Origin: Gemmatimonadota bacterium
GTDB lineage: Bacteria > ARS69
Assembly: GCA_030747075.1 (NCBI GenBank)
Contig: JASLLL010000023.1
Coordinates: 1-44,683, forward strand
Length of the DNA: 44,683 bases
Reading direction: 5' to 3'
Part shown: piece after piece, positions 1 to 44,683 of the stretch
How the letters are laid out: each line of letters opens with the position of its first letter
Position numbering within the stretch: position 1 is the stretch's first letter
The notes under the pieces: generated by a model
The model's database searches: none
The model's input: only the letters and a program-made list of their open reading frames with translations
What the model was told of the DNA's origin: nothing
Made by a program: the position numbers and the translations under genes

Positions 1-1991
1 CCCAACAGCGCCGCGACCTTCGCTCCGGGCGCGGACGCGCCGAACCGCCCGATCCCCAGATACGCGTCCTGCGGGCGCACCCACGCCTGCCATGTGGCGC
101 CGGTCCCCGCCTCCACCACGACGCGCGGCAACCGCTCGGGGAGAATGGCCGCCCGGTCCGTCGCCGGGGCCGCCGCGAAGGTCTCCAGGCACGGAACGGA
201 CACGACCCTCGCCTTCACGCCGCACCCCTCCAGCGCCGCCGCCGCCTTCACGCAAAGCGACACCTCCGACCCCGACGCCACCAGCACCACCGCGGCCTTC
301 CCGTCCTCCGGTTCCCGCACGATCCCGGCGCCGCCGACCGCGGCCGGGACCCCCGCCGCCTCCACGCGATCCAGCACCGGCAAGCCCTGCCGCGTCAGCA
401 CGATCACCGTCGGCCCGTCGGTCCGCATGAGCGCCGCGCGCCATGCGTCCGCGGTCTCGCGTGCGTCCGCCGGTCGCGCGACATGCAGCCCCGGAATCAC
501 GCGCAGCGAGTCCAGGTGCTCCACCGGCTGGTGGGTCGGTCCGTCCTCGCCGACATGCACCGAGTCGTGCGTGAACACATGGATCGCCGGCAGCTCCATC
601 AGCGCCGCGAGCCGGATCGCGGGGCGCATGTAGTCGCAGAACACCAGAAAGGTGGATCCCACCGGACGCACGCCCCCGTGCAGCGCCAGCCCGTTCACGA
701 TCGCGCCCATCGCGTGCTCGCGAATGCCGTAGTGAATGTTCCGCGCGGAGTAGTTCCCCCGCGACACCGCGCCACTTCCGTCGATCCAGGTCAGGTTCGA
801 CCCCGCCAGATCCGCCGATCCCGTCGTGATCGCGGGGATGCGCATCGCCGCTTCCTGCAGGGCCGTCTGCCCCGCCTTCCGCGTCGGCACCATCTCCCCC
901 GTGTCCCACGACGGGCCGGGTGCGAGCAGGTCGGGCGGCGTCTTCCCCGACAGCGCTTCCTCCCACAGGAGCGCGCCCTCCGGGTCTTCCTCCGCGAAGG
1001 CAACCCGCCTCGCGTCCCACGCCGACGACTCCCCGGCGCGCGCCTCCCGCCACGACGCGAACCACTCCGTCACTTCCTCCGGCACGAAGAAGTCCACATC
1101 CGGATCCAGCCCGAACGCCTTCTTCACCCCGCGGACCTCATCCACCCCCAGCGGCGCGCCGTGCGACTTCGAGCTTCCCTCAAACCGCGCGCTTCCCTTC
1201 GCGATCGTCGTGCGGCAGATGACCAGCGACGGGCGCTCCTCCTCCGCAAGCGCCTCCGCGATCGCCTCGTCGACGGCGTCCATGTCGTGCCCGTCCACCG
1301 GCTCGGCCACATGCCACCCGGTCGCCTCAAACCGCCCGCCGACATCCTCCGACCAGGTGATGTCGGTGGACCCGTCGATCGTGATGTCGTTCGAGTCGTA
1401 GAGCGTGACCAGCCGACCCAGCCCCAGGTGTCCCGCGAGCGCCGCGGCCTCCATGGCCACGCCTTCCATCAGGTCGCCGTCTCCCACGATGCAAAATGTC
1501 CGGTGTCCCGGTGCGCCATCCGGGTTGTCGGGAAACCGCGCCGCAAGCACCCGCTCCGCAAGCGCCATCCCCACGGCGTTCCCGAATCCCTGCCCCAGCG
1601 GACCCGTCGTGGTCTCTACGCCGGGTGTCATGCCTCGCTCCGGGTGGCCCGGCGTCCGCGACCCCCACTGCCGGAACTGCTTGATCTCCTCCAGCGGGAT
1701 GTCGTGCCCCGACAGATGGAGCAGCGCGTACAGGAGCATCGATCCGTGTCCCGCCGACAGCACGAACCGATCCCGGCCCGGCCAGTCGGGGCGCTCCGGA
1801 TCCACTCGAAGGTGGCGCGTCCACAGCACGGTCGCCAGGTCCGCGGCCCCCATCGGCATTCCCGGGTGGCCGGAGTTGGCCGTCTGCACCGCATCCAGCG
1901 CCAGCGTTCGCACGGTGGTGGCGATTGCCTGCTCGATTCCCTCCGGTGGCGTCTCGCGCCGCGCGAAACCCCTGCCCTCTCCCGTCGTCAT
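1..1991 (-). CDS. tkt: Transketolase, C-terminus cut by window edge
   Basis: Thiamine-diphosphate enzyme of the non-oxidative pentose phosphate or Calvin-type sugar shuffle, moving two-carbon ketol units between sugar phosphates in the cytosol. The frame starts at ATG 1991 and runs off the left edge. About 663 codons are visible, so only some 20-30 C-terminal residues should be missing. The N-terminal domain has the substrate-site motif '[11 protein letters not shown]' (about residue 40) and the ThDP/Mg site 'GDGDLMEG' (about residue 169) followed by 'SNDITIDGS'. The pyrimidine domain has 'YGIREHAMG' and '[20 protein letters not shown]'. The visible end, 'GRFGASAPG', is the usual transketolase tail. 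The start codon shares ATGA with the citF stop, so it is the last known gene of the operon and is translationally coupled. Full length relative to the family; function confident. Confidence 0.95.
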
Positions 1992-3580
1992 CCGCTCTCC
2001 TTTGCGGGCCGTTCCACCCGGCGTACCGCGTCAATGACGGTTCCGTCCACCCAGTGAATGGCCGCGATGACCTCCTCGCCCAGGTCCGGAGGCGAAGGCG
2101 GGCCGCCGCACAGCTCTTCCACCTCCGCCTTGATGTCCGCAATGCTCCGAACGGGAAGGTCACTCCCGCACAGATCCTCCAGCAGGTCCTCCCGGCGCGG
2201 GTTCACGGCCACGCCGCGCTCGGTCACCACGACATCCACCAGTTCCCCGGGACCGGTCAGGGTCGTCACGCGGTCCACCAGCACGGGAATCCGATCGCGG
2301 AAGGACGGCAGCGCCAGCACCGTGCACTTGCCGAAGAGGCAGTTCTGCCAGCCGCCGATCCCGTGCAGGAGACGCCCGTCGGAATGGGTCACGACATTCG
2401 CGTTGAAGTCCGTGTCCACCTCGGTCGCGCCGAGCACCACCACATCCACCATCGACGCGAAGTTCCCCTTGCCGTGGTAGTTGTAGCTCGTGAACGGGCT
2501 CGTGTTCGCGTGCGCCGCGTTCTCGCGCATCGACCGCACGCCTTCCAGATCGAAGGTCTGCCCGTCCAGGATGCACTTCGTCAGGCCGCGCTCCAGCATT
2601 TCCACGAGATACTGCGTGCTTCCGCCTCGCACGAATGACGCGGTGATGTCGCGTTCCAGCATCATCTCCTTCAGCTTGAGCGCGAACGCCAGCGCAATCC
2701 CGCCGGCACCCGCCTGAAAGCTGAATCCGTCGCGCAGGATCCCGGAGTCGCGAACGAACCGCGCGACATACTCCGCAATCAGGAGCCGGTCGGGGCTGGT
2801 CGTGACGCGCGTCGTGCCGCTGACGATCTTCGACGGATCTCCCACGCGATCGACCACGACCACCTGGTCGACATCGTTCCCCTGGATCTGCCACGGGAGA
2901 CACGGAAACGGCACCAGATTGTCCGTCACCACGATCACATGATCCGCGTACCGGCTGTCCGCCAGCGCGAATCCCAGGAGCCCGCACGCCGACGGGCCGC
3001 GGTCACCGGTCGCGTTCCCGAACGCGTCGGCCGTCGGCGCCGCCACGATCGAGATGTCGATTCTGAGCTCCCCGTCCTGGATCGCCTGATACCGCCCCCC
3101 GTGCGAACGAAGGACTCCCGTCCCGCGCATCCCGCCGCCGGACGCGAAGTCTCCGAGCGGGCCGTTCATCGACCCCTCGATGTGATGCACAACGCCGCTC
3201 TCCAGATGCTTCACGATCGGGGCGTGGCACGGGAAGGACGCGCTCGGCGCCCACACGAGATCCTTCATGCCCAGTTCCGCCGCGATGTCGAAGATCTGCA
3301 CCGCGATGAGGTCTCCGTTGCGGAAGTGGTGATGCGTGGAGATGACCATGCCGTCGCGAAGTCCCGCCGCCACCAGTGCTTCCTTCAGCGACCCCGCGCG
3401 CTTGTCGCCATCCGCCGGGTAGTCCGCGCACGAACGCACCGGCGGCGCGTGTCGCGTGCCATCCGGGCGGTGCGCATGAACGCCCGCGAAGGGAGTGCGC
3501 GGCACCCCGTTGACGATCGTGGGAACTTCGCGCCCCGCGGCGTTCGTCGTCCGTGCGGCCTCCGTCACGCTCTCAGGCAT
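1988..3580 (-). CDS. citF: Citrate lyase alpha subunit (CitF)
   Basis: 530 residues. CitF is the acetyl-ACP:citrate ACP-transferase subunit of cytosolic citrate lyase; it swaps acetate for citrate on the ACP arm so that CitE can release oxaloacetate. The family pattern is clear throughout: '[19 protein letters not shown]', '[14 protein letters not shown]', '[12 protein letters not shown]', '[11 protein letters not shown]', '[19 protein letters not shown]', '[18 protein letters not shown]' and '[13 protein letters not shown]'. ATG 3580 was chosen because a GGAGGGAG ribosome site precedes it; an in-frame start at 3628 lies deep inside the upstream gene and lacks support. It overlaps the citDE stop by 8 nt, and its own stop overlaps the transketolase start. 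Length is close to the usual 500-520 aa. No citC, citX or citG maturation gene is in view. Confidence 0.93.
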
Positions 3581-4808
3581 TCTCTCCCTCCCTCCAGCCG
3601 GAGGAGAGAATCCCCGTCCCCACGGCAAGGTCCACCGTTCGAAGCGCGCGCTTCACAACCGGCGGATCGATCATCCGGCTCCCCAGCGCCACCACGGCCG
3701 ATCCTTCGCTCAGCGCCTTCTCAAACGCCACGACCACCGCCTTCGCGTGCGCCAGTTCCTCCGCGGTCGGCGCGAACGCTTCATGCACCACGCGAATCTG
3801 CCGCGGGTGAATGCAGCCCTTTCCGTCGAACCCGAGCGAACGCGCCTCGCGCACGGCCTCGCGCAGTCCGTCTTCGTCCGCCACATCCGAATGCACCGAG
3901 TCGAGCGGCTGCACACCCGCCGCACGCGCCGCCGCCACCACGCGGCAACGCGCCCACAGGCTCTCGCGCCCGCCGGCTGTCCGCTGGGCGCCGATGTCCG
4001 CCGTGTAGTCCTCCAGCCCGATCGTGACCGCCGCCACCGTGGTGTGCGCCGCCGCGATTTCGGCCGCGGCCAGCACGCCTGCCGCGCTCTCCAGAATCGG
4101 CAGAATCCAGGGCGCACCCTCTCCGCACCCGTGCGCGAGGCGCGCGCACTCGGCCGCGACCTCCTCCACCTGGGCCGCGGACTCCACCTTCGGAATGAGG
4201 ATCATCTGCGCCCCGTGCCCCACCGCAAACGGCAGGTCACGAATCCCCCCCGGCAACGGGTTGATCCGCACCATCCGCTCCGCGTCTCCCCAGTCCAGCG
4301 ACCGAAGCGCGCAGCGCACCATGACCCGCGCCGCGTCCTTCTCGGCAGGGGCCACGCTGTCCTCCAGGTCCAGTATTACTCCATCTGGTGCGTGCAAGTG
4401 CGCGTTGGCCATGAAGTTCGGCCGCCCGCCCGGAACATACAGGCGGGTTCGCCGGTGTCGTCCCTTCTCCGAGGGCCCCCGGTTTCCCGGGCGGCGCGCA
4501 AGAAGAAACTCCGCGTTCGGGGTGCCGCACTCCGCCCGCCGGACGGCGGCCTCCAGCCGCGCCGCCAGCACAAAGGGGAGCGCGCCACCGTCGTCCACGA
4601 TCACGCGCGCATGCTCCACGCCGAGCGCCGCGCATCCTTCCGTCATCTGGGCCGTGATCGCGTCTCCATAAAGCGACGCCACCTTCCCGCGCACCGTCAC
4701 CACCACCTTGCCGGAAGTCTCCGGCTCCACGCGCACGCACGCGTCGGAGCGCACCTTCTCGCCCCGCGGCCCCGCCTCCGCCGCCGTCATGGTCTTCCCG
4801 TGTTTCAT
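3573..4808 (-). CDS. citE: Fused citrate lyase ACP (CitD) and beta subunit (CitE)
   Basis: 411 residues in one continuous frame that combine two normally separate subunits. Residues ~1-95 match CitD, the gamma/acyl-carrier subunit: 'GDAITAQMTEGCAALGVEHA' and 'VIVDDGGALPFVLAARLEAA'. Residues ~120-405 are CitE, the citryl-ACP oxaloacetate-lyase: 'RTRLYVPGGRPNFMANA', 'DGVILDLEDSVAPAEKD', 'VRINPLPGG', 'MILIPKVESAAQV', 'TIGLEDYTADIG' and 'LGFDGKGCIHPRQI'. A basic linker (residues ~98-119) joins them. The prosthetic-group serine is probably Ser21 in 'VRSDACV'. The spacing to the following Pro is one residue shorter than in Klebsiella CitD, so which serine is modified is uncertain. The gene starts with ATGA overlapping the hydratase stop and ends overlapping citF. 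It could act on a citrate analogue rather than citrate. Confidence 0.9.
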   Translation of the reverse strand: MKHGKTMTAAEAGPRGEKVRSDACVRVEPETSGKVVVTVRGKVASLYGDAITAQMTEGCAALGVEHARVIVDDGGALPFVLAARLEAAVRRAECGTPNAEFLLARRPGNRGPSEKGRHRRTRLYVPGGRPNFMANAHLHAPDGVILDLEDSVAPAEKDAARVMVRCALRSLDWGDAERMVRINPLPGGIRDLPFAVGHGAQMILIPKVESAAQVEEVAAECARLAHGCGEGAPWILPILESAAGVLAAAEIAAAHTTVAAVTIGLEDYTADIGAQRTAGGRESLWARCRVVAAARAAGVQPLDSVHSDVADEDGLREAVREARSLGFDGKGCIHPRQIRVVHEAFAPTAEELAHAKAVVVAFEKALSEGSAVVALGSRMIDPPVVKRALRTVDLAVGTGILSSGWREGENA

Positions 4809-6769
4809 GCGGATTCCGTCTCCTCTCCCGCGAGCATCCTCTCACGAACGAGCGCCTCCGTCCCTCCCGCGACCACCAGTTCCTGCGGGACACTCCCGAG
4901 CGAAGGAAACGCGTACTCCGCGCCGTCCACGCGGATCACCGACGCGCGAAAGTCCACCTCCGCGTGGATTCCGGTTCGGATCGTCGGCGCGTCTCCCGTT
5001 CCCACTTCCTCCAGCAGCCATTCGACCAGCGCCGGGCACTCCACCAGCGGGAATCCGTTGTTGAATGCGTTTCGCTTGTAGGTCTGCGAATACGACGCCG
5101 CGATCACCAGCGGTATCCCGAAGTGCTGAATGGCGGTGGCCGCCTGTTCACGGCTCGATCCCGTGCCGAAGTTCCGCCCGCCGACCAGGAGATCTCCCGG
5201 ACGCGCCGTCTCCTGGAATGCCGGGTCGTAGTTGCGAAACGCGTGCCCGGCCATCTGCGCGGGCGTGAGGTCGTCCCGGTAGGTGACATCCTTGCCGTAG
5301 ATGCCGTCGGTGTTGAGATTGTCGCGCGGGAGCAGCACGATCTCGCCCGAGAGCGATTCCGGAAAGCCCGGGAGAATCTCGGTGGCCGGGCGTGGCACGC
5401 TCTCCGCCGGGTGCTCCACCATGTCCGTCACCAGTGCGCGTGACTCAAACTCCACCGGTCCGGTGATCTTCCCCGCCAGCGCGGACGCCGCGACCACGGC
5501 GGGACTGGCCAGATAGCACTTCGACTCGCGTGATCCCATGCGCCCCTGGAAGTTCCGATTCGTGGCGGAGATCCCCGTCTCCCCCGCAGCCAGCGTCCCT
5601 TCGCCAAGACCGATGCACGGCCCGCATCCCGGGGGCAGCGCAATGGCCCCCGCCGAGAGAAGCGCGTCCCATGCGCCGCTCTTCCGTGCGCGCGCCTCCA
5701 CTTCCGCGCTGGCCGCCGCCAGATAGAACTTCACGCCGTCGGCAAACGACTTCCCGCCCGCGACCGCCGCCGCTTCCTCAATGTCCGACAACCGCGAGTT
5801 CACGCACGACAGGAGATACGCCCGGTGCACCACAATCTCCTCCGCCGCGATCTCCGGCAACGGGCGCACCGCCTTCACCTCGTTCGGTCCCGCCACCTGC
5901 GGCACCACGCACCCGAGGTCGATCGTGATCTCCTTTGCGACCGGCGCGTCTTCGTCCGCGGCGGGAACCGTCTCCCTCATCCGGTCGACCATGGCGCCCG
6001 TCAGCCTCGGCGACGCATCGCCGCGCTCCGCGAACACCCGCGCGCGTTCCCGCAGGTAGGCCTCCAGCGTGTCGTCGAACGGGAAGATCCCCGCCAGTGC
6101 GCCCCACTCGGTCGTCATGTTCGCGATCGTCATGCGCTCGTCCATCGTCAGCGCGGCCACCCCTTCGCCGCAGAACTCCAGCACATGGTTCAGCACCTCG
6201 TCGTTGCGGAACGCCCCGATCAGCGCCAGCACCGCATCCTTGCCGGAGACCGCCTCCGGGAGCGCGCCGAGAAGCCGGACTCGCGCCACCGGCGGAACTT
6301 CCCACCAGGTCTCTCCCGTCGCCCAGATTGCCGCGGCGTCCGTGCGCACCACCGGCGTTCCCACGGCGGCCATCGCTCCATAGATGTTCGAGTGCGAATC
6401 CGAGCCCACGACCAGAGTCCCCGGATGGACGAAGCCCTCCTCCGCCATGATCTGATGCCCGATCCCCGTGCGTGCCGGGAAAAACGCCACCCCGTTCTCT
6501 CTCGCGAAAGCCTCGATGCGGGCGTACTTCTCCAGATTCCCGGGCGATTCATTCTGAATGTCGTGATCCAGCGCAAAGACCGGCTGCTCCGGGTGCCGGA
6601 CCGCGCCCGCACCGATGGCGCGGAACTTGGGAATGACCGCGCCCGTGTTGTCATGCGTCATCACATGAAACGGACGAACCCGTACGACATCTCCGACACG
6701 AACCCCGGCCCCGTCGGGGAGCCCGACCGCGAAACGCGCGGTCACCTTTTCGAGAAATGTGCGAGCCAT
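4805..6769 (-). CDS. Homoaconitase-like aconitate hydratase family protein
   Basis: 654-residue 4Fe-4S hydro-lyase with the large and small domains in one chain. The N-terminal stretch resembles fungal LYS4 homoaconitase rather than AcnA/AcnB: 'VVGSDSHSNIYG', 'VGTPVVRTDAAAIWATGE', 'TWWEVPP' and 'RMTIANMTTEWGALAGIFP'. Predicted cluster ligands are Cys322 ('LLSCVNSRLSD'), Cys382 and Cys385 ('PPGCGPCIG'). The substrate-binding 'ATNRNFQGRMGS' and the swivel-domain 'GGRNFGTGSSREQAA' are intact. The start is ATG 6769, after GGGAGG. It leads the operon into citDE by an ATGA overlap. Homoaconitase would isomerise homocitrate in alpha-aminoadipate lysine synthesis, but the adjacent citrate lyase genes favour citrate/isocitrate or a homologue as substrate. 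Family sure, substrate not. Confidence 0.88.
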   Translation of the reverse strand: MARTFLEKVTARFAVGLPDGAGVRVGDVVRVRPFHVMTHDNTGAVIPKFRAIGAGAVRHPEQPVFALDHDIQNESPGNLEKYARIEAFARENGVAFFPARTGIGHQIMAEEGFVHPGTLVVGSDSHSNIYGAMAAVGTPVVRTDAAAIWATGETWWEVPPVARVRLLGALPEAVSGKDAVLALIGAFRNDEVLNHVLEFCGEGVAALTMDERMTIANMTTEWGALAGIFPFDDTLEAYLRERARVFAERGDASPRLTGAMVDRMRETVPAADEDAPVAKEITIDLGCVVPQVAGPNEVKAVRPLPEIAAEEIVVHRAYLLSCVNSRLSDIEEAAAVAGGKSFADGVKFYLAAASAEVEARARKSGAWDALLSAGAIALPPGCGPCIGLGEGTLAAGETGISATNRNFQGRMGSRESKCYLASPAVVAASALAGKITGPVEFESRALVTDMVEHPAESVPRPATEILPGFPESLSGEIVLLPRDNLNTDGIYGKDVTYRDDLTPAQMAGHAFRNYDPAFQETARPGDLLVGGRNFGTGSSREQAATAIQHFGIPLVIAASYSQTYKRNAFNNGFPLVECPALVEWLLEEVGTGDAPTIRTGIHAEVDFRASVIRVDGAEYAFPSLGSVPQELVVAGGTEALVRERMLAGEETESA

Positions 6770-6805
6770 GGCCTCCCTCTTCCGATGAGTTCCGGCAGCG
6801 TGTGC

Positions 6806-6834
6806 AGGCTATCAGGGGGTCGCGCGCGGGGCAA
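6806..6834 (-). promoter_or_regulatory. Candidate promoter of the hydratase-citrate lyase operon
   Basis: TTGCCC (6834-6829), 17 nt spacer, TAGCCT (6811-6806), about 37 nt upstream of the ATG at 6769. It lies in the 140-bp divergent gap shared with metX. Seen by eye only. Confidence 0.4.
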
Positions 6835-6860
6835 CCGACGAGGGAGCGCCCGGGCAGAGC

Positions 6861-6889
6861 TTGGCGAAGCACGCCACCTGTGCGACGCT
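6861..6889 (+). promoter_or_regulatory. Weak candidate promoter for metX
   Basis: TTGGCG, 17 nt spacer, GACGCT, ending 20 nt before the metX start at 6910. It faces away from the operon promoter in the same gap. The -10 hexamer is poor, so this is only a suggestion. No SAM-riboswitch-like fold was recognised here. Confidence 0.25.
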
Positions 6890-6909
6890 CCCCCACTCGG
6901 GAGGGGAGC

Positions 6910-8001
6910 ATGGAGGAATACCGCGAACTCTGGTCTCCCACGGCCGCGCCCGAGCGCGTGCGGACGGTGCGGATCGAGCCGCCCGGGGGCTTCCCGGCGG
7001 CGTACGGCGGTCGGCTGGATTCCTTCCACATGGCCTATGAATCCTGGGGCCGCCCCGACGCACCCGGAGGAACCGTTCTCCTCGTCCACTTCCTCACCAG
7101 CGACACCCACGCCACCGGCGAATACGACGGCACGCCCCGCGGCTGGTGGGAGGATCTCGTCGGGCCCGGCCGGGCCATCGACACGGACCGCTTCTTCGTC
7201 GTCTGTCCGAACCTTCTCGGCGGATGCCACGGTTCCACCGGTCCGCGCTTTCCCGCCCCGGACGGAGACGCCTGGCTCGATCGCTTCCCCCTGCTCACCC
7301 CGCGCGATCTCCAGCGTGCGCAGCGGCTCTTCCTCCATGAAATCGGCGCGGGAAAGCCCACGCTGGTCGTCGGCCCCAGCATGGGCGGCATGATCGCGTG
7401 GGAGTGGGCGGCGGACCCGGGGGCGGCGGAGCGAGTCGTGTCGGTCGCGGCCCCGGCCGTGGCCTCCCCCCACCAGATCGGCCTCAACTGGCTTCAGCGA
7501 CGCGCCATCGCGCTCGACGGCACGGAAGGCGAAACCCCCGCTTCCCGGCGCGGTCAGGCTGTCGCGCGCGGGGTCGGGATGCTGGGGTACCGCGCACCGG
7601 AAGGTCTGTGGGAGAAGTTCGGGCGCAGCTGGTTTCGCGAACCCGGACCCGATCTGGCCAGCCCCGGGCTCTTCAATGTGGAGTCCTGGCTTCATCATCA
7701 CGGTCGGAAGCTGCCGAAAAAGTTCGACGCGCGGACCTGGCGTCTCTTCGCGCGTGCCATGGACCTTCACGACACGGGCGAAGGGCGCGGGGGCGTGGCG
7801 AGAGCCTTCTCCGAAGACGGCACGGCCGAGTTCCTCGCCGTCGGTATCTCCAGCGACCACCTCTATCCGGCCGCCGAAATCCGCCGCAGCGCGAAGGAAG
7901 CCGGAGCGACCTACCGCGAGATCGAATCCCCGCACGGGCACGACGCCTTCCTGCTCGAAACCGATGCGCTGGCGGGACTCCTGGCCGACTTTCTCGCCTG
8001 A
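6910..8001 (+). CDS. metX: Homoserine O-acyltransferase family protein (MetX-like)
   Basis: 363-residue alpha/beta-hydrolase-fold acyltransferase. MetX moves an acetyl (or succinyl) group from CoA to homoserine in cytosolic methionine synthesis. The start is 'MEEYRELW' at ATG 6910, directly after GGGAGGGGAGC; the open frame extends further upstream without a ribosome site. The family line-up is complete: 'FHMAYESWG', 'LLVHFLTSD', 'FFVVCPNLLGGCHGSTGP', nucleophile Ser157 in 'GPSMGG' (usually GGSMGG), then Asp316 in 'ISSDHLYP' and His344 in 'HGHDAFL'. It is transcribed alone, divergent from the hydratase operon, and its stop lies 3 nt from the stop of the oxoamine synthase facing it. Acyl donor and acceptor cannot be fixed from sequence; serine or another alcohol acceptor is possible in this family. 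Confidence 0.85.
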   Translation: MEEYRELWSPTAAPERVRTVRIEPPGGFPAAYGGRLDSFHMAYESWGRPDAPGGTVLLVHFLTSDTHATGEYDGTPRGWWEDLVGPGRAIDTDRFFVVCPNLLGGCHGSTGPRFPAPDGDAWLDRFPLLTPRDLQRAQRLFLHEIGAGKPTLVVGPSMGGMIAWEWAADPGAAERVVSVAAPAVASPHQIGLNWLQRRAIALDGTEGETPASRRGQAVARGVGMLGYRAPEGLWEKFGRSWFREPGPDLASPGLFNVESWLHHHGRKLPKKFDARTWRLFARAMDLHDTGEGRGGVARAFSEDGTAEFLAVGISSDHLYPAAEIRRSAKEAGATYREIESPHGHDAFLLETDALAGLLADFLA

Positions 8002-8004
8002 CGC

Positions 8005-9252
8005 CTAGAGTCCGAACTTCCCGACGATCCCCTTCTTGTCCAGCCCCAGAATGCCGTGCTTCTCCCCCACCTCACGGAAGGCCTGGAGCGCGTGGTCCAG
8101 CGTGGCGAGGTCGTGGTCGGCGGAGAGTTGCGTGCGAATGCGCGCCTGTCCCTGCGCCACAACCGGGAAGAAGAACCCGATCACAAAGACCCCCCGGTCG
8201 AAGAGATCCCGCGCGATATCCTGACTGAGCTTCGCGTTGAACAGCATGACCGGCACGATGGGGCTGCCCCCCGGTTTGATCACGAAGCCCGCGTCCACCA
8301 GCCCCTTCCGCCAGAAGGCGGTGTTCTCGTGCAGGCGGTCGCGCCGCTCCGTCGTTTCCGAAAGGATGTCGAGAACCGCCATGGCCGACACCACAATCGG
8401 GGGCGGCACCGAGTTGCTGAAGAGATACGGCCGCGCCCGCTGCCGACACAGTTCCACGATCTCCGTCCGTCCGCTCACGCATCCGCCGCTGGCACCGCCA
8501 AGCGCCTTCCCGAGCGTCGTGGTGATGATGTCCACGCGATCCATCACGCCGAAGTGTTCGTGCGTGCCGCGGCCCGTCTTCCCGATGAAGCCGCTCGCGT
8601 GGCTGTCGTCCACGAGGACCAGCGCGTCGTACCGGTCCGCAAGGTCACAGATGCCGTCCAGAGGGGCCAGGTCCCCGTCCATGCTGAACACGCCATCGGT
8701 CACGATCATCCGGATGCGCCGGTCGGCGTGGGCCGCCAGCTTCTGCTCCAGGTGCGCAAGGTTGGAGTGCTTGTAGGTATCGTGGGCCGCCTTCGAGAGC
8801 CGGATTCCGTCCACGATGCTCGCGTGGACCAGCCGGTCCGAAATGATGACATCCTCCGGGCCGAGCACCGCCTCGAAGACGCCCGCGTTCGCGTCCAGAC
8901 AACTCGCGAAGAGAATGGTGTCCTCCATGCCGAGGAACGCCGTCAGCTTCTCCTCCAGTGTCCGGTGAATGTCCTGCGTCCCGCAGATGAAGCGCACGCT
9001 CGACATCCCGTAACCACGCTCGTCCAGTCCGCGATGCGCCGCCGCCACCACATCCGGGTGGCTGGAAAGCCCCAGATAGTTGTTCGAGCAGAGGTTGACG
9101 ACTTGAGACGGCGCGGACCCCGCCGGAAACTCCACCGAAACGCCGGAGGCCTGAGGCGATCGGAGGAACCGCTCCTCCTTGAACAGCCCTTTCGAGCGAA
9201 TCTCATCCAGTTCCGCCCGGTGCGTGTCCCGAACCGCTCCGGAGTATGCCAT
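8005..9252 (-). CDS. PLP-dependent alpha-oxoamine synthase (KBL/SPT-like)
   Basis: 415-residue fold-type-I PLP enzyme that condenses an amino acid with an acyl thioester and loses CO2. It is closest by eye to glycine C-acetyltransferase (KBL): 'NLCSNNYLGLSSHPDV', 'FICGTQDIHRTLEEKL', 'VDDSHASGFIGKTGRG', PLP lysine Lys249 in 'TTTLGKALGG', 'RARPYLFSNSVPP' and 'FFFPVVAQGQARIRTQLS'. ATG 9252 is one nucleotide after the stop of the ACP gene, so the two are co-translated. No tdh (threonine dehydrogenase), KBL's usual partner, is nearby. A dedicated ACP points instead to a long-chain acyl-ACP substrate, as in bacterial serine palmitoyltransferases, whose sequences are very close to KBL. Family sure; KBL versus SPT-like open. 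Confidence 0.88.
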   Translation of the reverse strand: MAYSGAVRDTHRAELDEIRSKGLFKEERFLRSPQASGVSVEFPAGSAPSQVVNLCSNNYLGLSSHPDVVAAAHRGLDERGYGMSSVRFICGTQDIHRTLEEKLTAFLGMEDTILFASCLDANAGVFEAVLGPEDVIISDRLVHASIVDGIRLSKAAHDTYKHSNLAHLEQKLAAHADRRIRMIVTDGVFSMDGDLAPLDGICDLADRYDALVLVDDSHASGFIGKTGRGTHEHFGVMDRVDIITTTLGKALGGASGGCVSGRTEIVELCRQRARPYLFSNSVPPPIVVSAMAVLDILSETTERRDRLHENTAFWRKGLVDAGFVIKPGGSPIVPVMLFNAKLSQDIARDLFDRGVFVIGFFFPVVAQGQARIRTQLSADHDLATLDHALQAFREVGEKHGILGLDKKGIVGKFGL

Positions 9253-9253
9253 G

Positions 9254-9505
9254 TCAGTCTCCCTTCCGAAGGGTCTCCACGACATGAACGATGGAGGCCA
9301 CCGTGTCGAAGACATCCGGCGTGGCGTCTTCGTCGGGGATGGTGACTTCGTAGTGCTCTTCCACGAATCGTTTGAGACTGACCATGCTGAAACTGTCGAC
9401 AATCCCGCTGGTGATGAGTGGCGTTTCCGCCGTCAGTTCGATGTCCTCTTCGTCTTCTTCGTCGAGGTACTCGTTCCGGATGAAGTCGAGAATGTCCTGC
9501 TCCAC
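9254..9505 (-). CDS. Acyl carrier protein paired with the oxoamine synthase
   Basis: 83-residue acidic protein with an acyl-carrier helix pattern and the phosphopantetheine site Ser38 in 'SGIVDSFSMVSL'. It starts at ATG 9505 after GGGGAGG and ends 1 nt before the synthase start. The N-terminus is very acidic ('DEEDEEDIE'). 'DSFS' in place of the fatty-acid AcpP 'DSLD' marks it as a specialised carrier rather than the housekeeping AcpP. It probably delivers an acyl chain to the adjacent synthase, or carries the product. Confidence 0.88.
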   Translation of the reverse strand: MEQDILDFIRNEYLDEEDEEDIELTAETPLITSGIVDSFSMVSLKRFVEEHYEVTIPDEDATPDVFDTVASIVHVVETLRKGD

Positions 9506-9638
9506 GAAAGCCTCCCCGGTGGATGGGTCGTGAACGCTCCCGGCGCCACTGCGCCGCGACTGGCAAAGCTACCCGCTTCCACCGCCTTGCGCCACCGGTT
9601 CCCCGGCGCCTGCCCCGCTATGCCGCCACCCCCGCCGG

Positions 9639-9650
9639 ATGATACAATCC
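9639..9650 (+). promoter_or_regulatory. Extended -10 element ATGATACAATCC
   Basis: TGnTACAAT form of extended -10 (TACAAT at 9643-9648), 42 nt before the preferred start codon at 9693. An almost identical 12-mer lies before the secreted protein at 23290. No convincing -35 hexamer is seen, as expected for extended -10 promoters. Confidence 0.4.
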
Positions 9651-9692
9651 GCTCAGCCCGTGCACTTCGCTCCTTCCGCCCGGAGGTTCCTC

Positions 9693-11174
9693 TTGCGTCT
9701 TCCCGCGGCGCTTCTCGCGCTTCTGCTTCTGGCTTCCACGGCCGCCGCCCCGTCCGCCCGGGCGGCCTCCCTGGTTTCCGCGCAGCTCATCTCCTCCATG
9801 TCGCGCCTGCAGGTCCGCAGTCTCCTCAACCTGTACGGGGCACCCGGACCGTCGGCTGCCAACGGCGTCGACCAGTACCACATCGTCTACAACACCACCG
9901 ATGCGCACGGCCTCCCCACGGTCGCATCCGGAGCGTTGCTCGTTCCCACCGGCACCGGAGTCCCGGATCCCGTGCCGCTCGTTTCCTACACGCACGGCAC
10001 GGTCCTCCTGAAGGCGTCGGTGCCGTCCCGACTCTACGCAAACAACGCGCAAGGCCTCTTCTTCGCGGCCTTCGGCTATGTCGCCACGATGACCGATTAC
10101 CTCGGCCTCGGCGACAGTCCGGGCCTGCACCCCTATCACCACGGCGACACGCAAGCCTCCGCCGCCGTGGACCTCATTCGTGTGGCCCGCCCCTTCCTTG
10201 CCGACAGCCTCGGCGTCACGCTCGACGGATCCGTCTACCTCACCGGCTATTCACAGGGTGGGCACGCCGCCATGGCCACTCACAAGTATGTGGAAGAGAA
10301 CGGCCTCCTTGGCGAGTTCGACATCCGCGGCTGTGCGCCGCTCTCCGGCGCGTACTACCTGTCGGGCGGGCAGTTCACCTTCGCGTTTGAGTACTACGCC
10401 TATCCGGGCTATGTCGTGTACCTCTTCGAGGGGCTGCAGACCGTGTACGGGAATCTCTACGCCACGCGTTCGGAGTTCTACGACGCGCCCTACGACACCA
10501 CCATCCCAACCTATCTCGACGGGATGAGTTCCATGGGAGCGCTCCACGCGGCACTGCCCGACTCCGTCCACCTCTTCATGCAGGACAGCGTTCTGGTCAA
10601 CGCGCTGGCGGACCCCTCGCACCCGGTGATTCTGGCGGTCACCGACAACGACAATCACAACTGGCTGCCCGCGCGCCCCGTTCGCATGGCCTACTGCGAA
10701 GGCGACGAGCAGGTGAGTTACCTGAACGCGATCGCCGCGGAAGACACCATGACGGCACTGGGCGCGGCGTCGGTCGAAGCCGTCCGCGTCGGGGGACCGG
10801 CCGTTGACCACTCGGGCTGCTTCTGGCCCGCCATGGAGGACGCGCGCAACTGGTTCGACGCGCTCCGCGCCGCCTCCTCGGCCGCGATCCCGGGTGCAAC
10901 GCCCGCCTCGCTTTCAGTCCGGCCGAATCCCGCGACAGGCGACGCTGTGATCGCCTTCTCGCTGCCGAGCGCCGGGCGCGCCCGCCTGAGTGTCTACGAT
11001 GTCGCCGGGCGCCGGATCCGAACCCTCCTTGACGCGGAATGCACCGAGGGGAACACCCGGGTCCGGTGGGACGGGCGTGACGCGTCCGGGCACCCGCTAC
11101 CCGCCGGGGTATACTTCGTTCGCATGTCCACGAAGGACGCACGCGCCACGGCGCGCGTCCACCGCATCCGTTGA
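9693..11174 (+). CDS. Secreted lipase/esterase-like hydrolase with C-terminal sorting domain
   Basis: 493 residues from TTG 9693, chosen because CGGAGG lies 6 nt upstream and the product then opens with a clean signal peptide (hydrophobic run then 'PSARA'). The in-frame ATG at 9639 overlaps a -10-like box. Residues ~60-390 form an alpha/beta hydrolase resembling secretory lipases: 'VSYTHGTVLL', 'TDYLGLGDSPG', nucleophile elbow 'GYSQGG' and a late 'DHSGC' that may hold the catalytic His. The last ~80 residues are the FlgD/type-IX-like sorting module: 'NPATGD', 'LSVYDVAGRRIRTLL', 'WDGRDASGHPLPAGVYFVR'. Exported to the cell surface or medium. Substrate unknown, probably an ester or lipid. Its stop overlaps the next start by 4 nt. 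Confidence 0.85.
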   Translation: MRLPAALLALLLLASTAAAPSARAASLVSAQLISSMSRLQVRSLLNLYGAPGPSAANGVDQYHIVYNTTDAHGLPTVASGALLVPTGTGVPDPVPLVSYTHGTVLLKASVPSRLYANNAQGLFFAAFGYVATMTDYLGLGDSPGLHPYHHGDTQASAAVDLIRVARPFLADSLGVTLDGSVYLTGYSQGGHAAMATHKYVEENGLLGEFDIRGCAPLSGAYYLSGGQFTFAFEYYAYPGYVVYLFEGLQTVYGNLYATRSEFYDAPYDTTIPTYLDGMSSMGALHAALPDSVHLFMQDSVLVNALADPSHPVILAVTDNDNHNWLPARPVRMAYCEGDEQVSYLNAIAAEDTMTALGAASVEAVRVGGPAVDHSGCFWPAMEDARNWFDALRAASSAAIPGATPASLSVRPNPATGDAVIAFSLPSAGRARLSVYDVAGRRIRTLLDAECTEGNTRVRWDGRDASGHPLPAGVYFVRMSTKDARATARVHRIR

Positions 11175-12748
11175 CGAAGCGCGCCTCCGGCGGCGATCAC
11201 TTCGACGCGATCGTCATCGGGTCCGGTGCGGGCGGATTGTCGGCAGCCATCACCATGGCGCATGGCGGGCTTCGCACGCTCGTCCTGGAGGCGCACTCGC
11301 TTCCGGGCGGGTGGTGCCATACCTTCGCGCTGGAGGGCTTCCGGTTCAGCCCGGGAGTCCACTACCTCGGAGAGCTGGGCGAAGGCGGAGCGCTCCGGGG
11401 GATGTTCGCGGAACTCGGGCTGGGCGAGGCCCTCTCCTTCCGCGAGATGAATCCGGACGGCTACGATCATCTCGCGATCGGCGGCGAACGGTTCGACATC
11501 CCCGCGGGGGGCGAACGCTTCCGCGACCGCCTGCACGCCCGCTTCCCACGCGAGAGGCGCGGCATAGACCGATACCTCCGCCGGGTCGATCGCGTCTTCC
11601 GCGATCTTCGTCGCTCCCGTCCCGGCACAGGCGCGAAGGCGCTTCTCTCCACGGCGGTCCGCGCGCCGAACTTGGCGCTGCACGGACTTCGCCCGACAGC
11701 GGGCCTCATCCGGCGCCACGCGCGGGATCCGCTCCTTCAGGCCATTCTCGGGATCCGCGCGGGGAATCACGGGGTGGCTCCCTCGCGCGTGCCCTTCGCG
11801 CAGCATGTCGCCATCGAGGGGCACTACCGCGAAGGCGCGTGGTACCCCAGGGGCGGGGGCTCCGCCATCCCAAAGGCCATGATCCGGCGACTCCGCGAAC
11901 TCGGCGGCGAGATCCGGTTGCGCGCGGAGGTCGATGAAATTCTCGTCGACGGGACCGGCCGCCACGCACGCGCCGAGGGAGTGCGTCTGGTCGACGGAGA
12001 AGAACTTCGCGCGCCGATCCTCGTCTCCAATGCGGACGCGCACCGAACTTATCTGTCACTGGTCGGGCGCGAGCACCTCCCCGCGCGACTCCTTCGGAAG
12101 CTCCACCGAACGCCGCACTCCGTCTCGGCGGTAAGTCTCTTTCTCGGAATCGACATGGACCTCGCCGCCGCCGGTTTCGACTCGGGCAACTGGTGGATTC
12201 AGCGCGGCCCCGATGTCGAAGAGACCTATCGATACGCGGCCCGCGCGGACCTCCCCGGGGCGGGAGATCCACCGGGCGTCTTCCTCTCCTTCCCCACGCT
12301 CAAGGATCCGTCGATCCGCCGGGACGGGCTTCACACGGCGGAAGCGTTTGCGTTTGTCTCACGCGAGGCCTTTCGCCCGTTCGACCACACCGAACACGCC
12401 CGGCGCGGCATCGCGTACGAGGAGTTCAAGGCGGACCTTTCGGAGCGCATCATGCGCCGCATCGAAACGGTGGCGCCCGGGATCGGTTCGCGTGTGGTGT
12501 TCTCCGCACTCGGGACGCCGCTGACCAACGAGCACTTTCTACTTGGAACGAACGGCAGCCTCTACGGACCGGAGAAGACCGCGCAGTGGATCGGACCGTT
12601 TGCGTATCCCATGGAGACGCCCGTTGGCGGGCTCTTCCACTGCGGAGCCAGCACGCTCGGGCATGGCGTCATGGGGGTCGTGGGGTCCGGAATGCTGGCG
12701 GGAGGGCGCGCACTCGCACGCGCGGGACGCGCCCTCTCCGTCACCTGA
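11171..12748 (+). CDS. FAD-dependent oxidoreductase, RetSat/phytoene desaturase family
   Basis: 525 residues. The N-terminal FAD Rossmann motif is 'IVIGSGAGGLSAAI' (residues ~14-27), then 'VLEAHSLPGGWCHTF', which is typical of carotenoid desaturases/isomerases and all-trans-retinol 13,14-reductase-like proteins. The central 'RGGGSAIPKAMIRRLRELGGEI' and C-terminal 'GGLFHCGASTLGHGVMGVVGSG' (the FAD-closing strand) complete the fold. No signal peptide, so probably cytosolic or membrane-associated. The start is TTG 11171, overlapping the hydrolase stop as TTGA, so translation is coupled to the upstream secreted hydrolase. It converges with the next gene and their stops overlap by 8 bp (12741-12748). 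No carotenoid synthesis genes are in the window, so the polyene or lipid substrate is unknown. Confidence 0.85.
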   Translation: MTKRASGGDHFDAIVIGSGAGGLSAAITMAHGGLRTLVLEAHSLPGGWCHTFALEGFRFSPGVHYLGELGEGGALRGMFAELGLGEALSFREMNPDGYDHLAIGGERFDIPAGGERFRDRLHARFPRERRGIDRYLRRVDRVFRDLRRSRPGTGAKALLSTAVRAPNLALHGLRPTAGLIRRHARDPLLQAILGIRAGNHGVAPSRVPFAQHVAIEGHYREGAWYPRGGGSAIPKAMIRRLRELGGEIRLRAEVDEILVDGTGRHARAEGVRLVDGEELRAPILVSNADAHRTYLSLVGREHLPARLLRKLHRTPHSVSAVSLFLGIDMDLAAAGFDSGNWWIQRGPDVEETYRYAARADLPGAGDPPGVFLSFPTLKDPSIRRDGLHTAEAFAFVSREAFRPFDHTEHARRGIAYEEFKADLSERIMRRIETVAPGIGSRVVFSALGTPLTNEHFLLGTNGSLYGPEKTAQWIGPFAYPMETPVGGLFHCGASTLGHGVMGVVGSGMLAGGRALARAGRALSVT

Positions 12749-15041
12749 GAAGCAGCGCTCTCCCGGTCGCGACCGCGTCGCCGGACTCCAGCCGCAGAAG
12801 GTAGACTCCCGGGCCGAGCCGCGATCCGTCATCGGCAAGGCCATCCCACTCCACGCCGCCGGACGCGGGCGCGACCCCGTCGAGAAGCACGCGCACACGC
12901 CTTCCCGCGATATCATGCACCGAGAGCCGTGAAGATGCGTTCGCCCCCGCGGACCATGAGACGCGTGTCGAACCCCGGAACGGATTCGGCGCGATGAGTT
13001 CGATTCGCGGAAGAACGCCCCCGGAGAATCCGGGCAGTTCCCCGGCACCCGTCTGCTCCGCATAGCCGATCTGCATCATGAGAAAGATCCCCGCCTCGGT
13101 GGAGATGGCCCCGTGTTCCTCGTTCGCCGTCGTCGTCGGGAAGTACACCGCGTCGAAGGGAGTCTTGCTCAACAGGTCCGGATCTCCCGCGACATCGTGG
13201 AAGAGATCCAGCGGATATCCTCCCGCCGTCTGAAGATCCAGCGAACTGATCGTCGGCACGAAGCAGTGATTGGGATAATTGGTGGTGATGTCCCCGAGCG
13301 TCACCGTGCTTCCGAGAATGTCGGCCGTCGGGGTCTCGGCCGCCGCTGTTTCCATCATGTTGAGCCACCCGCCCGGCGCGTTGTCGTACGGCTTCGAGTG
13401 GGTGAAGTAAACATCCAGCGAAGTGTCCGGAAGCGGCCAGATCTGGTCGATCTCTCCCTGGAAGATCCGTGTCTGCGGCAGGTAGTCCGGCACCGCCCAC
13501 ACATTCCCGATCACATCCACCAGCCAGTTGTAATACTCCCAGTCGATGATCCGGCTTCCCGGCGACATCTGTGACGAGTACCCCATCTGCGACGCGCCCG
13601 CCCCGGCCCCGCTTCCGTCAGCGATGGCCACCTTCCAGATTCGCGGATCGGACGGGTAGTTTCCCATCGCGTTCAGCTCCGCGAAGAGGTCCTGCTTCAA
13701 CGGATCGACCCCCGGGTTCGGCGTCTGGTTGTAGTGGTAGTAAAGCATCTGCCTGGTGGCCGGACGATCCAGCAGGCTCAGGTAGTAGCTCGCCACATCC
13801 GACCAGTCCGCAAAGAACATGATCCAGTACTGAAGGCCGAGCGGAATGTTCGCGCCCTGCTGCGGACCATCGACCGAGATCAGCATCTTCGTGTTCGAGT
13901 CGAGCCCGTTGTCCTCCATCCACACCGTGGCATACCGTGCCACCAGTCCTCCCAGACTCGCTCCGCCGAGGAAGATCTCCCGCTCGACCGACATCTCCGC
14001 CGTGATGCGCTCCAGCAGCCCGGCAAGACCCAGTGCATTCCGCTGAATGTAGTCCGTGGCGTCGCCGAAGTTCATGAGCACCACATCGAACCCGGACGCC
14101 AGCAGAAGTGTCAGCATTCCCTCCGCGTCGAAGAGTTCCACAATCTCCGGCCAGCTCATGGTGTTGTCGATGTCGAAGCCTTCCACCATGACCAGCGGCA
14201 CCTCGATGGAAGCATGCCCCGCGCCCAGGAAGACATAAGCGTCATAGGTGGCCGTGCCGCCCGCGTAGGAATACGGCGCGGTCTGGTTCTCCCAGTAGAG
14301 ATCCGGGACCAGAACCATGGCCGCGCGAATCTCCAGCGGGAACGAACTCACGAGCGTCTCGCCGTCGCGCGTCGCCCGCAGGCGAAGCGTGCGCTCTCCC
14401 GGATCCGGGTAGGTCGTCTCGACGGCGACACCGGGCCGAATCGGACGGAAACCCCGTCCGTCCGCGAGATCAATGGCGTAGTTGACGGCGCCGCCCCCGG
14501 CGTTCGACAGAAGAAGCGACTCCTCCAGCCGAAGAGCCACCCGCCCGGCCCGCGCGGTTCCGGTGAGGGCGGATGCGGCGAAGACGCGAAACTCCTCGAA
14601 CGCCGGGGATCCCCCGGCCGGGATCGCGTCGCGAAGGCGATTCATGCGGAAGTCGAGAAGACCAACGGCCACGACGCCGTCTTGCGCGGCGGCGCGCGTT
14701 CGCGTGCGCACTTCCACCGGTGCGGGCACCGACGAGGGGTCCGCATGCGAATTCCGCACTTCGAGGCAAGCCTGCCGCCAGTCACCCGCACGAACCGACG
14801 GAGCGTCCGCGCTTCCGTCGAGCGCACCGAGATTCATCAGGGAGACGGTGCGTTCGTGGAGCAGTCCGGTCGAGAGACGCGAAAGATCCAGGCTGGAAAG
14901 TTGCGCAGCTCTCTCCGCGCGGACTTCGTCCGGAAGGGCTCCGGAGATCCGCACCTGCGGAGGTTCGGTGGCGAATGCGGCCGTCGCAAGAAACGCGACT
15001 GTAGCCAGAATCGTCAGAGCCCTCTGCTTGTCCCTCACCAT
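12741..15041 (-). CDS. Secreted serine hydrolase-like protein with sorting domain
   Basis: 766 residues from ATG 15041 (GGGAGG 5 nt upstream), with a signal peptide ending near 'ATAAFA'. Residues ~30-270 are a beta-rich, unassigned N-terminal region. Residues ~270-620 resemble an alpha/beta hydrolase: 'LVMVEGFDIDNT' (oxyanion strand), 'GFDVVLMNFGDATDYIQRN', nucleophile elbow 'LGGASLGGLVARYA', then 'SVDGPQQGANIPLG', as in lipase/PGAP1-like enzymes. The end is a sorting module: 'NPFRGSTRVSW', 'LSVHDIAGRRVRVLLDG', 'WDGLADDGSRLGPGVYLLR'. Predicted surface or extracellular esterase or lipase; substrate unknown. The 3' end overlaps the convergent FAD oxidoreductase by 8 bp. The region to its upstream neighbour (15042-15161) carries no clear promoter. 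Confidence 0.82.
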   Translation of the reverse strand: MVRDKQRALTILATVAFLATAAFATEPPQVRISGALPDEVRAERAAQLSSLDLSRLSTGLLHERTVSLMNLGALDGSADAPSVRAGDWRQACLEVRNSHADPSSVPAPVEVRTRTRAAAQDGVVAVGLLDFRMNRLRDAIPAGGSPAFEEFRVFAASALTGTARAGRVALRLEESLLLSNAGGGAVNYAIDLADGRGFRPIRPGVAVETTYPDPGERTLRLRATRDGETLVSSFPLEIRAAMVLVPDLYWENQTAPYSYAGGTATYDAYVFLGAGHASIEVPLVMVEGFDIDNTMSWPEIVELFDAEGMLTLLLASGFDVVLMNFGDATDYIQRNALGLAGLLERITAEMSVEREIFLGGASLGGLVARYATVWMEDNGLDSNTKMLISVDGPQQGANIPLGLQYWIMFFADWSDVASYYLSLLDRPATRQMLYYHYNQTPNPGVDPLKQDLFAELNAMGNYPSDPRIWKVAIADGSGAGAGASQMGYSSQMSPGSRIIDWEYYNWLVDVIGNVWAVPDYLPQTRIFQGEIDQIWPLPDTSLDVYFTHSKPYDNAPGGWLNMMETAAAETPTADILGSTVTLGDITTNYPNHCFVPTISSLDLQTAGGYPLDLFHDVAGDPDLLSKTPFDAVYFPTTTANEEHGAISTEAGIFLMMQIGYAEQTGAGELPGFSGGVLPRIELIAPNPFRGSTRVSWSAGANASSRLSVHDIAGRRVRVLLDGVAPASGGVEWDGLADDGSRLGPGVYLLRLESGDAVATGRALLLR

Positions 15042-15161
15042 GACTGCCTCCCGCGCCGGTTCCCGGTCATTGGCCAGGGGCCTGTCCAGCCCCACGAAGA
15101 ATCCATCATCCCCTATCCGCCCTCGCCAACGCAACTGCGGCGTTCTATGGCGGTTCTCCGC

Positions 15162-18100
15162 CTATTCCGGCAGGAAGGACTTGTCCGGATAAGGGGGTGC
15201 TGTCACCTCCTCCACCGGATCTTCCCGCATGCGGGCCAGCAGGTGTTCCACGGCGGCGTCCAACTGCGCGTCGCCCCCGAGGTGCGTCGCATGAGGGAGA
15301 TTGTCCACCACGATGTCAGGGTCCACGCCGTGTCCCTCGATCAGCCAGTCACCCTCCGGCCCGAACACCCCCCACGCCGCTGCCGAAGCGATCCCTCCGT
15401 CCGCCAGCCAGTTGTTGAACGACAGCCAGATTTCTCCGCCCTGGGTCCGCGTGCCGACGATCGCCCCGATCCCGAGACGGCGAATCCCTTCCGTCAGGAT
15501 TTCGCCGTCGGAGACCGTTCTCTCATTGCACAGCACCACGACATGCCCCCGGAAGGCGTACTGCATGTTCAAGGTCGGCCGCCCGACTCTCCCCTGCCAG
15601 AAAAACCACGCGGGCCGAAGGAGCTTCTCCAGAATCCAGCTGTCGATGTTCCCGCCGCGATTGTGGCGTGCGTCGATCACCAGCCCTTCACGACGAAACA
15701 CGGGATAGAACCCGCGCGCCCAGCGTGTGTAGTCCGCGGTCCCCATCGCCCGCAGGTGAACATAGCCCACCCGCCCCGACCCGCGTTCCTCCACCCGCAG
15801 CCGCCTCGACTCCTCCCAGTCCCGATACCGAAGATCGCGCTCCTCGCCAGCCGTCATCGGTTCCACGACGACGCTCCGCGCGTCTCCCTTCCCTTGCGGG
15901 AGAATCCGCAGCAGCACCTGCTTTCCCGCCTGATTCCGCAGCATGGCGCCGGCGTCGTCGGCACCCTCGCACGACACGCCGTTGATCGCCGCGATCACAT
16001 CACCGGAGCGAATGTCCAGATCCGGCCGTGCCAGCGGCGAGAAGCGTTCCGGGAGATCGGGATCGGACCGGAAGATCCGCTCAATGCGGAAGCCCTTCGC
16101 TTCGGGCGCAAGCGTCGCCCCGAGAAATGCCGGGCCGACATGTTCGCTTGCCTCGCGAATGTCCCCGCCGAACACATAGGTGTGCGACGCGGACAGCTCA
16201 CCCACCAGTTCGCGCAGGAGATCGGCGAACTCGCGTCGGTCCGTCACGCGATCCACCAGCGGAAGGTACTTCCCCAGGATCGCGTCCCGGTCGATCCCGT
16301 GAAGGGCCGGATCGTAGAAGTAGTCGCGTTCCAGCCGCCACGCTTCGACGAACATCTGCCGCCACTCCTCGCGCGGATCGAGTTCGATCGCCCACCCGGA
16401 CAGGTCCACGCGCCCGTCTTCCAGCGCCTCCGCGACCCCTTCGCCCGCATCCACCACATGGAGCGAAGCCTCCCGCCGCACCAGGAGCTTCTGCCCGTCG
16501 GCGGACAGTTCGAAGGAGGCCATGTCTTCCGCCAGTGTCACCGCTTCCGCCTCACCCGACTCGATCGACGCACTCCTGAGCGACTTCTCCCGATCGAAGG
16601 AGGTTGCCGTCTCGATCCAGAACAGCCGCTCCCCGTTGGTCGCAAGGGATCGCCTGTTGGCGGACTCCAGCGGCACGCGATGGATGCGCTGCGGCAACCC
16701 CGCCTGCTCGATCCGCACCTTGATGTCGTCCTCGTCTTCTTCGGAGTCGTCCTCCGCCTCCGCCTCATCCCGTGCGGCGGCACGCGTCAGTTCGTTCTCC
16801 TCCTGAAACGGCGACGCCATCCCGCCCGCGAGGTCCGCGACATAGACTCCCGTGGGACGATCGATGTGCGGTTCCGGCTGGTACGGACCCCACGGATTCC
16901 TCACGAGCGAGCGAAGGTCCCGGTCGGAGAGGAAGTACAGCCACGCGCCGTCCGGCGACCATGCCGGGCTGAAGCTGTTCACCCGGTCGCTGGTCAGCGC
17001 AAGCGATTCCCCCGTACGGATCCGGCGGAGATGGATACGACTGAAGTGATTCGGCGCCACCTTGACATACGCCAGCCACTCGCTGTCGGGCGACCATGCG
17101 AAGTCGCTGAAGCCATCTTCCTCCGAGGTGTCGATGCGTTCGGTGCGCCCGCGCTCCACATCGTGAATCCACAGTTCCTGGTTCTTGTCGTCGAAGACAA
17201 GGGTGCGCCCATCCGGCGACGGCACCCCATCCGCCCGGAAGACACGCGCGTCCCGCGTCAAGGGTTCCGCCTCTCCGGGACGCTCCGGGTCGAGCCGGTG
17301 GAACTCGACTTCGCCCGTCCGGTCCGAAAGCGCAACCAGCCCCCCTCCGTCCCCGAGGAACCGTGCGCTCCGCCAGCGTGCGCCTCCGTCCGGAGTCACC
17401 GTAACGATCCGCCCCGCCGCCGCCGGTGCGACGAACACACGCCCGCGTGCCGTCAGCGCCACCTGCTCTCCATCGGGCGAGACATGGGCGGAGGTCAGGT
17501 ACTCCATCGGATCGGTGACCCACCGGGAACGCGACCGCTCGAAGTCGCTGGGGAGAGACACCTCGACCCGCCAATCTTCTCCGGTCACGAGATCCTGCAC
17601 GCGAAGGTCCGCGCCGTGCTGGTACACCACACGGTCGCCGGAAATCTCCGGGTCCTTCGCATCAAAGTCCGTGTGGGTCGTATGCTGCCGGAGGTCCGAT
17701 CCATCCTGCGCCATCGACCACAGGTTCATCACGCCATCGCGATCGCTCACGAAAAGAACGCGCCCGGCCCACCATCGGGGACTGCGGTCCGCCCCGTCGA
17801 AGTCCGCGGTCAAACATGCGGCTTCCGTATCTCCGTCGGCGAAGCGCCACACATCCTGCGCCATCCCGCCGCGGTACCGCTTCGTGCTGCTGGATGTCGG
17901 CGCAAACCGGTTGAAGAAGAGCGTCCCCGCGCCCACACACCCGTCCGACGCCTGATGCAGTGGATAGACCCGCGAACGCCCGGTCCGTGGATGGACGGCC
18001 GCCATCTGCCACTGCGGAAGGGTCGAGTGATGGCGCGTTGCGTAGAGCACCTCTCCGCCGGGGGTCCACCCGACCACGCGCGCTCGTTCCCCCTCGCAGG

Positions 18101-18398
18101 TCAGCGGCTTCGGCACCCCGCCCGCAAGCGGCATGACGAACACCTCCTCCGGCCCGTCATACGACGCGCTGAACGCCACCCACGCACCATCGGGAGAGAT
18201 CGCCCCGCGCGACTCCTCCCCCGCGTGGGAGGTCATTCGCACCGCCGTGCCGCCGGAAACGGAGACTCGCCACAGGTCCCCCTCCGCCGTGAAGACGAGG
18301 GTGTCCTCGAAGATCGCCGGGTGCCGGTAATACCCTTCGCGTGCGAACGCGGGAAACGCAACGACGAGAACCGCCGCGATTGCCAGAAGTGGTCTCAT
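15162..18398 (-). CDS. Exported tricorn protease homologue (S41 family)
   Basis: 1,078 residues from ATG 18398, the second of two in-frame ATGs; AGGAGC lies just before it. It opens with a signal peptide ('LLAIAAVLVVAFPAFA'). Residues ~25-330 and ~340-640 are repeats of WD/TolB-like propeller blades ('ISPDGAWVAFSA', 'SPDGEQVALTARG', 'WSPDSEWLAYV', 'WSPDGAWLYFLSD'), interrupted by an acidic insert near residue 510. A PDZ-like segment ('DIRSGDVIAAINGVS') precedes the S41 core. The predicted catalytic set is Ser738-His739 ('SASHTYVFGG'), Ser963-Asp964 ('RTVSDGEIL') and Glu1021 ('LIEGHGVDPD'), almost the same numbering as Thermoplasma tricorn (S745-H746, S965-D966, E1023). An active oligopeptidase is likely. 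Unlike cytosolic archaeal tricorn, this one should act in the periplasm or outside. Confidence 0.93.
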   Translation of the reverse strand: MRPLLAIAAVLVVAFPAFAREGYYRHPAIFEDTLVFTAEGDLWRVSVSGGTAVRMTSHAGEESRGAISPDGAWVAFSASYDGPEEVFVMPLAGGVPKPLTCEGERARVVGWTPGGEVLYATRHHSTLPQWQMAAVHPRTGRSRVYPLHQASDGCVGAGTLFFNRFAPTSSSTKRYRGGMAQDVWRFADGDTEAACLTADFDGADRSPRWWAGRVLFVSDRDGVMNLWSMAQDGSDLRQHTTHTDFDAKDPEISGDRVVYQHGADLRVQDLVTGEDWRVEVSLPSDFERSRSRWVTDPMEYLTSAHVSPDGEQVALTARGRVFVAPAAAGRIVTVTPDGGARWRSARFLGDGGGLVALSDRTGEVEFHRLDPERPGEAEPLTRDARVFRADGVPSPDGRTLVFDDKNQELWIHDVERGRTERIDTSEEDGFSDFAWSPDSEWLAYVKVAPNHFSRIHLRRIRTGESLALTSDRVNSFSPAWSPDGAWLYFLSDRDLRSLVRNPWGPYQPEPHIDRPTGVYVADLAGGMASPFQEENELTRAAARDEAEAEDDSEEDEDDIKVRIEQAGLPQRIHRVPLESANRRSLATNGERLFWIETATSFDREKSLRSASIESGEAEAVTLAEDMASFELSADGQKLLVRREASLHVVDAGEGVAEALEDGRVDLSGWAIELDPREEWRQMFVEAWRLERDYFYDPALHGIDRDAILGKYLPLVDRVTDRREFADLLRELVGELSASHTYVFGGDIREASEHVGPAFLGATLAPEAKGFRIERIFRSDPDLPERFSPLARPDLDIRSGDVIAAINGVSCEGADDAGAMLRNQAGKQVLLRILPQGKGDARSVVVEPMTAGEERDLRYRDWEESRRLRVEERGSGRVGYVHLRAMGTADYTRWARGFYPVFRREGLVIDARHNRGGNIDSWILEKLLRPAWFFWQGRVGRPTLNMQYAFRGHVVVLCNERTVSDGEILTEGIRRLGIGAIVGTRTQGGEIWLSFNNWLADGGIASAAAWGVFGPEGDWLIEGHGVDPDIVVDNLPHATHLGGDAQLDAAVEHLLARMREDPVEEVTAPPYPDKSFLPE

Positions 18399-18503
18399 GA
18401 AGCTCCTCATGCGCAAACGCGCAGAATCGGGTTCGTCGGGGTCTTTGACGCGATCAGACTAAACCAAGCGCGCCCGTCCGTCGCGCACTTCGAGAATCCG
18501 CAC

Positions 18504-18533
18504 TTGACAGCGACTCGCCGGAGCGGCTACAGA
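18504..18533 (+). promoter_or_regulatory. topA promoter
   Basis: Consensus TTGACA at 18504-18509, 18-nt spacer, TACAGA at 18528-18533. The topA ATG is 77 nt further on. This is one of the best -35 boxes in the window. Confidence 0.6.
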
Positions 18534-18610
18534 CTTCGCCCTTGTGTCTGGACGCACCCCTTGAGTTGAGATGGCTGAAGGGTGCGTTCCTCGCTCCCGT
18601 GGAGGCCTGC

Positions 18611-21349
18611 ATGGCAAAGCTTGTCGTCGTCGAGTCGCCTGCCAAGGCTCGGACCATTTCCCGCTTTCTCGGGGATGGCTATGCCGTGGAAGCCAGCTTC
18701 GGCCATGTCCGGGACCTTCCCGGCGGGGCGAAGGAAATCCCCGCACGCTTCAAGAAGAAGGAGTGGGCGCGCTTTGGAGTGAATGTAGACGCCGACTTCG
18801 AACCGATCTGGGTCATCCCCGCCGGCAGTCGAAAGCACATCCAGATCCTGAAGAAGGCGCTGGCCGGAGCGGACGAACTTCTCCTGGCCACGGATGAGGA
18901 CCGCGAAGGCGAGAGCATCAGCTGGCATGTCATGGAGATACTCAAGCCGAAGGTGCCCGTCCGGCGGATCGCCTTCCACGAGATCACAAAGACCGCCATT
19001 CAGGAAGCGCTGGAAAACCCCCGGGACATCGACTTGAACCTCGTGCAGGCGCAGGAGAGTCGCCGCATTCTGGACCGGCTCTTCGGGTACGAACTGTCGC
19101 CCCTCTTGTGGCGGAAGGTCGCATCGGGATTGTCTGCGGGGCGCGTTCAGAGTCCGGCCGTTCGGCTGTGCGTCATGCGCGAGCGCGAACGGATGGCATT
19201 CCGCGCGGCCGGGTACTGGGATGCCGAGGCCGAGTTCACGAAGGACAGCCGGAGTTTTACGGCCCGCCTCTCCCGGATCGACGGCACGAAGGTCGCGACC
19301 GGCAAGGACTTCGACCCGGACACCGGGGCGCTCAAGAAGCGATCGAAGGCGCTGTGGCTGAAGGAGGAGGGCGCGAAGAGCCTCGTGGCGGGGCTGGACG
19401 CGCAGCCGTTTGCCGTGACCTCCCTCGAAGAGAAGCCCGTGAAGCGTCGTCCCGCGCCGCCGTTCATGACCTCGTCGCTTCAGCAGGAAGCCAACCGCAA
19501 GCTCGGCATGTCCGCACGCAACACCATGCGCGTGGCACAACGCCTCTACGAAGGTGTCAACGGTCTCGACGGACTCATTACTTACCACCGTACGGACTCC
19601 ACCACGCTGTCGAAGAAGGCTCTGGGCGAAGCCGAACGCACCATCCGCAAGCTCTACGGCGAAGACTACACGGACGGCTGGCGCTTCTACGCCACGAAGG
19701 CAAAGAACGCGCAGGAAGCGCATGAGGCCATCCGCCCGACAAATGTGGCGCGCACGCCGGACTCGCTGGCCGGGCGCCTCAAGTCGGAGGAACTTCGCGT
19801 GTACGAACTCATCTGGAAGCGGATGATCGCCAGCCAGATGACCGACGCGCGGCTTCTGCGGACCACCGTGGAGCTGACGGCAAAGGAGTCTGGAGGCGAG
19901 GAACGCGAGGCCGTCTTCACCGCCACGGGCCAGTCGATCGACTTCCCGGGATTTCTGCGCGCCTATGTCGAAGGCTCCGACGACCCGGACGCGAAGATGG
20001 CCGATCGCGAGGTGATTCTCCCTTCGCTCGCCATCGACGAGTCACTCCGGCCGGATAGCCTGGAGGCGTGCGGACACGAGACCTCGCCGCCCGCACGCTA
20101 CACGGAAGCCAGCCTCGTGAAGAAGCTGGAAGCGGAAGGCATCGGCCGCCCGTCCACCTACGCCTCCATCCTCGAGACGATCCAGGCACGCGGATACATC
20201 ACCAAGCGCGGGAATGCGCTCGTCCCGACTCCGGTCGCCTTCTGCGTGACCATCCTCATGGAGGACCACTTCGCCGAGTTCGTGGACATCGGCTTCACGG
20301 CCCGGCTGGAGCAGATCCTCGACGACATCTCCAACGGGGAACGCGACTCGCGCGACTTCCTGAACGCGTTCTACTTCGGAGATGACACTTCGCCGGGACT
20401 TCGCAGCCGCATCCACGATGAAGCCGACAGCATCGAGTACCCCGCACTGAACATCGGACAGGATCCGAAGACCGGACACGCTGTCGTGGTGAAGGTCGGA
20501 CGATTCGGCGCTTATCTTCAGATGGGCGGCAACGGGAGTGGCTCGGAGGGCCAGGACGCTGACGACCGCGTCACCGCGCCGCTTCCCGAGGACACCGCGC
20601 TGGCAGACTTCTCGCTGGAAAACGCGCTCGAACTGCTGGAACTCAGCAAGCGAGGCCCGGAAAGCCTCGGGACGGACCCTGCAACCGGACTGGATGTCTT
20701 CGTGCTGTCGGGGCGCTTCGGCCCTTATGTGCAACTTGGTGAGACCCCCGAAGACCGCAACGCGGAGAAGCCCCGTCGCGCGTCCGTACCCAAGGGCCAG
20801 TCACCCGACGAAGTGCTCCTTGCCGACGCCCTTCACTGGCTTTCGCTGCCGCGCACGCTGGGAACGCACCCCGAGACCGGCGAGGAAGTGATCGCCGCGA
20901 CCGGAAGGTTCGGACCCTACCTCCGCTGCGCCAAGGAGACGCGCTCCCTCACCGCGGACGACGATGTCTACACCATCGAACTGGAACGCGCCCTGGCCAT
21001 TCTTGCGCAACCGAAACTCAGGCGGGGACAGCGTGCCGCCAAGGCTCTCAGGGAACTGGGGAAGGCGCCGGGAACCGAGACGGACATCCGCATTCTCGAC
21101 GGCCGCTACGGTCCGTACATCACCGACGGCGAAGTGAACGCATCGCTGCCGAAGTCCGCTTCCGTGGAGGAGTACACTTTGGACGAAGCCGTCGCGCACC
21201 TTCGCGAAAACGGGAAGGCCCCGAAGAGTCGCCGGAAGAAGAGCGCCGCGAAGAGCAAGAGCAAGGCGAAGCGGAAGACAAAGGCGAAGGCGAAGAGCAA
21301 GACGAAAGCGAAGCGGAAGACAAAGGCGAAGCGGAAAGCGGACGACTAG
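18611..21349 (+). CDS. topA: DNA topoisomerase I with lysine-rich tail
   Basis: 912 residues from ATG 18611 (GGAGG 5 nt upstream). A type IA enzyme that relaxes negative supercoils. The Toprim domain shows 'LVVVESPAKARTI' and the metal site 'DEDREGES'. The catalytic tyrosine is Tyr325 in 'GLITYHRTDS', and 'EGIGRPSTYASI' closes the core. The usual Cys4 zinc fingers are absent. Instead, residues ~605-880 hold four copies of a topo-C repeat built around 'GRFGAYLQMG', 'GRFGPYVQLG', 'GRFGPYLRCA' and 'GRYGPYITDG'. The last ~40 residues are almost only Lys, Ala, Ser, Arg and Thr, like the DNA-gripping tails of actinobacterial TopA. It stands alone and converges with the next gene across 31 bp. Confidence 0.97.
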   Translation: MAKLVVVESPAKARTISRFLGDGYAVEASFGHVRDLPGGAKEIPARFKKKEWARFGVNVDADFEPIWVIPAGSRKHIQILKKALAGADELLLATDEDREGESISWHVMEILKPKVPVRRIAFHEITKTAIQEALENPRDIDLNLVQAQESRRILDRLFGYELSPLLWRKVASGLSAGRVQSPAVRLCVMRERERMAFRAAGYWDAEAEFTKDSRSFTARLSRIDGTKVATGKDFDPDTGALKKRSKALWLKEEGAKSLVAGLDAQPFAVTSLEEKPVKRRPAPPFMTSSLQQEANRKLGMSARNTMRVAQRLYEGVNGLDGLITYHRTDSTTLSKKALGEAERTIRKLYGEDYTDGWRFYATKAKNAQEAHEAIRPTNVARTPDSLAGRLKSEELRVYELIWKRMIASQMTDARLLRTTVELTAKESGGEEREAVFTATGQSIDFPGFLRAYVEGSDDPDAKMADREVILPSLAIDESLRPDSLEACGHETSPPARYTEASLVKKLEAEGIGRPSTYASILETIQARGYITKRGNALVPTPVAFCVTILMEDHFAEFVDIGFTARLEQILDDISNGERDSRDFLNAFYFGDDTSPGLRSRIHDEADSIEYPALNIGQDPKTGHAVVVKVGRFGAYLQMGGNGSGSEGQDADDRVTAPLPEDTALADFSLENALELLELSKRGPESLGTDPATGLDVFVLSGRFGPYVQLGETPEDRNAEKPRRASVPKGQSPDEVLLADALHWLSLPRTLGTHPETGEEVIAATGRFGPYLRCAKETRSLTADDDVYTIELERALAILAQPKLRRGQRAAKALRELGKAPGTETDIRILDGRYGPYITDGEVNASLPKSASVEEYTLDEAVAHLRENGKAPKSRRKKSAAKSKSKAKRKTKAKAKSKTKAKRKTKAKRKADD

Positions 21350-21380
21350 CCGCCCGCGCCGCCCCACTCCTCCGCCGTAC

Positions 21381-23084
21381 TCAGCGAACCCGCAGACAGC
21401 GCCCCGTGGCCTCCCCCGCCTCCGATTGCGCGCGCAGGAAGTAGACTCCCGCCGGAACGGCTCGACCCGCTGCGTCCCGACCGTCCCAGGTGTGCACGCT
21501 CTCCCGCAGGCGCACGCGATGCACGAGACGCCCGGAGACATCGTGGATCGTCAGCATGCTCGCCGGGTCGCTTCCCGCCGGGGTGCGGATCATCACGCTC
21601 TCCCGAAAGGGATTCGGGTGGATGGCGAGCCCCGGGGCCGCAACCGCAACTGCCTCGGCCGAAGTCCCGGTCACCAGCGGCGGGAAGGGGTAGGTGAACA
21701 CCTCCACCGTGAGATCGCAGTTCCAGTCACCGGCGTTGAACGCATAAGTTCCGGCTCCCGTCACCGGTACCGTCACCGTCCCGGTTCCCATGGCGTCGAT
21801 CTCGGAACCGATGCCGATCGTCTCCGTCACTTCGTACTCCAGGAGCCAGTCGAGTTCTTCCGCCCACAGGTCGATCCTCAGTTCCGTCTCGTCCTCCCGG
21901 AGGAAGTCGTCGAAGACGATCTGCCCGAGCACCTGTGTGTCTCCTTCGGCGTTCCAGTCGTACAGTGGCGCGTTGATGCCGTCCCGGTGGCGTATGGAAA
22001 CGGGCCCCACCCCCTCCGCCTCCAGCAGCGGTGAGAACACTCGACTCTGCACGAGGATCTCCGCCGGGGTCCAGTCCCACCAGGGCAGATCCGGCTCGTG
22101 GATATCGGTGACCTGCATGCGGTCAATCCGCACCGTCACACGACGCGCCCCCGTGAGAAACTCCGCGGACTGCGCCCACGCCGCCGGGCAGTCCGCGAGT
22201 GTGTCGTGTCCCTCGTGGTACCAGCTTTCGGTCGGCATCTTCCCGAGAAAACGCGCAGCGGGAGCCACCGTGGAGAAGTGCGAGTCCGCGAGCGTTACGA
22301 CGCCGTCGTTCGCCTGAGGTTCTCCTTCCAGAAGCAGCGCATCGGAAAGCGTACCGTCGTTGGTTTCTCCATTCACCGAACCCATCGACCCCATGAGGAT
22401 CCCCGCGTACAGCGGACTGTCCGCGTCGGTGCGCGGCGAGTGCAGGTTGGCCTCGCACCACGCATAGTCCATCTGGTCGGTGTCGATGGAAGGCGTCCCG
22501 TACTGATCCCACAATCCGGAAAGGACCCCGTTGCTCGCGACCCAGTTCCCGCAGAGAACTCCCTCCGCCGACAGCCACCGCGCAATGGCCCCCGAACCGG
22601 CCAGGCCTTCCACATCTTTTTCGATCAACCAGTGCGTGACATAGGTCCCAAAGCTTCCACTGAAGAAGTTCACCTGTGACGCACCGGTCCGGGCCAGGAG
22701 GTGTTGCGCGTACTTCGCGACAATGAGCGCGTACCTCGGGATCCCTCCCCCCCACTGCGCGGTGACGGCATCCAGTTCCGCAATGTCCGAAGGCGTGTAG
22801 TAGGAAGGCACCGTGTCGCCGTAGTACTCCGTCGCCGCGACGACATTGGGCAGATTCTCCTCTCCCGGCTGGCCGATATTGGGAAGGCCCGCTGCGTCGC
22901 TGAAGGGTGTCATGCTCGCGTCCCAGGAATCTTCCCCGAAGACGCCGGCCTGCGCCGGCCCGTCGGAGTCGAAGCCGTGCACCCAGATGGTCACGGTGGT
23001 GTTGGGATCATGGGTGGCGAATGCGGGGGCCGCGTGGAGAAGAGCGACTACAACGGCCAGTGCCGGGCTCTGAGCAACGCGCAT
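21381..23084 (-). CDS. Secreted hydrolase-like protein with sorting domain
   Basis: 567 residues from ATG 23084 (AGGAGG, 6-nt spacer), with a signal peptide ending near 'AAPAFA'. The mature part begins 'VTIWVHGFDSDGPAQ', a strand and turn typical of alpha/beta hydrolases. Further on, 'NFFSGSFGTYVTHWLIEK' resembles the lipase nucleophile elbow but reads SGSFG instead of GxSxG. A late His ('WYHEGHDTLADCP') could complete a triad. A beta-rich region of ~150 residues follows, then the sorting module: 'NPFRESVMI', 'LTIHDVSGRLV', 'WDGRDAAGRAVPAGVYFLR'. Probably an exported lipase or esterase; the non-standard elbow leaves catalysis open. It diverges from the small secreted protein at 23290 across ~200 bp. 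Confidence 0.78.
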   Translation of the reverse strand: MRVAQSPALAVVVALLHAAPAFATHDPNTTVTIWVHGFDSDGPAQAGVFGEDSWDASMTPFSDAAGLPNIGQPGEENLPNVVAATEYYGDTVPSYYTPSDIAELDAVTAQWGGGIPRYALIVAKYAQHLLARTGASQVNFFSGSFGTYVTHWLIEKDVEGLAGSGAIARWLSAEGVLCGNWVASNGVLSGLWDQYGTPSIDTDQMDYAWCEANLHSPRTDADSPLYAGILMGSMGSVNGETNDGTLSDALLLEGEPQANDGVVTLADSHFSTVAPAARFLGKMPTESWYHEGHDTLADCPAAWAQSAEFLTGARRVTVRIDRMQVTDIHEPDLPWWDWTPAEILVQSRVFSPLLEAEGVGPVSIRHRDGINAPLYDWNAEGDTQVLGQIVFDDFLREDETELRIDLWAEELDWLLEYEVTETIGIGSEIDAMGTGTVTVPVTGAGTYAFNAGDWNCDLTVEVFTYPFPPLVTGTSAEAVAVAAPGLAIHPNPFRESVMIRTPAGSDPASMLTIHDVSGRLVHRVRLRESVHTWDGRDAAGRAVPAGVYFLRAQSEAGEATGRCLRVR

Positions 23085-23129
23085 CAGGACCTCCTGCGTG
23101 AGCGGATGAACGGGAGGAGTCACGCGAGC

Positions 23130-23158
23130 AGCGTAGTCGATCCACCGGCGATATGGAA
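23130..23158 (-). promoter_or_regulatory. Weak candidate promoter for the 21381-23084 gene
   Basis: TTCCAT (23158-23153), 17-nt spacer, TACGCT (23135-23130), 46 nt before the start at 23084. The -10 matches the one before the 24407 fossil. Weak -35. Confidence 0.25.
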
Positions 23159-23242
23159 GGTCCCTGGCGTGCACAGCCCCTCGCGCGGATGAGCGGCGGA
23201 TCAGGCCGATTGCCCGATCCGGGTGCGTTCGCCCGTGGAGGA

Positions 23243-23254
23243 ATGCTACAATCC
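23243..23254 (+). promoter_or_regulatory. Extended -10 element ATGCTACAATCC
   Basis: TGnTACAAT element (TACAAT at 23247-23252) located 35 nt before the start codon at 23290. It differs from the 9639-9650 element at one base of twelve. No clear -35. Confidence 0.4.
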
Positions 23255-23289
23255 AGTGTCCTCGGTCCCGTTCACCCGTGAGGTAGATG

Positions 23290-24228
23290 ATGCGTCCCCT
23301 CTTGCACCCCTGTTCCCTTGCCGCTCCGCTCTCGCTGATGGTGTGCCTGCTTCTCGTACACACTCCCGCTCCCGCCGAACAACTTGGTGCCTACGCCGAA
23401 GGATCTCTGTCGTTTCATTACCAGCAGTGGCCCTTCGGTTCCTTCTCCGGCGACTTCTCCGCAACCGGCACCGTGCTGGACACGACCGGATGGCAGAACG
23501 GCCAGACGGAAAGTTGCGGAGGATCGATCAGCGCCGCGGCGGACTCCTTCACTGTCTGGGGCTACGGAGCCACACTGAACGCGGACTCCACCACGGATCT
23601 GGCGGGCATCTGGGTGCGCACTGTCGGAGCACCGCAACCGGGGAACTACGCCGTCGACATGCAGGACTTCACCGCCGGTTTTATCTTCTTCGACAACATC
23701 TCCGGGTTCACCCCGCCGGCAGACTCGACGGACCCCGCCGCCTGGCTCGACGGCATTGTGGCCGATCACAAGTTCGCTGCAAGCGGCGGCTCCATTCAGG
23801 TGTCCGCAGTCGCCGACACCGTGTTCCTCGGTTCCTTCTCCGGGTCGATGGTGGATCCAAACACCTTCATGATCATCAGCGTGTCCGGCGGATCCTTCGA
23901 CTTCACCGGGCCGCCTCTTCCCACGGCCGCGCCCCTGAGCGGAACCGCTTCCCTTGCGGACCACTCCGTGCATCCCAGCCCTTTCTCCGGGCACACGCGC
24001 ATTCGTTTCTCGCTCGATGCCCCCTCCCACGCACGGGTCTCCATCTTTGATGTCTCGGGACGGCAGGTGGCCGTGCTCTTTGACAGGGCGGTCCCGGAAG
24101 GGGAGCACTCCGCACACTGGTCCGGAATGAATGCGGAGGGGTTCTCCGTGCAGCGGGGGTTGTACTTCTACCGAATCCAGACCGGGCAGGGAACCGTCGC
24201 CTCCGGGAAGGTCGTGCGGGCGCCGTAG
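23290..24228 (+). CDS. Small secreted protein with sorting domain, function unknown
   Basis: 312 residues. Of two adjacent ATGs (23287, 23290) the second is preferred because it sits 6 nt after GAGG. The signal peptide is a long hydrophobic run ending near 'APAEQ'. Residues ~30-210 are a Gly/Ser/Asp-rich, beta-type region with no motif I recognise. One Cys lies in 'TESCGGS', and a repeated 'GSFSGDFS'/'GSFSGSMVD' pattern suggests beta-strand repeats. The C-terminal ~75 residues are the sorting module: 'SPFSGHTRIRF', 'VSIFDVSGRQVAVLFD', 'WSGMNAEGFSVQRGLYFYR'. Here the common 'NPF' is 'SPF' and 'GVYF' is 'GLYF'. Probably displayed on the cell surface. No enzyme signature is seen. Confidence 0.75.
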   Translation: MRPLLHPCSLAAPLSLMVCLLLVHTPAPAEQLGAYAEGSLSFHYQQWPFGSFSGDFSATGTVLDTTGWQNGQTESCGGSISAAADSFTVWGYGATLNADSTTDLAGIWVRTVGAPQPGNYAVDMQDFTAGFIFFDNISGFTPPADSTDPAAWLDGIVADHKFAASGGSIQVSAVADTVFLGSFSGSMVDPNTFMIISVSGGSFDFTGPPLPTAAPLSGTASLADHSVHPSPFSGHTRIRFSLDAPSHARVSIFDVSGRQVAVLFDRAVPEGEHSAHWSGMNAEGFSVQRGLYFYRIQTGQGTVASGKVVRAP

Positions 24229-24322
24229 GGCAGCTCGGGGCGGTTCCACTCTACCGCGACGGAAGCCCCCGGCCCATTCCGGGCGGCTCGACTCCTATTT
24301 GGAGATTCTGGACCTGTTTGGC

Positions 24323-24351
24323 TTGAATGGACCCCGCCGATTCGCTACGCT
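24323..24351 (+). promoter_or_regulatory. Candidate promoter before the 24407 gene fossil
   Basis: TTGAAT (24323-24328), 17 nt, TACGCT (24346-24351). A ribosome site GGAGG follows at about 24393-24397, so the initiation signals of the broken gene are still in place. Confidence 0.35.
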
Positions 24352-24406
24352 GTCTCACCGCTTCCCTTCCCCCCCTTTCTCCTTCCATGATCTGGAGGAT
24401 TCCCCC

Positions 24407-24752
24407 ATGACAAACCGCCCCTCTTGCAAGAGGGCGTGGAGCCGCTGGATGCTGCACGCGTGCGCACTTGCGCATCTCATCATCCCCGGCGCCTCATCCG
24501 CATTGACGCTCGATCTCTTCGTCCGCGAAGGCGTTCTCACCACGACCGACGCCCACCGGTGCCGGCCTGCGCGTGCTCGATGTTCGGGGGGCCGTCGTTC
24601 ACACGGCGTCCATTCCGGCAGGCCGGACTTCCGGAACCTATCGCTGGGACGGGAGGAACAACGCCGGGCGCCAGTGCGCGGACGGCGTGTACTACATTCG
24701 TATGGAATCGGAGAGCGGACACGCCACGCGTGCGGTCAGCCTGCTTCGGTAA
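24407..24752 (+). pseudogene. Fossil of a secreted sorting-domain gene (internal deletion and frameshift)
   Basis: ATG 24407, behind TGGAGGATTCCCCC, opens a normal signal peptide ('LHACALAHLIIPGASSA') that runs about 45 codons. Near 24540-24560 the meaningful frame shifts by one base. From 24555 another frame reads 'TGAGLRVLDVRGAVV', 'YRWDGRNNAGRQCADGVYY' and 'IRMESESGHATRAVSLLR', stopping with TAA at 24750-24752. That is the second half of the sorting module carried by the neighbours. The whole mature domain and the first half of the module ('NPF...') are gone. The original ATG frame instead runs on as nonsense to 24862. Read as a gene gutted by an internal deletion that also changed frame; a sequencing error alone would not explain the missing middle. 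Confidence 0.7.
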
Positions 24753-24763
24753 GCGACTACGGT

Positions 24764-24793
24764 GCGGGCGCCGGGCCAAACCCCGACGCCCGC
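24764..24793. terminator. Weak GC hairpin between converging ends
   Basis: GCGGGCG (24764-24770) pairs with CGCCCGC (24787-24793) around a 16-nt loop. It lies between the end of the fossil and the end of the minus-strand protease gene. There is no U-tract on either side, so its role as a terminator is doubtful. Confidence 0.25.
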
Positions 24794-24804
24794 CTCCCCG
24801 CAGT

Positions 24805-27114
24805 CTACTTCATGAGCACCATCCTGCGTGTGTCGGCGCCCTGCGGAGTGTCCAGCCGGTAGAAGTAGACGCCCGCCGATGCCGGCGTCCCGTCCGCTCC
24901 CGTTCCGCGCCATACCACCGTCCGAACGCCTCCGACCGACTCTTCGTCATCCACCAGCGTGGAGACGAGGCGGCCGGCTACATCGTACACGGACAGCCTC
25001 GCGGGTGAACCCGCCAGCACCGCGAACCGGATGACCGTCGAACCGTCAAACGGGTTCGGCGAGTTGCCCAAAAGTCCACTGAGCCCGGACACTCCGGCCT
25101 CCCCCGCGCCCGTGGCGCCGGAGAGGTCTCCGCCACCCCTCGGCAGGAGAACCGGCGTACCCCCCATCACCGAGACGACCCCGAAGATGGTGTAGTAGTT
25201 CCCCTTCTTGATCGAGGTGGGATCGATTCCGGTATGAGGATCGATCACGACCTTGATCCCTGTTGAGGGATGCAGAGCCATCTCCTGCACAAGCGGGAAG
25301 TCCCCGGGAGCGCCATCCGCCCCCGCGTATCCACGCACACCAATATGCAGCCCGATGTGCTCGCACAGCTTCGCGGTGCCCGGCTCCACGATCGGCGCCT
25401 GAATCGGGGCCGTAGGCCCGAACTTCTGGACCTGGTAAATCTGGCTCAGCATGATCTCCCCGAACGGTTCGACCACGACACCAGACACCTGCACCGAATC
25501 TCCGATGTCCAGCATCGGCAACTGCGAACCCTCGACGCGAATCCCGCCGGTGCAGTTCTCCACATAGATCACGCCGGGTCCCAGCGATCCGTTGCGAACG
25601 GTCACCGTTCCCTGAACCATCGCTTCCGTCCCCGACCAGGGGGAGTTCGCGAAGCAACGCCCGGGAGCGCCCGTGTACTCCTGGATGGCGTCGATGTTGT
25701 TGCCGCCCGGGTAGCAGTCGGGCGGGTTGCGGCGGATCTTGCCGGTCCGCCCGATGTGGGTCTGGATCGCCGCGCGGGCCTCGTACAGGTTCTGGGAGGA
25801 GGATGCGTCAAAGTACAGCCCCCCCGTGCGCGCCGCGAGGTCTTCCAGGTTCTCACTGTCTGTAGCGCGGAACGGCGCCACATCTTCCGTCACGGGAAGC
25901 CCCGGGTTTGCGTCCGGACCGTAGTAGTTGGTCATATCAATCACATAAACAACCACATCCGCGGCAGCAGCGGCGGTCGCCACATCCGCGTAGGTCGTGC
26001 ATCCGCAAGTTCCGTCGCTGGAGTTCTCCCCGGTGTCCGTATAGACCACGAGATTCGCCGGAGCCTGTTCCTGTGCCTTCGTGATGGCGCAGCACGCGGA
26101 CTCCCACAGCGGGGTCATCCCGCACGGGTAGGTGGACTCTACGGCCGTGTGCAAGAGGGCCGTATCGGTCGTCCAGTCCTGCAACAGTTCGTACCCCGGT
26201 CGGGAGACGCACGAAGAGCAGCTCGACGCCGTTCCCTCTCCGAAGGCGGCCACCGAGATCAGGTTGTCCGCAAACGCATCCACGAACGCGTGGGCGGACG
26301 CCTTCGCGTCATCCATGCGAGAGGACACGCACATCGATCCTGTCTGATCGATCAGAAGCGTGGTCGGGTACTCCGGATAGAGACAGACCGCCGCCTCTTC
26401 GTCGTCCGGCTCCAGGCTGCGGCCCGCCGCCGTACCGGCATTGCAGAAGTAGTACGCGTACATCGTCGGACGAAGGTCCTGGTCTGCCGAGTACTCATCG
26501 GAGTGGTGAATCCCGATCGAATGTCCGTACTCGTGCGTCAACACCGTCTGCAGCTCAAACTCGGAACAGTCGTCGTTCCAGAGCCAGGTGTCCGCGGAAT
26601 CCATGAGGACATCCACATCCGTGATCTCGCCGGAGGAGACGATCTCAGTGATAATCGTGATCGCCAGCGTTCCGGAGGCTGATCCCACGACTCCGTCCAC
26701 GCAGTCTCCCGCGTCGGACGCCGCGTTGTAGAACACGGTGGTGTTGGCGCCGTCAAGACCGGACAGACGCTGCGAAGTGGCCCCCTGGTAGCTGAATCGA
26801 ATGATCGCGCCGTCGACATCTTCCCACGACTGATAAGCCGCCTGGGCCGCAGACTCAATGTCCGCCTGCGTCAGGCCCGCGTCGGAAGCGTCCGCCTCTG
26901 CGTCCACATTGACCCAGAAGGGGACATTGTATTCGAAGAACCGGACAAAGGTGTCCTCGGAGTCACAGTTCAGAAGGGCACCTGCGCAGTAAGTGCCGTC
27001 TTCGCCCATTGCGCCGATCAGGCGGAACGCAGACGACGGAACCGCGACGGCCAGAAGCAGCACGGCCGGAAGAAGAAGGGCAAGAGTTCGCATCTTCAGG
27101 AGAGAGTTCTGCAT
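24805..27114 (-). CDS. Secreted matrixin-type metalloprotease with VWA, OB-like and sorting domains
   Basis: 769 residues from ATG 27114. GTG 27120 is the alternative; it overlaps the upstream stop but sits only 4 nt from AGGAGG. After the signal peptide ('LLLAVAVPSSAF'), residues ~30-250 form a matrixin/metzincin with the complete zinc site 'HEYGHSIGIHH' and a Met-turn candidate in 'RPTMYAYYF'. Residues ~255-450 are a von Willebrand A domain with a full MIDAS pattern, 'LIDQTGSM' (DxTxS). Residues ~505-585 resemble an OB-fold module ('VQGTVTV', 'GDSVQVSGVVV'). The end is the sorting module: 'NPFDGSTVIRFAV', 'LSVYDVAGRLVSTLVD', 'GVYFYR'. Fourteen or more cysteines suggest disulfides. Predicted extracellular protease or adhesin, co-expressed with the small protein upstream. 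Confidence 0.88.
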   Translation of the reverse strand: MQNSLLKMRTLALLLPAVLLLAVAVPSSAFRLIGAMGEDGTYCAGALLNCDSEDTFVRFFEYNVPFWVNVDAEADASDAGLTQADIESAAQAAYQSWEDVDGAIIRFSYQGATSQRLSGLDGANTTVFYNAASDAGDCVDGVVGSASGTLAITIITEIVSSGEITDVDVLMDSADTWLWNDDCSEFELQTVLTHEYGHSIGIHHSDEYSADQDLRPTMYAYYFCNAGTAAGRSLEPDDEEAAVCLYPEYPTTLLIDQTGSMCVSSRMDDAKASAHAFVDAFADNLISVAAFGEGTASSCSSCVSRPGYELLQDWTTDTALLHTAVESTYPCGMTPLWESACCAITKAQEQAPANLVVYTDTGENSSDGTCGCTTYADVATAAAAADVVVYVIDMTNYYGPDANPGLPVTEDVAPFRATDSENLEDLAARTGGLYFDASSSQNLYEARAAIQTHIGRTGKIRRNPPDCYPGGNNIDAIQEYTGAPGRCFANSPWSGTEAMVQGTVTVRNGSLGPGVIYVENCTGGIRVEGSQLPMLDIGDSVQVSGVVVEPFGEIMLSQIYQVQKFGPTAPIQAPIVEPGTAKLCEHIGLHIGVRGYAGADGAPGDFPLVQEMALHPSTGIKVVIDPHTGIDPTSIKKGNYYTIFGVVSVMGGTPVLLPRGGGDLSGATGAGEAGVSGLSGLLGNSPNPFDGSTVIRFAVLAGSPARLSVYDVAGRLVSTLVDDEESVGGVRTVVWRGTGADGTPASAGVYFYRLDTPQGADTRRMVLMK

Positions 27115-27116
27115 GA

Positions 27117-27671
27117 TCACTCCACCTCCTTCTCGGTGCGCACCGCCGTGCGGACTGCGGACTCCAGCGACGCCAGTGTCTCCGGGATCACAAGTTCCGG
27201 ACGGCGTCGCACATAGGCGATGCCTTCCAGATCCCGCTGCACACGAGGAGCGCCCGCATCGCGCACGACCTCGAACTTCCCTTCCGACAGGTTCACGACA
27301 TGATGAGTTCCAGCAGGTCCCTCACGCAGAAAGAGCACGACCTCGTCGCCGGTGGAAAGGCATGGCGCACCAATGACGGAGGTCCGCTTTCCTTCCCACT
27401 GCCCGCCGAGCATGCGAAGCGTGACCGCTTCCGCCGGTGCTCCCTTGAAGGAGCCGGCCACGGTGACATGCAGTTCGGTGAAGATGTTCCCGCGTTCCGC
27501 GAAACAGCGGACGGCGCCGATTGTGCCGTGCACGACAGCATCCGACAGACCGCTGAGCTCCCCGATGGAGAGCGGTTCCAGGGCGGTCGTGGCCTCTGCT
27601 GAGGGCACAACCAAGAGAGTCACGACAGCGGCAATCGCCGCTCCGCGCAGGCAAACAGAAAGTTGATTCAT
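27117..27671 (-). CDS. Small secreted partner of the matrixin protease
   Basis: 184 residues from ATG 27671 (GGAG, 6-nt spacer), with a signal peptide ending near 'PSAEA'. The mature part reads 'LSIGELSGLSDAVVHGTIGAV', then 'ITxLHVTVAGSFKG'-like strands (actual 'TELHVTVAGSFKG'), 'VTLRMLGGQWEG', 'GDEVVLFLREG' and 'LSEGKFEVVRD'. I recall this pattern in small exported proteins encoded beside matrixin genes in other phyla, but cannot name a domain. There is one Cys pair and no sorting module. Its stop lies 2 nt before the protease ATG, so they form a two-gene operon behind the TATAAT promoter at 27760-27789. It could be an inhibitor, chaperone or binding partner of the protease. Confidence 0.75.
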   Translation of the reverse strand: MNQLSVCLRGAAIAAVVTLLVVPSAEATTALEPLSIGELSGLSDAVVHGTIGAVRCFAERGNIFTELHVTVAGSFKGAPAEAVTLRMLGGQWEGKRTSVIGAPCLSTGDEVVLFLREGPAGTHHVVNLSEGKFEVVRDAGAPRVQRDLEGIAYVRRRPELVIPETLASLESAVRTAVRTEKEVE

Positions 27672-27759
27672 GATGAACTCCGAGCCGGGGGGATGAGTCG
27701 AGCGGCGTCGGGCAGGAGGGTGGACCCTGTGTTCCCGTCCTTCGGGTCAGCCGGGATCC

Positions 27760-27789
27760 ATTATAGCCGATCCGCGGCGCACCGCGCAA
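27760..27789 (-). promoter_or_regulatory. Promoter of the matrixin operon (perfect TATAAT)
   Basis: TTGCGC (27789-27784), 18-nt spacer, consensus TATAAT (27765-27760), about 89 nt upstream of the ATG at 27671. It diverges from the promoter at 27845-27874, so the 243-bp gap is a two-way control region. Confidence 0.6.
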
Positions 27790-27844
27790 CCTCTCGTGAA
27801 TGCCCCCCCCCTGCCGCCGCCCGCCGGTTGCGCACCCCGCCCAT

Positions 27845-27874
27845 TTGCGAGGTCCGAGGCGTATTTGGTATACT
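27845..27874 (+). promoter_or_regulatory. Promoter of the 27915 gene
   Basis: TTGCGA (27845-27850), 18-nt spacer, TATACT (27869-27874), 40 nt before ATG 27915. Confidence 0.6.
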
Positions 27875-27914
27875 CATCTCCCCTCGTCATCCACCGCCCT
27901 CGGAGGCCATCCCC

Positions 27915-29717
27915 ATGCCGCGTCCCGATATCGCTTCAATCGCAGCCTGGTGCTGCGTCCTCTTCGCCGTTGGAACCGCCCCGGGCGTCGCCTCTCCCGC
28001 GAACGCCGGGTGCTACTCCTTCGCTCCCGACAATCCCGGCTACTGCTCCTGCGCCGACCTTTCGGGCGAGTGGCCACTCTCTCCGGTCCCGGGGGATCCG
28101 TCGCTCACGGGCTTCAGGACAATCGGCACCAAGACGACCTGCTACCGCCACCGGGGTCAAGCCTACTGGCAGATTCAGAAGGGGTACCACTCCGGCGCGA
28201 CCGTCGATTTCATCGGGTGGCTGTATCAGGTGACGGGATTCCCGCTCCCCGGCCACAACGAGGAAGCATGGTGTTCTGAAGGAGTCGCCTATTGGCACTA
28301 TGCTGCGGAGTATCCCTACCAGGACGGCTATTCAGATGGACTCCTCCACCCGACTCCCATCCTGAAGAACACCACGCAACTTCGCGAGTGGTATCAGGCG
28401 GAGGCGCTCTTGCGGATTCTGACCTTCGGGCTCTATCCCGGACGCGGCTGGTGGGTCTCGGGGACGCAACTGGACTACGGGGACTTCCGTCCCGGCGAGA
28501 CCGGCCCGTGCCCGGGCGCCTATATGCAGATGGCGAACTACAACGCCTCCACCGGCGCATGGTCCAACCACCACAGCGTGCTCATCGATTCGATGACGGT
28601 CTGCATCAACTCGGCGGGCGATGTCGAGCGGATCGACGCTCAGTTCCTCAATCCGAATCAGGGGAACGGCGTGTCCTTCGTCGACTTGGATGGAAACTCC
28701 GCAAGCCAGGCCCACATCACCGGAAGCACCTGGTCGGACCTCTACGATCGCACCATCATGGGCACGACCACCGGCAAGATGATCCGCGGCTGGGGAATCC
28801 CCCTCACCACCGGAGGCAATCCCGACTACGACCCGGCCCGCATCGACACGGTCGTCTGCTCCTCCGGCGGGGGCCCGTGGACTCCGTGGGAGCCGGAACC
28901 CGCGGACAGCGTGGCGCTCGGCCGGTTTGCGTCCTTCTACAACGCGAATCAGGGATCGCCACTCATCGCGAAGAACTCCCCCTACCTCGTGACGGGGGAG
29001 CGCCTGCCCTCCCGGCAGAGTCCGTGGGTCTTCCCGACCGGACCGCAACATCCCGAGGATCCGGTGCGAATCGAAATCGACTTCCTCGCCGACCATCCCT
29101 GGCCCGCGGACGGGGTGACGCTCCGCTGGAAAGGCGGCCGAATCCCCGGCCTGGTGAAGGTCGGGTGGGCCTCCTCGCAAGGAGCATCCGGGATGGCGCA
29201 GCGGCCCTTCCCGAACTTCGACCCGCCGCAGGTTCCCGATCTGCCGGAAGAGGTGCCCTTCGGCGGCCCGCCCGTCTTCCTGCAGAAGCTCAGCGTGGCC
29301 ATCCCGCTTTCGGCGATGACGCAGAACTTCGAACTGGTCGGACTGCATCCCTCGTTCGTCTATGGCGAAGAGGACGAACCCATCGGCACGGTGGATGACG
29401 ACACCGGCACCGTGGGCGTTGCCCCGCCCGCCCCGTCGGAACGAAGCCGCTTCCTCGGCGCGGCCCCGAACCCGACCGGAGGCGGCACCGAGATCCGCTA
29501 CAGCGCCCCGGGCGGAGTCCCGGTCACCCTGCGGATTCACGATGTGCACGGAAGGGTGGTGCAGGAACTCGCGAACGCGCCCTCCGATGCGGGGCGGCAG
29601 ACCGCCTTCTGGAACGGAGAGGACGCCCACGGCCATCCGGCCCCGTCGGGGGTCTACTTCGTGCGGATGGAAGCGGGGGCGGAGTCGCACACGACGAAGA
29701 TCGTCCTTCGGAAGTGA
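27915..29717 (+). CDS. Large secreted protein with sorting domain, function unknown
   Basis: 600 residues from ATG 27915 (CGGAGG, 8-nt spacer), with a signal peptide ending near 'ASPANA'. The mature N-terminus is Cys-rich ('GCYSFAPDNPGYCSCADL', then Cys in 'TTCYRHRGQAYW'). It is followed by an aromatic, Gly-rich region (residues ~70-300) with 'HNEEAWCSEGVAYWHYAAEY' and 'GPCPGAYMQMANYN', which reads like a carbohydrate- or surface-binding beta fold. A Pro-rich stretch (~480-510) leads to the sorting module: 'NPTGGGTEIRYSA', 'LRIHDVHGRVVQEL', 'WNGEDAHGHPAPSGVYFVR'. I recognise no catalytic motif. It has its own promoter and a hairpin 20 nt after the stop. Confidence 0.75.
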   Translation: MPRPDIASIAAWCCVLFAVGTAPGVASPANAGCYSFAPDNPGYCSCADLSGEWPLSPVPGDPSLTGFRTIGTKTTCYRHRGQAYWQIQKGYHSGATVDFIGWLYQVTGFPLPGHNEEAWCSEGVAYWHYAAEYPYQDGYSDGLLHPTPILKNTTQLREWYQAEALLRILTFGLYPGRGWWVSGTQLDYGDFRPGETGPCPGAYMQMANYNASTGAWSNHHSVLIDSMTVCINSAGDVERIDAQFLNPNQGNGVSFVDLDGNSASQAHITGSTWSDLYDRTIMGTTTGKMIRGWGIPLTTGGNPDYDPARIDTVVCSSGGGPWTPWEPEPADSVALGRFASFYNANQGSPLIAKNSPYLVTGERLPSRQSPWVFPTGPQHPEDPVRIEIDFLADHPWPADGVTLRWKGGRIPGLVKVGWASSQGASGMAQRPFPNFDPPQVPDLPEEVPFGGPPVFLQKLSVAIPLSAMTQNFELVGLHPSFVYGEEDEPIGTVDDDTGTVGVAPPAPSERSRFLGAAPNPTGGGTEIRYSAPGGVPVTLRIHDVHGRVVQELANAPSDAGRQTAFWNGEDAHGHPAPSGVYFVRMEAGAESHTTKIVLRK

Positions 29718-29736
29718 ACGGCGGCAGTGGCGCAAG

Positions 29737-29768
29737 AAACGCCCCCCGGCGCAGGCCAGGGGGCGTTT
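29737..29768. terminator. Hairpin between the 27915 gene and tRNA-Asp
   Basis: AAACGCCCCC (29737-29746) pairs perfectly with GGGGGCGTTT (29759-29768), loop 12 nt. It lies 20 nt after the plus-strand stop and 12 nt after the tRNA-Asp 3' end on the minus strand, so it could serve both. Only short T runs follow on either side (GTTTC). Confidence 0.5.
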
Positions 29769-29779
29769 CGTCCAGCAGA

Positions 29780-29856
<77 letters not shown>

Positions 29857-29909
29857 GCAAAACCCGGTGCGCCCCTGTGTCCACCTCGTTCGGAAGCGCA
29901 GCGGCGCGC

Positions 29910-29938
29910 AGACTAGCATTCCCCCCGGACCCGATCAA
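29910..29938 (-). promoter_or_regulatory. tRNA-Asp promoter
   Basis: TTGATC (29938-29933), 17-nt spacer, TAGTCT (29915-29910). The -35 box overlaps the last codons and stop of the spoIID-like gene (stop at 29935-29937), so the tRNA can be transcribed independently of that operon. Confidence 0.5.
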
Positions 29939-31266
29939 GCGGTTTCGAGGCCTCCGGGCTTCGCCGCCCGACCCTCGGGAAGGTCCGACCTCAGGATGGG
30001 GCGAATCCGGGTTCCGGGGAAATACGCCTTCAGGATTCTCACATACCCCTCCCCCGCCCGAGCCCTGCCGAGCGCCCCCATCTGGCACAGCCCGACTCCG
30101 TGGCCGTTTCCGCGCCCTCTTGCGGTCACCTTCTCCACGCGACCGTCCCGCTTCTCCACCTCCAGTTCCGCCAGCACGCTCCGCAGGATCCCCCCGCCCG
30201 GGCGGCGCAGAATCCACCGGTTGCGGTCGCCCGGGACCTCCCACACGCCATCCGCAGTCCGGTACTCGACGCTTGCCATCCTTCGCGACGGTCCCTTCCG
30301 CACAACGCGAAGCCCCGTCAGTTCCCCCGTAACGCTCCCCGCCGGAAGCTCCCGCTGGTCGGGCAGATGGTGGCGAACGAGCGCGGAGAGCTGCTCTCCC
30401 GTCCAGGTCTCGGTCCACTCGAAGTACTTCGACACGCGGCACCACTCCCGGCCGGGCGCTCCGTCCGGGCCGCCTCGCAACGCGGCGGAGGACTCCCGCC
30501 ACGACCACACGGCTTCGATGTCGGCGCGGCGTCCTCCGCAGGTGGAGGAGTAGTACGCGTCCAGAAGTCCCTCCGGTCCGCAGAGAACCAGCCCGGCTGT
30601 TTCGCGAATCGCGGCCGTCGCGACTTCGTCCTCCGCGTCGACACCGCCGTAGACCTGATCCCGGACATCGGCAAAGAGATCAAACGGCATCAAGGGATAC
30701 TGGCCGAGCTTCCGGACGGCATAGGTTCGCGCGGCCACGGCCTGCGCCGCCACGGCCTCGTGTTCTTCTTCCCGCCGGGGGCCGATCTCCCGGGGGACGA
30801 CCCCGCGCAGGTACTCCTCCAGCGGAAGCTCGTTCACCGCGAGGAGCGTGTCTCCACGCGTCGTCAGAATGATCTCCCCGCGCACCGTTCGCGTTCCCGC
30901 GCGCAGGAGTCCACCAGGCGGTGCCGTCAACACCAGCGGCTCGGACGACTCCGCAAGACGCGTCCCGTCCGTGGCGTTCACCAGGATCCCGATCCCCGGG
31001 GACGAGGACACGCGAAAGACCTCCGTCGCGAAACCCACCAACAGCGTGTCAGCCGGACTCTTCCCCCGCGTTGACAGCACGAACCCCGCGCGGGAACCGA
31101 TCTCCAGCACGGAGTCCTGCGCGTGAAGCGCCACGCGAATCAGAATGTCCGAACCCACCGGCACATCCATCGCCGAATCGGCGGGCCGGCGCACTCCCGC
31201 CGGCGGCCCCACACACGACACCACCAGCGCCCATGCGGCCACGAACGCCCACTTCCAGCGTCTCAC
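29935..31266 (-). CDS. SpoIID/LytB-domain lytic transglycosylase-like lipoprotein
   Basis: 443 residues from GTG 31266, which shares GTGA with the anmK stop and follows GGGGGAGGGGAG. A short N-terminal hydrophobic segment ends in 'VVSC', a plausible lipobox, so it is probably a membrane-anchored lipoprotein. The SpoIID domain (residues ~165-440) shows 'LPLEEYLRGVVPREI' with the conserved acidic residues, 'QAVAARTYAVRKLG', 'YYSSTCGGR' and 'GRGNGHGVGLCQMGA'. SpoIID cuts glycan strands stripped of peptides and leaves 1,6-anhydro-MurNAc ends. That product is the substrate of AnmK, encoded immediately upstream and coupled, which strongly suggests a shared pathway. It is the last gene of the murQ cassette. 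No other sporulation gene is nearby; SpoIID-like enzymes occur widely in non-sporulating bacteria. Confidence 0.9.
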   Translation of the reverse strand: MRRWKWAFVAAWALVVSCVGPPAGVRRPADSAMDVPVGSDILIRVALHAQDSVLEIGSRAGFVLSTRGKSPADTLLVGFATEVFRVSSSPGIGILVNATDGTRLAESSEPLVLTAPPGGLLRAGTRTVRGEIILTTRGDTLLAVNELPLEEYLRGVVPREIGPRREEEHEAVAAQAVAARTYAVRKLGQYPLMPFDLFADVRDQVYGGVDAEDEVATAAIRETAGLVLCGPEGLLDAYYSSTCGGRRADIEAVWSWRESSAALRGGPDGAPGREWCRVSKYFEWTETWTGEQLSALVRHHLPDQRELPAGSVTGELTGLRVVRKGPSRRMASVEYRTADGVWEVPGDRNRWILRRPGGGILRSVLAELEVEKRDGRVEKVTARGRGNGHGVGLCQMGALGRARAGEGYVRILKAYFPGTRIRPILRSDLPEGRAAKPGGLETA

Positions 31267-32465
31267 AACTCCCCTCCCCCCTCCGCCCCTTCGGGCGGAT
31301 GCGTGACCTTGCCCAAGATCGCGGGGCCGCGCGCTCCCGTTGCGGCAGGAACATTGCCCGGCCGCCCGCACACCGTCTCCCGCGCCAGCAGGGCAAACGC
31401 CAGCGCTTCCTTGGCATCCGATGAAAAGCCCTCGCTCTCCAGAGAACACACGCGAACCTCCGGCAACTCCCGTGCGATCCACGCCATCATGGTCGCGTTG
31501 TGAACGCCGCCTCCACTGACCAGCATCTCCTCCACCCGAACCTCCGGAAGCACAAACCGGTGCACAGCCGACGCCACGGAGGCCGCCGTGAAGGCCGTCA
31601 GCGTCGCCACGAGATCCTCCATCGACTCCCCGCGACGCGCCCACTCACCCAGGGTCAGCCCCACAAACGCGGCACCGAACACTTCCCGCCCCGTCGACTT
31701 GGGCGGCGCCTCGAGGAAGTACGGGTGTTCCAGGAACCCCGCGAGCAGCTCCTCGTCCACCGTTCCCGCCGCGGCCATCCGCCCGCCTTCGTCCATCGTG
31801 AGCTTGCCGCCGGTCGCCCGGCGCACGAACTCGTCCACCAGCAGGTTTCCCGGACCCGTGTCGAACGCAATCACGCCTTCCATGCCGCGCCCTGCGGGAA
31901 GCACCGTGACATTGGCAATCCCCCCCAGGTTCAGGAGCGCGCGCCCACGGTCCTCATGCCGAAGAAAGAGCGCGTCGAAAAGCGGAACCAGTGGCGCCCC
32001 CTGTCCGCCAAGCGCCATGTCCGCACGACGAAAGTCGGACACGACGGGAGCCCGGGCTGCCGCGGCGATCCACACCGGTTCCCCCAACTGCAGCGTCTCC
32101 CCGACATCGGGTTCATGATGAAGCGTCTGCCCGTGCGATCCCACCAGATCCACCTGCCCCGGAGCCAGCCCGGCTTCAGCGAGAACCGCCACGGCCGCTT
32201 CGGCAAACGCCTTGCCGACCGCATGATCCAGGTGGCACAGGTCGCGGGCGGACCGGGCTTCTCCGGATGCGACCGCCAGGATCTCGTCGCGAAGCCGACC
32301 AGGATAAGGCACGGTAAGAAACGCACGCTGGCGAATCTCCGGTCGCCCGTCAGGCCGAGCCGTGAAGTCCGCCACCACCGCATCCACACCGTCCACCGAA
32401 GTACCGGACATCAGCCCGACGACCGTCATGTGCCCGTCTCTTCGCGAACCCCCGCGTTCGTTCAT
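31263..32465 (-). CDS. anmK: Anhydro-N-acetylmuramic acid kinase
   Basis: 400 residues from ATG 32465 (GGAGG, 7-nt spacer; ATGA overlap with the symporter stop). AnmK opens the 1,6-anhydro ring of anhydro-MurNAc and phosphorylates it with ATP to MurNAc-6-phosphate in the cytosol. Sugar-kinase/actin-fold motifs are intact: 'GLMSGTSVDGVDAVVADF', 'VGSHGQTLHHEP', 'VSDFRRADMALGGQGAPLVP', 'LNLGGIANVTVLP', 'AFDTGPGNLLVDEF' and 'LVSGGGVHNATMM'. An inner ATG at 32429 would give a shorter N-terminus but has a poor ribosome site. Its product feeds MurQ two genes upstream. Length is slightly above the ~370 aa norm because of the N-terminal 'MNERGGSRRDGH'. Confidence 0.95.
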   Translation of the reverse strand: MNERGGSRRDGHMTVVGLMSGTSVDGVDAVVADFTARPDGRPEIRQRAFLTVPYPGRLRDEILAVASGEARSARDLCHLDHAVGKAFAEAAVAVLAEAGLAPGQVDLVGSHGQTLHHEPDVGETLQLGEPVWIAAAARAPVVSDFRRADMALGGQGAPLVPLFDALFLRHEDRGRALLNLGGIANVTVLPAGRGMEGVIAFDTGPGNLLVDEFVRRATGGKLTMDEGGRMAAAGTVDEELLAGFLEHPYFLEAPPKSTGREVFGAAFVGLTLGEWARRGESMEDLVATLTAFTAASVASAVHRFVLPEVRVEEMLVSGGGVHNATMMAWIARELPEVRVCSLESEGFSSDAKEALAFALLARETVCGRPGNVPAATGARGPAILGKVTHPPEGAEGGGEL

Positions 32466-34255
32466 GTCGCGTCCTCCAGCCCGCGCATTCCGCGCACCAT
32501 CATGACAAGCGCAACCGCTCCCGTCAGCGCCAGCGGCACGCCCGTGCGAAAATCCGACAGGAGAAGCGACCCCAGTCCGAAGAGACATCCATAGAGCGCC
32601 ACGATCGACACCCCCCAAAGTGCGAAGCGGCGCCCGGTCCCTGCGTCGGCATTACGACCGTCGCCGTCGGTCCGAACCGGGCCCCACAGCCCGGGCGGCC
32701 GAACGCGAGTCACGAATGCGGCCAGCCGTTCCCGATCTCCGGTCGGCGTCACCCATGCAACCGTCACCCAGACCACGGCGGACAGCGCGACATTGATGAC
32801 GAACACCTCTGGCGACGAAAACTCGTGCGCAATCCACTCGCCCCGATTCGACGCGTTCAGCACCACCGCAATCACCAGCGAAGCCAGCATGGCGGAGAGT
32901 TCGCTCCACGCATTGATCCGCCACCAGAACCAGCGGAGAAGGAACACCGCCCCCGCTCCGGCGACCAGTTGCAACAGGAACTCGAAGAGGCCCCGGATGG
33001 AGTCGCTTGACATGGCGATGGCACCGCCGATGGCCAGAAACATGACGCCCGAAAGCCGCGCCACCAGCACGCCTTCACGCGGACCCATGTCCCCCTTGCG
33101 AAACCTCCCCCACAGATCCACCACGAAGTACGAACTGGCCAGATTCATGTGCGTGTCGATCGTGGACATGAACGCCGCGAGCATCGCCGCCATCATCAGG
33201 CCCAGCCAACCCGGCCCGAGATAGGTGCGCATCATGATCGGGTAGGCGGCCTTGTGGTCCGTCAGGTCCGGCAGGACAATCAGCGACAGGAGCGCCACCA
33301 GGAACCACGGCCACGGGCGCAGAACATAGTTCGCAAAGGTGAACCAGAGCGTCCCCTTCAAGGCATCGCTCTCGGACCGACACGCACTCATGCGCTGAAT
33401 GAGAACGCCACCACCGTCGGAGTACTTCCACGACCACCACTGAACGCCGATCGCGACGAGAAACCCCCAAAATGCCGCAGAGATCGCCGGGTCCGCGAGA
33501 TCGACCGCACCCGTCCGAAGCGGGAACATCTCGGCCGCCGGACGACCGTTGGCGGCCGTCACTTCCCGCAGACGCGGCCCGAGCGCGGCCAGACCTCCGT
33601 TGGCGCGAACGGCGGCGGTGACCAGAACGATGGACCCGATCATGGCCGTCGTGAACTGCACGATGTCCGTCACCACCACTCCCCACAGCCCCGAGAGGCT
33701 TGCGTAGAGAACCGCGATGGAAAGCCCGACACCGATGGCCAGCCCCTTGGACGACACGACCATTCCAAACACACGCACCGTCTCCGGCAGACCGAACACT
33801 TCCACGATGATCGTGGACATCGCCAGGATGACCCACCCCAGAACCACCGAGTTCGTAACGAATGCGAAGAACACTCCCTTGAAGGTCCGGAGAATCTCCG
33901 CGCCCCGCCCCGAATAGCGCAGCGAGATGAACTCCACATCCGTGGAGATCTTCGCGCGGCGCCACAGTCCCGCCAGGAAGAAGGTCGTCAGGAGGTGGCT
34001 GATCGCGAAGTTGAACCAGATCCAGTTCGACGCGATCCCCGAAGAACGCACATAACTGGTGACGACCAGCGGGGTATCCGCTGCGAAGGTGGTCGCGACC
34101 ATGGAAGTGCCCGCGATCCACCACGGGAGGGACCGCCCGGTGAGGAAGAACTCGTCGATGCCTCGCGAAGCCCGTCCGGCAAACGCCACGCCCACGGCGA
34201 CCATCCCGAGCGCGTACACGCCGATGATGACCCAGTCGATGACGGCCAGGCCCAT
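32462..34255 (-). CDS. Sodium/solute symporter, SSS family
   Basis: 597 residues from ATG 34255, 1 nt after the murQ stop. The protein is almost wholly hydrophobic with a dozen or more membrane segments. SSS family marks include 'GRSLPWWIAGTSMVATTFAADTP', written here as 'GRSLPWWIAG' and 'SMVATTFAADTP' near residues 40-65, plus 'LYASLSGLWGVVVTDIVQF' and 'AAMLAAFMSTIDTHMNLASS'. Serines/threonines in the last stretch correspond to the family's second Na+ site. Placed between murQ and anmK, it most likely imports MurNAc, anhydro-MurNAc or a related amino sugar across the inner membrane; that is inference from context. A short soluble segment near residues 500-550 ends in a final pair of membrane helices. 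Confidence 0.9.
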   Translation of the reverse strand: MGLAVIDWVIIGVYALGMVAVGVAFAGRASRGIDEFFLTGRSLPWWIAGTSMVATTFAADTPLVVTSYVRSSGIASNWIWFNFAISHLLTTFFLAGLWRRAKISTDVEFISLRYSGRGAEILRTFKGVFFAFVTNSVVLGWVILAMSTIIVEVFGLPETVRVFGMVVSSKGLAIGVGLSIAVLYASLSGLWGVVVTDIVQFTTAMIGSIVLVTAAVRANGGLAALGPRLREVTAANGRPAAEMFPLRTGAVDLADPAISAAFWGFLVAIGVQWWSWKYSDGGGVLIQRMSACRSESDALKGTLWFTFANYVLRPWPWFLVALLSLIVLPDLTDHKAAYPIMMRTYLGPGWLGLMMAAMLAAFMSTIDTHMNLASSYFVVDLWGRFRKGDMGPREGVLVARLSGVMFLAIGGAIAMSSDSIRGLFEFLLQLVAGAGAVFLLRWFWWRINAWSELSAMLASLVIAVVLNASNRGEWIAHEFSSPEVFVINVALSAVVWVTVAWVTPTGDRERLAAFVTRVRPPGLWGPVRTDGDGRNADAGTGRRFALWGVSIVALYGCLFGLGSLLLSDFRTGVPLALTGAVALVMMVRGMRGLEDAT

Positions 34256-34256
34256 G

Positions 34257-35183
34257 TCACGCCTCCATGGCTCTGCGCACAAACCCTCCCGCGCGCGCCA
34301 GGCGTTCTTTCGCCTCTGCCAACCCCACGGACGCGACGCCCATCACGATGGCCACCTTGACGCTCCCCTCCGCGTCCTGGAGAAGACCCGCAGCCTCCTC
34401 GTAGCCCACCCCCGCCACCTCCATCACGATTCTCCGGCTTCGCTCGATGAGTTTCTCGCTCCCGGGTCGAAGGTCCACCATGAGATTCCCAAGCGTCTTC
34501 CCGCGGCGGATCATGGCTGCGGTGGTGATCATGTTGAGCACGAGCTTCGTTGCGGTTCCTGCCTTCATGCGGGTCGATCCCGAGATCACCTCCGGCCCGA
34601 CGACAGGCGCGATGAGCACATCCGCCGCGTCCTGTGCGTCTCCCCCGGGATTGCAGGTGACAAGCGCCGTCCCGGCCCCGAGTTCGCGCGCGCGGGACAG
34701 AGCCCCCAGCACGAACGGTGTCCGACGGCTGGCTGCAATCCCGACGACCGTGTCCCGCGCCTCCACGGAGTGCTCGTCCATGGATGCTCCCCCGGCTGCC
34801 GCGTCATCTTCGGCACCTTCCTGCGCGCGGAAGACGCTCTCCGCTCCCCCCGCGATGACCCCCACCACCTCGCGCGGGTCCGTGCCGAAGGTGGGCGGGC
34901 ACTCGGCCGCATCGAGAATCCCGAGACGCCCGGAAGTCCCCGCGCCGACATACAGGAGCCTGCCCCCACGGTCGAACGAGGTCACCACCGCGTCCACCAC
35001 CTGGGCGATCTCGGACAGACACGCCTCCACGGCTGCCGGGACGCGGCGATCCTCCGCGTGGATCACGCGAAGCACTTCGGGAGTCTCGGCCAGGTCGATC
35101 TGGGACGACTCCGGCAGCGCACCCTCCGTGACAAGCGAAGAGAGCTCGGCGAAGAGCGGGGTTGGGCGGGGTTTCCGACTCAT
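34257..35183 (-). CDS. murQ: N-acetylmuramic acid 6-phosphate etherase
   Basis: 308 residues from ATG 35183. MurQ removes the lactyl ether from MurNAc-6-phosphate, giving GlcNAc-6-phosphate and D-lactate. The SIS-type sugar-phosphate fold is complete: 'LLYVGAGTSGRLGILDAAECPPTFG' (positions ~80-104; key residues GTSGR and Glu in AAE), 'GAEDDAAAG', 'VVGIAASRRTPFV', 'VISGSTRMKAGTATKLVLNM' and 'LMVDLRPGSEKL'. It begins 34 nt after the stop of the C25 peptidase on the same strand, with no obvious promoter or terminator between, so the peptidase and the recycling genes may share a transcript. It is followed at 1 nt by the symporter. Confidence 0.95.
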   Translation of the reverse strand: MSRKPRPTPLFAELSSLVTEGALPESSQIDLAETPEVLRVIHAEDRRVPAAVEACLSEIAQVVDAVVTSFDRGGRLLYVGAGTSGRLGILDAAECPPTFGTDPREVVGVIAGGAESVFRAQEGAEDDAAAGGASMDEHSVEARDTVVGIAASRRTPFVLGALSRARELGAGTALVTCNPGGDAQDAADVLIAPVVGPEVISGSTRMKAGTATKLVLNMITTAAMIRRGKTLGNLMVDLRPGSEKLIERSRRIVMEVAGVGYEEAAGLLQDAEGSVKVAIVMGVASVGLAEAKERLARAGGFVRRAMEA

Positions 35184-35217
35184 GGTCGGGAGTCTACCCT
35201 CAGACGAGGCGAATGGA

Positions 35218-38200
35218 CTATCGGATCTTGACCGCGCGGGCGACTGCCTTCGAATCTCCGCCGACTCCGCGCGCCTTGACATGAACGATATATGTGCCGT
35301 TTGCCACGGGAGTGCCGTTTGAGTCTCTACCGTTCCAGACGACATGATTCATGTCCGCGGCTGCCGGAGCGGAGTCCGACTCCCAGACTTCTCGTCCGGC
35401 AAGCGTATACACTCGCACACGAACGTCATCCGCGCCTGCGGCCAGTCGGTAGTAGAGGCTCGCTTCCTGACTGAAGGGATTGGGGTAAACGACAAGATCC
35501 TCCACAGCCACTTCCAGGCGAATGCTCAATGTGAAGCTGGAACTCCATCCGGTGCCGTTGTCCGCCTGGAGAAGGACATCGTAGTCCTCCGGGCGGGGCA
35601 CCATCTCGTAATCCACCGTGATCGACCGGGCAACCCCCCCGGCGGTGGTGTCCGAAGGTGTCACCTCAAACTCCGATTCCGGGACCGCACCTAGAATCGT
35701 GTCCACAATACGGAAGTCGCGAATCCCGTGCGCGTCGGTCACTTCCACACGGATCGCAATCGTCTGCCCCTGCTCGGTGACATCCAGGTACGACCCATCG
35801 CTCACCGCATTCCCGTTGACGGTGACTGTGTACTCCGGCTCCCCGACCCGCGGAGTCACCGCCGGGTCCCCCAGAAGGACAAACCGCTGCGCGGCCTGCC
35901 GGGTCTGCCCCGGCGACGCATACCTCATCTGGAAAAGCAGGCGGGCTCGAGTGGCAGCCTCTCCCAGAGTCCAGGCGAAAACGCCCGTCTGGCCGACATC
36001 AGGGAGATCCCCTCCCACACCCGTGGAGCCGGGATGGAAAAACGCGGTGAACAGATCTTCATTGAACACGAGATTCGGCCCGAGGAATTCATAGCCGGAA
36101 CTGGCGAAAACGCCGATGGCCCCGCCCGGCGCCGCGGCGCTGAGCGGCCGCACATTCATGAGCTTCTCCGCGACGCAGTCCCCAAAGTCCCCTTCGTCCG
36201 ACCGGTCAAACTCCGCGAGGTGGCAGGCAAAGCCGAAGAAGACAAACGGCATCCCCTCGTTGGAGAGACTCTCCACATCGTGGATCCCCCCGATCGGGAA
36301 GTCCTTGAACACCTCTTCATGGGCCAGCCAGTACTTGTTGGCGTGGCCCTGATAGTTCCAGAAGAGAGCGCCCCGGTTGAGCTTGGACCGCAGGTCCGGA
36401 TGCACGGCCTGCCGGGTCTCCGTCCGCATGCAATAGTATTCGCCGTTGGGATCTTCGGAGTTCCGGCAGTCGTACCAGATGCCACAGTCATCGCCCTCGC
36501 TCTCGCACTCCTGAGAGTATTCCTTGTAGCAGTCGTCCGCACAGGGATGCGTCCATTCCCCCACATACACGCGTTCGGAGAACATCGGGCTGAACGGGTG
36601 CGTCTCCAGCGCCACGGCCAGTTCCTCCGAGGTCTCCCGGAATCCGGATTCCGATGTTCGGAAGACATACCCCGAGGCGCCTCCGCCCAGGCTCCCGCTG
36701 AACTGGTCGTCTGCCAGAAAGACGCCTCGCTCCGTCCAGTCTCCCGCCGAGTCCAGGGCCTCGTAGGCCGCGATGCGTTCTACATTCCAGGCGGCTTCAT
36801 CCGCCGTTCCTACCGCAAGCCTTCCCACAAAGATGTCCGGGAGATCATCGAACGCCGCGCCGGGAGCGGTTCGGGTAAGTTCCGCGTAGTACTGATCGGA
36901 CTCTTCCGGCGCCCCTTCATACTGCGCCCAGAGGCTGTGGCTGGGGATGAAGTCCGGATCCGACCGCCCTCCCACCGCGCGATGATCCTCGCTGGCGTCG
37001 CCGAAGAGGCAAAGGAACGCTAGGGGCGAGCCCCACCGATGGAAGGCATACGCCGCATACGACTTGATGGCTTCCGGCGTACGATGGCCGTTTGAGAACA
37101 GGTCGTAAACTTCGGAGACCGGGGCCAAGACCGAGCCGTACTGCGCGGCGCGAAGCCCTGCCAGTTCGCTGGCTTCGGTCAGGAAATCCTCGTGGGCCAC
37201 GACGACATACCCGGCGCCCGCGCCGGCCGCCAGAATGCCGGTCGGAGGAACGCGCTCCACCTCCGCCGGTGCGACTTCCGAAACAAGCGACTCGCGAACC
37301 GCCAGGTAGACGGCCAACCCGGTCGCGTTGTCGTGGTCGAAGTGAAGTCCGTAGCGTCCACCGCCTTCGCTCACAATCTGGACGGCCTCATCCACCCCTA
37401 CTCGAGCGGGGTCCGATGGATCCGTGATATCGTAGAGGGACAGATCCGATCCTCCAAAATCAGACACTCCTGCATACACATTGGACGAAGGGCCACTGCC
37501 CGTGTCCACGGCCAGGTGGCCATTCCTCGCGAGGAGGCTCCGCTCCCAGGTAATCTCGAACCAGTCAAAGAAGAACCGCGACTGGCTGTACCGGGTGGAG
37601 GTGTCGTCGCCCGAATAGGTGATGCCCTCCAGAAGGAAGCGATCCGTCCCGTCACCCGCGAGACTCCCTGCCGGAATGGGATGCGTGGAGAGCATGCTGT
37701 CGGGCACGCCGATGAAGCCGCTTCCGCTCGGGTACAGACTCCAGTTGTAAAAGAGCCTGGATCCCACGGTGGTCCCGTTGATCTCGAACCGGATGGAGTT
37801 GGTAAACCCGTCATCGATGGGGTACCCGCCCGAGACCACGCGAGCCGTCAGCGTCGCCACTCCTCCGGGCACGGGATCCGGAGCGGTGAAGTCCTGCTCG
37901 ATAATGAGGCCGGGGGCCCCCTCTTCCAGAGAGATGCTGGTCTTGTGGTCATTCCAGTAGTAGAACTCGGACTCGAAGCCCCCCTGCCCGGGTCCGAAGT
38001 CCGGGGGGCGCAGATAGTAGCGGATGTCTCGCTCTACATGAACTGTGGAGAGCGTATGCGCCAGCGTGTCCGCGCTCCCTCCCGACAAGCTCCCCGTCGG
38101 TCGCACAATCCGCATCCTGGAAGCAACCGACGAATCGACGGCCACCCAGTAGAAGTTGTCCGTGTCAAAAAGATCTTCGTGCTCCCAGCCGGAAGTCATC

Positions 38201-39246
38201 CACTGATCCCGAAAGGACCGGCCGTAAAACCGGAAGGCGTCGCCGGTGTCGAACACGCCGTTGCCGTTTCGGTCCAGCACTTCCCCGGGCACCGCAATCC
38301 GCTGAAACAGGTCCGCTGCCCCCACCCCGGCGTCGTCCACGGAATCCAGATCGAAGTCTCTCTGATAAAGGACGGGTTCCTCCACGGAAACCCCGGCCGG
38401 GAACCCTGCCGCAGCCAGGGCGGCATACGACAATTCCGTCAGTCCGGTCTCGGCAATACGGATTCTCCACTGATCCCCTGCGCCCCAGGGTGAGTCGCCC
38501 ACCATGAGCGCGTCGCCCGGCCCGCGGGTACTCCACGCAACGGCGCGGTCGGCATTCAGAACCGTTCCGCGCAGCGTCCTCTCTGCCAGCAGTTCGGGCC
38601 TCGCGGGAGGCCCTCGACGGGGACCGCCTCGACCGGGTTCGGGCTCAAAGCGAACCTCCACCACTGCCCGGCGAAGCACCCGGTATGACCGCCGGAAGAC
38701 ATCCGCGCGGACCGCACGCACCACGACGGACACCAATCGGTGATGACGCAGCCCCGCAGGGGTAGAGAGGGAGAAGGCCGGGTCCGGAGATGCCCCGCGG
38801 CGATGATAGACTTCGCCTTCCACGGGGGGGAGTTCCCGGACAAAGTCCACACCGAAAGGTTCATGCACTGCCTCTCGGACCGGCACCGGCGTGACGGCAC
38901 CCTGCTGCACCGATCCCCACTCTTCGGAACGGACGATCAGCCGCGCGCGGTTGCCCGGGGGGAGGCCCACCGGGAAAGCACGAATGGGGATCTCGGGCTC
39001 TCCGATTGCATCCGTGTGCCCGTATCCGTCCAGAAACAGCCGCACGAAATCTCGTGAGTCGGACGGGACCACATCCAGCCGGGCTTCCCCCGGCGTGATC
39101 TCCAGCACGACATGAGCATCATCGGATGCCAGAACGCGCACACCTGCGGGAGCGGCATGAGCCAGCGACGCGAACCCGAGGATCCAGCCTGCCACGGCGA
39201 GACCGGCAGACATTCCCTGAGAAGCGAATCGGATGGAAGAGATCAT
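35218..39246 (-). CDS. Secreted C25 (gingipain/PorU-like) cysteine peptidase with sorting domain
   Basis: 1,342 residues from ATG 39246 (TTG 39255 is possible; ribosome site weak either way). The signal peptide ends near 'SLAHA'. A PorU/gingipain-type propeptide and beta regions (~30-600) precede the C25 domain (~690-1110), with 'CLFGDASEDHR', 'DIFVGRLAVGTADEA', predicted catalytic His968 ('FWNYQGHANKYW') and Cys1008 ('FFGFACHLAEFDR'), then 'APGGAIGVFASSG'. A six-cysteine insert lies between 'YVGEWTHP' and 'ETRQAVHP'. The tail is a sorting module: 'NPFSQEASLYY', 'VRVYTLAGREVW', 'WNGRDSNGTPVANGTY'. It could be the type-IX sortase (PorU) itself or a secreted protease. It sits just upstream of murQ on the same strand. 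Confidence 0.88.
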   Translation of the reverse strand: MISSIRFASQGMSAGLAVAGWILGFASLAHAAPAGVRVLASDDAHVVLEITPGEARLDVVPSDSRDFVRLFLDGYGHTDAIGEPEIPIRAFPVGLPPGNRARLIVRSEEWGSVQQGAVTPVPVREAVHEPFGVDFVRELPPVEGEVYHRRGASPDPAFSLSTPAGLRHHRLVSVVVRAVRADVFRRSYRVLRRAVVEVRFEPEPGRGGPRRGPPARPELLAERTLRGTVLNADRAVAWSTRGPGDALMVGDSPWGAGDQWRIRIAETGLTELSYAALAAAGFPAGVSVEEPVLYQRDFDLDSVDDAGVGAADLFQRIAVPGEVLDRNGNGVFDTGDAFRFYGRSFRDQWMTSGWEHEDLFDTDNFYWVAVDSSVASRMRIVRPTGSLSGGSADTLAHTLSTVHVERDIRYYLRPPDFGPGQGGFESEFYYWNDHKTSISLEEGAPGLIIEQDFTAPDPVPGGVATLTARVVSGGYPIDDGFTNSIRFEINGTTVGSRLFYNWSLYPSGSGFIGVPDSMLSTHPIPAGSLAGDGTDRFLLEGITYSGDDTSTRYSQSRFFFDWFEITWERSLLARNGHLAVDTGSGPSSNVYAGVSDFGGSDLSLYDITDPSDPARVGVDEAVQIVSEGGGRYGLHFDHDNATGLAVYLAVRESLVSEVAPAEVERVPPTGILAAGAGAGYVVVAHEDFLTEASELAGLRAAQYGSVLAPVSEVYDLFSNGHRTPEAIKSYAAYAFHRWGSPLAFLCLFGDASEDHRAVGGRSDPDFIPSHSLWAQYEGAPEESDQYYAELTRTAPGAAFDDLPDIFVGRLAVGTADEAAWNVERIAAYEALDSAGDWTERGVFLADDQFSGSLGGGASGYVFRTSESGFRETSEELAVALETHPFSPMFSERVYVGEWTHPCADDCYKEYSQECESEGDDCGIWYDCRNSEDPNGEYYCMRTETRQAVHPDLRSKLNRGALFWNYQGHANKYWLAHEEVFKDFPIGGIHDVESLSNEGMPFVFFGFACHLAEFDRSDEGDFGDCVAEKLMNVRPLSAAAPGGAIGVFASSGYEFLGPNLVFNEDLFTAFFHPGSTGVGGDLPDVGQTGVFAWTLGEAATRARLLFQMRYASPGQTRQAAQRFVLLGDPAVTPRVGEPEYTVTVNGNAVSDGSYLDVTEQGQTIAIRVEVTDAHGIRDFRIVDTILGAVPESEFEVTPSDTTAGGVARSITVDYEMVPRPEDYDVLLQADNGTGWSSSFTLSIRLEVAVEDLVVYPNPFSQEASLYYRLAAGADDVRVRVYTLAGREVWESDSAPAAADMNHVVWNGRDSNGTPVANGTYIVHVKARGVGGDSKAVARAVKIR

Positions 39247-39292
39247 TCGGTTCAACCGGGGTGAATCGGGTGGAGGGGCTCACGACCGGGGA

Positions 39293-39321
39293 AGTATAGG
39301 AAGCCTGCGGACAAGCGTCAA
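39293..39321 (-). promoter_or_regulatory. Promoter of the C25 peptidase (and possibly the murQ operon)
   Basis: TTGACG (39321-39316), exact 17-nt spacer, TATACT (39298-39293), about 47 nt before the ATG. It begins right after the terminator of the upstream gene. Among the best-scoring promoters in the window by eye. Confidence 0.65.
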
Positions 39322-39327
39322 TCGACA

Positions 39328-39359
39328 CAAAAAAGGGCGCCCGGTGAGGGGCGCCCTTT
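39328..39359 (-). terminator. Intrinsic terminator of the dockerin-like gene
   Basis: On the minus strand AAAGGGCGCCC (39359-39349) pairs with GGGCGCCCTTT (39342-39332) around a 6-nt loop and runs into TTTTTTGTG. This is an 11-bp perfect stem with a U-tract, 34 nt after the stop at 39393. It is the clearest terminator in the window. Confidence 0.85.
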
Positions 39360-39392
39360 CCGGAAACCGAAGCCTCCGGGTCACTGCAGGTT

Positions 39393-39992
39393 TTACGGAC
39401 AGCCGTTTCCGAGACCACCGGCCCAGAAGCCGAGGTCGACCACGCCGACCGAGCCGTCGCAGTTGTAGTCGCCAAACAGACCATAGCTCGGCGGCAGCGT
39501 CCCGGCCCAGAGACCGAGATCGACGATACCGGTGGAGTTACCGGAATCGCAGGAGCCGTCGAGGTCCGGGCTCGTGTAGAAGTGCGGGCCATTGGTGCAG
39601 ATCAGAATGTCGCCCACGCAATGGGAAGTGACGGCAACCTGAAGGTCGCCACCGTATCCGCCAAGCACCGTGAAAGAGAGACTCACGACGCCAGAAGCAT
39701 CCGTGATCCCGGTAGTGGTCTCTCCGCCCGGGCAGGCGCAAAGGCCGGCACCCGTGACGGTGGCGCTGGTCGAACAACCGGCCACCGGAACGCCAAAGGC
39801 ATCAAGAAGCGTGACCGTGGCGACGAGAACATCAGCAGTTCCGGTCGCGTTGAACCGGAACTGGGTACCGGCGGAGCCGGTGAGAGCACCGGTGACGACA
39901 CAGCTGGACTGCGTCGGATCAGGAACGCCCGCAAAAGAGGCGGAGCTGCAGACGAGAAGAGCAAGGATTGTGAAGACCAGGGTCTTCCGCAT
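39393..39992 (-). CDS. Small secreted protein with Ig-like domain and dockerin-like repeats
   Basis: 199 residues from ATG 39992 (CGGAGG, 8-nt spacer). The signal peptide ends near 'SSASFAG'. Residues ~25-125 resemble a bacterial Ig-like (Big_1-type) beta sandwich: 'VATVTLLDAFGVPVAG' and 'GITDASGVVSLSFTV'. The C-terminus carries two related loops: 'SPDLDGSCDSGNSTGIVDLG' with 'LWAG', then 'GDYNCDGSVGVVDLG' with 'FWAGGLGNGC'. Each has the D-x-D/N-x-D/S spacing of dockerin calcium loops followed by the shared 'VDLGxWAG'. It lacks the sorting module of the other secreted proteins, so the repeats may be its own attachment or docking device. Nine cysteines suggest disulfides. It stands alone, with promoters upstream and a strong terminator, so it may be highly expressed. 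Confidence 0.82.
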   Translation of the reverse strand: MRKTLVFTILALLVCSSASFAGVPDPTQSSCVVTGALTGSAGTQFRFNATGTADVLVATVTLLDAFGVPVAGCSTSATVTGAGLCACPGGETTTGITDASGVVSLSFTVLGGYGGDLQVAVTSHCVGDILICTNGPHFYTSPDLDGSCDSGNSTGIVDLGLWAGTLPPSYGLFGDYNCDGSVGVVDLGFWAGGLGNGCP

Positions 39993-40130
39993 TTCGATTA
40001 CCTCCGAAGCACCAGAACTTGATGAAGTGAAACCTCGGACTACTGACTCCCAATCAGGGACCACCAGCGTCCGCGCAGAAGATGAACAATCGGTGAGCTG
40101 CACCCCCTTCCCTGGCCATTCAAGACTGAA

Positions 40131-40160
40131 ACTTTACCACTGAGAACCTGAACCCGTCAA
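40131..40160 (-). promoter_or_regulatory. Proximal candidate promoter of the dockerin-like gene
   Basis: TTGACG (40160-40155), 18-nt spacer, TAAAGT (40136-40131). It would give a leader of about 130 nt before ATG 39992. Confidence 0.45.
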
Positions 40161-40262
40161 ACCGAACTTCCTCAAGGGAGCATCGGCACGGATCCCCGGA
40201 GCTTGACCATGAACCCGCGCTCAATGCGGATTCAGCCCCTCTCAACTCGCAACATGGGGGGA

Positions 40263-40292
40263 ATGATATCAGCTGGCAGCTCCCCAGGTCAA
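40263..40292 (-). promoter_or_regulatory. Distal candidate promoter of the dockerin-like gene
   Basis: TTGACC (40292-40287), 18-nt spacer, TATCAT (40268-40263), read on the minus strand. It would give a leader of about 260 nt. The two boxes point to tandem promoters for one gene. Confidence 0.45.
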
Positions 40293-40456
40293 ACGGCTTT
40301 CAGTGAGTTATGCGGTTCTGGCTGGGAGTTTTGGTGAAGATTGCCGATCAGACCTCACCGCCTCCAGGGTGAAGTTCGCGGCTCCCGGCGGGGATCTGCC
40401 CGTCCTGCGCCCGACATGGGGCCGGGCCTGCAGAGGTCGATGAGATCGCGGAAGGG

Positions 40457-40534
40457 TGGTGGGCGAAGAGGGACTTGAACCCCCGACCCCCTGCGTGTAA
40501 AGCAGGTGCTCTAAACCAGCTGAGCTATTCGCCC
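40457..40534 (-). tRNA. tRNA-Val (anticodon TAC)
   Basis: 78 nt with an encoded CCA. The acceptor GGGCGAA pairs with TTCGCCC, discriminator A. The D-arm has AGCTGGTTTAGAGC. The anticodon stem CCTGC/GCAGG encloses loop TTTACAC (anticodon TAC). The T-arm is TCGGGGGTTCAAGTCCCTC. No separate promoter was found, so it may be read through from the gene at 40589. Confidence 0.96.
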
Positions 40535-40588
40535 TGGTCCCTCTGCCCCGGTCAAGGCCGCTCTGGGGCAGCCCGTGAGGAAGGTCGG

Positions 40589-40804
40589 CTACAGAATGAA
40601 CGCCAGCGGAATCAGTACGCAGTAGCCCAGCACCAGAAGAATCGGGGCCATCGTGATGCTCCCGCCGGAAAGCAACAGATAGCCGATCGCAATCGCGCCC
40701 AGCCCCCCAAGGAAGATCCCGACATTGCGCCGCTCCCAGCGCACGCGACCCGCGCTTCCCGCAGGCGTCGTCCGAGCCTTGTCCCGCGCAGCCTTCGCCG
40801 CCAT
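40589..40804 (-). CDS. Small membrane protein, DUF3098-like
   Basis: 71 residues from ATG 40804 (AGGAGG, 5-nt spacer); two further in-frame ATGs upstream have no such site. A basic N-terminus of ~25 residues is followed by two membrane helices: 'FLGGLGAIAIGYLLLSGG' and 'APILLVLGYCVLIPLAFIL'. The turn 'SGGSITMAPILLVLGY' resembles small DUF3098-type proteins of Bacteroidetes and relatives, where ITLAPxxxxxG is conserved. Function unknown. It lies 45 nt after larE on the same strand and 54 nt before tRNA-Val, so it may end the rluD-larE transcript. Confidence 0.7.
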   Translation of the reverse strand: MAAKAARDKARTTPAGSAGRVRWERRNVGIFLGGLGAIAIGYLLLSGGSITMAPILLVLGYCVLIPLAFIL

Positions 40805-40849
40805 GATCCCCTCCTGTGCAGACATCCGCCGCAAGCGCAGCGGACCGTA

Positions 40850-41752
40850 TCAGCCTGTTTCTCCGCCGTCAACGCCACCCCCGGGGGGAGACGCGCGCCT
40901 CCCGGCCACCTTCGGCTCCTGAAGGCTCCCGGCGCGATACCCCTCCAGATCGAGCGCGACGAACCGATACCCGGCCCGCCGAACTCCCTCGGTGGCCTCT
41001 CGCCGAACTTCGGCATCCAGGAAGCGCTCCAGATCCGCCGAAGCCACCTCCACACGCGCAACATCGCCGTGGTGCCGCACGCGAAAGCCCGCAAACCCCA
41101 TGGCGCGCAGCGCACCCTCAGCCGCTTCCACCTGTCGCAACGCATCCAGCGTCACGCGAATGCCCTCCGGAAAGCGAGACGCAAGACACGCCATCGCCGG
41201 TTTCTCCGCAGTCGGAAGCCCCATCTCCCGCGACCACGCCCGGACATCCTCCTTCGTCGCGCCTGCCGCCGCCAACGGACTCACCACGCTCTTCTCCCGC
41301 GCGGCGACAAGCCCGGGCCGATGCCCACGACAATCGTCGGCATTGGTCCCGTCCACGACCCAGGGGATCCCTTCCTCCCGCGCCACTGCGTGAAGCCGCG
41401 TGAAGAGTTCCGACTTGCAGTGGTAGCACCGGTCACCGGCATTGGCCGCGTAGTCGGGATCGTCCACTTCCGCCGTCGATACGATCCGGTGGCGCGCCCC
41501 GATCCCGTGCGCCAGCGCCTTCGCTTCGTCCAGCTCCCAGGCCGCCACAGATGCCGACTTTCCGGTCACTGCCAGCGCTCCGTCACCCAGTTCCTCCACG
41601 GCCACGCGCAGCACGAGCGTGGAATCCACACCGCCGGAGAAGGCGACCACAACGCGCCGCCGGGCGCGCAGATCCGCGCGAACAGCGTCCAGTCCGGCAG
41701 GGCATGCAGTCACGGAACTGCCTTTCGAGAAAGGGAGAACGGCCCGGAGCAT
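40850..41752 (-). CDS. larE: ATP-dependent sacrificial sulfur transferase LarE
   Basis: 300 residues if started at ATG 41752. GTG 41713 ('VTACPAGLDAV') is a fair alternative giving 287 residues. A PP-loop ATPase ('VVAFSGGVDSTLVLRVA') of the LarE family, which adenylates and thiolates the pincer nickel cofactor precursor of lactate racemase. Family marks are 'DRCYHCKSELF', 'DGTNADD', 'GHRPGL' and 'ACLASRFPEG'. The single Cys of the last motif matches the sacrificial cysteine position of Lactobacillus LarE, which suggests the cysteine-to-dehydroalanine type rather than the iron-sulfur type. No larA, larB or larC is in the window. It follows mltG by 20 nt. Confidence 0.9.
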   Translation of the reverse strand: MLRAVLPFSKGSSVTACPAGLDAVRADLRARRRVVVAFSGGVDSTLVLRVAVEELGDGALAVTGKSASVAAWELDEAKALAHGIGARHRIVSTAEVDDPDYAANAGDRCYHCKSELFTRLHAVAREEGIPWVVDGTNADDCRGHRPGLVAAREKSVVSPLAAAGATKEDVRAWSREMGLPTAEKPAMACLASRFPEGIRVTLDALRQVEAAEGALRAMGFAGFRVRHHGDVARVEVASADLERFLDAEVRREATEGVRRAGYRFVALDLEGYRAGSLQEPKVAGRRASPPGGGVDGGETG

Positions 41753-41772
41753 AGGAACGCTCTTCCGTCAGG

Positions 41773-42795
41773 TCAACTGCGCCGGGAAGTGCGCGCGCGA
41801 TTCGCTGCGCGTTCATGCTCTTCCCGCGTCACTGAAAATGTGTGGCCGCCACTTCCATCCGCCACGAAGAACATGTCCTCGCACGGGGTGAGCGGGTGCA
41901 GGACCGCATCGATGGAGGCTCTCCCCGGAGCGCCGATCGGGCCGGGCGGAAGGCCGTGATTGCGGTAGGTGTTGTAGGGAGACTCGATCTTGAGGTGCTT
42001 GTAGTAGAGGCGACCGCGGAACCTCCCGATTCCGTACCGCACGGTCGGATCCGCCTCCAGCTTCCACCCCTGCCGCAAGCGGTTCAGGTACACCGCCGCC
42101 ACATGCGGCCGTTCGTCCGCCATGCGCGTCTCCGCCTCCACAATGGACGCGAGCGTCAGCACCTCGTGCCGTGAGAGGTCTGGAAGCGCACCGTCTGAAG
42201 GTGGAGGCAACGCGGCGGTCACTTCGTCCAGGCGCGCAACCAGCGCGTCCACGATCTCCCCGGCGGACATTCCATCCGGAAGGCGGTAGGTGTCCGGGAA
42301 CAGGTAGCCCTCCAGCGTCTCTGCGGTGCAGCCCGCCGAAGCCCGACGCATGGAATCCGCCGCCGCAATCATAAACTCCTCTTTCGGCACATCGAACTGC
42401 TGCTCCACTTCATCCGCGATTCGCCCCAGTCGCCACCCTTCGAGAACCCGGAATCGCCGAAGGACGACTTCGCCCCGAAGGAGCACGCGGAGCACCTGTC
42501 CGGCCGTGGCCCCCTGCGGGATGGCGAAAGTGCCTGCGGGAACGCCCCGATCCGCTCTCAGCACTCTCGCGAGGAGCGTAACCCGCTGCCCGGAGACGAT
42601 GAGACCGCGCTCCTCCAGGAGGCCCGCGACTGTCGCAAATCCCAGCCCGTCGGGAACCCGGACCTCCATCGGGACGCCGGGCGCACTCGCTGCGGGGCGT
42701 TCGTGGAGCGTTGAACGCAGCATTCCCAGCGCCATAGACAGCGCGAGCAATACCACCGCGCCGACGGTGAGAAGAGCCTGCCGAACGAGGCGCAT
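41773..42795 (-). CDS. mltG: Endolytic murein transglycosylase MltG
   Basis: 340 residues from ATG 42795, overlapping the ruvX stop by one base (TGATG); GTG one codon earlier is possible. A single N-terminal membrane helix ('ALLTVGAVVLLALSMAL') anchors the enzyme, with the YceG domain outside. The LysM-like part has 'VRVPDGLGFATVAGLLEERGL'-type sequence near residues 45-65. The catalytic domain shows 'LEGYLFPDTYRLP', catalytic Glu220 in 'LASIVEAET' (E218 in E. coli), 'AAVYLNRLRQGWKLEADPTV', 'SPYNTYRNHGLPPGPI' and 'FVADGSGGHTFS'. MltG cuts nascent glycan strands and sets their length. It is part of the rluD-rsbW-ruvX-mltG run; ruvX-mltG linkage is common in bacteria. Confidence 0.96.
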   Translation of the reverse strand: MRLVRQALLTVGAVVLLALSMALGMLRSTLHERPAASAPGVPMEVRVPDGLGFATVAGLLEERGLIVSGQRVTLLARVLRADRGVPAGTFAIPQGATAGQVLRVLLRGEVVLRRFRVLEGWRLGRIADEVEQQFDVPKEEFMIAAADSMRRASAGCTAETLEGYLFPDTYRLPDGMSAGEIVDALVARLDEVTAALPPPSDGALPDLSRHEVLTLASIVEAETRMADERPHVAAVYLNRLRQGWKLEADPTVRYGIGRFRGRLYYKHLKIESPYNTYRNHGLPPGPIGAPGRASIDAVLHPLTPCEDMFFVADGSGGHTFSVTREEHERAANRARTSRRS

Positions 42796-43232
42796 CACGA
42801 AGAGGCGTCCGTGTCGGCCCGGTCGAGCCAGCCGCGCAGAATGAGGATGGCGGCGACACGGTCCACATCGGCTTTGTCCTGGCGCTTCCCGCGGGAGCCG
42901 GGGTCGACCGAAAGCGTCCGTTCCGCCTCCACCGACGAGAGCCGTTCGTCCTGCAGGTCGACCGGGAGACTCGTTCTCCGGCCCAGCTCTTCGGCGAACT
43001 CCCTGCAGATCGAAGACCTCTCCCCTGGTGTGCCGTCCATCTGGAGCGGATCCCCGACCACCAGTTGCACCGTCTCCGCGCGACGAATCGTTCGCACGAC
43101 TTCCTTCCAGGGGATCGTGTTCCCGGGGCGAAGGATCGTGGGGAGTGCCTCCGCCGCGATGCGCAACGGGTCCGACACGGCCACGCCAATCCGCCGGTCC
43201 CCGAAGTCGAACGCCATCACGCGCCCCTTCAC
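42795..43232 (-). CDS. ruvX: RuvX/YqgF family Holliday-junction resolvase-like nuclease
   Basis: 145 residues from GTG 43232, which overlaps the upstream stop as GTGA. An RNase-H-like fold with the three acidic sites visible: 'MAFDFGDRRIGVAVSD', 'QLVVGDPLQMDG' and 'LQDERLSSVEAERTL', plus 'DKADVDRVAAILIL'. Family members process pre-16S rRNA 5' ends or Holliday junctions. The length is typical (~140 aa). It is coupled to mltG downstream. Confidence 0.93.
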   Translation of the reverse strand: MKGRVMAFDFGDRRIGVAVSDPLRIAAEALPTILRPGNTIPWKEVVRTIRRAETVQLVVGDPLQMDGTPGERSSICREFAEELGRRTSLPVDLQDERLSSVEAERTLSVDPGSRGKRQDKADVDRVAAILILRGWLDRADTDASS

Positions 43233-43753
43233 AGCGAACCGCCGCGATCCGTCACACGGAGCTTCCACACCAGACGGCACTCATTGCCGCGCCCTTCGCG
43301 GAAGGAAAACGACACCTCGTCCATGCACTCGTTCAGGATATAGAGACCGCGTCCGTGTTCCGCGAACTTCTCGCGGCCACATGTCCGCGCGTGGGAGGGA
43401 TCGGGACGAAACTCGCAGTCGGAACGGTCGCGCACAAGCACGGTGATCCGGGACTCGTCCTGCATGAACACGACCTCCGCGGGTGCGCCTTCGTCACCGC
43501 GGTTCCCGTGCCGGATGGCATTGGTCGCGGCCTCCACGACCGCGATGGCAAACCGGTGCGCGTCTTCGCCCACAAGCCCCGCCGTCTCGGCGACCTCTTC
43601 CGCCACGGCGTTCACCATCGCCACCGATGCGATGCGGCTCGGCACGACCAGACGGATCTCGTCTCCAGGATTGTCCACGCACTCCTCCTGCGTCGCCTCC
43701 GAACGGGACTCTGCCGGAAGCCTCCCCGGGGCGCAAGCCCCACGCGGCGTCAT
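43229..43753 (-). CDS. RsbW/SpoIIAB-like serine kinase, anti-sigma type
   Basis: 174 residues from ATG 43753 (ATGA overlap with rluD, GGAGGAGGGCGGGAG upstream). GTG 43678, behind AGGAGGAG, would give a 149-residue protein closer to the family norm, so the N-terminal ~25 residues are uncertain. The GHKL ATPase domain shows the N-box 'IAVVEAATNAIRHGNRG' and G-box 'HGRGLYILNECMDEVSFSF'. RsbW-like proteins bind a sigma factor and phosphorylate a STAS antagonist. Neither partner is in the window; its place between rluD and ruvX is unusual. Confidence 0.88.
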   Translation of the reverse strand: MTPRGACAPGRLPAESRSEATQEECVDNPGDEIRLVVPSRIASVAMVNAVAEEVAETAGLVGEDAHRFAIAVVEAATNAIRHGNRGDEGAPAEVVFMQDESRITVLVRDRSDCEFRPDPSHARTCGREKFAEHGRGLYILNECMDEVSFSFREGRGNECRLVWKLRVTDRGGSL

Positions 43754-44683
43754 TCTCCCGCCCTCCTCCGAACCTCCCGAACCAAGGCCGCCAGATCTTC
43801 CGGGAGCGGCACCTCGAAAGCCATCGCCTCGCGCCGGAAGGGGTGTCGGAATCCGATGCGCCCCGCGTGGAGCGCCGGCCGTTCGATCATCCCGAGATAC
43901 CGCCGTGCCGTCCCCCGGTCCGGCCCCTGAAACCGCCGTACCGAGCGATCCCCGCCGCCATAGTCCGAGTCCGCGACCATGGCGTGCCCGCGATGCGCCA
44001 GATGCACGCGAATCTGGTGCGTACGGCCGGTCTCCAGTTGAACGGTCAGGAGCGATGCAACGGAACCCGCGGCCTCCACTTCGATGTGGCTTCTCGCGTC
44101 CCGGCCGCCCTCCACGACCGCCATGCGCTTGCGATCGCGCCGATGCCTTCCGATCGGTGCGTCGATCGTGAACCGGTCCGGCCCGACCCGCCCCCACGCG
44201 ACTGCGGTGTAGACGCGCGAGAGCGTCCGGTCCTCCAGTTGTGCGGAAAGGAGGCGGTGGCAGGCGTCGTCTTTCGCGACGACAAGAAGCCCCGTGGTTC
44301 CCTTGTCCAGACGATGGACGATGCCCGGCCGCAGCACCCCGCCGATGCCCGACAGCCCATCCAGCCTGAAGAGGAGCGCGTTCACAAGCGTCCCCGTGCG
44401 CAGCGGCCCCGCAGGATGCGTCACCATGCCCGCCGGTTTGTTCACGACGGCCAGACGATCATCTTCGTAGACCACACCGATGGGAAGGTCTTCCGCGGTG
44501 ATCTCGGACTCTTCCGGTTCCGGTGGATCGATCGTGACGGAATCACCCTCGGCGACCGGCGCTCCGGCCCGGGCGCGCCGACCGTTTACGAGAATGCGGC
44601 CGTCCCGGATGAGTCGCGCCAGTCTGGACCGGGAGTACTCCGCCGACAGAAGATCGGCGAGCACACGGTCAAGCCTCGTGCCC
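43750..44683 (-). CDS. rluD: RluA/RluD family 23S rRNA pseudouridine synthase, N-terminus cut by window edge
   Basis: About 311 codons are visible; the frame stays open to the right edge, reading 'GTRLDRVLADLLSAEYSRSR', so the true start lies just outside. The N-terminal S4 RNA-binding domain ('RLARLIRDGRILVNGRRA') is followed by the pseudouridine synthase core: 'VVNKPAGMVTHPAG', catalytic Asp in 'GIVHRLDKGTTGLLVVAK', 'LETGRTHQIRVHLAHRGH'. RluD-type enzymes modify helix 69 of 23S rRNA; RluC or RluA specificity cannot be excluded. It leads the coupled run rluD, rsbW-like, ruvX, mltG, larE as seen here. Confidence 0.94.
   Translation of the reverse strand, partial: GTRLDRVLADLLSAEYSRSRLARLIRDGRILVNGRRARAGAPVAEGDSVTIDPPEPEESEITAEDLPIGVVYEDDRLAVVNKPAGMVTHPAGPLRTGTLVNALLFRLDGLSGIGGVLRPGIVHRLDKGTTGLLVVAKDDACHRLLSAQLEDRTLSRVYTAVAWGRVGPDRFTIDAPIGRHRRDRKRMAVVEGGRDARSHIEVEAAGSVASLLTVQLETGRTHQIRVHLAHRGHAMVADSDYGGGDRSVRRFQGPDRGTARRYLGMIERPALHAGRIGFRHPFRREAMAFEVPLPEDLAALVREVRRRAGE

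Follow-up and report, generated by a model that had tools for sequence, protein, structure and literature searches.

Two pieces of coding sequence, read in different frames and separated by a short junction, lie on the forward strand between two intact genes for type IX secretion cargo (Table 1). The window, by which we mean the whole 44,683-nt stretch of DNA analysed, is a single contig from the draft genome (2.67 Mb in 61 contigs) of an uncultured member of the Gemmatimonadota, available as an assembly with no reads. The upstream piece, here called the head, has a frame-0 translation from 24407 that begins MTNRPSCKRAWSRWMLHACALAHLIIPGASSALTLDLFVREGVLTTT..., with positive charge at its start, followed by hydrophobic residues and a cleavage site of the A type; its signal peptide was recognised by an in-house rule (charge, hydrophobic stretch, A-x-A type site) rather than by SignalP. 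The downstream piece, the tail, reads ...GAGLRVLDVRG...YRWDGRNNAGRQCADGVYYIRM...LLR in frame +1 before its stop codon at 24750-24752, and the open frame around it spans 81 aa.

Table 1. Features of the two-part locus and of type IX-related genes in the same window
Feature	Position	Strand	Basis
Leader with Shine-Dalgarno-like GGAGG 5' of the ATG	24391..24406	+	Sequence, scored
Head, 47 codons in frame 0, from the start codon through the signal peptide into the first mature residues (3' end approximate)	24407..24547	+	Translation, signal-peptide rule, codon log-odds
Junction stretch of ~19 nt, assigned to neither frame	24548..24566	+	Repeat comparisons
Tail, frame +1: final 61 codons of a type IX C-terminal sorting module with its stop codon, NPF half absent	24567..24752	+	Profile matches, codon log-odds
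Frame 0 read through from the ATG: 151 aa, a signal peptide and then out-of-frame residues, up to a stop codon within the convergent M10 gene at its 3' end	24407..24862	+	Translation
Neighbour, intact cargo gene (313 aa) whose sorting module is complete	23287..24228	+	Profile matches
Neighbour, intact convergent cargo gene: Matrixin-type metallopeptidase (M10), VWA-like, full sorting module	24805..27120	-	Profile matches
PorU-like Peptidase C25 with propeptide and sorting module	35218-39255	-	212 bits; NCBIfam cut-off (420) not reached

Codon statistics change frame at about 24550. In the head, codon log-odds are best in frame 0 at -0.7 (-16.6 and -11.7 in the other frames), a non-positive best value being common for signal peptides; in the tail they are best in frame +1 at +8.1 (-18.4 and -12.9 elsewhere). 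Measured in each part's own frame, third-position G+C (head 0.79, tail 0.77) compares with 0.79-0.81 in three neighbouring genes, and neither part has an internal stop in its own frame. By these statistics the coding potential of one gene is split over frames, a property by which pseudogenes are recognised. The two-part feature described in an earlier note on this DNA is thus real, as codon statistics place the head in frame 0 and, together with profile matches, the tail in frame +1. The same note had the frame shifting by one base; the offset between the parts is indeed +1, but a one-base insertion or deletion is not what is seen.

Among the 580 ATGs of the window that open a 47-codon frame on either strand, four combine a Shine-Dalgarno match with an N-terminus that the in-house rule accepts as signal-peptide-like; the head is one, and two of the other three coincide with, or are close to, the starts of cargo ORFs (24805-27120 and 12741-15134, both on the minus strand). 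The chance expectation for a ribosome site with a signal peptide is 0.2 per strand (same-length Markov sequences, 20 simulations), so the GGAGG and signal-peptide-like start, previously called intact, exceed Markov chance. The promoter had been called intact as well, for which we find no support: a sigma-70 type scan of 24180-24860 returned no match, and the promoter type of the host may differ from sigma-70. A terminator scan at the locus also gave no match. No recognisable copy of the head peptide was found elsewhere; 33 of 98 genomes (own genome included) matched at E <=1, and the best match outside its own genome, at E 0.0024, is at the level of signal-peptide-likeness. The 151-aa product that frame 0 would give has no sorting module, which disqualifies it as a substrate of type IX secretion.

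The tail corresponds to the last two thirds of the type A type IX sorting domain (TIGR04183 / PF18962 Por_Secre_tail) and of the FlgD Ig-like domain PF13860. Pfam FlgD_ig matches it with 37.4 bits (cut-off 27) over profile positions 27-78 of 79, and a module model trained on 36 examples from the same genome matches with 50.0 bits over columns 29-92 of 92; the conserved WDG and GVY positions are kept. It differs from those known domains in lacking about the first 28 columns, in scoring below the TIGR04183 cut-off (16.2 bits against 23, so that model alone would not call it) and in lying out of frame with the signal peptide. With all sequences cut to common columns, 35 of the 36 sampled modules (leave-one-out range 40.7 to 87.4) outscore the tail, which reaches 49.3 bits; the sample is biased upwards because 30 of the 36 are the best-scoring modules of the genome. 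Judged from sequence, the tail's low score hints at some decay or at ordinary variation. The suggestion that the event may be recent, made because both ends seemed well preserved, accordingly has no support in these scores and is not refuted by them.

What should precede the tail is missing. The NPF half of the module (PNPF...T.I.F.LP) is at chance level in the head, at -21.1 bits against a shuffle mean of -23.5, with 343 of 1,000 shuffles as good and 530 of 1,320 control protein blocks scoring as well. Across the six frames of 24229-24600 it scores -6.1 to -1.2 bits, compared with 24.1 to 35.7 for seven intact modules of the window (random control: median -4.8, 95% point 2.7, maximum 32.3). 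An NPF half surviving in the head frame, which makes a tempting alignment by eye, is ruled out by the shuffles and the six-frame scan. Nor is there a cargo domain between head and tail, and the earlier reading of a lost mature domain and half a sorting module is supported. With the NPF half gone, a one-base sequencing slip alone cannot explain the locus; a stretch was lost.

At the junction, 24548-24566 forms a direct repeat with 24868-24886 in the module of the convergent neighbour, 302 bp away, with 17 of 19 letters shared. This is the sole other place in the 2.67-Mb genome with at most two mismatches to the junction 19-mer, which has no exact second copy in the genome; at up to three mismatches the pattern occurs at 10 places (itself included) and a reversed control at 9. 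Repeats of this strength within 700 bp number eight in the window, the junction's own included, and occur in 51 of 880 regions of 700 bp sampled from it, which makes the junction repeat a lead and not evidence. RNA folding at the junction is no better than that of shuffled sequences (z -0.53).

Type IX cargo is recognised by an N-terminal signal peptide, a complete C-terminal sorting module in frame with it, and T9SS machinery in the genome. The head provides the first, by the in-house rule, and the genome encodes the T9SS translocon protein SprA (TIGR04189, 550.7 bits against a cut-off of 200), which is matched in all five genomes of the phylum, over the cut-off in four, and in none of 14 controls. 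The module, by contrast, is confined to columns 29-92 of 92 and lies in frame +1. Several intact module-bearing genes surround the locus. Elsewhere in the genome, two neighbouring cargo genes on one contig (C16:29326-32472 and C16:27116-30256; L040 and L045) have near-identical sorting modules and look like a recent tandem duplication.

Sorting modules are abundant in this genome, which has 111 FlgD_ig stretches at E <=1, not all over the cut-off and most of them in long open frames. Eight of the 111 lie in frames shorter than 200 aa, and half of these run off contig ends (C24, C34, C50 and C16). The four inside contigs are the present locus, C28:10368-10538, C12:20999-21184 and C1:147457-147612. 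The C28 module, on the minus strand (L154, C28:9000-12000), is complete and belongs to an M1-peptidase cargo gene (Peptidase_M1, 95.5 bits) that is broken by a switch from frame 0 to frame +1 just 5' of it, near C28:10740-10780. Those on C1 (L155) and C12 (L153) have no signal peptide that could be recognised and look like orphans, placed right after unrelated genes, which we take to be recO and, presumably, a glycosyltransferase gene, respectively. Cargo-gene remnants are thus not unique to 24407-24752. The locus had been offered as a case of cargo domains turning over between conserved ends. Of these ends, the tail is indeed a module shared with other genes, but no recognisable copy of the head was found elsewhere; what the three other modules, broken or orphan, support is that cargo genes are lost recurrently, not that cargo is exchanged.

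We compared the locus with relatives at family level, the phylum being represented by five genomes, of which one is its own and the other four lie outside its genus. Neither an intact copy nor a syntenic locus was found among these four. Their matches to the tail are general module paralogues, with 46% identity in the best match by E-value; the M10 neighbour without its module finds nothing in them at E 1e-30 (one of five genomes matched, its own). topA is found in three of the four, and 11 other window queries around those three topA genes gave no match, in stretches of which two of the three are short on one side of topA. A scan of genome contigs with topA kept 80 loci of 378, from a collection that may leave out the genome's own records. 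No synteny was demonstrated among the topA loci, five of which (L070-L074) were compared further; L074, with 61% topA identity, has no neighbour in common except for a weak partial tricorn-like match.

Taken together, these results suggest that the locus is probably a pseudogene of type IX secretion cargo. The ancestor would have been one cargo gene, or two tandem co-oriented ones, running from the signal peptide at 24407 to the module stop at 24752, and a single deletion most likely removed the mature cargo domain together with about the first 28 columns of the sorting module. If its length was not a multiple of three, the deletion would have left head and tail in different frames; since one such event gives both the loss and the offset, the deletion proposed earlier fits, but the separate frameshift proposed with it is not needed. 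We infer that the remnant gives no functional product. This reading draws on the codon frame switch at about 24550, a signal peptide and ribosome site beyond chance, the truncated FlgD_ig tail and the absent NPF half, and also on the three other short-framed modules inside contigs, SprA in the genome and the PorU-like C25 peptidase in the window. Against it we count the lack of an intact copy or syntenic locus, the draft state of the contig and the fact that both parts are free of internal stops.

An assembly artefact, in which the 5' part of one cargo gene was joined to the 3' part of another or a stretch was collapsed, is unlikely. Draft contigs and sorting modules that recur more than 100 times would favour such an error, as would the modules near the edges of C24, C34, C50 and C16, which indicate that modules can lie at contig breaks; however, the junction is not a long exact repeat, its 19 nt have no exact second copy, and the best other DNA match of the tail within the genome, 71% over 87 nt, is too diverged to mislead most assemblers. 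We regard it as quite improbable that head and tail are unrelated, the one still live at 24407, as a short secreted protein or a gene start, and the other an orphan module at 24567 left by a different event. Although the C1 and C12 modules look like just such orphans, head and tail lie within about 19 nt of each other on the correct strand and in the correct order, and the codon bias changes frame directly between them.

A functional short secreted protein that reaches the tail through programmed +1 frameshifting is scarcely credible: each part is open in its own frame and the WDG and GVY positions persist, but the module is without its NPF half, frame 0 has no stop near the junction, the RNA fold is unremarkable, and the same short two-frame arrangement is seen in none of the four family genomes. 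There is finally a very small chance that sorting modules, present in more than 100 copies, are recurrent sites of breakage or template switching, in which case the 19-nt junction would be templated filler, the other broken or orphan modules would be further products, and the module itself would drive the birth and loss of cargo genes.

The locus is most likely a dead gene of an ordinary kind, of which this module-rich genome has a few. Bacterial pseudogenes formed by internal deletion keep their ends, lose their middle and show a frame offset; this locus resembles them in all of these respects and differs only in the kind of gene affected. No paper on this kind of remnant was apparent from the titles and opening lines of abstracts in the literature searched. 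For annotation, the practical consequence is that automatic annotation may wrongly predict a secreted protein of 151 aa at 24407, and that, in counts of type IX cargo based on module matches, at least four of the 111 entries for this genome would be non-functional or doubtful. Although the present evidence does not show breakage, module-driven breakage, if true, would reveal how large repertoires of type IX cargo turn over.
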